Below are positions 1 through 45,590 of a stretch of 45,590 nucleotides of DNA, one piece after another. This stretch comes from an uncultured Ilumatobacter sp. (GTDB taxonomy: Bacteria > Actinomycetota > Acidimicrobiia > Acidimicrobiales > Ilumatobacteraceae): the NCBI GenBank assembly GCA_937919625.1, contig CALFRK010000077.1:1-45590 (forward strand), in the 5' to 3' direction. The notes under the pieces were generated by a model. That model saw only the letters and a program-made list of their open reading frames with translations, made no database searches and was not told where the DNA came from. Made by a program: the position numbers and the translations under genes. The stretch's first letter is position 1. Each line of letters starts with the position of its first letter.

Positions 1-273
1 AGCCTGCGCCAGACCATCATTCCCGCCCATCTGCTCGGACGCGTCAACAGCGTGTACCGGTTCTTCGCCTGGGGGATGATGCCGATCGGTGCCGCTCTGG
101 GTGGCCTGATCGTGTTCGTCGTCGAGCGATTCGCCGACCGCGACCTCGCCCTGCGGGCCACGTGGTTGGCGGCCGCGATCGTGCACGTCGGTCTGTTCGT
201 CTTCGGCCGCGCACGGCTGACGACCGACAAGATCGAAGCCGCCCGAGCAGCCGTAACCATGACCGCGTCTTGA
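1..273 (+). CDS. MFS transporter, C-terminal fragment (5' end outside window)
   Basis: The reading frame is open from the first base and ends at TGA 271-273, giving the last 90 residues of a larger protein. The visible start, SLRQTIIPAHLLGRVNSVYR, resembles the conserved segment between the last helices of MFS_3-type (EntS-like) exporters, where a helical hairpin follows an 'LLGRVNS.YR' stretch. Two hydrophobic segments follow (about residues 22-44 and 53-70), then a short polar tail. The substrate cannot be told from the tail. The gene ends directly against the stop codon of the convergent gene at 274, with no base between them. Confidence 0.7.
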   Translation, partial: SLRQTIIPAHLLGRVNSVYRFFAWGMMPIGAALGGLIVFVVERFADRDLALRATWLAAAIVHVGLFVFGRARLTTDKIEAARAAVTMTAS

Positions 274-729
274 CTACTGTGACCGCTTCTTGATCGCGTT
301 CTTGCCGTTCAGGTAGGCATTGGCAGCCATCCGGCCGGCCGATCGGCCGACCACATCGCCGGTCGAACCGGCGCTCGCCTCGCGGCGGGTCTTGCGTTCT
401 TTGCCTTCCGCCCAGTCGGTGTAGAACCACAAGAACCCGAGCGGAAGCAGCAGCACGACCATGATCAACCGGCCGCCGATCTCGACCGCGACCCACGGTT
501 GCACGATTCCGGCCACTATCGCCGCCATCAACACGACGTCGAGCCAGCGGTGGATCCCACGGCTTACCAGGCGAAATGCCCCGAGCGGGCCGCGGACGAT
601 CGACGTGTTGACCATCACCAGCGCACCGGCGAGCGCCGGCACGAGCGGCGAGATGTCCTGCATGCCCTGGGCCACCATCGAGATGCCAATCAGGTACTCG
701 GCAAGCTGATGAACCCAAAAGGGTCGCAT
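274..729 (-). CDS. small integral membrane protein of unknown function
   Basis: This is a 151-residue protein starting MRPFWVHQLAEY at the ATG ending at 729. A start five codons upstream is possible but less natural. It has about four hydrophobic segments: residues near 10-30 with IGISMVAQGMQ, 34-50, 65-85 and 88-105. A basic, polar C-terminal tail of about 45 residues is rich in Gly, Arg, Ala and Lys. I recognise no family with confidence. It is convergent with the MFS gene and lies downstream of the groEL hairpin. The 148 bases between its start and that hairpin hold no gene, and I see no clear promoter there. Confidence 0.6.
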   Translation of the reverse strand: MRPFWVHQLAEYLIGISMVAQGMQDISPLVPALAGALVMVNTSIVRGPLGAFRLVSRGIHRWLDVVLMAAIVAGIVQPWVAVEIGGRLIMVVLLLPLGFLWFYTDWAEGKERKTRREASAGSTGDVVGRSAGRMAANAYLNGKNAIKKRSQ

Positions 730-877
730 GGCGCGTTCTCCCATTTGCGCAAGCTACCTGGCGACTAGCGGCGACGGCGTTTGCCAGTCGGCTCGGCCGT
801 ACACGCCGACAGCGGGTCGACTCGCCAACAGCGTCCCAGGATCCAACGTCGCACGGCACCCCCGCCGCGCCGGGACG

Positions 878-913
878 CGGAACGGCCCGGGGCCTAAGCC
901 CCGGGCCGTTCCG
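878..913 (-). terminator. strong hairpin after groEL
   Basis: This is a perfect 16-bp inverted repeat (arms 878-893 and 898-913, GC-rich, loop CTAA) lying 49 bases beyond the groEL stop codon. There is no T-run on either side, so it is not a classical intrinsic terminator. Hairpins without a U tract are common at operon ends in high-GC actinobacteria. It most likely ends groES-groEL transcription. Confidence 0.7.
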
Positions 914-962
914 AACGTATGAGTCGTTCAGACCCTCTGGACCGATGTCCGGAGAGACTGGA

Positions 963-2612
<1,650 letters not shown>

Positions 2613-2642
2613 TCAGTCTTCGTTCTTGGTTAGGAGTGGGGT

Positions 2643-2936
2643 TCAGACTTCGACGATCGCGAGCACGTCGCGAGCGTTGAGTACGAGTACGTCATCGCCA
2701 TTGGCGCTGACCTCGGTGCCGCCGTACTTCGAGTAGAGGACGGTCTGGCCGACCTCGATGCCGAGCGGAATGATTTCGCCCGACTGCTCGGACCGCTTGC
2801 CGGGTCCCACAGCGAGAACCTTGCCCTGCTGCGGCTTTTCTTTGGCGGTGTCGGGGATCACAAGACCCGATGCGGTCTGCGTCTCTGCCTCGTTTGGCAA
2901 GACGACGATACGGTCATCCAGCGGCTTCAGATTCAT
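2643..2936 (-). CDS. groES: co-chaperonin GroES (Hsp10)
   Basis: This 97-residue GroES caps the GroEL ring. It opens [24 protein letters not shown], and the last twelve residues are [11 protein letters not shown]-like, as in the family. The mobile-loop segment and the roof segment [15 protein letters not shown] are present. I chose the ATG ending at 2936 because GGAGG lies nine bases upstream. The GTG two codons earlier, at 2942, would sit only three bases from that GGAGG. It is the first gene of the groES-groEL operon, with the promoter and CIRCE element just upstream. Confidence 0.97.
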
Positions 2937-2993
2937 GGGCACATGCCTCCATTGGCGTGTTACGGTGGTTGTTGGTCTCGCTGACCAGGGTCA

Positions 2994-3020
2994 TTAGCAC
3001 TCGACCCCTGCGAGTGCTAA
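2994..3020. promoter_or_regulatory. CIRCE operator (HrcA binding site)
   Basis: TTAGCACTC, nine bases, then GAGTGCTAA: an exact match to the CIRCE consensus. It lies 57 bases upstream of the groES start and touches the predicted -10 box. HrcA bound here would block initiation and be released on heat shock. hrcA itself is not in the window. Confidence 0.97.
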
Positions 3021-3049
3021 TGCTAGACAGGTAGCACGGCGATTCACAA
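3020..3049 (-). promoter_or_regulatory. predicted groES-groEL promoter
   Basis: Read on the minus strand, a -35 box TTGTGA (3044-3049), an 18-base spacer and a -10 box TAGCAT (3020-3025) immediately precede and overlap the CIRCE element, the usual geometry for HrcA-repressed vegetative promoters. Assignment is by eye. Confidence 0.6.
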
Positions 3050-3094
3050 CCGGCGAGCGAGAGTGCCAACGAGTTGTTCCGCTCGGCGACGGGA

Positions 3095-3712
3095 TCAGGC
3101 GTTGTCGGATGTCGCTGCGTCAGACGCGGTGAGATCAACCCCGCACGCCCGCAAGATCTCGATCGTTTCGACCAACGGCAGACCGATCACGTTGCTCGGA
3201 CTGCCGTCGATCCGATCGACCAGCGCGCCGCCGGCCGTCTGCATGCCATACGCACCGGCCTTGTCGAGATGCTCGCCCATCGACACGTACCACTCGATGT
3301 CGGTATCGCTCAGCCGAGCAAACGTGACATCGGTCGTGACGGTGACAGCGTGGGTACCGCCGGGACACCAGCCGACCACAGCGGTGTGCACCTGATGGGT
3401 GCGGCCAGACATCAGCGCCAGCATGCGTCGGGCGTCGTCGTCGTCGAGCGGCTTGGCAAGGATCTCACCGTCAACATCGACCGTCGTGTCTGCGGTCAGT
3501 ACCGCCGTCGCGTCGGCGGCGCCGAGGCCGCGCAGGTGGACCACGGCAATCGCTTTGGCGATGGCTACTCGGCTGACATAGTCGGTTGGTGACTCCCCTG
3601 GCAGACAGCTCTCGTCGACGTCGGCGGCGTGCACGGTGAAGTCGAGTCCGATCGAACGCAAGAGCTGTTGCCGGCGCGGCGAAGCCGAGCCCAAGATCAG
3701 GGCGTTACCCAA
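3095..3712 (-). CDS. maf: Maf family nucleotide pyrophosphatase
   Basis: This 205-residue protein of the Maf/YhdE/YceF family hydrolyses non-canonical or methylated nucleoside triphosphates to monophosphates (house-cleaning). The N-terminal substrate loop SASPRR is at residues 9-14. ADTTVDVDGEILAKP and DKAGAYGMQ match the conserved catalytic-Asp and KAGAYGIQG motifs. The last of these is slightly altered, with Met-Gln-Thr-Ala in place of the usual Ile-Gln-Gly, so nucleotide preference may differ. The start is 15 bases after the stop of the molybdenum-hydroxylase gene, which suggests co-transcription. Confidence 0.9.
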   Translation of the reverse strand: MGNALILGSASPRRQQLLRSIGLDFTVHAADVDESCLPGESPTDYVSRVAIAKAIAVVHLRGLGAADATAVLTADTTVDVDGEILAKPLDDDDARRMLALMSGRTHQVHTAVVGWCPGGTHAVTVTTDVTFARLSDTDIEWYVSMGEHLDKAGAYGMQTAGGALVDRIDGSPSNVIGLPLVETIEILRACGVDLTASDAATSDNA

Positions 3713-3727
3713 GCGAGACCCAGCTGA

Positions 3728-6028
3728 TCAGCGGGCGGCCTGGATTGCCGACCAGACTCGCTCGGCGGTGCACGGCATGTCGATGTGCACGATGCCGAGG
3801 TGTGAGACAGCGTCGATGACAGCGTTCTGAATCGCCGGCGTTGAGCCGATCGTGCCCGATTCGCCGATGCCCTTGGCGCCCAGCGGGTTGCGCGGGCTGT
3901 CCGTCTCGGTGTTCGAGGTTTCGAAGCTGCACAGCTCGGCCGCCGACGGGATCGCGTAGTCCATCAGGTTCGAGGTGATCGGGTTGCCGTCGGTGTCGTA
4001 TTGCACGTGCTCGTACAACGCCTGAGCAGCACCCTGGGCGATGCCACCGTGTTGTTGGCCGCGAACGAGCAGCGGGTTAAGAATTCGCCCGCAGTCGTCG
4101 ACGGCGATGTGGCGCAGCATTGTGACACGGCCAGTCTCGGTGTCGACCTCGACCACCGACACGTGCGCACCAAACGGATAGGTCGAGTCGGAGCCATCGA
4201 AATCGAGCTCGTGGCGCAAGGCGCCGGGCTCGACATCGTCTGGCAGCTTGGAGATATCCTGCGACGCCGCCGCCAGTTCGACCCACGACACGTTGTTGGC
4301 CGGCACGCCGGCGACCTCGAGCCCGCCATCGCCGACGACGATGTCGTCCGCCGCCGCCTCGAGCATGTGAGCGGCGATCTTCTTGGCCCGCTCGAGCACG
4401 CCCTCCGAAGCAAGGTGAATCGCACTGCCGGCTGTCTGCAGCGAACGCGAACCCAATGTGCCCGAGCCGCGCGGCACCGTCTTGGTGTCGGAGTTGACGA
4501 ACTTGATCTTGTCCATCGGGATGCCGAGCATGTCGCTGGCCAACATGGCGAACGCCGTGTGGTGGCCCTGGCCGTGCACGCTGGTTCCGGCGAATACCGT
4601 GGCCGAGCCGTCGTCGTTGATCTCGCAGGCGCCCCACTCGATGTGGAGACCGACCGGTGCGGTGACCTCGACATACGCTGACAGGCCGATCCCAAGCTGC
4701 ATGGTGTCGCCTGACGCCCGGCGGGCGGCCTGCTCGATACGCAGATCGGCGTAACCGGACGCTTCGAGCACGGCATCGAGCGACTTCTCGTACTCGCCCG
4801 AGTCGTAGTTGGCGCCAGTGATGGTGGTGCGCGGGAACGAGCCTGGCCGCATGAAGTTGATGCGTCGGATCTCGGCTGGGTCGATGCCGATCAGGTCGGC
4901 GGCGACATCCACGACGCGCTCGATCAGCTGTGTCGCTTCGGGCCGGCCGGCCCCACGGTAGGCGCCGATCGTGGAGTTGTTCGTGAGCACGGTCTTGCCG
5001 TCATAGCGAACCTTTGGAATCTCGTAGACGCCGACCGCCATCATCTGACTCAGGATCGGAAGGATCGCTCCGATTGCCGGGTAGGCACCGGCGGCGGCGA
5101 TCACCGACGCGTCGAGGCCCACGATCTTGCCGTCGTTGTTGACGCCGAGGCGGGCGTTCATCACGTAGTCACGGCCCTGCACGAGTGCCACCATGTCTTC
5201 GGAACGGGTAGCGATCCATTTGACGGGCTGATTCAGCGCCTGGGCCGCCTTGGCGACGACGATGTGTTCGACGTAAACAGCCGCCTTCGGACCAAATCCG
5301 CCGCCGACCCACGGGCAGATCACTCGCAGCTTGTCAGGCTCGAGCCCGAGCATCGGCGCATAGCTGGCGTGCGCACTGTGCGGCGCTTGGTGCGACACCC
5401 ACATCGTGATGCTGTCGCCATCGGGCACGGCAACGACGCCGTTGTTCTCGATCGGCACGCCGGCCAGCCGCTGACTGACCATGGCGACCTCGGCGACGAC
5501 ATCAGCACCGTCGGTCGGGTCGCCGCCCTCCTTGCCGAGCTCGGTGACAAAGCAGATATTCGTACCGGTCTCGGGGAACAACAACGGAGCATCGGGAGCG
5601 AGCCCGTCGACGGCATTGATAATGGCCGGCAGGATGTCGTAGTCGACGATCACGGCCTCGGCGGCGTCGCTGGCCTGTGCCGCCGATTCGGCGACCACGG
5701 CGGCGATGACGTCGCCGACGAAACGAACCTTTCCGACCGCAAACACCGGCCGGTTGAGAGTCTCAGGCATCATCGCAAAGCCCTGGAGCGACGGCAACCC
5801 CAGGTCGTCACCGCCAGAGTGGTAGATCGCCTTGACGCCCGGCATCGATGCCGCGCCAGAGGTATCGACCGACAAGATGTTGCCGTGGGCAACCGGAGAG
5901 CGCACGAAGTGCACGTGCAGCATGCCGGTCTCGACGAGATCGTCGACATACTTCCCGTCACCGGTGAGCAGTGTCGGATCTTCCAACCGCTGCACGGCGT
6001 TTCCAAGAATTGAGCCAGTACCGGCCAT
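3728..6028 (-). CDS. molybdenum hydroxylase large subunit (xanthine dehydrogenase / form II CoxL family)
   Basis: This 766-residue protein matches the molybdopterin-cytosine-dinucleotide-binding large subunit of the xanthine dehydrogenase / CO dehydrogenase family. VGGGFG (241-246) is the cofactor-binding Gly loop, and GAKGIGESG (717-725) carries the expected catalytic Glu723. The active-site loop reads AYRGAGR (356-362), the form II pattern. True aerobic CO dehydrogenase (form I) has AYRCSFR, so CO oxidation is unlikely. The substrate is unknown, perhaps an aldehyde, purine or N-heterocycle. The FAD and 2Fe-2S subunit genes that normally accompany it are absent on both sides. The ATG at 6028 is chosen because family homology begins there; the frame stays open 40 codons further upstream. 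Confidence 0.88.
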   Translation of the reverse strand: MAGTGSILGNAVQRLEDPTLLTGDGKYVDDLVETGMLHVHFVRSPVAHGNILSVDTSGAASMPGVKAIYHSGGDDLGLPSLQGFAMMPETLNRPVFAVGKVRFVGDVIAAVVAESAAQASDAAEAVIVDYDILPAIINAVDGLAPDAPLLFPETGTNICFVTELGKEGGDPTDGADVVAEVAMVSQRLAGVPIENNGVVAVPDGDSITMWVSHQAPHSAHASYAPMLGLEPDKLRVICPWVGGGFGPKAAVYVEHIVVAKAAQALNQPVKWIATRSEDMVALVQGRDYVMNARLGVNNDGKIVGLDASVIAAAGAYPAIGAILPILSQMMAVGVYEIPKVRYDGKTVLTNNSTIGAYRGAGRPEATQLIERVVDVAADLIGIDPAEIRRINFMRPGSFPRTTITGANYDSGEYEKSLDAVLEASGYADLRIEQAARRASGDTMQLGIGLSAYVEVTAPVGLHIEWGACEINDDGSATVFAGTSVHGQGHHTAFAMLASDMLGIPMDKIKFVNSDTKTVPRGSGTLGSRSLQTAGSAIHLASEGVLERAKKIAAHMLEAAADDIVVGDGGLEVAGVPANNVSWVELAAASQDISKLPDDVEPGALRHELDFDGSDSTYPFGAHVSVVEVDTETGRVTMLRHIAVDDCGRILNPLLVRGQQHGGIAQGAAQALYEHVQYDTDGNPITSNLMDYAIPSAAELCSFETSNTETDSPRNPLGAKGIGESGTIGSTPAIQNAVIDAVSHLGIVHIDMPCTAERVWSAIQAAR

Positions 6029-6103
6029 TGTCAAGACTCCTGTCGTCGAGCGTTCCCCATGTGACCGTGTCGAACCCAAACTCTGGCCGACACGTCTCCC
6101 CCG

Positions 6104-6132
6104 ATCCTTGTCGGTCTGCCGCCAAGTGTCAA
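6104..6132 (-). promoter_or_regulatory. weak candidate promoter for the molybdenum-hydroxylase and maf genes
   Basis: On the minus strand there is a perfect -35 box TTGACA (6127-6132), a 17-base spacer and a poor -10 box AAGGAT (6104-6109), inside the 181-base gap between dus and the hydroxylase gene. The poor -10 box keeps confidence low. Confidence 0.3.
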
Positions 6133-6209
6133 TTTGTCCAACCTGCAACCTGCGCCAGCTGGTAGTTGTGCCACGAGCGTGAGCCGACAGGCGACCTAGG
6201 GCGAGAGGC

Positions 6210-7352
6210 TTAGCCGCCCGACAGCGACATCACGTCGGCATCGTCGGGCACGACGAGATCATCGGTGTGATCAAGATATCCGTCGGGAAGCGAGACCTTT
6301 CTCGGGCCGTTCGTGTGACCTCGCTTGATCCGCTCTCCGCCCTCCACCATCGTGGCCGTGCGGTCGAGCCCACCAATGATGTGTTCGATCTCGGCCAATG
6401 AAGAGATTTGTGCCAGATCGCGCCGGGTGGCCGGGCCGACGGGATAACCCGTCATGTACCACGAGGTGTGCTTACGGAAGTCGCGCATGGCGAACTGTTC
6501 GCCGCCGTGGCCGGCGTAGTTCTCGACCAGAAGCCGGGCGTGCTGCATCATCGCCTCGAGTACCTCGCCGAGTAGGCGAGGTGGCGATGCCTCGCCGCCA
6601 TTGAGCACGGCGACCAGATCACCGAACAACCACGGCCGGCCCAAGCAGCCACGGCCGATCACAACACCGTCACAACCGGTGGCACTCATCATGTCGACAG
6701 CGTCACTGGCCTCCCAGATATCGCCGTTGCCGAGCACGGGGATGCCGTCGACCGCCCGCTTCAACTCGCCGATCGCGTCCCACCGAGCCTCGCCCGAGTA
6801 ATGCTGCTGGACGGTACGGGCGTGCAGCGCGATCCATGCCACACCCTCGTCGGCGCAGATCAGTCCGGTCGAAATGTCGGTTCGCAGGTCGTCCCACAGG
6901 CCCATCCGGAACTTGGCCGTGACAGGGACGCCGTATGGGGCGGCGGCGCCGACGGCAGCGCGCACGATCGCTCTGAGTAGCCTGGGCTTTGCGGGCACAG
7001 CCGCCCCGCCGCCCTTGCGGGTGACCTTGGTCGCCGGGCACCCGAAGTTGAGGTCGATGTGATCGACCAGACCCTCATCACACACCATGTGAATGGATCG
7101 TGCGAGCATCTCTGGGTCGCTGCCATACAGCTGCAGGCTGCGCGGCGACTCGTCGGGACCGAAGGCCATCATCCGCAGCGTCTTGTCGTTGCGATAAACA
7201 ACCGCGGTCGACATCACCATCTCGTTGACGTACACCAGATCTGGCCCATACGACCGGCACATCGTTCGAAAGGCGTGATTCGTAACGCCAGCCATCGGGG
7301 CCAGCACAACCGGGGCGGCCGGCGTGAAATCTCCGATTTGAAGCGACAACAT
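6210..7352 (-). CDS. dus: tRNA-dihydrouridine synthase (DusB-like)
   Basis: This is a 380-residue FMN enzyme that reduces specific uridines in the tRNA D-loop using NADPH. The N-terminal TIM-barrel motif VVLAPMAGVTNHAFR (15-29) is the FMN-binding start. LNFGCPATKVTRKGGG carries the catalytic Cys105. FRMGLWDD and LGNGDIW follow, and GCDGVVIGRGCLGRPWLF closes the barrel. The helical C-terminal domain contains the usual RDFRKHTSWYMTGYP stretch. It starts at an ATG 53 bases from the divergent acetyltransferase gene, so the two share a short control region. Confidence 0.93.
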   Translation of the reverse strand: MLSLQIGDFTPAAPVVLAPMAGVTNHAFRTMCRSYGPDLVYVNEMVMSTAVVYRNDKTLRMMAFGPDESPRSLQLYGSDPEMLARSIHMVCDEGLVDHIDLNFGCPATKVTRKGGGAAVPAKPRLLRAIVRAAVGAAAPYGVPVTAKFRMGLWDDLRTDISTGLICADEGVAWIALHARTVQQHYSGEARWDAIGELKRAVDGIPVLGNGDIWEASDAVDMMSATGCDGVVIGRGCLGRPWLFGDLVAVLNGGEASPPRLLGEVLEAMMQHARLLVENYAGHGGEQFAMRDFRKHTSWYMTGYPVGPATRRDLAQISSLAEIEHIIGGLDRTATMVEGGERIKRGHTNGPRKVSLPDGYLDHTDDLVVPDDADVMSLSGG

Positions 7353-7405
7353 GACCGAATACGGTACCTGCAGCTGGCGGCGGTGCCGCTCGGTACAGTC
7401 GTGCC

Positions 7406-7849
7406 ATGCACCCTGTCGAGGTCATCAGCAGATCGTTCGCCGAGCTGACCACCGCCGAGCTGCACGACGTCCTGCGGCTTCGCTGCGACGTATTCGTCGT
7501 TGAACAGGTGTGCGTTTACCCCGACATCGACGGACGCGACACCGAGTCGATGACGCTTCACCACTGGATCGCCCGTGACCGATCGATCGCCGCCTACGCC
7601 CGCACCCTCGCCGACCCCGATGGGGCCACCCGTGTCGGACGCGTGGTGACGGCACCAAGATTCCGGGGCGAGGGATTAGCGGCACTAATGATCACCACCA
7701 TCATCGAGACCAATCCTGGCCCGTTGGTCCTCGACGCACAGAGCTACCTGACCTCCTGGTACGAGCGCATGGGCTTCGAATCCACCGGTCCCGAGTTCAT
7801 CGAGGACGGCATCGCTCACGTGCCGATGGCCCTGACAGCTCGCCGCTAG
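7406..7849 (+). CDS. GNAT family N-acetyltransferase (ElaA-like)
   Basis: This 147-residue protein is close to ElaA-type GNAT enzymes. It has LRLRCDVFVVEQVCVYPDIDGRD (about 24-46), where the family has 'R..VFVVEQ.CPY.D.DG.D'. The acetyl-CoA loop VGRVVTAPRFRGEGLA (about 77-92) follows, and the C-terminal YERMGFESTGPEFIEDGIAH is typical. The acceptor substrate is unknown. It is the only plus-strand gene between the MFS fragment and potA, divergent from dus and convergent with tsaD, so it is probably transcribed alone. Confidence 0.85.
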   Translation: MHPVEVISRSFAELTTAELHDVLRLRCDVFVVEQVCVYPDIDGRDTESMTLHHWIARDRSIAAYARTLADPDGATRVGRVVTAPRFRGEGLAALMITTIIETNPGPLVLDAQSYLTSWYERMGFESTGPEFIEDGIAHVPMALTARR

Positions 7850-7881
7850 CGCCGAGTTCGTGAACGTTTACCGACGCCGCA

Positions 7882-8907
7882 TTACGCGTCGAGCAGTGGC
7901 AGCTTGAGGTTCGGGAAGGCGCCGACATCGAGGGCCGTCGCACCATCGCTCGCTAACCGGTACCAACCGGTGGCGGCAATCATCGCTGCGTTGTCGGTGC
8001 ACATCGCTCTGCTCGGAAGAAAGCCTCGCACTCCGATCGTTGCGCAGGTGCCGAGCAATTCCTCGCGCAACAGCGAGTTGGCCGCCACTCCCCCGCCCAA
8101 CACGATGCCCTTGGCCCCGACCATTTCGGCCGCCCGCCTCGACTTCTTCACCAGCACATCGACGACGGCCGTCTGGAACGAGGCCGCCACGTCAGCCGAA
8201 CCGACATCGGGGTGGTTGCGGACATAGTTCATGACCGCCGTCTTCAACCCACTAAAGCTGAAATCGAGATTGTCGCGGTCGGCGCTGAGCCCGCGCGGAA
8301 ACCGAATCAAGTCGGGGTCGCCGTTCATGGCTGTGGCGTCGATCGCCGGCCCACCCGGGTAGCCCAGGTCGAGAAACCGGGCGACCTTGTCGAACGCCTC
8401 GCCGGCGGCATCGTCAATGGTCTGGCCGAGTAGGCGGTATTCGCCGTGACCGCGCATCTCGATCAGCATCGTGTGACCACCCGACACGAGCAACACGACA
8501 AGCGGGAACTCAAGCGACGGGTCCTCCAGAAATGCCGAGTACAAGTGCGCTTCGAGATGGTTGACGCCGATGAACGGCACATCCCAGGCCAGCGACAGCG
8601 CCTTGGCCGCCGAGACGCCCACCAGCAGCGCACCGATCAGACCCGGGCCGACCGTGCAGGCGACAGCATCGATTCGTGAACCATCGACACCGGCTTCGAC
8701 GATCGCCCGCGCCACCACCGGGTTGAGCGCCTCGAGATGGGCGCGGCTGGCGATCTCGGGCACCACACCGCCAAAGTCGGCGTGGATCTCGATCTGGCTC
8801 GACACGACGCTCGAGATCACATCATTGCCACCCATCACCAATGCAGCGGCGGTTTCGTCGCAGCTCGTCTCGATTCCGAGCACCAGCGTCGATTCGTCGG
8901 GGGTCAT
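7882..8907 (-). CDS. tsaD: tRNA N6-adenosine threonylcarbamoyltransferase TsaD
   Basis: This 341-residue ASKHA-fold protein transfers the threonylcarbamoyl group to A37 of tRNAs that read ANN codons (t6A), working with TsaB and TsaE. Seen in the sequence are LGIETSCDETAAAL (10-23), the metal ligands His117 and His121 in VNHLEAHLYS, VSGGHT, DDAAGEAFDKVAR, GGGVAANSLLRE and the C-terminal CTDNAAMIA. Its ATG overlaps the rimI stop in an ATGA arrangement, so translation is coupled. It is the last gene of the run that begins at acpS. Confidence 0.97.
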   Translation of the reverse strand: MTPDESTLVLGIETSCDETAAALVMGGNDVISSVVSSQIEIHADFGGVVPEIASRAHLEALNPVVARAIVEAGVDGSRIDAVACTVGPGLIGALLVGVSAAKALSLAWDVPFIGVNHLEAHLYSAFLEDPSLEFPLVVLLVSGGHTMLIEMRGHGEYRLLGQTIDDAAGEAFDKVARFLDLGYPGGPAIDATAMNGDPDLIRFPRGLSADRDNLDFSFSGLKTAVMNYVRNHPDVGSADVAASFQTAVVDVLVKKSRRAAEMVGAKGIVLGGGVAANSLLREELLGTCATIGVRGFLPSRAMCTDNAAMIAATGWYRLASDGATALDVGAFPNLKLPLLDA

Positions 8908-9455
8908 GATGCGAGCGCTCTCAATCGTTCTGCATAGTCATGAGTGTGGATGTCGTGGCACCACATCACGATCGCATCCTCGGAGTTTTCGTAGTAGCGC
9001 CTACGAACACCGGCGGGGGCGAAACCGAACCGGCGATACAGATCGATCGCCCCCTCGCTCGAGGCCCGCACCTCGAGTGTCCAAGCTACGCAGCCGCGGG
9101 TGATCGCCGTTTCGGCCAACGCCAACAACATCTGAGTGGCGATTCCTTGGCGGCGCCGGTCTGGGTCAACGACGATGTTCGTGACATGGGCCTGGTTGCC
9201 ATCGGGATCGTCGACGAACCACAGCCCGGCATACCCGACGACACGCTTGTCCATGCATCCGACGAGGTAGCAGCGCGAGCCGCACCTGACCTGATCGAGC
9301 TCGCTTTCGAACACCGAACGCGACCACGACTTCGGATACGCGCCCTCCTCGATCGGCATCACGTAGCGGAGATGTTTCCGCCTCATCGGCTCGATCACCA
9401 GGGCTCCGAGCGGCGAACCGTCGACCTTGGTCAAGAACCGCGGAATCACGCTCAC
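8904..9455 (-). CDS. rimI: ribosomal-protein-alanine N-acetyltransferase RimI-like
   Basis: This is a 183-residue GNAT enzyme. The acetyl-CoA-binding block is VDPDRRRQGIATQML (about 96-110), and the C-terminal half has LEVRASSEGAIDLYRRFGFAPAGVRRRYY, the RimI hallmark. The family acetylates the N-terminal Ala of S18, and in actinobacteria probably other proteins. About 20 residues precede the domain, longer than the E. coli enzyme. The start is the GTG at 9455, which overlaps the tsaB stop as GTGA. The tsaB-rimI-tsaD order is the classical one. Confidence 0.93.
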   Translation of the reverse strand: MSVIPRFLTKVDGSPLGALVIEPMRRKHLRYVMPIEEGAYPKSWSRSVFESELDQVRCGSRCYLVGCMDKRVVGYAGLWFVDDPDGNQAHVTNIVVDPDRRRQGIATQMLLALAETAITRGCVAWTLEVRASSEGAIDLYRRFGFAPAGVRRRYYENSEDAIVMWCHDIHTHDYAERLRALAS

Positions 9456-10147
9456 GGGCGGCTCTCCCTGGTGGCCCAGTTGATCTGTGCGTCAGGTGCC
9501 CGCAGATAAATTGGCTCGATCTCGCCGGGCCGCACCCATTCCTCGCGAAGCGCCCGGGAATGAGCGAGTTGCACCAATGCCGCTGGAGAGGGGTGGACTG
9601 GCCCGGAGATCTCGCAGTGGAACCCATCGAGGATTTCATCGCGATATCGATCGGCGCCGTCGCCGACGCACAGCGCATCCTGACTGCGAGCCAACAGGTC
9701 GGCGACCAGATCGTCGATCGGGCCGACGGTGGGAGCACCTACCTGCTGCACCCCACCTGGAACCTGACGATACATCGCCCAGAACACCTCACCCTTGCGG
9801 GCGTCGATAACCGGAACGACGACTCGATCGGTGTGCCGGCAAGGGAACGCCAATAGGTCGAGTGAGCTGATGCCGATCATCGGAATCTTCAATGCCTGGG
9901 CGAGCGCCTTGGCGGCGGCAAGGCCGACTCGCATGCCGGTGAACAGACCAGGGCCGACATCGACGGCGATACAGCCGAGATCCGTCAGCTCGATGTCGGC
10001 CTGTCGGCACACGAACTGGATCGCCGGCGCCAGAATCTCGGCATGGCGACGACCGCGGGCAACTTCGAAGGTGGCGATCACACCCTCGTGGCCGCCGATC
10101 GACACGCCTACCTGTTGGGTCGCCGATTCGATTCCGAGGATCAGCAT
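9452..10147 (-). CDS. tsaB: tRNA threonylcarbamoyladenosine biosynthesis protein TsaB
   Basis: This 231-residue member of the ASKHA group is the partner of TsaD that forms the scaffold of the t6A transferase. It starts MLILGIESATQQVGVSI. DVGPGLFTGMRVGLAAAKALAQ (about 63-84) is the conserved family block, and PVIDARKGEVFWAMY follows. Catalytic metal ligands are absent, as expected for TsaB. The ATG at 10147 overlaps the last two codons of tsaE by 7 bases; 16 further in-frame codons upstream are inside tsaE and are discounted. Confidence 0.95.
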   Translation of the reverse strand: MLILGIESATQQVGVSIGGHEGVIATFEVARGRRHAEILAPAIQFVCRQADIELTDLGCIAVDVGPGLFTGMRVGLAAAKALAQALKIPMIGISSLDLLAFPCRHTDRVVVPVIDARKGEVFWAMYRQVPGGVQQVGAPTVGPIDDLVADLLARSQDALCVGDGADRYRDEILDGFHCEISGPVHPSPAALVQLAHSRALREEWVRPGEIEPIYLRAPDAQINWATRESRP

Positions 10148-10665
10148 CGGTAGCCCTCTAGCCCATACGCGACACGATCCCATCGGCCCGACCAAGACCG
10201 ACCGGTGGCCTGCAGTTCGATCAGTCGCGCCTCGTCAAGCCCGAAGTCGTCGTCACCATCGGCACCGCCAGCGCCATCGCCAACTTCATCACGGCTGAGG
10301 CGCACCTCGAGATGATCGCCGAACCCGGTTGCCACCACGTCACCCCACTCGACCAGCACGATGCCGCCGAACTCGGCCAACTCGGGCAACGCCAGCTGAT
10401 CTACATCACCTGTCGAATCAAGTCGGTAGATGTCGGCATGGTGCAAAGTGAGCTTCGGGCCGCACGGATAGCTGTGCACCAGTGTGAAAGTCGGTGACGT
10501 GATCGGCTCGGTCACACCGAGCGCCTTTCCGAAACCCTGGGCAAACGCCGTCTTGCCAGCCCCCATCTCACCGGCCAACACAATGATGTCGCCAACCCGC
10601 GCCAACCCGGCCAACGACGAGGCGATGGCACAGGTGTCAACGAGTGAGGCGGCGCGCAACAACAT
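10141..10665 (-). CDS. tsaE: tRNA threonylcarbamoyladenosine biosynthesis ATPase TsaE
   Basis: This 174-residue P-loop ATPase drives turnover of the TsaBD complex. The Walker A motif is GEMGAGKT (about 32-39). SPTFTLVHSY is the family's switch-like strand, LHHADIYRLD follows, and IVLVEWGD resembles the Walker B region. The C-terminal third is unusual: about 30 Gly-Asp-rich residues (VGDGAGGADGDDDFG) interrupt the usual end. The start chosen is the ATG at 10665, 13 bases after the alr stop. The frame upstream overlaps the alr inverted repeat and has no homology. Confidence 0.93.
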   Translation of the reverse strand: MLLRAASLVDTCAIASSLAGLARVGDIIVLAGEMGAGKTAFAQGFGKALGVTEPITSPTFTLVHSYPCGPKLTLHHADIYRLDSTGDVDQLALPELAEFGGIVLVEWGDVVATGFGDHLEVRLSRDEVGDGAGGADGDDDFGLDEARLIELQATGRSWSGRWDRVAYGLEGYRC

Positions 10666-10678
10666 GCTGGCTTCGATG

Positions 10679-11854
10679 CTACGAGTTGGGAGATGTGCCT
10701 GGCACATCTCCCAACTCGACACGTTGGATTCGCTTGCTGAAGCCGCACACAATCTCGTAGCCGATCGTTCCCAACCGATCGGCCCACTCCTCGACTTGGA
10801 TCCGTTCGTCGCCCTGGTGGCCGATCAGTACGACCTCTTCACCGATCGCCACATCGGCGTCTCCGACGTCGACCATCAGTTGGTCCATCGTGACAACGCC
10901 GACGATGGGACAACGGCGTCCAGCGATCAGCACATCGACCCCGGGGCGGTCGGGTAGCGTGCCCAGGCGGCGCGGCACCCCGTCGGCGTATCCAATCGGC
11001 AACGTCGCGACTGTCGTGTCGGCCTCGAAGCGGTGGCGCCAGCCATAGGAAATCGAGCTGCCCGCTGCGACCCGTTTCACGTGTGACACGCGCGCCTTGA
11101 GGGCCAGGGCCGGGCGCAGGCCGCCCATCAGGTGGTCGACACCTGTGCCGGGCGAGACGCCATAGATTGCAATGCCTGCGCGTACGAACGATCGGCGCGC
11201 GGCGGGCATCGCCAGCGCCGCGGCTGAGTTGGCAATGTGAGTCAGATCGGGCCGCAGCCCGGCTGTTTCGAGTTCGGTGAGCACGGCGTCAAAACGACTC
11301 AACTGTTCGGCTGACGCCGGCGACGTCGGCTCGTCGGCGCACGCCAGGTGGGTATAGATCCCCTCCAGCGCAAGCGCCGGAGCACGGTCGGCGATCTGCC
11401 GGACCAGCGCCGATGCATCATCGACCGATACGCCGACACGCTGCATGCCGGTGTCGACATTCACATGCACCGGCAACTCGACGCCAGCGCTTTGAGCGGC
11501 TGCCATCAGGTGTTCGATGAACGAAAGCGAATAGACCGACGGCGTCAACCGATACCGCACCACATCATTCAGTCGTGCTACCGGCTGTTCGGTGAGCAGC
11601 AGGATCGGCGCATCGATCCCCGCCTGGCGCAGCTCGATCCCTTCGTCGACAAGTGCCACACACAGCCCCTCGGCCCCCGCCAGCAATGCCTGCTTTGCCA
11701 CCCGAATCGCCCCGTGGCCATAGCCATCTGCCTTGACAACCGCCCACACGGCTGCCGGAGCGACCGCCCGTTGCAGCACCTCGACGTTGTGGCCGATCGA
11801 TTCGAGATCGATCTCGGCCCACGCCCACCTGTTCGGCGTCACGACGGATGTCAC
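10679..11854 (-). CDS. alr: alanine racemase
   Basis: This 391-residue PLP enzyme makes D-alanine for peptidoglycan. The Schiff-base lysine is Lys41 in AVVKADGYGHG, and the second catalytic Tyr lies in LPIGYADGVPRRL. RAGIAIYGVSPG is the conserved phosphate-site segment. The GTG start at 11854 overlaps the stop of the upstream gene as GTGA; 83 further in-frame codons upstream are without homology. The last dozen codons (ELGDVPGTSPNS) are encoded by a perfect 18-bp inverted repeat that ends just before the TAG stop, so the C terminus may have been reshaped by an inserted hairpin. Confidence 0.95.
   Translation of the reverse strand: MTSVVTPNRWAWAEIDLESIGHNVEVLQRAVAPAAVWAVVKADGYGHGAIRVAKQALLAGAEGLCVALVDEGIELRQAGIDAPILLLTEQPVARLNDVVRYRLTPSVYSLSFIEHLMAAAQSAGVELPVHVNVDTGMQRVGVSVDDASALVRQIADRAPALALEGIYTHLACADEPTSPASAEQLSRFDAVLTELETAGLRPDLTHIANSAAALAMPAARRSFVRAGIAIYGVSPGTGVDHLMGGLRPALALKARVSHVKRVAAGSSISYGWRHRFEADTTVATLPIGYADGVPRRLGTLPDRPGVDVLIAGRRCPIVGVVTMDQLMVDVGDADVAIGEEVVLIGHQGDERIQVEEWADRLGTIGYEIVCGFSKRIQRVELGDVPGTSPNS
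10682..10718. repeat. perfect 18-bp inverted repeat at the 3' end of alr
   Basis: The arms cgagttgggagatgtgcc (10682-10699) and its exact reverse complement (10701-10718) are separated by one base. The element covers the last codons of alr and part of its TAG stop, and lies 17 bases ahead of tsaE. No T-run follows on the minus strand. It could be a transcription pause or partial terminator between alr and tsaE, an mRNA-stabilising hairpin, or a copy of a dispersed palindromic repeat. Only one copy is in this window. Confidence 0.85.
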
Positions 11855-12975
11855 CTGATCCCGCTGGTGTCGAACCCGAGCGCCGCGAGCGTCTCGATAT
11901 CGGCAACACCAGTCGCGGCGAGTGCAACGGAGCTCTGGAACGCCTCGACCGCAGATCGAGTCACCGAACCGAAGTTGCCGTCCGCCAACGAGCCGAGCAG
12001 GTTGAGCCGGATCAGCCGAGTCTGGAGAGCGGCGACGTCCTGGCCGGACATCCCGATCTGTAGCACACGTTCGAGGGCGATGACGTGGATATCGTCTCGA
12101 CACTCGAAACGCCGCGCCTCACCGATCTCGTAGCACAGCACCCCGTCCTCGCCGATCGGGTACAGCGCCTGGATGTCGGCGACCGGTCCTGTCACATCGG
12201 GGTCTGGACACGGGTCCTGTGGCTCACTATTGGGCGTTACAGGCACCGGGCACGCCCTGCCCTCGATAAACGCCATCTTGCGGGTGAGATAATCGCTCGC
12301 AGCCCATGCGCCCAGCGCCCGGTAGTGCACACCGTCAGTCACGAACCACTCGGCCTTGTCCGCCGTGTATCCACCCCAGTCGGCAAGCACCACCTCCGGG
12401 TAGCTGCCGGTCGCCAGCAGATCGACGACAATCTGATTGTTGACGGCGAACGTCAGATGGTTGGCCACGGAACCCGGCGCCACGTAGTCGACGTCAGACC
12501 GCAGCGTCCACCAAACGATCCGCTCGTAGTCGAGACTTCGGGCGCGATCGACAATCGCCCGGAACGACGCAGCGAAGCTGGGAGTGCCGTCGTTGTACCC
12601 CGTGGATACCACCAACGTCGTGTATTTGTCGCCGTGGAAGTCGAGCGCCTCGTACACGGTCGGGGGGACGCGTCCCTCACGTCCGCGGCACGAGGGGGTA
12701 AGCAGCCGACGGCACGATTCGAGGTCGAGCGTGTGTTCGAACCCGAGGACCGCCGTGTCGGCACGCGGCACCCAGCGCAATGCAGAGATCGCCGAATCAC
12801 CGATCACCACGGCGCGGCGCTGCGAATCGACGCGAACAGCCGTCTCGTTCGGTGTTGCGACGGGGGCAACAACCTGGATCGCCGCTACGACCGTACCGGC
12901 CAAAGCAATCCCGAACACCACAGCAAACACCGCCAGACGTCTGTGGTTGGCATTCGTCAGCATTCGTCGGGTCAC
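11851..12975 (-). CDS. secreted or membrane-anchored SGNH-like protein with peptidoglycan-binding domain
   Basis: This 374-residue protein has a hydrophobic N-terminal segment (about residues 14-36), which is a signal anchor or signal peptide without an obvious cleavage box. An SGNH/GDSL-like region follows: VVIGDSAIS with Ser61 (block I), STGYND with Asn128 (block III-like), and DGVHY with Asp214 and His217 (block V). A C-terminal PG_binding_1 domain (about 303-369, VLQIGMSGQDVAALQTRL) closes the protein. A role in modifying cell-wall glycans, such as acyl-ester removal or addition, is inferred. The GTG at 12975 overlaps the nnr stop as GTGA; the ATG at 12963 is the alternative. The position between nnr and alr fits a wall function. 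Confidence 0.8.
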   Translation of the reverse strand: MTRRMLTNANHRRLAVFAVVFGIALAGTVVAAIQVVAPVATPNETAVRVDSQRRAVVIGDSAISALRWVPRADTAVLGFEHTLDLESCRRLLTPSCRGREGRVPPTVYEALDFHGDKYTTLVVSTGYNDGTPSFAASFRAIVDRARSLDYERIVWWTLRSDVDYVAPGSVANHLTFAVNNQIVVDLLATGSYPEVVLADWGGYTADKAEWFVTDGVHYRALGAWAASDYLTRKMAFIEGRACPVPVTPNSEPQDPCPDPDVTGPVADIQALYPIGEDGVLCYEIGEARRFECRDDIHVIALERVLQIGMSGQDVAALQTRLIRLNLLGSLADGNFGSVTRSAVEAFQSSVALAATGVADIETLAALGFDTSGIR

Positions 12976-14321
12976 CGCTCGAGCACCGCCGGGATCGCCG
13001 ATATCAGATCGCTGGCGACGAGCCCGGCGTTGCCCGCCACCGTGGCCGATTCGGCGTGAATCCAGGCGCCCGCGGCAGCGGCCTCGGCGGCTCCGACTCG
13101 CTTGGCGAGCAGTGCACCGATAATGCCCGCCAGAACGTCGCCCGTTCCGGCCGTAGCGAGCCGTTGGTCGCCGTTGACGACCAGACGGGTCGGGGCCCCA
13201 GGGGCGGCGACCACAGTGGTCGGCCCCTTCAGCAACACGACGCACCCGCACGATTCGGCGAGGCGTTCGGCGGCAGCGACGCGATCGGATCCTGGCCGCG
13301 AGCCGGTCAGCAGAGCAAACTCACCATCGTGTGGCGTGAGGATGGTCGGCACCTTGCGCTCACTCAGGAACGCCGGCGTGCCCTCGTCGTTCCAAGACAT
13401 CGCAAATAGACCGTCGCCATCGACGACGACAGGTACAACCGACTCGAACACAGTGCGGACGACAGATGGCACGGTGTGCTCCTCGCGACCGAGACCAGGA
13501 CCGATCACCAAGGCGTGGAACCGGTGTAGATCGGCCAGTGCAGCGTCTGCCCAATCGAAAGCTGGCAGGTGCCGATCGACGGCCTCGATCGGCCCGACCG
13601 CATCGATACCCGGGCTAGACAACACGACCATGCCAGCGCCCGTTCGCTGGGCGGCAGCGGCCGCCAAGTAAGCAGCACCTTTCATACCGGGTGAGCCGGC
13701 GATGACGCGTACGGCATCGCGCCACTTGTGAGCGGTGCGCGGTCTTACCGACACCCATCGCTCGATGTCGGAACGATCAACGATCGTGACCGAGGGCTCG
13801 CCGATATCGAGACCGATGTCGGCCACCTCGAGCAGACCGATCACGTCGGGGCCGCCGCCGAGTACATGCCCCGGCTTGGCTGCCGCAAAAGTGACCGTGA
13901 CATCCGCCGCCAGTGTGCCGTCAGCGACAACCCCGGTCAGTGCGTCAAGCCCGGACGGGACGTCGACAGCGAGTACCTTGGCGTCTCCTACCGACGGCGC
14001 CTGCCAGATCCCGCGGAACCCGGTGCCGAAGGCGGCGTCGATCACAAGGTCGAATCCGAAGAGCTCGGTGGGGCACACAGTTGCGTCGTGAACCACGACC
14101 TTCAGGCCGCGTAGGCGCAGTCGTTCGGCGGCAACGCGACCGTCGGCTCCGTTGTTACCGGGCCCGGCGATCACGGCAACACTGCGGCCGTATGCCCCGC
14201 CCAACAGCCGCAATGCCGATCTGGCGACCGCCGCCCCGGCGCGCTCGATCAGCACGTCGGCGGGATCGGCCGCAGCGGCATCGATCGAACGCATTTGCTC
14301 AGGGGTGATGACCGGGATCAC
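12972..14321 (-). CDS. nnr: bifunctional NAD(P)H-hydrate epimerase / ADP-dependent dehydratase
   Basis: This 449-residue fusion repairs hydrated NADH and NADPH. The N-terminal YjeF_N (epimerase, NnrE) domain spans about 1-200 with ITPEQMRSIDAAA, VAVIAGPGNNGADGRVAAERL and DVPSGLD. The C-terminal ribokinase-like dehydratase (NnrD) domain spans about 215-445, with VIGPGLGREE, LTPHDGEFALLTG and GTGDVLAG holding the catalytic Asp395. GTG codons at 14330 and 14321 are both possible starts, and neither has a clear ribosome-binding site. I chose 14321 because IPVITPEQM is the usual beginning. It follows acpS by 37 bases. Confidence 0.93.
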   Translation of the reverse strand: MIPVITPEQMRSIDAAAADPADVLIERAGAAVARSALRLLGGAYGRSVAVIAGPGNNGADGRVAAERLRLRGLKVVVHDATVCPTELFGFDLVIDAAFGTGFRGIWQAPSVGDAKVLAVDVPSGLDALTGVVADGTLAADVTVTFAAAKPGHVLGGGPDVIGLLEVADIGLDIGEPSVTIVDRSDIERWVSVRPRTAHKWRDAVRVIAGSPGMKGAAYLAAAAAQRTGAGMVVLSSPGIDAVGPIEAVDRHLPAFDWADAALADLHRFHALVIGPGLGREEHTVPSVVRTVFESVVPVVVDGDGLFAMSWNDEGTPAFLSERKVPTILTPHDGEFALLTGSRPGSDRVAAAERLAESCGCVVLLKGPTTVVAAPGAPTRLVVNGDQRLATAGTGDVLAGIIGALLAKRVGAAEAAAAGAWIHAESATVAGNAGLVASDLISAIPAVLER

Positions 14322-14358
14322 AGCCTGCACGTTACGGGTTCGGTCGCGCCCGGGGTGG

Positions 14359-14724
14359 TCACTCGGCCACCACATATGCGACAGCCACCAGGTCGGAATG
14401 AGTCAGACTGATATGCCAGCGCACAACGCCTGCCGATGCGGCCAGCTCGGCGGCCCGCCCGACGAATGCCAGAGAAGGCGCTCCCGACTGCGCTCGTTCG
14501 ACCCACACGTCGTGAAAGCCGAACGCCCCGAGTCCGACACCGAGCGATTTCATGACCGCCTCGCGAGCGGCAAACCGAGCGGCCAGCGAGGGCACCGGAT
14601 CGGCCTTTGGGGCGACATAGGCCAGTTCGGACGCCACGAACAGCCGTTCGCGCATCGACGGCGTGCGCTCGAGCGAGGTCCGGAACCGCTCGATCTCGAC
14701 AACGTCGACGCCGATGCCGATCAC
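14359..14724 (-). CDS. acpS: holo-[acyl-carrier-protein] synthase
   Basis: This 121-residue phosphopantetheinyl transferase attaches the 4'-phosphopantetheine arm of CoA to acyl-carrier protein. IGIGVDVVEIERFR (2-15) carries the first Mg-binding Asp. ARFAAREAVMKSLG (about 49-62) is the second signature, with the metal-binding Glu and the Lys. WHISLTHSDLVAVAYVV ends the fold. The GTG start is six bases after the stop of glmS, so the two are almost certainly co-transcribed and coupled. Confidence 0.95.
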   Translation of the reverse strand: MIGIGVDVVEIERFRTSLERTPSMRERLFVASELAYVAPKADPVPSLAARFAAREAVMKSLGVGLGAFGFHDVWVERAQSGAPSLAFVGRAAELAASAGVVRWHISLTHSDLVAVAYVVAE

Positions 14725-14730
14725 CGACGA

Positions 14731-17700
14731 TCAACTCCGCCAATTGTCGGCTGCGTCGGAGATTGGTTCGATCAGCAGATCGGCGACCGGAAACTCACCC
14801 AGCCGAGAGTCGTCGAAATCGCCCTCGGTCTCCGAGACCCAGTCGACAAGGCGGTCGTACCGGTTGTCGTAACCCTGGAGTACCCCCCGCATCGCCCCTG
14901 GCGACAATCGGTCGTGCAGACGAACATGCAGCAAGGTGATCCCGGTGCATGAATCGGCCTTTACCTCTGGTACGAAGATCACGATCCGTTGATCACGTCG
15001 ACCTTTGGCGACGAGCACCTCGCGCGCCTCGGCGACACGGTGCTTGGTACCGACCAGCCGAGAGTCGTCGTCGACGCGGCTGGGGAGATCGCGCGAGATC
15101 CCTCCCCGATCGACGATCGTGATCGTGTCGCCATCGACGCGATAACGAGTGAAGCCGACGACGTCGACGATCGCCGGGCTGAGCCCTGCCAGCACCTTGA
15201 GCGTGCGGTAGCTGAGCACGTCTCGGCCGGCGCCGGCCTGCAATGTGGCCTGGACCAGCAACCGATCGAGGACGCCTTCGTCGCTGCGGGAAATGCCCAC
15301 CGTGACGGTTTTGGCCTGGTGCTTGATGGCGTCGACCGGTCGGGTCAGCTGCTCGATCCCGCTCGTGAGGGCGGCGACCAAGGCGTCGATCAGGGCCCCG
15401 GGTGTACCGACCTTGCCTGACGTAGCGGCGTACGTCTCGACGGGGTTGGGTGCCTGCAGATCACGCAACAGACCGACGATGCAAACCGCCGTACTGGCCT
15501 CGAGATGACCGTCGTACAGCCGATCTCGCAGCCCATCGCTGAACGGACGCACGAGATTGGCAGCCTCAGCGCGAACCGCCGCCAGAACACCATCGCCGTG
15601 CGGCTGTTCGGCGGCTGAACGTTCGATCAGCTCACGCATCTCGCGAAGCGGGCGCGCCGACGCGTCGATCGCCAACGCCGCCTCGTATCCGAACAGGTGG
15701 CCGACCATCGCCGACAGCACAAACCCGAGTGCCGGCTCAACCGATGGAACGGTGATCGTTGCGGCGGCGCTGAACCGCACCTCACCCTCGTCGGCGATCA
15801 CGATCGCGGTGGCCTTGTGAGCCTTGAAGATCGCCGTTTCCTTTGCGACATCGTCGGCCGTGCTGCCCTGCAGTCCAGCGGCGCAGACGAGAATCAGCGG
15901 CTCGCTCGACAGGTCGATGTGCTTCTTGTCTTCGATCACATCGGCAGCAATCGACTTGTAGCACAGCTCGCTGAGCTTGATCCGGACCTCTTCGGCAGCG
16001 ACATGGTTGGGGCCACTACCAACGACCGCCCAGTAGCGCTTGGGAGGGGCGAACCGCTGCGCAACCTCGGCAATTTCGAGGCGCTTCGCCAGCACGGTTC
16101 GCATCGCTTGAGGAAGCGAGCGCAGGCCGACCAACAGCTCGTGGCGGCGCTGATCGCTGCCGAGTTTGGCAGCCTCGCTGATCGCGCAAGCAAGCAGCGC
16201 CCCCGCAGCAACCTGGGCGTAGAAGGCCTTGGTCGAGGCGACGCTCATCTCGACGTCACGTCCATCGGACGTGTACAGAATGCCGTTTGCCTTGTCGACC
16301 AGGTCGCTGGCGCGCCGGTTGACGATTCCGATCACGGCGGCACCTCGAGCCCGCAACAGATCAACCGTACGATTCGTGTCGGTGGTGGTCCCGCTCTGGC
16401 TGACGGCGATCGCCAGGGTGTCGCTCATATCGAGCCGCAAGTGAAAACCGGACAACTCGGTCGCCGGGATCGCATCGACGTCGAGCGCACCACCGCACAA
16501 CTCATCGAGTAGTGCCGCCGTACTCTGCCCAGCCACAGCGGCGGTTCCCTGGCCGATCACCCGAACGCGCTTGATCTGACCGCTCGCCAGGCGCTCGGCA
16601 ATCGACGGAACGAGTGCTCGATCACCAACGCAGGCGCGCAACAGCCCATTGCGCTCGACGATCTTGGCACGCAGTGTCTTTTGTAGGCTCTCCGGCGCCT
16701 CGCCGATCTCCTTAAGCAAGAAATGTGGTGCGTCGCCGCGATCGATGTCGCGCGTGGTGACCTCGGCAGTCACGATCTCGGCGTCGGTCACAGGGCGTTC
16801 GGCACCGTCGTAGCCGATCCGAACCACACCGTCCGCTTCGCCAGCCGAGGCGCTGCGTAGCACCACGATCTCGCCGCCCTGCTCGCCGTCAAGACGCAGG
16901 TATCGATCGGTCTCTTCGACGACGCCATAGGGCTCGCTGGCGACGATGAAACGGTCGTCAGCGAACCCGACGTACAGGCCCTGCCCACTGCCGCTCAACG
17001 CCAGCATCAGTGTGTCGGGTTGGTCGGCGCTGATCGACCCGATCGCAACTGAACCCTCGAATGCCGAGACAGTACGCCGAAATGCCTCTACAAGGTCTGC
17101 ACCGGCGGCCACGTGGCGCGACACGAGAGCAGGGATCACCTTCGCGTCGGTGGTTATGTGTTGATGGATCCGCAACCGATGGCCAACGCGAAGATCGGCG
17201 TGATTGTCGACGTCGCCGTTGAGAGCGGCAACCATGTAGGGGCCAGAGCCCGACACCGGGGACTGCTCGAGTTCGTCACTGTTGAGCGGATGCGTGTTGG
17301 GTTCAGAGATGATGCCGACACTTGCCCAGCGTGTGTGGCCGAGCACCGAGATACTGGCATCGACGGAAGCGACCGACCGTCGCAACAGGTCGTCGTTGAG
17401 CACGGCCGCCCTGAGTGCCGCCGTGTTGTCACCCAGTTCACCGATCTCGGCCGCTGCTTTGTACACGAAGGACAGCACCCCGTCAGATATGCGGACCGAC
17501 CCAGATTGGAAGGTTGGGTCCTTGGCACGTTCGTCGATCAGGTTCCGCACCACTGGGTCGTCGAGGTCGAGGGCGTGCCCGTGAACGAACACGTGAATCC
17601 CGGCCGAGTCGCGCCCACGAACCTCGAGCCGATCGATCGCCGACAACGATTGCTGAATCGACAGATAGGCGGCGACTGCGCCTGCGCTCGCATTACGGCC

Positions 17701-18087
17701 AGCCAGGGCCGACACCTCGCGAGCCGTACGCAACCGATCTTTGCGCACCGCCCACAGCACGTCACGCAGAGCGATCGCCTCGGCGCTCAGCCGTTCGAGT
17801 TCGATGGCGTCATGGTGACCGGAGTCGAGTGACAGATCAACATCGTTCGCGTAGGCATCGAGTTGATCGAGTCGACCCACGATCGACACGACCAGTTCGT
17901 TGTGATGGCTGAGAGCGAGCACCCCCGGAACGCCGCGCAGCAATTCGTCGGCAGCGCCCACCGCCCAAGTGACGGCCACAGGATCACCGATCGCGGCGAC
18001 TGCCGCATCGAGATGGTCCAACACGTCGGCCGGGCTGGGAACAGGACGCGTGGGTCGACGACTGATCACTCCGACGATGCCGCACAT
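14731..18087 (-). CDS. glmS: enlarged glucosamine-6-phosphate synthase (GlmS-like, 1118 aa)
   Basis: GlmS makes glucosamine-6-phosphate from fructose-6-phosphate and glutamine. The normal length is about 610 residues; this one has 1118. Cys2 after Met is the glutaminase nucleophile. LEVRGRDSAGI sits at 154-164, about 130 residues later than in E. coli. GHTRWASVG (250-258) and ALNGDVDN follow, and HFLLKEIGEAPESLQKTL (about 455-472) is the usual linker. The SIS1 domain has SQSGTTTDT (563-571) and VASTKAF (616-622). The SIS2 domain has IKLSEL (Lys704, Glu707) and His723. IKHQAKTVTVG (921-931) resembles the GlmS C-tail NLAKSVTVE, with Lys926 at the Schiff-base position. It lies about 110 residues further from SIS2 than normal and is followed by about 187 extra residues. 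It stands between glmM and acpS. Confidence 0.88.
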   Translation of the reverse strand: MCGIVGVISRRPTRPVPSPADVLDHLDAAVAAIGDPVAVTWAVGAADELLRGVPGVLALSHHNELVVSIVGRLDQLDAYANDVDLSLDSGHHDAIELERLSAEAIALRDVLWAVRKDRLRTAREVSALAGRNASAGAVAAYLSIQQSLSAIDRLEVRGRDSAGIHVFVHGHALDLDDPVVRNLIDERAKDPTFQSGSVRISDGVLSFVYKAAAEIGELGDNTAALRAAVLNDDLLRRSVASVDASISVLGHTRWASVGIISEPNTHPLNSDELEQSPVSGSGPYMVAALNGDVDNHADLRVGHRLRIHQHITTDAKVIPALVSRHVAAGADLVEAFRRTVSAFEGSVAIGSISADQPDTLMLALSGSGQGLYVGFADDRFIVASEPYGVVEETDRYLRLDGEQGGEIVVLRSASAGEADGVVRIGYDGAERPVTDAEIVTAEVTTRDIDRGDAPHFLLKEIGEAPESLQKTLRAKIVERNGLLRACVGDRALVPSIAERLASGQIKRVRVIGQGTAAVAGQSTAALLDELCGGALDVDAIPATELSGFHLRLDMSDTLAIAVSQSGTTTDTNRTVDLLRARGAAVIGIVNRRASDLVDKANGILYTSDGRDVEMSVASTKAFYAQVAAGALLACAISEAAKLGSDQRRHELLVGLRSLPQAMRTVLAKRLEIAEVAQRFAPPKRYWAVVGSGPNHVAAEEVRIKLSELCYKSIAADVIEDKKHIDLSSEPLILVCAAGLQGSTADDVAKETAIFKAHKATAIVIADEGEVRFSAAATITVPSVEPALGFVLSAMVGHLFGYEAALAIDASARPLREMRELIERSAAEQPHGDGVLAAVRAEAANLVRPFSDGLRDRLYDGHLEASTAVCIVGLLRDLQAPNPVETYAATSGKVGTPGALIDALVAALTSGIEQLTRPVDAIKHQAKTVTVGISRSDEGVLDRLLVQATLQAGAGRDVLSYRTLKVLAGLSPAIVDVVGFTRYRVDGDTITIVDRGGISRDLPSRVDDDSRLVGTKHRVAEAREVLVAKGRRDQRIVIFVPEVKADSCTGITLLHVRLHDRLSPGAMRGVLQGYDNRYDRLVDWVSETEGDFDDSRLGEFPVADLLIEPISDAADNWRS

Positions 18088-18137
18088 GAGGGTTCAGGCT
18101 ACCGACCCGGTGCCGTCGTCGGGGGTCGCCGCGACGC

Positions 18138-19466
18138 TCAGGTGGACAGGTCAGGGTGAGCTCGCACGACCGCTGCCAACTGGTCGGCGGTCGATCGTGC
18201 CAACTCCACAGTGGGTGCCTCGACCATCACGCGGACCAACGGTTCGGTACCACTGGGGCGCACCAATATCCGCCCAGTCGCGCCGAGCGGCTGAGCTGCC
18301 GCCGCGATCTCTGACGCCAACAGCTCTCCAACGTCGGGGCGGCGTTCGGCAACCGGGATGTTTACGAGTACCTGGGGCAGCTGCGTCATCGCCTCGGCTG
18401 CCAACTGCGACAACTGACGACCAGATCGTTGCACGACATCGAGCAACACGAGCGCTGTCAGCATGCCGTCACCGGTGGTAGCGAAGTCGGGAAAGATCAC
18501 ATGGCCCGATTGCTCGCCACCCAGCGAGTAGCGCCCGGCGGCCAGCGCTTCGAGTACGTATCTGTCACCGACATCTGTTTGAACTACCTCGATACCGGCC
18601 TCGCCCATCGCCAGGTGAAATCCGAGGTTCGTCATCACGGTGATCACGACCGTGTTCTTGTGGAGCTTCCCTCGCACGCTCAAGTCGGCGGCACAGATCG
18701 CGAGGATGTGGTCGCCGTCGACCACATCGCCGCGATTGTCGACCGCGATCAATCGGTCGGCGTCACCGTCGAGGGCGATCCCGACGTGAGCCCGCTCAGC
18801 TGTTACGACGGCCTGCAGCCCGGCCGGGTCGGTAGCGCCACAACGATCGTTGATGTTGGTCCCGTTCGGCTGTGCATTGATCACGACGACCTGGGCACCG
18901 GTGCGTTGAAATACTTCGGCGACAAGGTGCGATGCGGCCCCATTGGCGGCGTCGACGACGACGCGAAGGCCGTCGAGGCGGCGCCCCTCGAGCACCTCGA
19001 TCAGATGATCGACGTATTCGGCGCTGGTATCACCGCGCCCGTGGATCGGTGCCGGCTCACGGGTCGAGGTATCGAGCGAGCTCAGTGCCGCCTCGATCCG
19101 GGACTCGACCTCGTCGGGCAGTTTGGTGCCGCCCTTGGCAAACAACTTGATGCCGTTGTCGAAGTAGGGGTTGTGGGACGCAGAGATGACGGCACCCATC
19201 GCCCCCAACCGCGCCGCCTCAAAGGCGACCGCCGGCGTGGGCGTGACGCCCAATCGATGAACCTCGACGCCCTCGGACGCAAGACCGGCAACGAAGGCCG
19301 CCTCGAGCATCGCCGTCGAGACGCGACTGTCACCACCGACGACCGCTAGCCGAGCGTCGAGCACCCGAGCCGCGGCGCGACCGAGGTCGAGCGCGAACGA
19401 TGCTGTCAGTTCGGTGTTCGCTCGAGCGCGGACACCATCGGTGCCGAAGCGCACGAGCGAAACCAC
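18138..19466 (-). CDS. glmM: phosphoglucosamine mutase
   Basis: This 442-residue enzyme converts glucosamine-6-phosphate to glucosamine-1-phosphate, the step after GlmS towards UDP-GlcNAc. RFGTDGVRA (6-14) is the family start. ISASHNPYFDNGIKLF (94-109) carries the phosphoserine Ser97. DGDADRLIAVD is the Mg-binding loop, GGEQSGH is the sugar-binding loop, and RPSGTEPLVRVMVEA is the phosphate-binding C-terminal loop. The start is uncertain between GTG codons at 19466 and 19454, and the upstream frame is without homology. It begins 16 bases after the rpsI stop, and glmS follows 50 bases after its end. Confidence 0.94.
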   Translation of the reverse strand: MVSLVRFGTDGVRARANTELTASFALDLGRAAARVLDARLAVVGGDSRVSTAMLEAAFVAGLASEGVEVHRLGVTPTPAVAFEAARLGAMGAVISASHNPYFDNGIKLFAKGGTKLPDEVESRIEAALSSLDTSTREPAPIHGRGDTSAEYVDHLIEVLEGRRLDGLRVVVDAANGAASHLVAEVFQRTGAQVVVINAQPNGTNINDRCGATDPAGLQAVVTAERAHVGIALDGDADRLIAVDNRGDVVDGDHILAICAADLSVRGKLHKNTVVITVMTNLGFHLAMGEAGIEVVQTDVGDRYVLEALAAGRYSLGGEQSGHVIFPDFATTGDGMLTALVLLDVVQRSGRQLSQLAAEAMTQLPQVLVNIPVAERRPDVGELLASEIAAAAQPLGATGRILVRPSGTEPLVRVMVEAPTVELARSTADQLAAVVRAHPDLST

Positions 19467-19482
19467 TTGCCCGAAGCGCTTG

Positions 19483-19875
19483 TCAGCGCTTGGTGAACTG
19501 GGGTGCCTTGCGGGCCTTCTTGAGGCCGTACTTCTTGCTCTCCTTCTTACGCGAGTCACGCGTAAGGAGACCAGCCTTCTTCAGAGAGTCGCGAAGCTCA
19601 GGATCGAGCTCGACCAGCGAACGGGCGATCGCCATACGGAGTGCTCCGGCCTGGCCGCTGACCCCGCCACCATGGATCGAAGCGTCGACGTCGTAGGTCT
19701 CGAGCGCATCCGCGACCTTGAGCGGCTCGGAGACGACCATGCGCTGGGCATCGGTCGGGAAGTACACATCGAAGGCACGGCCGTTGATGGTGATCTGACC
19801 GGTGCCGGTGCGCAGTCGGGCGCGAGCAACGGCCCGCTTGCGTCGGCCGGTGGTCTGGGTGAGCGGAGTTGCCAT
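19483..19875 (-). CDS. rpsI: 30S ribosomal protein S9
   Basis: This is the 130-residue uS9, normal for the family. The body has TTGRRKRAVARARLRTGTG (8-26) and the conserved HGGGVSGQAGALRMAIARSL. The positively charged tail KKYGLKKARKAPQFTKR reaches into the small-subunit P site, and the terminal Lys-Arg is the residue pair that contacts P-site tRNA. The start is an ATG 20 bases after rplM, the conserved rplM-rpsI pair. glmM follows closely. Confidence 0.98.
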   Translation of the reverse strand: MATPLTQTTGRRKRAVARARLRTGTGQITINGRAFDVYFPTDAQRMVVSEPLKVADALETYDVDASIHGGGVSGQAGALRMAIARSLVELDPELRDSLKKAGLLTRDSRKKESKKYGLKKARKAPQFTKR

Positions 19876-19895
19876 GACGGTACGTTTCCTCGTTC

Positions 19896-20330
19896 TCAGC
19901 GCTTGATTTCGAACGGCTTGGGGGCCTGTGCGGTATGCGGATGCTCGGAGCCTGCGTAGACCTTGAGCTTCGTCATCTGCTGACGACCAAGCGGGCCCTT
20001 GGGCACCATGCCGCGCACCGAGCGACGCACAGCGTCGGCCGGCTTGCGGTCGAGTAGATTGGCAAACGTCTCGCTACGGATACCGCCTGGGTAGCCCGAG
20101 TGACGGTAGATCAGTTTAGAGTCGGCCTTGTTGCCGCTCATGATGACCTTGTCGGCATTGATGATGATCACATGATCGCCACTGTCGAGGTGGGGTGCGA
20201 AGGTCGGCTTGTGCTTACCGCGCAGAATTCGAGCGACCTCGGTGCACAGGCGGCCGAGGATGACGCCCTCGGCGTCAACCACGTGCCACTCACGCTGAAT
20301 CTCACTGGCTTTCGGGGTGTAGGTCTTCAT
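19896..20330 (-). CDS. rplM: 50S ribosomal protein L13
   Basis: This is the 144-residue uL13, an early-assembly protein that binds 23S rRNA. It begins MKTYTPKASEIQREWHVVDAEG and contains GRLCTEVARILRGKHKPTFAPHLDSGDHVIIINA and HSGYPGGIRSETF, all typical. The ATG at 20330 is the natural start. A promoter is predicted 78 bases upstream, in the 151-base gap after truA, so rplM-rpsI and perhaps glmM-glmS can be transcribed apart from the main ribosomal operon. Confidence 0.98.
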   Translation of the reverse strand: MKTYTPKASEIQREWHVVDAEGVILGRLCTEVARILRGKHKPTFAPHLDSGDHVIIINADKVIMSGNKADSKLIYRHSGYPGGIRSETFANLLDRKPADAVRRSVRGMVPKGPLGRQQMTKLKVYAGSEHPHTAQAPKPFEIKR

Positions 20331-20407
20331 CGAACGATCTCGCAACTTCTCCGCGACGTATTCGCGGCCAGGCAGCCCGAAGCAACAGACTGCAAATGAA
20401 CCGGGTA

Positions 20408-20437
20408 ATGATACGGGTCGAGAGGCACGCGCGGCAA
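20408..20437 (-). promoter_or_regulatory. predicted promoter for rplM-rpsI
   Basis: On the minus strand, a -35 box TTGCCG (20432-20437), an 18-base spacer and a -10 box TATCAT (20408-20413, 5 of 6 to consensus) lie upstream of rplM. This is among the best sigma70-type matches in the window. Confidence 0.55.
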
Positions 20438-20481
20438 CGTGCCTGTGCAGGCGATCCCAGATCGATTTGGACACCCGCCCG

Positions 20482-21315
20482 TTAGGTCGACCCGGATGCA
20501 GACGCGTCCCAGCGCTTACCGCCGTAACCCACCTGCCACAGCACGAGACCGGTCGGCGGGGCAACCGCCCCGGCTGCGGCACGATCTTTGGCGGCGAGAA
20601 TCTCTGGCATCGCGGCGGGGTCGATGCGACCGAGACCGACATCGACGGTGGTCCCGACGATCGATCTCACCATCTGGTGACAAAACGCGCTGCCTGTGAT
20701 CTGGAACAGCAGCAGCGGGGATTCGTCGATCGACTCCCACGACAGGTGATGGAGAACACGAACCAGGCTGTGAGTCGGGGACAGCTCGGGCACCTTTGGT
20801 CGACGGCAGAATGACGAGAAGTCATGTTCGCCGTGCAGGGCAGGCAAGGCCGCCTGCATGGCGGTCAGATCGAGTGGGAACGGGACATGCCAACTCGTAG
20901 ATGCCAGTAGCGGATTGGGAGCCGGGCCATTCCATACGTGATACCGGTATTGCCGCGAGGTAGCCGAGAACCGGGCGTCGAAGTCGGGTGATGTCCACGC
21001 AGCGTCGCGTATCGAAATCTCGGGCGCACACAGCTTGTTGATCCGTCGCGCCAGATCCGCTAGATCGGCGTCGGCAGGCAGGTCGCCGGAAAGCACCTGC
21101 CCCCACCCGTGCACACCAGCATCGGTGCGCCCAGCCATCGACAGCGCCACGGGTTGCCGCAGCACCGTCGCCATCGCCTCGAGCAGATCCCCCATCACTG
21201 TCCGAACCCCAGGATTGGCAGCGAACCCATGAAACCCGGTGCCAAGGTAAGCAACAACAAACCGGGCCCGCCGAACAGGCGCCCCACTGATTTCAGGATC
21301 CTCGAGACCAGCCAT
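20482..21315 (-). CDS. truA: tRNA pseudouridine(38-40) synthase
   Basis: This 277-residue enzyme converts U38-U40 in the tRNA anticodon arm to pseudouridine. The catalytic Asp65 is in AGRTDAGVHGWGQV (61-74). VAYLGTGFHGFAANPGVRTV (21-40) is the N-terminal block, ATSRQYRYHVWNG is the central Tyr block, and HDFSSFCRR and CHQMVRSIVGTTVDVGLGRI follow in order. It lies between rplQ and rplM, a common actinobacterial arrangement. The 231 bases between it and rplQ contain a large imperfect palindrome. Confidence 0.95.
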   Translation of the reverse strand: MAGLEDPEISGAPVRRARFVVAYLGTGFHGFAANPGVRTVMGDLLEAMATVLRQPVALSMAGRTDAGVHGWGQVLSGDLPADADLADLARRINKLCAPEISIRDAAWTSPDFDARFSATSRQYRYHVWNGPAPNPLLASTSWHVPFPLDLTAMQAALPALHGEHDFSSFCRRPKVPELSPTHSLVRVLHHLSWESIDESPLLLFQITGSAFCHQMVRSIVGTTVDVGLGRIDPAAMPEILAAKDRAAAGAVAPPTGLVLWQVGYGGKRWDASASGST

Positions 21316-21438
21316 CAGCGAGTCAGACTACGACCCGCGTCGTACGGCGAGCACGCAACCTCCGGTGAAGTGGTGCGGAAGGGTGCTCGAACCCTGCAGC
21401 CAGCCTGCGGCTAGCAATGCGAGTTTCTATCGGCTCTT

Positions 21439-21543
21439 GTCTGAGGATCAGATTCGTGGGGCGCAAGGCGCGGCGAACCCGAGTTGCCTCTGGGCAACGA
21501 GCGGTGAGACGGAACGCAGCGATCTGCGAATCTGGCCTCAGAC
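21439..21543. repeat. imperfect long palindrome after rplQ, possible operon-end structure
   Basis: The outer arms gtctgaggatcagattcg (21439-21456) and cgaatctggcctcagac (21527-21543) are inverted copies differing by a small bulge. A smaller perfect hairpin, GTTGCC-tctg-GGCAAC (21484-21499), lies between them. The structure begins three bases after the rplQ stop. It has no clear U tract. It may end the long ribosomal operon or be a dispersed intergenic element. The rest of the rplQ-truA gap shows nothing else I can name. Confidence 0.55.
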
Positions 21544-21546
21544 CAG

Positions 21547-21915
21547 TCAGACAAGTTCGATGCGGGCCATGCGGGCGTTATCCCCAGCACGCGGTCCGAG
21601 CTTGAGAATGCGGGTGTAACCGCCATTGCGCTCGTTGTAGCGGGGGGCGACATCATTGACCAGTTTGTGGGTCATTTCGCGGTCGCCGAGGTAGCCCTGG
21701 ATCTGGCGAATGCGGTGGATCCGCATCGGGCCATCCTGGGCCTTCTTGGCCTTCGTGATCAGCTTCTCGGCGATCGGACGCAGCGCCTTGGCCTTGGCCT
21801 CGGTCGTCGTGATCGCTTCGGCAGCGAACAATGACGCAGCCATGTTGGCCATCATCAGACGCTGGTGTTGGGAACTACCACCAAAGTTACGGGAGCGGCG
21901 TGGGGTTGCAGGCAT
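21547..21915 (-). CDS. rplQ: 50S ribosomal protein L17
   Basis: This is the 122-residue bL17, a bacterial-specific large-subunit protein near the tunnel exit. The N-terminal half (HQRLMMANMAASLFAAEAITTTEAKAKALRPIAEKLITKAK) is the standard fold, and the C-terminal half ends YTRILKLGPRAGDNARMARIELV, also standard. It has no C-terminal extension, unlike L4 and L22 in this genome. It starts at an ATG 36 bases after rpoA and is the last gene of the rplC-rplQ run. Confidence 0.97.
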   Translation of the reverse strand: MPATPRRSRNFGGSSQHQRLMMANMAASLFAAEAITTTEAKAKALRPIAEKLITKAKKAQDGPMRIHRIRQIQGYLGDREMTHKLVNDVAPRYNERNGGYTRILKLGPRAGDNARMARIELV

Positions 21916-21951
21916 GAGAGTGTGCTTTCGGCTTTCCGGTGAACTGAACGA

Positions 21952-22884
21952 TCAGACGCGCAGCGACAGGCCGCGCTCGTCCAGCTTCTCCTTGACCTCG
22001 TCCAGACTTTTCTGGCCGAAGTTGGTGATGTTCAACAGGTCGTCTTCGGTCTTGGTGAGCAACTCGCCCACCGTGTTGACCTGGGCCCGCTTGAGACAGT
22101 TGCGGGGACGCTCTGACAGATCGAGGTCTTCGATCGGCAGCTCGAGATCGGGAGAGCTCGTGGTCGTGTCAATCTTCTCACCGAGTTCGAGGCCCTGGGG
22201 CTCGTCGCTCATCGATGCCACCAACCCGGCGAGCGCCTGCAGCGTGGCACCGGCGGAGGCCAGCGCTTCGGAAGGAGTGATCGAACCATCGGTCTCGATC
22301 TCGATCACGAGATTGTCGTAGTTAGTCGCCTGCTCGACACGGGTCGGCTCGACGTCGAAACTGACCCGGCGAATCGGGCTGAAGATCGCATCGATCGGGA
22401 CCACGCCGATTGTGCGGGTCTCGATCTCGCGCTGACTCGAGGCGTAACCACGGCCTTGCTCGACAGTGAAGTCGATTGCCAGGCGGGCCTTGCCGTTGAG
22501 CGTCGCGATCGGCAGATCCTTATTGAGGATCTCTACGTCCGACGGGCACTCGATGTCACCGGCGGTGACAGCGGCGGGGCCACGTGCATCGAGGCGCAGA
22601 TTGACCGACTCTTCAGACGTCGAGGTGAGCACGACGTCCTTGATGTTCAAGATGATGTCGGTGACATCTTCTGCGACACCGGAAATGGTGTCGAACTCGT
22701 GAAGGGCTTCGTCGAACCGTACCGTCGTGATTGCGGCGCCGGGGATCGCCGACAGGAGGGTACGGCGCAGCGAGTTGCCGAGCGTATGGCCGAAGCCAGG
22801 CTCGAGCGGACCGATCGCGAAGCGCTGCTGGTTGTTGCTCTCCTCGCCGAGTGCTTCGACGGAAGGGCGCTGCATGACGAGCAT
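21952..22884 (-). CDS. rpoA: RNA polymerase alpha subunit
   Basis: This 310-residue subunit dimerises to nucleate RNA polymerase assembly. The N-terminal domain has FAIGPLEPGFGHTLGNSLRRTLLSAIPGAAI (about 22-52) and the insert domain. The C-terminal domain (about 248-305) has IEDLDLSERPRNCLKRAQVNTVGELL and the GQKSLDEVKEKL helix, which bind UP elements and activators. The ATG at 22884 is followed by another ATG three codons later; either could be used. It stands in the usual place between rpsD and rplQ, with an 87-base gap upstream that shows nothing distinctive. Confidence 0.98.
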   Translation of the reverse strand: MLVMQRPSVEALGEESNNQQRFAIGPLEPGFGHTLGNSLRRTLLSAIPGAAITTVRFDEALHEFDTISGVAEDVTDIILNIKDVVLTSTSEESVNLRLDARGPAAVTAGDIECPSDVEILNKDLPIATLNGKARLAIDFTVEQGRGYASSQREIETRTIGVVPIDAIFSPIRRVSFDVEPTRVEQATNYDNLVIEIETDGSITPSEALASAGATLQALAGLVASMSDEPQGLELGEKIDTTTSSPDLELPIEDLDLSERPRNCLKRAQVNTVGELLTKTEDDLLNITNFGQKSLDEVKEKLDERGLSLRV

Positions 22885-22971
22885 GTGCTGCCGGGTCCTT
22901 TCTGAGGGTGTTCGACTCTGTAATTTCGAATGATGAACGAGATGTCGTTGCGCAGGGCGCTCGACGATGGA

Positions 22972-23589
22972 TTACTTGGAGTAGAGCTCGACGATGAGCG
23001 ACTCGCGGACGGGCACGTCGATGTGCTCGCGCTGGGGAAGATCACGAACCGTGACCTGCTTGCCGCCGTCACCTGTCTCGAGCCAGCCGACGAGCGAACG
23101 GTCGAGAACATCGATGTTGTGCTGGATGACGATCATGTCGGCCGCCTTCTCGCTGAGCGAGACAACCTCGCCCTTGCGGACGCGGTAGGACGGGATGTCG
23201 ACACGGCGACCGTTGATCTTGACCAGGCCGTGGTTCACGAACTGACGGGCCTGCGGACGGGTCGAGGCCCAGCCGGCGCGGTAGACCACATTGTCGAGGC
23301 GGGTCTCGAGCAGGATCAACAGGTTTTCGCCAGTTGCACCGCTGAGTCGGTTGGCCTCGTTGTAGGTCTTCTTGAACTGCTTCTCGAGTACACCGTAGAT
23401 GTACTTCGCCTTCTGCTTCTCCTGCAGCTGGGCAAGGTATTCGCTGCCGGCGTTGCGGCGCCGGGTTCGGCCGTGCGCACCCGGCGGGAACGGACGACGG
23501 TCGAGGGCGCGGCGACCCTTTTCGTTTTCGAAAATGTTGGTCGCCAGACGACGCGACAGGCGCACCTTGGGGCCGGTGTAACGAGCCAT
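22972..23589 (-). CDS. rpsD: 30S ribosomal protein S4
   Basis: This is the 205-residue uS4, a primary 16S rRNA binder that starts 30S assembly and, in many bacteria, represses its own operon. It begins MARYTGPKVRLSRRL. The S4 RNA-binding domain has TRPQARQFVNHGLVKINGRRVDIPSYRVRKGEVVS (about 98-132). There are no Cys pairs at the N terminus, so this is the zinc-free type. It starts two bases after the rpsK stop. Confidence 0.97.
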   Translation of the reverse strand: MARYTGPKVRLSRRLATNIFENEKGRRALDRRPFPPGAHGRTRRRNAGSEYLAQLQEKQKAKYIYGVLEKQFKKTYNEANRLSGATGENLLILLETRLDNVVYRAGWASTRPQARQFVNHGLVKINGRRVDIPSYRVRKGEVVSLSEKAADMIVIQHNIDVLDRSLVGWLETGDGGKQVTVRDLPQREHIDVPVRESLIVELYSK

Positions 23590-23591
23590 GA

Positions 23592-23990
23592 TCAGCCCCT
23601 CCGCCGCTTGGTCTGGCGGCAACCATTGTGGGGAACCGGGGTGACGTCCTTGATCGACGTGACCTCGATGCCCGTGTTCTGAATCGAACGAACTGCGGTG
23701 TCGCGACCCGAACCCGGACCCTTCACCTGCACTTCGACCCGACGGAGACCATGCTCCATCGCGGCATTCGCGGCGCGCTCAGCGGCTTGCTGGGCGGCGT
23801 ATGGCGTGCTCTTGCGACTGCCTTTGAATCCGACAGCGCCAGACGATGCCCACGAGATGACATTGCCTGAGGTATCGGTGATGGTGACGATCGTATTGTT
23901 GAACGAGCTCTTGATGTGCACGATGCCCGTCGACACATTCTTGCGATCACGCTTGCGTGGGCGACGACCGCCCGGCTTGGCCTTTGCCAT
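23592..23990 (-). CDS. rpsK: 30S ribosomal protein S11
   Basis: This is the 132-residue uS11, on the 30S platform beside S18 and S21 where it lines the mRNA exit path. Typical features are [51 protein letters not shown] and the C-terminal [17 protein letters not shown]. The ATG at 23990 is two bases after the rpsM stop. The 43 upstream in-frame codons lie inside rpsM. Confidence 0.98.
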
Positions 23991-23992
23991 GC

Positions 23993-24373
23993 TTACTTCC
24001 TCACAGCCTTCTTCTTGTTGGCCACCGTGCGCTTCGGCCCCTTGCGGGTACGAGCATTGGTGTGGGTGCGCTGACCGCGGACGGGCAACCCCTTGCGGTG
24101 ACGGATGCCCTGAAGGCACCCGATCTCGATCTTGCGCTTGATGTCGTTTTGGACGTCACGTCGAAGGTCGCCCTCGATCGTAAGGTTCTGATCGACATAT
24201 TGACGGATCTTGTTGACCTCATCCTCAGTCAAGTTCGAAACTTTGGTGTTGCGATCAAGTTCGAGTTCGTCACAGATCTTCTGCGAGGTCGTGGACCCGA
24301 TGCCGAAGATATAGGTGAGCGAGATCTCCAACCGCTTTTCGCGGGGAATGTCAACGCCGGCGATACGTGCCAT
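23993..24373 (-). CDS. rpsM: 30S ribosomal protein S13
   Basis: This is the 126-residue uS13, in the head of the 30S subunit, contacting L5 (bridge B1b) and the P-site tRNA. It starts [26 protein letters not shown]. The helix-two-turn-helix block follows, and then the basic tail [23 protein letters not shown], all as expected. It starts 24 bases after rpmJ in the standard infA-rpmJ-rpsM-rpsK-rpsD-rpoA-rplQ order. Confidence 0.98.
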
Positions 24374-24397
24374 GAATACGTGCTCTCTTCTTTGCTC

Positions 24398-24511
24398 TCA
24401 GCCCTGGCGCTGTTTATGGCGCGGGTTTTCACAGATGACTTGGACGCGGCCGTGCCGACGGATAATCCGGCACTTCTCACACATCTTTTTGACGCTCGGT
24501 CGGACCTTCAC
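24398..24511 (-). CDS. rpmJ: 50S ribosomal protein L36, zinc-binding type
   Basis: This is a 37-residue bL36 starting at GTG (24511), [14 protein letters not shown]. The zinc ligands Cys11, Cys14, Cys27 and His32 are all present, so it is the zinc-containing (C+) form. In many bacteria a zinc-free paralogue replaces this form under zinc limitation; none is in the window. It starts ten bases after the infA stop. Confidence 0.95.
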
Positions 24512-24521
24512 GACTGCTCTC

Positions 24522-24743
24522 TCACTTGTATCGATACGTGATACGGCCTCGGGTGAGGTCGTAGGGGGTGAGTTCCACCTGAACCCTGTCGCCCGGGAGA
24601 ATGCGGATGTAGTGCATCCGCATCTTGCCGGAGATATGAGCCAAAACCTTGTGGCCGTTCTCCAGTTCGACACGGAACATTGCATTCGGAAGCGATTCGA
24701 CGATCGTGCCTTCCAACACGATGGCGTCTTCAGATTTTGCCAG
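24522..24743 (-). CDS. infA: translation initiation factor IF-1
   Basis: This 73-residue OB-fold factor binds the 30S A site during initiation. The body, [41 protein letters not shown], is typical. Homology begins at Ala-Lys-Ser. The codon before it is CTG (24743-24741), and a GAGGAGAG ribosome-binding site lies about six bases upstream, so CTG is the probable start. The only upstream ATG (24773) would add ten residues and leave the ribosome-binding site inside the gene. The gene directly follows a 202-base non-coding gap where map is found in many genomes. Confidence 0.93.
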
Positions 24744-24825
24744 GGGTAACTCTCCTCGGTATGAGCAGGGCATTTGCCCAGCTCAGCGGATGACGATCAA
24801 CGATCTGCGCACAGACCGACTAGCA

Positions 24826-24853
24826 ATGCTACCGGGCCTGAGCGCGATCCCAA
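24826..24853 (-). promoter_or_regulatory. predicted internal promoter before infA
   Basis: On the minus strand, a -35 box TTGGGA (24848-24853), a 16-base spacer and a -10 box TAGCAT (24826-24831) lie in the adk-infA gap. It would allow separate expression of infA through rplQ, including rpoA. Confidence 0.45.
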
Positions 24854-24945
24854 TGGTAGGGTCCGCCACTTTTTCGGTCTTCTGTGCTAGCGGCGAAACG
24901 CAGCACGGCGAGTCGGTCGCCTTGTACGCCACTTCGGCTTTTCGT

Positions 24946-25602
24946 CTAACGGCGAACCTCGACTGCATCGGTGAGGCGCTTGAACACATGATCAGGATGA
25001 CCGACACCGTTTATCACGGCAAGCGTTCCGCGACTGCTGTAGTACTCGATCAACGGCGCCGTCTGTGACTCATAGAGATCGAGCCGCCGGTTGACGGCGT
25101 CCGGTGTATCGTCGGCGCGCTGTTGCACATCTCCGCCGCACACGTCACAGATCCATGGCGATGGGTCGTCACCAGAGGTGCGGTAGTTGGTTCCACAATC
25201 GCGACAGACCCTTCTGGACGAGATCCGCTCGACAACGATCTCGCGAGGCACGTCAAGGTCGATGACGACATGAATCGGCTTCTGGGCAGTGATGCAATCG
25301 AGCGCCTGAGCCTGGGCGACGGTCCGCGGGAACCCATCGAGGATGTATCCGCGGGTGCTGGCATCGGGCTTGTCAAGGCGTTCGTCGACAAGCCCGATCA
25401 TGATCTCGTCACCGACCAATCCACCAGCATCCATCACCTGCTTGGCGGCCTTGCCCAACTCGGTGCCCTCGCGGGCGGCGGCGCGCAGCATGTCACCCGT
25501 TGAGATGTGCGGAACGACATAGTGGCGCGAAAGCCGCACACACTGCGTTCCCTTGCCGGCACCTTGCCGACCGAGAATGATGAGGCGCGCGCCGGGAATC
25601 AC
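24946..25602 (-). CDS. adk: adenylate kinase, zinc-lid type
   Basis: This 218-residue enzyme interconverts ATP and AMP with two ADP. The P-loop is GRQGAGKGT (11-19), where Arg-Gln replaces the usual Pro-Pro. HISTGDMLR (32-40) binds AMP and LDGFPRT (88-94) is conserved. The lid carries four cysteines, Cys133, Cys136, Cys152 and Cys155, forming a structural zinc site. Most high-GC actinobacteria have a short, Cys-free lid, so this long zinc form is notable. The start is GTG at 25602. It follows secY by 107 bases. Confidence 0.95.
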   Translation of the reverse strand: MIPGARLIILGRQGAGKGTQCVRLSRHYVVPHISTGDMLRAAAREGTELGKAAKQVMDAGGLVGDEIMIGLVDERLDKPDASTRGYILDGFPRTVAQAQALDCITAQKPIHVVIDLDVPREIVVERISSRRVCRDCGTNYRTSGDDPSPWICDVCGGDVQQRADDTPDAVNRRLDLYESQTAPLIEYYSSRGTLAVINGVGHPDHVFKRLTDAVEVRR

Positions 25603-25709
25603 CGGAACACCAAGTCAGCGACGAAACGGGGTTCGGACAGCCGACGAGACAAGCGCCAGCGACGACCTGGAGGCGAGCGACGAACAGCGCTGCGACGTCG
25701 ATAGGGCCA

Positions 25710-27050
25710 CTATTTTAGGAAGCCTTCATAGTTGCGCAGCATCAACTGGCTGTCGATCTGACGCATCAGTTCGAGTGCAACTCCCACGGAGATCAGCACA
25801 CTGGTACCGGCGAAAGCGAACGAGTTGACGTCGGCTGCCCACAGCACCAGATACGGGAAGATGGCGATGATGGCGATGAACACGGCACCCGGCAGGGTGA
25901 TCCGGTTGACGGCCTTACCGAGATAGTTCTCAGTCTGCGGGCCGGGCCGCACCCCTGGGATGAAACCGCCCTGTTTGCGGATCTGATCGGCCTGGCGAAC
26001 CGGATCGAAGGCGATCGAGTTATAGAAATAGGCGAAGGCGATGATCAACAGGGCAAAGATCGTGACGTACACGATGTTCTGGCTGTTGAGGATGTACTGG
26101 TCCACGAACTCTTGGATCTGGACGCGGATCTTGTGCCACCAGTTGTCACTGTTGGGGTCGGCGTTGCCAAGGAAGCTCGCCATGATCGCCGGCAGCAGCA
26201 GAATCGAGCTGGCGAAGATGATCGGGATCACACCCGACTGGTTGACCTTCAGCGGGATGTAGGTGTTCTGGCCGCCCATCATGCGGCGCCCGACGACACG
26301 CTTGGCGAACTGCACCGGTATTCGGCGCTGGCCGAGTTCGACAAAGACCACCGCCACGATGATGCCGAGCGTTACGAGCACCATCACGACGAACCAAAAT
26401 ATCTTGTTGACCTGCAGGATCGAGTAGAAGCCGCCGGGCAGCGACGCCACGACGGAGGCGAAGATGACCATCGACATGCCGTTGCCGATGCCTCGCTGAC
26501 TGATCATCTCGCCCATCCACATCAGTACGGCTGTGCCGGCGACGAGAGTCGGGATGATCAGATAACCGCGTGGCCAAAGGCCGTCGGGTAGCAATGGCAC
26601 CGACGGCGCCTGCACGGCCGAGAAAAAGGCGGCGCCACCGCCGGTTCCAAACAGGAACACGAGCACCGTGGCCTGCAGCGTGGCGAGCGCAATCGTGACG
26701 TACCGGGTGTACTGCGTGATCTTGCGCTGTCCGACCGCACCCTCTTGCTGGAGCTCTTCCAGCTTGGGGATCACGACCCCGAGCACCTGCATGATGATGC
26801 TGGCGGTGATATACGGCATGATGCCGAGGGCGAAGATCGAGAACGACTCAAAGGCGCCGCCAGAGAACAGGTTGAACAGGCCGAGCGCACCATCTTGGGC
26901 GCCCTCACGAAGCTGATCAATCGCAAGCGGATCGACGCCCGGGACGCGAATCGCCGCACCGACTCGGTACAAGCCGACGATCATGAAGGTGAACAGAATC
27001 TTGTTGCGAAGATCTGCGACCTTGAAGATGTTCTTGACGTTCGACAGCAC
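25710..27050 (-). CDS. secY: preprotein translocase subunit SecY
   Basis: This 446-residue channel protein has ten hydrophobic segments and forms the SecYEG pore in the cytoplasmic membrane. LRNKILFTFMIVGLYRVGAAIRVPGVD (about 14-40) is TM1 and the following loop. GIMPYITASIIMQVL is in TM2, and GIGNGMSMVIFASVV lies near the TM5 region. FIPGVRPGPQTENYLGKAVNRITLPGA is the conserved cytosolic loop C5-TM9. The start is GTG. It lies between rplO and adk as usual, 93 bases after rplO. Confidence 0.97.
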   Translation of the reverse strand: MLSNVKNIFKVADLRNKILFTFMIVGLYRVGAAIRVPGVDPLAIDQLREGAQDGALGLFNLFSGGAFESFSIFALGIMPYITASIIMQVLGVVIPKLEELQQEGAVGQRKITQYTRYVTIALATLQATVLVFLFGTGGGAAFFSAVQAPSVPLLPDGLWPRGYLIIPTLVAGTAVLMWMGEMISQRGIGNGMSMVIFASVVASLPGGFYSILQVNKIFWFVVMVLVTLGIIVAVVFVELGQRRIPVQFAKRVVGRRMMGGQNTYIPLKVNQSGVIPIIFASSILLLPAIMASFLGNADPNSDNWWHKIRVQIQEFVDQYILNSQNIVYVTIFALLIIAFAYFYNSIAFDPVRQADQIRKQGGFIPGVRPGPQTENYLGKAVNRITLPGAVFIAIIAIFPYLVLWAADVNSFAFAGTSVLISVGVALELMRQIDSQLMLRNYEGFLK

Positions 27051-27143
27051 TGGCTACTAATCCTCGCAGTTTGGGGGCGGGCCGCAGGCTAGCAGCGGCT
27101 CGGCAGCCTCATCCGGCCACCCGAAAGTGAACGGATGAACGGC

Positions 27144-27650
27144 TCAGCGGTTCGTGAACTGGTTGCCCTTGGCAGCGGGGCGGCCGGCCTTGCCCTCTTC
27201 CTTGAACGGAAGGGTGATGAGCGTGACCGAGCCACCAGCGGACGTGATCGCAGCTACGGCTGCTTTCGATGCGCCGTGGACATGTACATCGAGTTTGGTG
27301 GTGACCTCGCCTCGGGCAAGAACCTTCACGAAGGCGCCCTTGCGGACGACACCGTGAGCGACCAACACCTCGGGCGTGATCTTGGACTCGCCCAACTCGT
27401 CGAGCTTGTCGAGGTTGACCGCCGAGTACTCGACACGGAAGGGGTTGGTGAACCCCTTCAGCTTTGGAACACGCTGCTTGAGGGGCATCTGGCCACCCTC
27501 GAAGCCACGTGCCACCTTGCCGCGGCCGCGCGAGCGTTGACCCTTGGTGCCACGGCCGGCAGTCTTGCCACCCTTGCCACCCGTGCCGCGACCGACGCGC
27601 TTGGCGCTGGACCTTGAGCCCGGTGACGGAGCGAGATCGTGAACCTGCAT
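27144..27650 (-). CDS. rplO: 50S ribosomal protein L15
   Basis: This is a 168-residue uL15, slightly longer than usual. The extended Gly-rich basic N terminus (RVGRGTGGKGGKTAGRGTKGQRSRG) threads into 23S rRNA. GGQMPLKQRVPKLKGF is the family signature, and the C-terminal domain ends with ISTAGG-like SAGGSVTLI. The final KEEGKAGRPAAKGNQFTNR is a short extra tail. It starts two bases after the rpmD stop. Confidence 0.97.
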   Translation of the reverse strand: MQVHDLAPSPGSRSSAKRVGRGTGGKGGKTAGRGTKGQRSRGRGKVARGFEGGQMPLKQRVPKLKGFTNPFRVEYSAVNLDKLDELGESKITPEVLVAHGVVRKGAFVKVLARGEVTTKLDVHVHGASKAAVAAITSAGGSVTLITLPFKEEGKAGRPAAKGNQFTNR

Positions 27651-27652
27651 GA

Positions 27653-27853
27653 TCAGTCTGTGCCCTTCTCGTTCTCGGTGACCTTGATGAGGTGCGGCAC
27701 GCGATGGATCATGCCGCGGATCTCGGGGCGGTCTGGCAAGGTGTTGCTCTTGCCGATCCGGCCGAGGCCGAGCGCACGCAGCGTGCCACGGGTTTTCGGC
27801 TTGGCGCCGATGCCCGATTTCACCTGTGTGACCGTGATCGTGTTCTCACTCAT
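27653..27853 (-). CDS. rpmD: 50S ribosomal protein L30
   Basis: This is the 66-residue uL30. [36 protein letters not shown] is the conserved core that packs on 23S rRNA helices, and [13 protein letters not shown] ends the fold. Its ATG overlaps the rpsE stop by four bases (ATGA), so the two are translationally coupled. Confidence 0.96.
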
Positions 27854-28443
27854 TCGGAACTCCTGGTATTGCCGGCAGCCATCTGCTTCTGACGCTCGTT
27901 GTAGGCGTTTAGTAGGCCCTTGGGTACGAAGCTCTCGGCGGGGATACCGCGGCGCTTGGCGACCTCGTCGGGACGCTGTAACGATTTAAGCCCGGCGATC
28001 GTGGCTCGGGCGACATTGATGTGATTGGCTGAACCAAGCGACTTGCACAAGATGTCGTGAATTCCGGCCTCTTCCAGAATGATGCGCGCCGCGCCACCCG
28101 CGATGACACCGGTACCTGGCGCGGCCGGCTTCATGAGGACGCGACCGCCGCCGGTCTCGCCGATCACCGGGTGGATGATCGTCGAGCCTGCGAGAGCAAC
28201 ATCGAACAGATTGCGCTTGGCCTCTTCGGTGCCCTTCTGGATCGCCAATGGCACTTCCTTGGCCTTGCCGTAGCCCAGGCCCACGCGGCCGTTGCCGTCG
28301 CCGACGACGACGAGCGCCGTAAAGCTGAACCGGCGACCGCCCTTGACGACCTTGGCGACGCGGTTGATCGTGATCACCCGCGACTCGCGAAGACCACCCT
28401 CGTTGTCATTCGAACTGTGTTGATTATTCGGCTGGTAAGCCAT
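27850..28443 (-). CDS. rpsE: 30S ribosomal protein S5
   Basis: This is the 197-residue uS5, at the mRNA entry channel, which affects decoding fidelity. The double-stranded-RNA-like domain has [38 protein letters not shown]. The C-terminal half has [18 protein letters not shown] and [10 protein letters not shown]. The first twenty residues are a Gln/Asn/Ser-rich tail. It overlaps rplR by one base (TGATG) and rpmD by four. Confidence 0.97.
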
Positions 28444-28811
28444 CAGAACTCCAGACCTGCGGTGCGGGCAGCTTCGGCGATCGCAGCGACACGACCGTGA
28501 TAGGCGAATCCACCGCGGTCGAACACGACCGTGGTGATACCGGCGGCCTTGGCGCGCTCGGCGATGAGTTCACCGACGCGGGTTGCCGCGGCGACGGTGC
28601 CACCACCCCCGAGGGAGCGCTGGTCGGACTCGACGGTCGAGGCGGCAGCCAGCGTGGCGCCTGCATCGTCGTCGATCACCTGAACCGAGATGTGCTTGTT
28701 CGACCGATACACGGCCAAACGCGGCCGGGCAGCGGTGCCGTGAACCTTCTTACGGACCCGACGGTGGCGGCGGATCCGGCCTTGACGGCGTGCCTTGGCA
28801 ATGTCACTCAT
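28443..28811 (-). CDS. rplR: 50S ribosomal protein L18
   Basis: This is the 122-residue uL18, which binds 5S rRNA with L5 and L25. The basic N terminus is [39 protein letters not shown] and [20 protein letters not shown] are the conserved strands. It begins 24 bases after rplF and shares one base with rpsE, whose start uses the last base of its stop. Confidence 0.97.
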
Positions 28812-28835
28812 AGCTTCTACCGTTCAATTCTTTGG

Positions 28836-29378
28836 TCACTTCTTGCCGGCCTTACCGGCCTTGCGCAGAATGCGCTCGCCGGCGTACCGAACGCCCTTGC
28901 CCTTGTACGGCTCGGGTTTGCGGATACTGCGGATGTTGGCCGCCACCTGGCCGACGACCTCTTTGTCGATGCCCGTCACGATCACCTGGGTCGGCACGGG
29001 AACTTCGAAGGTGATGCCCTCGGGAGCAGCCACGTTGACCGGGTGACTGAAGCCGAGGTTCAGACGTAGAGCGTTTGGACCCTGTGCTTCGGCTCGGTAG
29101 CCGACGCCCACGATCTGAAGCTCTTTTCTGAAGCCTTCAGTGACGCCCACAACCATATTGTTCACGAGGCTGCGGGTCAGGCCATGGAGGGCCCTGTTGC
29201 GGCGTTCGTCGTTGGGGCGCAGAAATGTCAGCGTGCCGTCATCCTGGGTGATTTCGATGTCACCAGGGATGACACGACTGAGCGTGCCCTTGGGGCCCTT
29301 GACCGTAACCGTGCGATCACCAAGGGTGACCTCAACGCCAGACGGCACCGCAACGGGTGCTTTTCCGATTCGAGACAT
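28836..29378 (-). CDS. rplF: 50S ribosomal protein L6
   Basis: This is the 180-residue uL6, near the sarcin-ricin loop and the L7/L12 stalk base. It starts [33 protein letters not shown], and the C-terminal signature is [26 protein letters not shown]. Length and domains are normal. It lies 12 bases after rpsH. Confidence 0.97.
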
Positions 29379-29390
29379 GGGTCTACTTCC

Positions 29391-29792
29391 TCACCAGACG
29401 TAGCAGAGGACTTCGCCGCCGACGTTGCGCTTGCGCGCCTCGCGGTCGGTCATCAGCCCATGGCTAGTGGATAAGACGGCCACACCGAGGCCACCGAGTA
29501 CTCGGGGCACAGCGCTGGCCTTGCGGTAGACCCGCAGACCCGGCGTGGAGATACGTCGGAGGCCCGAGATCGTGCGATCACGGTCGTCCGAGTACTTCAT
29601 CTGAATAGTCAGGGTGTCGCCGGGGCCAGTGGTGGACGGAGCCACCTCAAAGCTGCCGATGTAGCCCTCAGACTCGAGCACCTTGGCAAGCGCCACCTTC
29701 TGCCTAGACGAGGGCATACGTACTTCGTCGTGCATCGCCGTGTTCGCATTGCGAATACGGGTCAGCATGTCGGCGATGGGATCGGTCATCAT
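29391..29792 (-). CDS. rpsH: 30S ribosomal protein S8
   Basis: This is the 133-residue uS8, a central-domain 16S rRNA binder. In E. coli it also represses the spc operon by binding its m[21 protein letters not shown] is the start and the C terminus has [28 protein letters not shown]. Two adjacent ATG codons are possible starts. The upstream one (29792) is kept because GGGAG lies eight bases before it. Confidence 0.97.
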
Positions 29793-29805
29793 GTTGGTTT
29801 CTCCC

Positions 29806-29991
29806 TCACCAGCTCGACTTTGTCAGACCGGGAATTTCACCGGCGTGCGCCAACTCTCGCAGGCAGATTCGGCACAGGCCGAACTTCCTGAAGACCGAGC
29901 GGGCGCGGCCGCAGCGTCGGCAACGCGTGTATCCGCGTACCTTGTACTTCGGCTTGGCAGCAGCCTTGTTGATCAATGCTTTCTTGGCCAT
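29806..29991 (-). CDS. rpsZ: 30S ribosomal protein S14, zinc-binding type Z
   Basis: This is the 61-residue short uS14. Two Cys pairs, CRRC (24-27) and CRIC (40-43), form the zinc ribbon. The end, [11 protein letters not shown], is the standard one. The short zinc form is the primary housekeeping S14 of most Gram-positive bacteria. It lies between rplE and rpsH as in other spc operons. Confidence 0.96.
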
Positions 29992-30011
29992 GTCTCTTCT
30001 CGCCTACTCGG

Positions 30012-30632
30012 TCACTTGCGGCCGCGGTATGGGCCACGGCGCCTGATCTTGCGGGGGGCGTTGTCAGCGTCAACGCCCTTTTTGAACGGAAATCCGAACG
30101 AATCGAGCAGCGCCTTGCCGCCCTCGTTCGTGATCGCCGTGGTCACGATCGTGATATCCATGCCACGCTGGTGGTCGACGTTGTCGACATTGATCTCGGG
30201 GAACACCGTCTGGTCGTTGAGACCAAACGTGTAGTTGCCACGCCCATCCCACGAATGGGCGGGGAGACCCCGAAAGTCGCGAATACGAGGAATCGCGACT
30301 GCCAGCAGCCGGTCGAAGAACTCCCACATGCGATCGCCGCGCAGTGTCACCTTGGTGCCAATCGCCTGGCCCTCACGCAACTTGAATGCGGCGATCGAGG
30401 TCTGGGCTTTGGTGACCACCGGCTTTTGGCCGGCGATCAGGGTGAGCTCGTCGACGGCCTTCTCGAGCAGCGACGGCTGCTGAGTTGCCTGACCGACACC
30501 CATGTTGATGACGATCTTGTCGAGTCGCGGGATTTGCATCTCGTTTTCGATGCCGAGGTCTTTGGCCAACTGGGCCTTGATCGTGTTGTTGTAGCGCGAC
30601 TTCAGTCGCGGTTGAGTTGCCGTGGCGTTCAT
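30012..30632 (-). CDS. rplE: 50S ribosomal protein L5
   Basis: This is the 206-residue uL5, which anchors 5S rRNA in the central protuberance and contacts P-site t[21 protein letters not shown] is the N-terminal signature. [28 protein letters not shown] and [17 protein letters not shown] are conserved. The last about 20 residues are very basic ([13 protein letters not shown]), a little longer than usual. It overlaps the rplX stop by one base. Confidence 0.97.
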
Positions 30633-30931
30633 CAGACTTCCTCACCACTCGGGCGTGCGATCCGGATCTTCTTGCCGTCGTTCTCGGCGTAGCCGAGACG
30701 GACGGTCTTGCCCTTGTGCAGGTACATGACGTTGGACACATGGATCGGCATGTCCTTGTCGATGATCCCAGACTGTTCGTTGGCGCGGCGGGCCCGCTGA
30801 TGCTTTGACGCCGTGCTGACGCCGCTGACGAGCACCTTGTCGTCCTTGGGCATGACGCGTTCGACGACGCCTTCCTTGCCCTTGTCCTTGCCTGTGATGA
30901 CTCGTACATGGTCACCTTTACGGAGCTTCAT
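30632..30931 (-). CDS. rplX: 50S ribosomal protein L24
   Basis: This is the 99-residue uL24, a KOW-domain protein that initiates 50S assembly. [34 protein letters not shown] is the KOW motif region. [21 protein letters not shown] follows and the length is normal. The 86-base leader between rplN and this gene carries a compact hairpin. Confidence 0.96.
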
Positions 30932-30943
30932 CTCAATTCCTCC

Positions 30944-30960
30944 TCGGGGCTGCGCCCCGA
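30944..30960 (-). promoter_or_regulatory. hairpin in the rplN-rplX gap
   Basis: TCGGGGC, three bases, GCCCCGA: a perfect 7-bp stem located 13 bases upstream of rplX. Most gaps in this operon are under 25 bases, so this 86-base spacer and its hairpin may regulate rplX-rplE translation. It lies close to the start codon rather than behind a T-run, so it is not a terminator. Confidence 0.45.
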
Positions 30961-31017
30961 ACCGATCGACGCCCGGCTCGCTGGCGCCCGCTCGGTCGTG
31001 CTGTCATGCTGCGCATG

Positions 31018-31386
31018 TCAGATCACCTCCGGTGCGAGCGAAACGATTCGCATGAACTTGCGATCGCGCAGCTCGCGCCCGACCGGGCCGAAGATGCGCG
31101 TACCGCGCGGTGTCAGGTCGTCCTTGATCAGAACGGCGGCATTCTCGTCGAAGCGGATGTAGCTGCCGTCGGGGCGTCGCTTTTCTTTCTTGACTCGAAC
31201 GACCACGCACTTGACGACGTCGCCCTTCTTGACCGCTGCGCCCGGGATGGCGTCTTTGACGGTCGCCACGAAGATGTCACCAATCGAGGCGTAGCGGCGG
31301 CGCGTGCCACCGAGCACCTTGATGCAGAGCACCTGCTTGGCACCGCTGTTGTCGGCGACCCGAAGTCGCGATTCCTGTTGGATCAT
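31018..31386 (-). CDS. rplN: 50S ribosomal protein L14
   Basis: This is the 122-residue uL14, at the subunit interface and target of the silencing factor Rsf[38 protein letters not shown] is the standard start. [26 protein letters not shown] and [28 protein letters not shown] complete the family pattern. It follows rpsQ by four bases. Confidence 0.98.
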
Positions 31387-31390
31387 TTGA

Positions 31391-31687
31391 TTACCTCGCC
31401 CGTTCCAGGATCTCGACCAGACGCCAGCGCTTGTTCTTGCTGAGCGGACGGGTCTCCATCACTCGGACCTTGTCGCCCTGGCCGGCGTCGTTGGCCTCGT
31501 CGTGCACATACAACTTCTTCGACCGCAAGACAAACTTGTTGTACCTAGCGTGGCGAACGCGGTCGGTCACGGTGACGACGATGGTTTTGTCCATCCCTGC
31601 CGAGGTGACTACGCCTTCGCGTACCTTGCGGTTATTGCGCACCTCGACCGTAGCGGCGTCGGTGGTTGGGGTATCGATTTCGCTCAT
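31391..31687 (-). CDS. rpsQ: 30S ribosomal protein S17
   Basis: This 98-residue uS17 is an OB-fold 16S rRNA binder. [24 protein letters not shown] and the C-terminal [28 protein letters not shown] are conserved. The first about 15 residues are an acidic Thr-rich tail not seen in short homologues. The 95 bases between rpmC and this gene hold a strong hairpin. Confidence 0.96.
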
Positions 31688-31709
31688 GGTTCTCTCAGCT
31701 TCCGGACTC

Positions 31710-31731
31710 GAGCGGAGCTGTCGCTCCGCTC
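31710..31731 (-). promoter_or_regulatory. hairpin in the rpmC-rpsQ gap
   Basis: GAGCGGAGC, four bases, GCTCCGCTC: a perfect 9-bp stem 23 bases upstream of rpsQ, in a 95-base gap. No T-run follows. It may tune expression of the distal spc genes or protect processed mRNA ends. I saw no promoter of comparable quality here. Confidence 0.45.
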
Positions 31732-31782
31732 CTTTGAGGTCCGCTCGTGTCCTCGATGAATGATGTCTGGCTCACGGTCGGC

Positions 31783-31995
31783 TCACCCTTCTGCCTCGGC
31801 CGCTGCGATCTCTCGCTGGCGGATGACGGTGTTGATCCGTGCGATCTGTCGGCGAACCTTCGTGATCTCAGCCGTGTTCTCTAGCTGGCCGGTGGCGTTG
31901 CGGAAGCGCAGGTTGAGCGCCTCGTGCTTCGACTCGCGCAGCTCTTCGACCAGTTCGGTCATGTCCATCTGGTCCAGCTTGTGCTTACGTGCCAT
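31783..31995 (-). CDS. rpmC: 50S ribosomal protein L29
   Basis: This is a 70-residue uL29, two helices beside the tunnel exit that help dock trigger factor and SRP. MDMTELVEELRESKHEALNLRFRNATGQLENTAEITKVRRQIARINTV is the typical helical pair. The ATG at 31995 lies one base after the rplP stop. Six upstream in-frame codons overlap rplP and are not used. Confidence 0.95.
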   Translation of the reverse strand: MARKHKLDQMDMTELVEELRESKHEALNLRFRNATGQLENTAEITKVRRQIARINTVIRQREIAAAEAEG

Positions 31996-31996
31996 G

Positions 31997-32407
31997 TCAG
32001 ATCGTCTCCTCACGCGTAATGATGCGTGCCTTGATCGGAAGCTTTTGGATCGCCTTGTTCATGGCAGTCTTGGCAAGTTCCTCGTCGGGGTACGAGAGCT
32101 CGAACAGCACTCGCCCCGGGCGAACCACGGCTACCCAGAACTCGGGGTTGCCCTTGCCTGAACCCATGCGGGTCTCGGCCGGCTTCTTGGTGACAGGCTT
32201 ATCTGGGAAAATATTGATCCAAACCTTGCCGCCGCGGCGGATCGATCGGGTCATAGCGACACGGGCGGCTTCGATCTGACGGGCGCTCAACCAGCCCGGC
32301 TCGAGAGCCTGGATTCCGTATTCTCCGAAGTGCAGCTCGCTGCCACCCTTCGTCATGCCGCGGGTGCGGCCGCGGTGGTGCTTTCGATGTGCAACTTTGC
32401 GAGGCAT
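31997..32407 (-). CDS. rplP: 50S ribosomal protein L16
   Basis: This is the 136-residue uL16, which contacts the A-site tRNA elbow and organises the central protuberance. [22 protein letters not shown] starts the protein. [60 protein letters not shown] carries the family signatures. The ATG at 32407 is preferred over the one two codons upstream because it gives the universal MPRK-type start. Confidence 0.98.
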
Positions 32408-32446
32408 CAACATGATGTGGTCCTTGGCGTGCTTTCTCGACCGCGC

Positions 32447-33334
32447 TCAGTCGTCCGCACGGAAGTGCGGAGTCTCGTGACCCTCACGGGTCTGGCGGGC
32501 GATGGTCTCTTCTTCGTCGAGCAGCTTCTCTAGCTCGGGATCGGCATCTTTGAGCAATGGCTGCGTCTCGGGCTCGGGAGCCTGATCACGGCGACGGGCG
32601 GCGGACGACACGACCTTGCGGGGGCCCTCGTCGGCGGTCTGACCCGAGGTCTCGCCAACCGCCATTGCGGCCTCGCGGACGATCTTGTCCTCGTTGGCGG
32701 CCTTGTACGGAAGGATGTCGCCCTTGTACAGCCACACCTTCACGCCAACCCGGCCGTTGGCAGTCTTTGCCTCACGGAAGCCGTAGTCGATATCGGCGCG
32801 CAGCGTGTGGAGTGGGACGCGACCTTCTCTGTACCACTCGGTACGGCTCATCTCGGCGCCACCGAGGCGACCCGAGCACTGGACACGGATTCCGAGTGCG
32901 CCGGCGCGCTGTGCGTTTTGCACCGCACGCTTCATCGCACGCCGGAAGGCGATCCGGTTGGACAGCTGATCGGCGACACCCTGAGCGATCAGCGCAGCGT
33001 CGAGCTCGGGCGCCTTGATTTCGACGATATTGAGCTGGATCTTGGCGTTGCCCGTGATCTTGGTGATCATCGTGCGCAGTTCGTCAGCTTGAGCGCCTCG
33101 ACGGCCGATCACAATGCCCGGGCGGGCCGTGTGCACATCTACGCGCAGCTTGTCGCGGGTGCGCTCGATCTCGATCCGGCTAATCGCAGCCGACTCGAGA
33201 CGAACCATCACGGCCTGGCGGATCTGCCAGTCCTCCGTGAGGTACTGCTTGTAATCGCGCTCGGAGAACCAACGGCTCTTCCAGTCGGTGCTCACGCCGA
33301 GGCGGAAGCCGTACGGATTGACCTTCTGACCCAT
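32447..33334 (-). CDS. rpsC: 30S ribosomal protein S3 with C-terminal extension
   Basis: This is a 295-residue uS3; the core ends near residue 212 ([12 protein letters not shown]). The type-2 KH domain has [17 protein letters not shown] (71-87). [35 protein letters not shown] and [15 protein letters not shown] are standard. S3 forms the mRNA entry helicase with S4 and S5. About 80 extra residues follow, charged and likely disordered ([23 protein letters not shown]). Other actinobacteria have shorter tails on S3. The tail lacks the module seen in L4 and L22. It starts three bases after the rplV stop. Confidence 0.96.
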
Positions 33335-33337
33335 GAA

Positions 33338-34225
33338 TCAGTCCTCGTCCTTCTGGGTACCGGGCTTCGCAAAGCCAGCCGCTTCAGCGTTTGCTTCGGT
33401 GTCGAACCACACCTCTGCCTTGGTGACCTTGTAGTACCGGCTGTCGGGGGTGTGGTACAGCATCGACTCGGCGTTGCCCTTGATGGCGTGCGATTCGGGG
33501 CCGTTGCCGTCAGCGTCGGGTGTGACCGAGCCAGCCCATTCTGCTGGGGCGAAACGGGCGTCGTGTTCGCTTGCCGCGCCCGCTGCGTCAGACTCGTCGC
33601 CGGCACTTGCAGCTTGCTTGTCGGGCTCGGCGGCGTCGACTGCTTCGTCGATTGCTTCGTCGATTGCTTGCTCAGCGGCGTCTTCGATCGCCTCGTCGGC
33701 ATCGATCGCGTCGATTTGCGACTTGGCGGCTTCGGCACGCTTGCGGCTGCGCTCGACGCGGGCACGGCGGTTGGCGTTGGCGCCGCCAGTCGACCCCTCG
33801 GCGCGGGCCTGCACGATCTCGATCCGGTCCTCGCCCATGCGAGCGAGAACGATCGTGATGTGACAAGTGCGTTTGCGGATACGGGTCGCACGACCGCGAG
33901 CACGCGGACGGAAGCGACGCAATGTGGGGCCCTCATCGGCGAAACAGGCCAGCACGAACAACTCGTCGGCGTCGGCGACATACGCGCCGCTGTCGGCATC
34001 GGTCGCGTTGGCGACGGCGCTGGCGAGCACCTTGCGGATGTCGTGAGCGATCGACCGCTCGGTGAACTGCAACACCTGATCGGCGCGCTTCACATCGAGA
34101 CCACGGATCAGATCGAGCACGACCCTGGCCTTGTAGGCAGACGACCGCACATACTTGGCGGTGGCCTTGGTGCCGTGGCGCTCACCGACCGCGGTGGCGC
34201 CCTCATTCAGCTTCGGACCGCGCAT
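33338..34225 (-). CDS. rplV: 50S ribosomal protein L22 with long C-terminal extension and shared module
   Basis: The L22 core occupies residues 20-140, including [19 protein letters not shown] and the beta-hairpin [29 protein letters not shown], which lines the nascent-peptide tunnel. Ordinary L22 has about 110-130 residues; this one has 295. The extension is first basic ([18 protein letters not shown]), then strongly acidic and Ala-rich (about 170-220). It ends in a compact module (about 229-288) with [24 protein letters not shown] and AEAAGF. The same module ends L4. Its ATG shares one base with the rpsS stop (TAATG). Confidence 0.96.
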
Positions 34226-34503
34226 TAGCGACGTGCTCCTTTTTCCTGTCCGGCGTGGAACCTGAACGTACGGGTCGGGCTGAACTCGCCGAGCTTGTGA
34301 CCCACCATCGACTCGGTGACGTACACCGGTACGTGTTTGCGGCCGTCGTGCACGGCGATCGTGTGGCCGACCATGTCGGGAATGACGGTCGAGCGACGCG
34401 ACCAGGTCTTGATGACCTTGCGCTCGCCGGCGGCGTTTTGGGCGTCAACCTTTTTGAGCAAATGCTCGTCGACGAACGGGCCCTTTTTGAGACTGCGTGA
34501 CAT
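34225..34503 (-). CDS. rpsS: 30S ribosomal protein S19
   Basis: This is the 92-residue uS19, in the 30S head, contacting S13 and the A-site finger. [68 protein letters not shown] is the near-universal sequence. It lies 17 bases after rplB. Confidence 0.98.
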
Positions 34504-34520
34504 GATTTCTCTCTCCTGCC

Positions 34521-35357
34521 TCAGCGACGCCCGCGACCGGAACGGCGACGACGGACAATCATCTTCTGGCTGGCCTTCTTCTTGGAACGGGTGCGGCCTT
34601 CGGGCTTACCCCATGGAGATACGGCGGGACGACCGCCGGAGGTACGGCCTTCGCCACCGCCGAGCGGGTGGTCGACCGGGTTCATGGAGACACCGCGGGT
34701 CTGGGGCTTGACGCCCTTCCAGCGGTTACGCCCGGCCTTGCCGATCTTGATCAGCTCGTGCTCGCTGTTGCCGACCTCGCCTACCGTTGCACGGCAGTCG
34801 ATCGGTACCCGGCGCATCTCGGTCGACGGCATACGTAAGGTGGCGTACTCGCCTTCCTTGGCGACCAACTGCACGGCGATACCGGCCGAACGGCCGATCT
34901 TGCCACCCTGGCCGGGCCGCAGTTCGACGTTGTGAACCGTGGTACCAACCGGGATGTAGCGCAGTGGCAGAGCATTGCCGGGCTTGATGTCGGCCCCATG
35001 ACCACTTTGCACGTGATCGCCGACAGCTAGGCCCTTGGGCGCCAGGATGTATGCCTTCTCGCCGTCTGCGTAATGCAGCAGGGCAATCCGGCACGTGCGG
35101 TTCGGGTCGTACTCGATCCCGGCGACCTTGGCCGAGATGCCGTCTTTGACACGCTTGAAGTCGACGATGCGATAGCGCTGTTTGTGGCCGCCACCGCGAT
35201 GGCGCGATGTCATGCGGCCGTACGCGTTGCGGCCACCGGACTTGGACTTGGGCACGAGCAGCGTCCGCTCAGGCGTCGTCTTGGTGACCTCTGAGAAGTC
35301 GGACGACGTCTGGAAACGACGGGCTGGGCTTGTGGGCTTGCGTGAACGAATCGCCAT
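34521..35357 (-). CDS. rplB: 50S ribosomal protein L2
   Basis: This is the 278-residue uL2, needed for peptidyl transferase activity and subunit association. [29 protein letters not shown] (about 42-70) and [31 protein letters not shown] (about 221-251) are the diagnostic blocks; the His in the second lies near the catalytic centre. The ATG at 35357 fits the family start [14 protein letters not shown]. It starts seven bases after the rplW stop. Confidence 0.98.
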
Positions 35358-35364
35358 GATGACC

Positions 35365-35652
35365 TCAGTTCTCGAACAGCGGGATCTCACCCGCCGCCAG
35401 CGTGACGATGGCGCGCTTGGTGTCGGGCTTGGAACCGCGGCGGTTGGTGCCGCGTGATCGTGTGGCCTTGCCCTTGCGATTGAGGGTGTTGACCTTCAGC
35501 ACCTCGACACCCCAGATCGCCTCGACCGCATCACGGATCTCGGGCTTGCTGGCGCTCGTGTGCACCTTGAATGTGTAAACACCGGTCTCCATCAGGCCGT
35601 AGCTCTTCTCGGAGACGACCGGAGCCAGGATGATGTCACGTGGGTCCTTCAT
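35365..35652 (-). CDS. rplW: 50S ribosomal protein L23
   Basis: This is the 95-residue uL23 at the tunnel exit, the docking site for trigger factor and [32 protein letters not shown] and the RNA-binding [17 protein letters not shown] are conserved. The ATG at 35652 overlaps the rplD stop by one base (TGATG). A GTG one codon earlier is possible. Unlike its neighbour L4, it has no added tail. Confidence 0.96.
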
Positions 35653-36698
35653 CACTCACTGTCCTTCTGAGGGTCGGGACTGGCCTCTGCTTCGCTTTGG
35701 CCGCTCCCTCCGTCCGACTCGTCGCTGGCGCTTGGCTCTTCGGCTGCACCTGCGTCTTGTGCCTTCTGCTGCGAGGCGGGCTTGGAAAACCCTGCGGCCT
35801 CTGCGTTCTCTTCGGTGTCGAACCACATCTCAGCCTTCGTGCGGCTGTAGAACGAACTGCCTGGTACGTGATACAGCATCGAGCCGGCGTTGCCCTTGAT
35901 GTTGTAACCATCGGGCTGCGACCCATCAGCGAGCGCCTTGACTGCGCCCGCAAACTGAGCAGGCTCGGCGACCTCGAGTGGCTCATCGTTAGCGGCATCG
36001 GGCGCGGCGGCTGGCTTGGCCGACCGAACTGCCGCCGGGCCGGAATCAGGCGCGGCGACCGGCTTGGCCAACTTGGCCTTTTTGGGCTCAGGCGGGGTAG
36101 GCAGGACCGACTGCGTGAACACTATGTACTCGTTGCACAACACGTCGTAAGCGTTGAGTTCGCCAGGGGTGATGAGCTGGACCTCGGTGAGGTTGCGGAA
36201 GCTCAACGCAGTCGCGGCATCGTCGCGACCGATCACGACCAACGCCTTGGCATCGATCCCGAGACCGACCAACGCCGCCTTGGCGGCCTTGGTGCTGGGC
36301 TTGTCGAAACCCCAATCGTCGAGGACGATGATCTTGCCCTCGGCGGCACGATCGGACAGTGCCGAACGCAGAGCCAGGCCAATCATCTTCTTGGGAGTCT
36401 TCTGGCCATACTTGCGAGGCTTCGGACCGTGGGCCACACCGCCGCCGCTGTAGTGCGGTGCTCGGATCGAGCCCTGACGGGCATTGCCGGTGCCCTTCTG
36501 GCGGAACGGCTTGGCACCGCCACCGCGCACTTCACTGCGGGTCTTGGTGCTCTGCGTACCCGACCGGCGGGCAGCGAGTTGAGCGGTGACGACCTGGTGC
36601 ATGACGGGCACGTTGGGCTGGATACCGAACGTCGCGTCATCGAGTTCGATCTTGCCGGCATCCTTGCCGGCGGCGTTCTTGAGGGTTATCTGGGTCAT
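35652..36698 (-). CDS. rplD: 50S ribosomal protein L4 with long C-terminal extension and shared module
   Basis: The L4 core occupies about residues 1-205. It includes [54 protein letters not shown], the extended loop that reaches the tunnel constriction. Total length is 348, against a usual 200-220. After a Pro/Ala/Lys linker (206-247) comes a module (248-307) with [24 protein letters not shown] and AEAAGF, matching the end of L22. An acidic Ser/Glu/Asp tail follows (308-348). In E. coli, L4 also represses the S10 operon. It lies five bases after rplC. Confidence 0.96.
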
Positions 36699-36703
36699 GT
36701 TGA

Positions 36704-37351
36704 TCAGGCTCCCTTCACAGCAGCCTTGACGGCATTGCGGACGGACACGACCCCACCGTTGGGGCCCGGAACCGAACCCTTGATGAGCAGCAGATTGCGC
36801 TCGACGTCGGCGTCGACCACCTCGAGGTTGAGGGTGGTGACTTGCTCGTTGCCCATGTGGCCGGCCATCCGCTTGCCCTTGAACACACGACCAGGAAACG
36901 AGCAGGCGCCTACCGAGCCTGGCGTGCGGTGAGTCTTGTGGACGCCGTGGCTGGCGCTCATACCCTTGAAATTGTGACGCTTCATGACGCCGGCAAAGCC
37001 CTTGCCGCGGCTGGTTGCGGTCACGTCGACCAAGCTGCCGGCGGTGAGCGCCTCGACGGTGATCTCTTGACCAACTTCGAAGCCGTCGACCGAGTCGAGA
37101 CGCAGCTCGACCAAACGCTTGCCGGGCTGGACCCCAGCCTTGTCGTAGTGGCCGGCAGCCGGTTTGTTGAGTTTCTTGGCGTCACGGTGCCCATATGTAA
37201 CCTGCAGGGCCGTGTAGCCGTCACGTTCGGTCGTCTTGATCTGGACGATGCGCATGGGTTCGACACGGAGCACCGTGACCGGGATGACCTTGTCGTCGAC
37301 CCACTTCTGCGTCATCCCGACCTTTTCGCCGAGAATCACTGTTTGTGCCAT
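36704..37351 (-). CDS. rplC: 50S ribosomal protein L3
   Basis: This is the 215-residue uL3, which initiates 50S assembly and approaches the peptidyl transferase centre. [13 protein letters not shown] is the start, with [47 protein letters not shown] as the diagnostic block. The ATG at 37351 is the natural start; 17 upstream codons are unsupported. It is the first gene of this cluster: rpsJ, normally directly upstream, is 7.8 kb away, so the promoter in the leader at about 37600 should drive rplC onward. Confidence 0.97.
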
Positions 37352-37441
37352 TGCGGCTTCCTTCGAGTTGATCGAGCCCTTGCGGGCTATCCACTGATAC
37401 ATGGCCGTTGCGGTCGACGAACCTTTCGGCTCTCACGCAAA

Positions 37442-37472
37442 TGCTCCGCTGCCTTGTCGGGCGAACGGAGCA
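37442..37472 (-). promoter_or_regulatory. hairpin in the rplC leader
   Basis: TGCTCCG and CGGAGCA form a 7-bp stem with a 17-base loop, about 90 bases upstream of rplC within an untranslated leader of about 240 bases. In E. coli the S10 leader binds L4 for autoregulation; whether this one does is unknown. No gene was found in 37352-37718. Confidence 0.35.
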
Positions 37473-37597
37473 CTCGGTCAAGTTGTCGCCGTGAGGTCCC
37501 TGCCGGATTTGCTGATTGCTTGGCCGGATCAGGCTCACACGGACATCGATTGCGAACACGTTGTTGCGCCAGACAACCTCCTGGACACAGCCATGAG

Positions 37598-37626
37598 ATG
37601 TTATCGGTCCCGGTTCACGCCCACAA
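37598..37626 (-). promoter_or_regulatory. predicted promoter of the rplC-rplQ operon
   Basis: On the minus strand, a -35 box TTGTGG (37621-37626), a 17-base spacer and a -10 box TAACAT (37598-37603) give a start site near 37591. Spacing is ideal but both boxes are only partial matches. Confidence 0.45.
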
Positions 37627-37654
37627 CCAGCAACGCCGGTCTCGGAAAAAGTAT

Positions 37655-37672
37655 TTGTGAAACGCGTCACAA
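37655..37672. promoter_or_regulatory. CRP-family operator-like palindrome
   Basis: TTGTGA-aacgcg-TCACAA contains an exact TGTGA-N6-TCACA, the consensus of CRP-family regulators. Its centre is about 72 bases upstream of the predicted rplC transcription start, a position typical of class I activation. On the minus strand a short T-run follows it, so a weak terminator for htrA is the alternative reading. Confidence 0.5.
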
Positions 37673-37718
37673 TGGAAGGCAGCGGGCCTGATCTCGTTGC
37701 ACACGGTCACAGAGTTGG

Positions 37719-39017
37719 TCATGTTGCCGGGCGGTTCGTCAGAACCACCGAGAGAGCCAGCCGTTCGCCGCCGCGAAGCACCACAATTTCGATCTCATCG
37801 CCAGGTTCGTGGTCGCGAATCGCGGCGACCAACCCTGAGGCACCATCGATCGTGTTGTCGTCGACCGCGACCACAATGTCGAACGCCATGAGGCCTCCCG
37901 CGTCAGCCGGGGTTCCGTCGTCGACGGCACCGATCACGGCGCCCTGTCCGCCATCGGTACGATCGCCAAGACTGACGCCAAGGTAGCCCTCTTGGCGTGG
38001 CACACCATCGGCCTGGCGTCGCAGCGCATCGATCACCGGTATCGCCTCGGCGCCAGAGATCGCAAACCCGATGTTGCTGGCCGCCGTTGTGCTATCGCTG
38101 CGTGCGACGGCAGTATTGATGCCGACCACCTGTCCCAACGCGTTGACCAAAGGTCCGCCGGAGTTGCCAGACGAAATGGCGGCGTCGGTCTGGATCAGCC
38201 CATCGAGCGCGCCACTGCCATCGGTCTGGATCGTGCGGTCGAGCGCTGACACGATGCCGAGTGTGACCGATGGCGCACCAGCGAGATCGAGCGCAAACCC
38301 GATCGCAACGACCTGGTCGCCGATCCGTACCGACTCTGGCTCGGCGAAGGTGGCGGGCACAAACCCGCTGCCGCTGATTCGCAATAACGCCAAATCATTG
38401 CCGGGATCGACCGCAAGCAGGGTCGCCGGACGCGGCTCGGTCTCGCCGGCGAGACGAACACGGATCTCGGTGGCATCGGCGACCACGTGGGCGTTCGTGA
38501 CAATCTCACCGTCAGCCGTGATGATCACGCCTGTGCCGATCGACCCACCTACGCCGAACGGACTCTCGATATCGGCGCTGATCGTGACAACCGATGGGGC
38601 AACATAGGACGCCACGGCGGCGACATTGATAGGTGGCAGGTCTGATTCGCGAACCGCTCCGAGATCGAGCGCTACGTTCGATCCCCGCTGAGGAGGACGA
38701 GGGTCACGATCTAGCCGTTGGTAGATCGCGGCTCCGGCAAAGCCGGAGCCGACCATCGCCATCGTCACCGTTGTGCCGAGCGCCAACCGAAGCGGCCACT
38801 TGCGACGCCGCTTGGGTGGGGATGGGGGCAACGGCGGCGGCGAGATCGGCGACGTAGACAGAACCGGCGCCCCACGTTGGCGACCAAGCCGCGGGTTCAC
38901 CACGCTCGAAACATCGAACGAGTTCGGGGTCGAATCGATCTTGACGCGGTCGTGCTCTGGCGGACTAGGTGTATCCCAGGAGGGCTCGGGGAGCGGCGAC
39001 GTCGAACTCACGCTCAA
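37719..39017 (-). CDS. HtrA/DegP-type membrane serine protease with PDZ domain
   Basis: This is a 432-residue protein. A long Pro/Ser-rich cytoplasmic region (about 1-70) is followed by one membrane segment (about 75-98) and an extracytoplasmic trypsin-like domain. The catalytic triad is His177 in TNAHVV, Asp208 in GNDLALLR and Ser286 in GNSGGPL. A PDZ domain (about 340-430) has EGYLGVSLGDR and PADAGGLMAFDIVVAVDD. The family degrades or holds misfolded envelope proteins. The start is uncertain: the frame opens at TTG (39017), with GTG two codons later, and neither has a clear ribosome-binding site. It is divergent from potA and upstream of rplC. Confidence 0.9.
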   Translation of the reverse strand: MSVSSTSPLPEPSWDTPSPPEHDRVKIDSTPNSFDVSSVVNPRLGRQRGAPVLSTSPISPPPLPPSPPKRRRKWPLRLALGTTVTMAMVGSGFAGAAIYQRLDRDPRPPQRGSNVALDLGAVRESDLPPINVAAVASYVAPSVVTISADIESPFGVGGSIGTGVIITADGEIVTNAHVVADATEIRVRLAGETEPRPATLLAVDPGNDLALLRISGSGFVPATFAEPESVRIGDQVVAIGFALDLAGAPSVTLGIVSALDRTIQTDGSGALDGLIQTDAAISSGNSGGPLVNALGQVVGINTAVARSDSTTAASNIGFAISGAEAIPVIDALRRQADGVPRQEGYLGVSLGDRTDGGQGAVIGAVDDGTPADAGGLMAFDIVVAVDDNTIDGASGLVAAIRDHEPGDEIEIVVLRGGERLALSVVLTNRPAT

Positions 39018-39081
39018 TGGTCTATCAACACCGGGGCCGATTCTTCACGCGGTTGCGATGGTTCTAACTATGTCCACACCT

Positions 39082-39119
39082 CTATGACGCGGCATCTCGA
39101 CTATGACGCGGCATCTCGA
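39082..39119. repeat. two tandem 19-bp direct repeats upstream of potA
   Basis: The 19-base unit ctatgacgcggcatctcga occurs at 39082-39100 and again at 39101-39119, without a mismatch. It lies in the 194-base region between the divergent htrA and potA genes. A second, imperfect inverted repeat, GTTTCACCA and CGGCGAAAC, lies at 39160-39177. Either could be an operator for the pot operon. Confidence 0.8.
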
Positions 39120-39211
39120 CCACACCCGCGCTTGCAGATCCACCGTCGCGGATGGCAATGTTTCACCACGGCGAAACACGTCGTGGCAAATTGCGAGGTG
39201 AACGCACACCC

Positions 39212-40360
39212 ATGGGGGAGACAAAGGGGCGCGACGACGTCATCGTGCTGGAAGACGTCGGCAAGAGTTTCGGCGACTTCGTCGCTGTCGAACGAGCCGA
39301 CTTCAGCATCGAGCGGGGCGAGTTCTTCGCCATGCTCGGACCATCCGGATGCGGCAAGACCACGACCCTCAAGATGATCGCCGGGTTCGAGCAGCCGACT
39401 CGCGGCCGAGTGATACTCGAAGGCGTCGATGTCTCGCGAACGCCGCCCTACAAGCGCAACGTGAATACCGTGTTCCAGCAGTACGCGTTGTTCCCGCACA
39501 TGACCGTTACTGAAAATATCGCGTTTGGGCCGCGCAGCCACAGGGTCCCCAAGGAAACCTACGAACCGCGCGTTCGCGAGATGCTCGAGGTGGTCCGGCT
39601 GGAAGAGTTCGCGGCACGCAAACCGTCGCAGTTGTCGGGTGGGCAACAACAGCGCGTAGCCCTGGCACGGGCCTTGGTCAACATGCCCAGCGCCCTATTG
39701 CTCGACGAACCGCTGGCGGCGCTCGACCTCAAGCTACGCGAAGCGATGCAGCTCGAGCTGAAGCGAATCCAACGCGAGGTCGGGATCACGTTCGTGTTCG
39801 TCACCCACGATCAGGGTGAGGCTCTCACGATGAGCGACCGGATCGCTGTCATGAGTCAGGGCCGTGTCGAGCAGATCGGATCCCCCGAGCAGATCTACCA
39901 CTCGCCGGCGTCGCTGTTCGTGGCAGGTTTCATCGGTTCCGCCAACCTGCTCCCTGGAGAAGTCACTGCCCACGATGGCGCCGATGCCGTTGTCGCCCTC
40001 GCTTCGGGCGGCACGATTCGGGCCCGCGTCGCTGCACCCCCGGCAATCGGCGAACGGGTATCGGTGATGTTGCGACCAGAACGTCTCAACGCCACGACCG
40101 AACCGGCGTCCGACCACCGCAGCATCTTGGGCACGGTCAAAGAGCTCATCTTCCAAGGTGCCTCGACCAGACTCGAAGCCGAGTTGGCCGATGGCACCAT
40201 AATCGTCGCCCAGATGACCGATGCCGAGGTGCCACACATTCGGCCCGGTTCGAACGTCCATGTCAGATGGAATCCCGGCGCGGCCTTCTTGATAGAAGGC
40301 GTGCCTGTCACCGCGGGCGCCACCAACACCGACATCGACGATGTCGAAGCATCGCTGTAA
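39212..40360 (+). CDS. potA: polyamine-type ABC transporter ATP-binding protein
   Basis: This is a 382-residue ATPase. Walker A is GPSGCGKTT (43-51). The Q-loop is in FQQYALFPHMTV, the signature LSGGQQQR is at 141-148, Walker B LLLDEP is at 162-167, and the H-loop is in VTHDQ. A C-terminal TOBE domain (about 290-365) has SVMLRPERL, typical of the MOI/PotA group, which carries regulatory sites. The ATG at 39212 is chosen because GAGGTGA lies about nine bases upstream. It heads the potA-potD-potB-potC operon. The substrate could be spermidine, putrescine or another cationic amine. Confidence 0.93.
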   Translation: MGETKGRDDVIVLEDVGKSFGDFVAVERADFSIERGEFFAMLGPSGCGKTTTLKMIAGFEQPTRGRVILEGVDVSRTPPYKRNVNTVFQQYALFPHMTVTENIAFGPRSHRVPKETYEPRVREMLEVVRLEEFAARKPSQLSGGQQQRVALARALVNMPSALLLDEPLAALDLKLREAMQLELKRIQREVGITFVFVTHDQGEALTMSDRIAVMSQGRVEQIGSPEQIYHSPASLFVAGFIGSANLLPGEVTAHDGADAVVALASGGTIRARVAAPPAIGERVSVMLRPERLNATTEPASDHRSILGTVKELIFQGASTRLEAELADGTIIVAQMTDAEVPHIRPGSNVHVRWNPGAAFLIEGVPVTAGATNTDIDDVEASL

Positions 40361-40383
40361 CACCGACCAGGAGAAGCACTGAC

Positions 40384-41544
40384 ATGAACCAACGATCCAT
40401 TCGTCCAAAGGGCACCAACCTCAGCAGGCGCCAGTTCCTCATGCGGTCCGGCGCCCTGGGCGCCGCAGGATTGACGCTGCCCCAGCTGCTCGCTGCCTGC
40501 GGCGGCAGCGATGGTGGTGGTGGTGGCAACACGTTGTTCTTCGAGAACTGGCCGGCGTACATCGATCCCACCGAGGACGGCGCAACCGGCACGATCGACC
40601 GCTTCATCGAAGCAAGCGGCGTCGATATGACCTATACCGAAGCGTTCAATGACAACAACGAATACTTCGCAAAAATTCAACCGATTTTGGGCCGAGGTGA
40701 CGCCATCGATCCCGACCTGATCGCCCCGACCAGCTGGCTGGCAGGCCGCTTGATCGGTCTTGGCTGGGTCGACAAACTGCCGCTCGACCAGATCGAGAAC
40801 AAGAAGAATCTCCGCGACGACCTGGCGAAACCTGCCTGGGACCCAACCGGTGAGTTCTCGCTGCCGTGGCAGACCGGATTTGCAGGCATCGCCTACAACA
40901 TCGATGTCACCGGCCGCGAGCTGACCAGTGTCGACGAGCTTTTCCTGCCCGAGTTCGCCGGCAAGGTCGGGGCGCTGACCGAGATGCGAGACACGATTGG
41001 GGTGATCCTGTTGAGCCAGGGCGTCGACATCTCGAAGATCAGCTCGTTCGACGAGGCCGCGCCAGCATTCGAAAAGCTCGAAAAGGCCAAGAACGACGGG
41101 CAGATCCGCCGCTTCCACGGCAACGACTATTTCGACGATCTCGCCAACGGCAACTTTGCAGCCACGATCGGCTGGTCGGGCGACGTCGCCCAAATCCAGC
41201 TCGACAACCCCGCCGTTCGGTTCCTGTTCCCCGAATCGGGAGCCACCAGCTGGGCCGACACGATGGTCATGCCGAAGGGTGCCAAGAATCGCGATTCGGC
41301 CGCCAAGTGGATGAACTTCGTTTACGACCCGGTGCAGGCAGCGCAGCTCACGGCCTGGGTGCAATACGTTTCGCCGGTGAAGGGAGTTCGCGAAGAGGTC
41401 GCCAAGATCGACGCCGAGCTGGCAGAGAACCCCTTGATCTTCCCGGACGATGCAACGTTGGCAAACACGCGGAGCTTCGCGACTCTGTCTGACGAGGTCG
41501 AGGCCGAGTTCGACGCCGCGTTCTCCAAGATCACGGGCGCCTGA
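40384..41544 (+). CDS. potD: extracellular solute-binding lipoprotein of the polyamine-type transporter (PotD-like)
   Basis: This is a 386-residue binding protein. The N terminus has the twin-arginine motif SRRQFL (14-19) and a lipobox LAAC with Cys39, so it is probably exported folded by Tat and lipid-anchored. The mature part starts with a Gly-rich linker, then NTLFFENWPAYIDP, a PotD/PotF-type opening. The central WQTGFAGIAYNIDV and TIGWSGDVAQIQLDNP are consistent with the SBP_bac_8/PotD group. AGGAG lies 10 bases before the ATG, and the gene follows potA by 23 bases. The ligand cannot be assigned. Confidence 0.9.
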   Translation: MNQRSIRPKGTNLSRRQFLMRSGALGAAGLTLPQLLAACGGSDGGGGGNTLFFENWPAYIDPTEDGATGTIDRFIEASGVDMTYTEAFNDNNEYFAKIQPILGRGDAIDPDLIAPTSWLAGRLIGLGWVDKLPLDQIENKKNLRDDLAKPAWDPTGEFSLPWQTGFAGIAYNIDVTGRELTSVDELFLPEFAGKVGALTEMRDTIGVILLSQGVDISKISSFDEAAPAFEKLEKAKNDGQIRRFHGNDYFDDLANGNFAATIGWSGDVAQIQLDNPAVRFLFPESGATSWADTMVMPKGAKNRDSAAKWMNFVYDPVQAAQLTAWVQYVSPVKGVREEVAKIDAELAENPLIFPDDATLANTRSFATLSDEVEAEFDAAFSKITGA

Positions 41545-41552
41545 CCACTGCG

Positions 41553-42626
41553 ATGTCCAAGTCCGCAACGCCGACCGCCGTTCGGCGGTGGAAGCGCCCC
41601 GAGTTCGTTGGGCTCGGGGCGCTGGTTGGTGCGGGGGCACTGCTCACCGCGATCGGAGCGCGTTGGGTCACTGGCCCAGTCGCCCTGTTGGCGTTGGCAC
41701 TCGTCTTCGCCAGCGTTGTCTGGCTGATCTTCACGGCAGTCATCGGCGGTCCGGATGCCCGCCGCCGCATCGCCCCGTATGGCCTGCTCAAGCCCGGCGC
41801 GCTGTGGTTGGCGTTGTTCTACCTCGCCCCGCTGGTGACGTTGCTTCGCCTTTCGTTGTCGACGTTGCCGAGTCGATTCGCGGTCGACGCCGACTTCGAT
41901 TGGAACTTTGGCAACTATCGCAGGGCGTTCGCCGATTTCGACGCCCAGTTCGGCCGAGCGTTCCTGTACGCCGGCGTCGCCACCGTATTGACAATCTTGA
42001 TCGGCTATCCGTTGGCGTACGTGATCGCCTTCCGCGGCGGTCGCTACCGAACGTTGATGTTGGGTCTCGTCGTGGTGCCGTTCTTCACGTCTTATCTGAT
42101 CCGCACGATCGCCTGGCGGAGCCTGCTCGCCGATACCGGTTGGGTGGTTCAGATGCTCGACTTCGTCAAGTTGTCCGGCCTGTTCGAGGGGGTCGGGATT
42201 ATGGACAACGGACGAATCCTGCAAACACCGGCGGCGGTCATCGGCGGGCTCACCTACAACTTCTTGCCATTCATGATTCTGCCGATCTATGTCAGCCTCG
42301 AGAAGGTCGACCCTGGGCTCGTCGATGCCGCACAGGATCTCTACTCCACGTCTGCGGGGGCATTCCGCAAAATCGTGGTCCCGCTATCGCTGCCAGGCGT
42401 CTTCGCCGGCACTTTGCTGACGTTCATTCCGGCCGCCGGCGATTTTGTGAACGCGTTCTACCTCGGCAGTCCGAGCACCACCATGATCGGAAACTCGATT
42501 CAGGATCAGTTCCTGGTCCAGAACAATGTTCCGCTCGCTTCGGCGATGTCGTTCGTGCTGATGGCCATCATCACCATCCTCGTATTGATCTACAGCCGAT
42601 TCTTCGGCACGGAAGACCTGGCATGA
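41553..42626 (+). CDS. potB: ABC transporter permease (PotB-like) with extra N-terminal membrane segments
   Basis: This is a 357-residue permease. The first about 75 residues contain two hydrophobic stretches (about 17-40 and 44-66) that ordinary PotB (about 275-285 residues) lacks. From about residue 82 the standard six-helix core follows (LWLALFYLAPLVTLLRLSL). The EAA coupling loop is DAAQDLYSTSAGAFRKIVVPLSLPG, which contacts PotA. The stop overlaps the potC start as ATGA. Confidence 0.92.
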   Translation: MSKSATPTAVRRWKRPEFVGLGALVGAGALLTAIGARWVTGPVALLALALVFASVVWLIFTAVIGGPDARRRIAPYGLLKPGALWLALFYLAPLVTLLRLSLSTLPSRFAVDADFDWNFGNYRRAFADFDAQFGRAFLYAGVATVLTILIGYPLAYVIAFRGGRYRTLMLGLVVVPFFTSYLIRTIAWRSLLADTGWVVQMLDFVKLSGLFEGVGIMDNGRILQTPAAVIGGLTYNFLPFMILPIYVSLEKVDPGLVDAAQDLYSTSAGAFRKIVVPLSLPGVFAGTLLTFIPAAGDFVNAFYLGSPSTTMIGNSIQDQFLVQNNVPLASAMSFVLMAIITILVLIYSRFFGTEDLA

Positions 42627-43435
42627 GTGCTCCGACCTCTGTGCGCGGTTCGATCGCCAAGTGGTCACTCAACGTGTTCGCGGTGCTGGCGTTGATGTAC
42701 CTTTTTGTTCCGATTGTGTGGATCGTCGCGTTCTCGTTCAATCAGCCGCGCGGCAACTACAACGTTCAATGGCAAGAGTTCACACTGCGCAACTGGAAGG
42801 ACCCGTTTGCCGACGAGTCGCTCACCAACGCGTTCGTCGAGAGCTTGAAGATCGCCTCGATCTCCACCGTCATCGCCACGGTCCTCGGCTCGCTGATGGC
42901 GGTCGCGCTGGTCCGCTACAAGTTCCGCGGCAGCGCTACGTTGAACTTCTTCTTGATCTTGCCCCTGACCACCCCCGAGATCGTGTTGGGCTCGTCATTG
43001 GCGACGCTGTTCTTGGATTGGGACATCACGCGTGGCTTCGCCACCGTGGTGATCGCACACATCATGTTTCAGGTGAGCTTCGTCGCTCTGACGGTCAGAG
43101 CGCGCGTGCGCGGATTCGACTGGACCCTCGAACAGGCGGCCCAAGATCTCGGCGCAAGCCCGATGCGAACATTCTGGAAGGTCACCTTTCCGCTGATTCT
43201 TCCTGGCATTCTGGCGGCCGCACTTTTGTCGTTTGCGCTTTCGCTTGACGACTTCATCATCACGCTGTTCAATGCCGGGTCGCTGAACACGTTCCCGCTC
43301 TACATCAACGGCAGCTTCCGAGTCCGGTTCCCACCGCAGGTCAATGTGTTGGCCAGCGCCGTGTTGTTCGCCAGCGTGGCGCTGATGGCGGCCGGGACCG
43401 CAATCGGCTTCCGCAAAGATCGCCCTTCCGCCTAG
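42623..43435 (+). CDS. potC: ABC transporter permease (PotC-like)
   Basis: This 270-residue permease has six hydrophobic segments. The first is in VLALMYLFVPIVWIVAFSFN, and NTFPLYINGSFR lies near the C terminus. The EAA loop is EQAAQDLGASPMRTFWKVTFPLILPG. It pairs with PotB to form the membrane channel. The ATG at 42623 overlaps the potB stop by four bases, so the frame that continues upstream is inside potB. It ends ten bases from the convergent aldehyde dehydrogenase gene. Confidence 0.93.
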   Translation: MSAPTSVRGSIAKWSLNVFAVLALMYLFVPIVWIVAFSFNQPRGNYNVQWQEFTLRNWKDPFADESLTNAFVESLKIASISTVIATVLGSLMAVALVRYKFRGSATLNFFLILPLTTPEIVLGSSLATLFLDWDITRGFATVVIAHIMFQVSFVALTVRARVRGFDWTLEQAAQDLGASPMRTFWKVTFPLILPGILAAALLSFALSLDDFIITLFNAGSLNTFPLYINGSFRVRFPPQVNVLASAVLFASVALMAAGTAIGFRKDRPSA

Positions 43436-43445
43436 GTCGCAAGAT

Positions 43446-44906
43446 CTAAAACGGTGATTCGACGTCGCCTGCTTCGACGTAGACGCTCTTGATCTGGCTG
43501 TAGTGATCGAGCGCCGCGCGGCTGTTCTCGCGGCCGATACCCGAACGCTTGTAGCCACCGAACGGAGCCTCGATCGGCGTCAGATTGTACGTGTTGATCC
43601 AACACGTACCGGCCTGCAACTCGGCCACGACACGGTGGGCGCGTTGGATGTCATTGGTGAAGACACCAGCCGCCAGACCAACATCAAGACTGTTGGCGCG
43701 CTCGACGACCTCACGCTCGTCATCGAAGGTCAATACACACATCACCGGCCCAAAAATCTCCTCTTGGGCGATTCGCATCGAATCAGCGACTCCGGTGAAC
43801 ACCGTGGGCTGCACGAACCAGCCCTTGGGCAATCCCTCGACATCGGCGGCCGTTCCCCCGCTCGCGATCCGCGCCCCCTCTCTGGGGCCGAGTTCGAGAT
43901 ACCCGAGCACGCTGAGGTACTGACGCTCGTTGACGAGCGGACCCATCTGAGTCGCCTCGTCGAGCGGGTCACCCAACACGATTCGCTCGGTGCGATCGAC
44001 GAGTCGCCGCACAAATTCGTCATGAACGGAGCGATGAACGAACACACGAGTGCCGTTCGAGCAGATCTGGCCGCTCGAGTAGAAGTTGCCGAGCATCGCT
44101 GCGCTGACGGCGTTGTCGAGATCGGCGTCATCAAACACGATCATCGGTGACTTGCCGCCAAGCTCGAGGGTGACATGCTTGAGTCCGATGGCGGCGCCGG
44201 TTGCGACCCTTTCGCCGGTCGCAACCGAGCCGGTAACCGAGACCTTGGCGACTCCGGGATGCTCGACCAGCGCGGCGCCGACGCGCCCGCCGCCCTGGAC
44301 CACATTGAAGACGCCGTCCGGCAGGCCGGCCTCGGTCAGGATCGCCGCCAGTGCGAGGGCGCTGAGCGGCGTGACCTCCGACGGTTTGAACACCATCGCG
44401 TTGCCGGCCGCCAACGCAGGCGCTGCCTTCCAGCAGGCAATCTGGATCGGGTAGTTCCAGGCACCGATCCCGACACACACACCGAGCGGCTCGCGGCGGG
44501 TGTACGTGAACGACCCGCCGAGGTCGATGTACTCGCCGGTCACGGTTGCGGCCAGGCTGCCGAAGTACTCCAAACAATCGGCACCCGAGGTGGCATCGGC
44601 GACAAGCGTCTCCTGCAGCGGCTTGCCGGTATCGAGGGTCTCCAGCACAGACAGCTCGTGGTTACGTTCGCGGATCAGCGCCGCCGCCGCCCGTAACACG
44701 CGTCCCCGCTCGGCCCACGGCGTCGCCGCCCACACGACTGCACCTGCGGTCGCGGCATCGATCGCTGCCCCGATCGTGTCGTCGTCCGCCTCGTGCAGCA
44801 AGGCGATCACTTCTCGGGTCGCCGGGTAGCAACTCTCGATCACCGGCCCCGACGAGTCGACGAACCGCCCTCCGACGTAGTGGCTACCCGCAGGCTGAGC
44901 ACGCAT
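43446..44906 (-). CDS. betB: betaine-aldehyde dehydrogenase-like NAD(P)-dependent aldehyde dehydrogenase
   Basis: This is a 486-residue ALDH. The active-site Cys282 is in [12 protein letters not shown], which closely matches BetB rather than other ALDH classes. Glu248 is in TLELGGKSP and Asn151 in [23 protein letters not shown] and [48 protein letters not shown] also follow BetB. The likely reaction is betaine aldehyde to glycine betaine, or oxidation of an aminoaldehyde from polyamine breakdown. It is convergent with the pot operon. No choline dehydrogenase (betA) is in the window. Confidence 0.9.
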
Positions 44907-45108
44907 GAAGACGATGTTCTCATACCCGAGTCAATAGAAACGACCGCACAACTAAGCAACAACGTGAAAACCGGACACCGCGCCCGGTCGCAGCGCGCCG
45001 CCCAGGCGCAAGCGCCAGCGACGCGATACAAGGACCAAACGGTCAAAGCAAAGCGGAGACCGATTACGACAATCGAGAACAGCCGCCGATCCGACACATC
45101 TAAAACGA

Positions 45109-45139
45109 CGAGAGCCGGCGGCATCGCCGCCGGCTCTCG
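45109..45139 (-). terminator. intrinsic terminator after rpsJ
   Basis: This is a perfect 14-bp GC-rich stem (45109-45122 and 45126-45139) with a three-base loop. On the minus strand it is followed by CGTCGTTTTAG, giving a short T-run. It lies 54 bases downstream of the rpsJ stop and separates tuf-rpsJ from betB. The remaining 202 bases up to the betB start contain no gene that I can support. Confidence 0.8.
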
Positions 45140-45192
45140 AGTTGTTCATGCAATCCCAGCGACGAGTCGTCGCAGTCGCAAAGCGAGTTGCC

Positions 45193-45507
45193 TCAGCCCT
45201 GCTGGATTTTGATTTCGATGTCGACACCTGCCGGAAGCTCGATCCGCTGCAGCGAGTCGATCGTCTTGGCGTTCGGATTGACGATGTCGATCAAACGTTT
45301 GTGGACACGCATCTCGAAGTGCTCACGCGACGTTTTGTCTACGTGCGGGCCGCGGATGACGGTGTAGCGGTGCTTGTCGGTCGGCAGCGGGATCGGACCA
45401 CGGATGGTCGCGTCGGTGCGATTGACCGTCTCGACGATCTTCTTCGTCGACTGGTCGATGATCTCGTGATCGAATGCTTTCAATCGGATTCTGATGCTCT
45501 GGGCCAT
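45193..45507 (-). CDS. rpsJ: 30S ribosomal protein S10
   Basis: This is the 104-residue uS10, in the 30S head and also the NusE transcription antitermination factor. [75 protein letters not shown] is the standard sequence. It starts 33 bases after tuf, the normal tuf-rpsJ junction. Instead of continuing into rplC, transcription meets a terminator. Confidence 0.98.
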
Positions 45508-45540
45508 AGTTCTCTCGTCTCAGCTCGAAGTTTGATCGGT

Positions 45541-45590
45541 CACTTGATGATGTTGACGACGCGGCCGGCACCCACGGTACGGCCACCCTC
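45541..45590 (-). CDS. tuf: elongation factor Tu, last 16 codons (5' part outside window)
   Basis: On the minus strand the end of the window encodes EGGRTVGAGRVVNIIK and a TGA stop (45541-45543). This C terminus is characteristic of EF-Tu, which delivers aminoacyl-tRNA to the ribosome. The position directly upstream of rpsJ is the conserved str-operon order. Confidence 0.93.

Follow-up and report, generated by a model that had tools for sequence, protein, structure and literature searches.

A long variant of GlmS with an internal C-tail in Ilumatobacter and related actinobacteria

The long glmS gene and its layout

The window, which is the whole stretch of 45,590 nucleotides that was analysed, belongs to the draft genome of an uncultured Ilumatobacter sp. 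(185 contigs, completeness 98.7%). One open frame on its reverse strand encodes a protein of 1118 residues, compared with 609 residues (including Met) in the E. coli GlmS reference. The gene is flanked by two genes which, like the other neighbours named below, we take from their sequences to be glmM and acpS (Table 1). GATase_6 and two SIS stretches were detected over the Pfam cut-offs, and the rest of the long protein had no match over a cut-off. The best NCBIfam matches were GlmS models, all below their cut-offs, and the TIGR01135 score was 233.8 against a cut-off of 418 bits, which places the protein outside the GlmS equivalog as delimited by that model. The same cut-off was passed by 21 of 59 genomes sampled from the order, all with canonical GlmS, and by none of the 36 long-form genomes. 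No Rfam element reached the gathering score within positions 12000-24000 of the window, and thus no glmS ribozyme is present there.

An alignment of 97 long proteins, that of the window included, and 53 canonical GlmS proteins, including that of E. coli, was used to compare residues, and extra stretches of at least 12 residues relative to E. coli GlmS were taken as insertions. Based on the letters of this gene, the earlier note had proposed two internal insertions, of about 130 residues after Cys2 and about 110 residues between SIS2 and the C-tail, as well as about 187 residues beyond the tail. The alignment recovered all of these, with 121, 107 and 188 residues respectively, and the list of two insertions was incomplete in that three smaller stretches of the glutaminase domain had been overlooked. 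The insertions were present and alignable in 86 aligned relatives, with lower conservation than the core.

Table 1. Features of the long glmS locus; positions are those of the window
Feature	Residues	Position	Strand	Evidence and remarks
glmM, upstream neighbour		18138..19559	(-)	listed frame longer than the likely gene
Long glmS	1118 aa and stop	14731..18087	(-)	one open frame, start MCGI; GATase_6 and SIS family matches
N-terminal MCGI with nucleophile Cys2	1-8	18064..18087	(-)	Cys in 97/97 long proteins
Insertion 1	9-129 (121 aa)	17701..18063	(-)	alignment and model; predicted helical
Insertion 2a, glutaminase domain	169-193 (25 aa)	17509..17583	(-)	alignment
Insertion 2b, glutaminase domain	221-237 (17 aa)	17377..17427	(-)	alignment
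Small insertion	270-281 (12 aa)	17245..17280	(-)	alignment; pLDDT <50 at 275-279
Two SIS domains, with E700, K704, E707, H723	~450-810	15658..16740	(-)	Pfam, overlay and alignment
Insertion 3, between SIS2 and C-tail	811-917 (107 aa)	15337..15657	(-)	model and alignment; predicted helices
Buried C-tail (DAIKHQAKTVTV)	919-930	15298..15333	(-)	alignment and overlay; K926 = E. coli K603
C-terminal addition	931-1118 (188 aa)	14734..15297	(-)	alignment and models; 944-1118 with PAS/GAF-like predicted fold
acpS, downstream neighbour		14359..14724	(-)	open frame, used as neighbour query

The source genome was searched for further proteins of this kind. Neither a second, normal glmS nor any other protein combining GATase and SIS domains was found in the 185 contigs of this 98.7% complete draft. 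The second GATase_6 match was PurF, and the second SIS match resembled HexR/RpiR-type regulators, below their cut-offs. NagB was encoded over its cut-off, so a second route to glucosamine-6-phosphate is possible.

Active-site residues, C-tail and predicted structure

Twelve core catalytic and substrate-site residues were checked in the alignment, those of the glutamine site being R73, W74, N98, G99 and D123 together with the nucleophile C1. The equivalents of E. coli C1, R73, W74, H86, N98, G99, D123, E481, K485, E488, H504 and K603 were identical in all 97 long proteins, in agreement with the earlier remark that the catalytic residues appeared conserved. S347, Q348 and S349 were likewise kept in 97/97 and T352 in 96/97. 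The residues E707, H723 and K926 of the window's protein correspond to E488, H504 and K603, which are described as the isomerase residues in a review, where Cys1 is assigned to glutamine hydrolysis (PMC9272926). Other positions, invariant in 53/53 canonical proteins, were changed in the long form: Y28 to R, T76 to S, H77 to V, I or M, H97 to L, V or A, E351 to T, G505 to I or V, P598 to I or V, N600 to H and L601 to Q, and R599 to K with R kept in five proteins, while R331 was replaced by variable residues. A change of S303 to Ala was dropped as a peculiarity of the long form, since Ala also occurs in 16/53 canonical proteins.

The recognisable C-tail inside the chain, pointed out in the earlier note, was borne out by the alignment. 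D919, A925, K926, T927, T929 and V930 were identical in 97/97 long proteins; D919 aligned to E. coli D596, and residues 925-927, 929 and 930 aligned to A602-K603-S604, T606 and V607. Local profile alignment of the whole long and canonical proteins stopped at residue 806, and nothing of note emerged when a profile of the C-terminal 313 residues was set against canonical GlmS (probability 0.9%). The profile scores therefore do not cover the tail, and its homology is based on residue alignment and structural overlay. According to PMC8041777, the mobile C-tail of GlmS carries residues of both active sites, and Arg331 of E. coli restricts it through a salt bridge to Glu608. Both partners are lost in the long form, where the residue aligned to Arg331 varies and Gly931 stands in place of the terminal Glu608, which fits a tail that is no longer at the end of the chain.

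The full-length monomer model, built from 86 sequences, reached pLDDT 89.2 and pTM 0.79 and matched GFAT-1 and E. coli GlmS in the fold search. Using VIA-align, residues 2..932 were superimposed on residues 1..608 of E. coli GlmS (1jxa; Z 41.8, rmsd 5.0, 596 aligned), and the glutaminase domain matched that of E. coli (1xff; Z 30.4, rmsd 1.7, 232 aligned). Two SIS domains in the GlmS fold were thus indicated by the Pfam stretches and by the overlay of the predicted model. The earlier note had also asked where a structure prediction would place the tail. In this monomer the buried tail is predicted to end where the canonical tail ends, but pLDDT is <50 at residues 925-933; for the E. coli chains 1moq, 1mos, 7dnr and 2vf4 the aligned end was 1-3 residues off the residue alignment.

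The C-terminal 313 residues were modelled separately (pLDDT 91.1, pTM 0.58), which gave helices over residues 806-930 followed by an alpha/beta part. The helical part matched only common helix bundles (VIA-align, Z ~7-8). The predicted strands of the alpha/beta part (973-985, 988-996, 1025-1028, 1035-1043 and 1046-1057) are arranged as two strands, helices and three strands, the order of PAS domains. Foldseek returned nothing at E <=0.001 for this model, and its first match was mycobacterial L-GDH180 (E 1.2e-3). Residues 944-1118 were aligned by VIA-align to residues 173-358 of L-GDH180 (Z 9.1, rmsd 4.3, 162 aligned) and to GAF domains (Z 8.0-8.8 over 78-84 residues), values only slightly higher than the aligner's stated norm for models that lack a clear match, whose best Z is typically 7 to 8. 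Seven polar residues of the domain, R955, Y982, K1015, D1032, R1034, R1076 and E1086, were invariant.

Sequence searches gave no relative for this domain. The window's copy matched no Pfam family, and the profile search gave 0 matches in the PDB up to E 10; PHROGs (up to E 0.1) and plasmids (E 0.001) likewise yielded no relatives. Its 86 members weakly matched 27 Pfam families, with a best E of 0.0026 in a single member, and neither PAS nor GAF was among the 25 shown. These weak families, including DUF7124 (nine members, best E 0.0028), were taken for chance. Because no sequence search joined the families, the resemblance to PAS/GAF is one of predicted fold and of moderate strength. Residues 944-1118 may have a PAS/GAF-like fold of the type seen in known small-molecule sensors.

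Distribution, operon slot and GlmR

A scan of genome contigs showed that the best 80 of 552 relatives, from other genomes, matched most or all of the length. Their titles named mostly Ilumatobacter, Acidimicrobiia, its orders or families, or plain Actinomycetota, the exceptions being two of Bifidobacterium breve, one of Acidobacteria and one only of a bacterium or similar. Among the 59 genomes of the order, the long form occurred in 36 and canonical GlmS over the TIGR01135 cut-off in 21; two had neither (G035, G055) and none had both. A single frame of more than 1100 residues was found in 34 of the 36; the gene was in two frames in G011 and shortened to a 917-residue frame in G012, and it was also split in two at locus L050. 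Within a phylum sample of 396 genomes, 32 matched the C-terminal 313 residues and 31 were kept, one match (G343, E 7e-4) being dropped as chance. The frames exceeded 1100 residues in 28/31, and the three shorter ones (464, 591 and 676 residues) were read as long genes broken by contig ends. The long form is a clade-wide variant and no oddity of one genome.

The two forms were rarely found together. The earlier note had held that a separate canonical glmS, together with loss of isomerase activity, would point to a different SIS-domain amidotransferase; such a gene was not found here, and it accompanied the long form in only one of the 31 phylum carriers (G099), of which seven were checked within the order sample and the other 24, G099 among them, separately. 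A set of 80 genomes across the phylum contained canonical GlmS (E 1e-100 or better) in 71, and the remaining nine comprised six long-form carriers and three genomes in which neither was found (G062, G090, G121). In a tree of 38 long and 53 canonical proteins, based on 598 common core columns, the two forms fell into separate groups on either side of a branch that had an SH-aLRT of 100%. Core identity of these proteins averaged 64% within the long group, 54% within the canonical group and 29% between them. The canonical proteins of the order clustered inside the canonical set in 20 of 21 cases, with L120 outside the cluster. The long form may represent either an ancient family of its own or a derivative that evolved rapidly.

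The surroundings of the gene were compared at 42 long loci with more than 13 kb of DNA, out of the best 80 of 552, and at 20 canonical stretches of the same order. glmM, rpsI and rplM were present at all 42 long loci, alr at 41, acpS at 40, and nnrD and truA at 35 each. Of the canonical stretches, 18 contained glmM, which lay directly upstream of glmS in 16 of them; acpS and nnrD were each present in 16, rpsI and rplM in 15 and alr in 14, and one stretch (L201) had none of these neighbours. The common neighbours indicate that one operon slot is usually used by both forms. Beyond the order the long gene occupied the glmS slot in G093, G074 and G253, and in G099 the slot was held by the canonical gene with the long gene elsewhere. 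In family f99 (G158, G179, G221, G306 and G316, with completeness of 94%, 96%, 97%, 81% and 64% respectively) the long gene lay away from the neighbours of the glmM slot. No canonical GlmS was found in these five genomes, where the long form was the sole GlmS found, and no recognised glmS was found within the 7-12 kb around their glmM; nnrD was the next recognised gene after glmM in G179, G306 and G316, and none was recognised in G158 and G221. A glmM neighbourhood of this kind, with the long form as sole GlmS, provides the strongest indirect evidence for the GlmS role.

GlmR was counted in 37 of the 59 order genomes, 35 over the model cut-off and two (G032, G030) just below. The model did not match the B. 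subtilis control, so absence by the GlmR model alone would be unsafe; a second query with a relative's own GlmR-like protein returned the same 37 genomes. Partial matches of 20-45 bits to the model in most other genomes were taken for another CofD-like protein. In the source genome no match was found at E 1e-8, with weak partial matches to the model only. GlmR was found in 18/36 long-form versus 19/21 canonical genomes (Fisher p 0.003), and in 14/29 versus 18/18 of genomes at least 90% complete (p 2e-4); both p-values ignore kinship, and the contrast between long and canonical forms corresponds to one split on the GlmS tree. Mapped on a GlmS tree of 30 of the 36 long-form and 21/21 canonical genomes (six long forms were absent from the alignment), the state of GlmR needed seven changes among the 30 long rows and nine overall, of which only four are forced by well-supported branches.

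Function of the long form and comparison with known systems

The long protein is, with high confidence, likely to be GlmS, glucosamine-6-phosphate synthase. This function is well supported by inference from the conserved residues, the predicted fold, the operon slot and the absence of another GlmS, and many actinobacteria appear to use this nearly double-size enzyme for the amino sugar of their cell walls. In the proposed mechanism Cys2 would hydrolyse glutamine and ammonia would move to the SIS site, where fructose-6-phosphate would be converted through E707, H723 and K926 in the manner of E. coli GlmS. The C-tail, free and mobile in ordinary GlmS, would be held at both ends, by helices 811-917 before it and the PAS/GAF-like domain 944-1118 after it, and sensing of a metabolite or partner by this domain may shift the tail, the ammonia channel and the isomerase site. 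The sensing role is a hypothesis. The earlier note expected the buried tail to alter channel closure or regulation; such an effect may exist, and indirect hints of it are the lost equivalents of Arg331 and Glu608, the PAS/GAF-like fold behind the tail and the lack of GlmR in half of the carriers. Our preferred explanation, which we consider plausible and the most probable, is that the long form is the sole glucosamine-6-phosphate synthase and that its C-terminal domain regulates it in cis, at a step for which B. subtilis uses the separate GlmR. The sub-cut-off TIGR01135 score, the replaced canonical-invariant residues, NagB as a potential alternative source of glucosamine-6-phosphate and the low pLDDT of tail residues 925-933 count against this explanation. 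Its control in cis is further weakened by GlmR being kept in half of the long-form genomes, by a GlmR association that takes no account of kinship, and by a C-terminal domain that matched no sequence family and whose fold scores barely exceed those of models with no clear match.

The same architecture could be read differently. The insertions and the C-terminal domain of a glucosamine-6-phosphate synthase may serve assembly or stability, such as another oligomer or docking to GlmM or another enzyme, instead of sensing, which we regard as a possible but clearly less probable reading. The predicted helical nature of insertions 9-129 and 811-917, the match of 806-930 to common helix bundles only, and the usual location of the long gene in one stretch with glmM are consistent with it, but the PAS/GAF-like order of strands and helices and the invariant polar residues in the C-terminal domain favour a sensor, and the long gene of family f99 lies away from glmM. 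Control in cis, as preferred here, could also have replaced GlmR, which is proposed tentatively. A broader scenario, equally speculative, is that a major actinobacterial lineage replaced ordinary GlmS by a single-chain allosteric glucosamine-6-phosphate synthase, in which a sensory domain attached behind the C-tail directly sets the position of the tail and thereby the ammonia channel, and that GlmR became dispensable and was repeatedly lost.

Whether the substrate is the canonical one was also considered. A GlmS-like amidotransferase acting on a different sugar phosphate, with glucosamine-6-phosphate made by another route such as reversed NagB, would agree with the low mean core identity to canonical GlmS (29%), the replaced invariant residues, the sub-cut-off TIGR01135 score and the NagB gene of this genome. 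It is rendered improbable by the conservation of the E488, H504, K603, K485, E481, S347, Q348 and S349 equivalents in all long proteins and of T352 in all but one, by the long gene occupying the glmS slot, and by the near mutual exclusion of the two forms (0/59 order genomes, 1/24 further carriers). The split genes in G011 and L050 and the shortened one in G012 might recall an assembly or gene-calling artefact that fused two genes, but single long frames in 34/36 long-form order genomes and insertions alignable in 86 relatives speak against it, and the independent homologues (best 80 of 552 loci; 36/59 order genomes) refute such a fusion, to which we give practically no credence.

No description of a double-length GlmS was found among the matches listed in the open-access literature, as judged from titles and abstract openings, and the long form is a real GlmS variant without a description found there. 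The route to cell-wall amino sugars begins with GlmS, a well-studied enzyme that channels ammonia. A tail fixed at both ends and followed by a sensor-like domain would offer a natural and direct way to test the coupling of the two sites by tail movement, and the long form may be a new way to match wall synthesis to metabolism. In annotation by the TIGR01135 cut-off, the glmS of long-form genomes would be overlooked.

The long form shares with bacterial GlmS, such as that of E. coli, the Cys nucleophile, the glutamine site, two SIS domains, the E488/H504/K603 equivalents and the C-tail motif AK[ST]VTV, as well as the operon slot of the canonical GlmS of the same order. It differs from the E. 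coli enzyme in its length (1118 versus 609 residues), its insertions and its internal C-tail, and from canonical GlmS in the lost Arg331 and Glu608 equivalents, the 29% mean core identity and the score below the TIGR01135 cut-off. Human GFAT-1 gave the top fold matches by both aligners. As described in PMC8041777, the mobile C-tail of GFAT-1 sits between two active sites and forms the C-terminal end (residues 670-681), whereas that of the long form is internal. The N-terminal segment of mycobacterial L-GDH180 (7jsr) is the closest fold to residues 944-1118, but it is joined to a different enzyme, and the resemblance is one of predicted fold with no sequence match up to E 10. The GlmR of B. subtilis activates GlmS, an effect that UDP-GlcNAc blocks, so that GlmS activity is controlled there by metabolite level (PMC7525490). 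The long form is a candidate for similar control; GlmR/YvcK acts in trans, whereas the candidate control domain of the long form is fused to the enzyme.

Gene order around the long glmS

The spacing of the frames downstream of the long glmS on the minus strand was determined from the frame list (gene names assigned from sequence). The listed nnrD and acpS frames overlapped by 17 bases, and a gap of 6 bases lay between the stop codon of glmS and the start of acpS as listed; glmS, acpS and nnrD form a tight gene cluster. Elsewhere in the window, the 473-aa frame may not be a real gene.

Coordinates of the listed frames in the window
Frame	Position	Strand	Remark
nnrD	12972-14375	-	frame list
acpS	14359-14724	-	frame list
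473 aa	32807-34228	+	no NCBIfam match at E 1e-10

Long and canonical GlmS in the sampled genomes

Neither the long nor the canonical GlmS was found in four genomes of 86-98% completeness, two from the order sample (G035 and G055) and two from the phylum sample (G062 and G090). In G035 and G055 the sole match was weaker and PurF-like, and in G062 and G090 both a canonical GlmS match at E 1e-100 and a match to the C-terminal domain were absent. The long glmS lay in two frames at L225 (genome G011) and L050, through either a frame error or a real split.

Three relatives, L012, L054 and L047, were labelled Bifidobacterium breve (two) and Acidobacteria (one). Their genes were 59-66% identical to the long glmS of the window, which does not fit these labels; the bins were probably mislabelled.

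GlmU match in the window's genome

The top GlmU match in the window's genome, L188 (G000:C42:12114-13172), covered model positions 2-344 of 452 and scored 337.8 bits, below the cut-off of 366.85 bits. The acetyltransferase end may be shortened or divergent.
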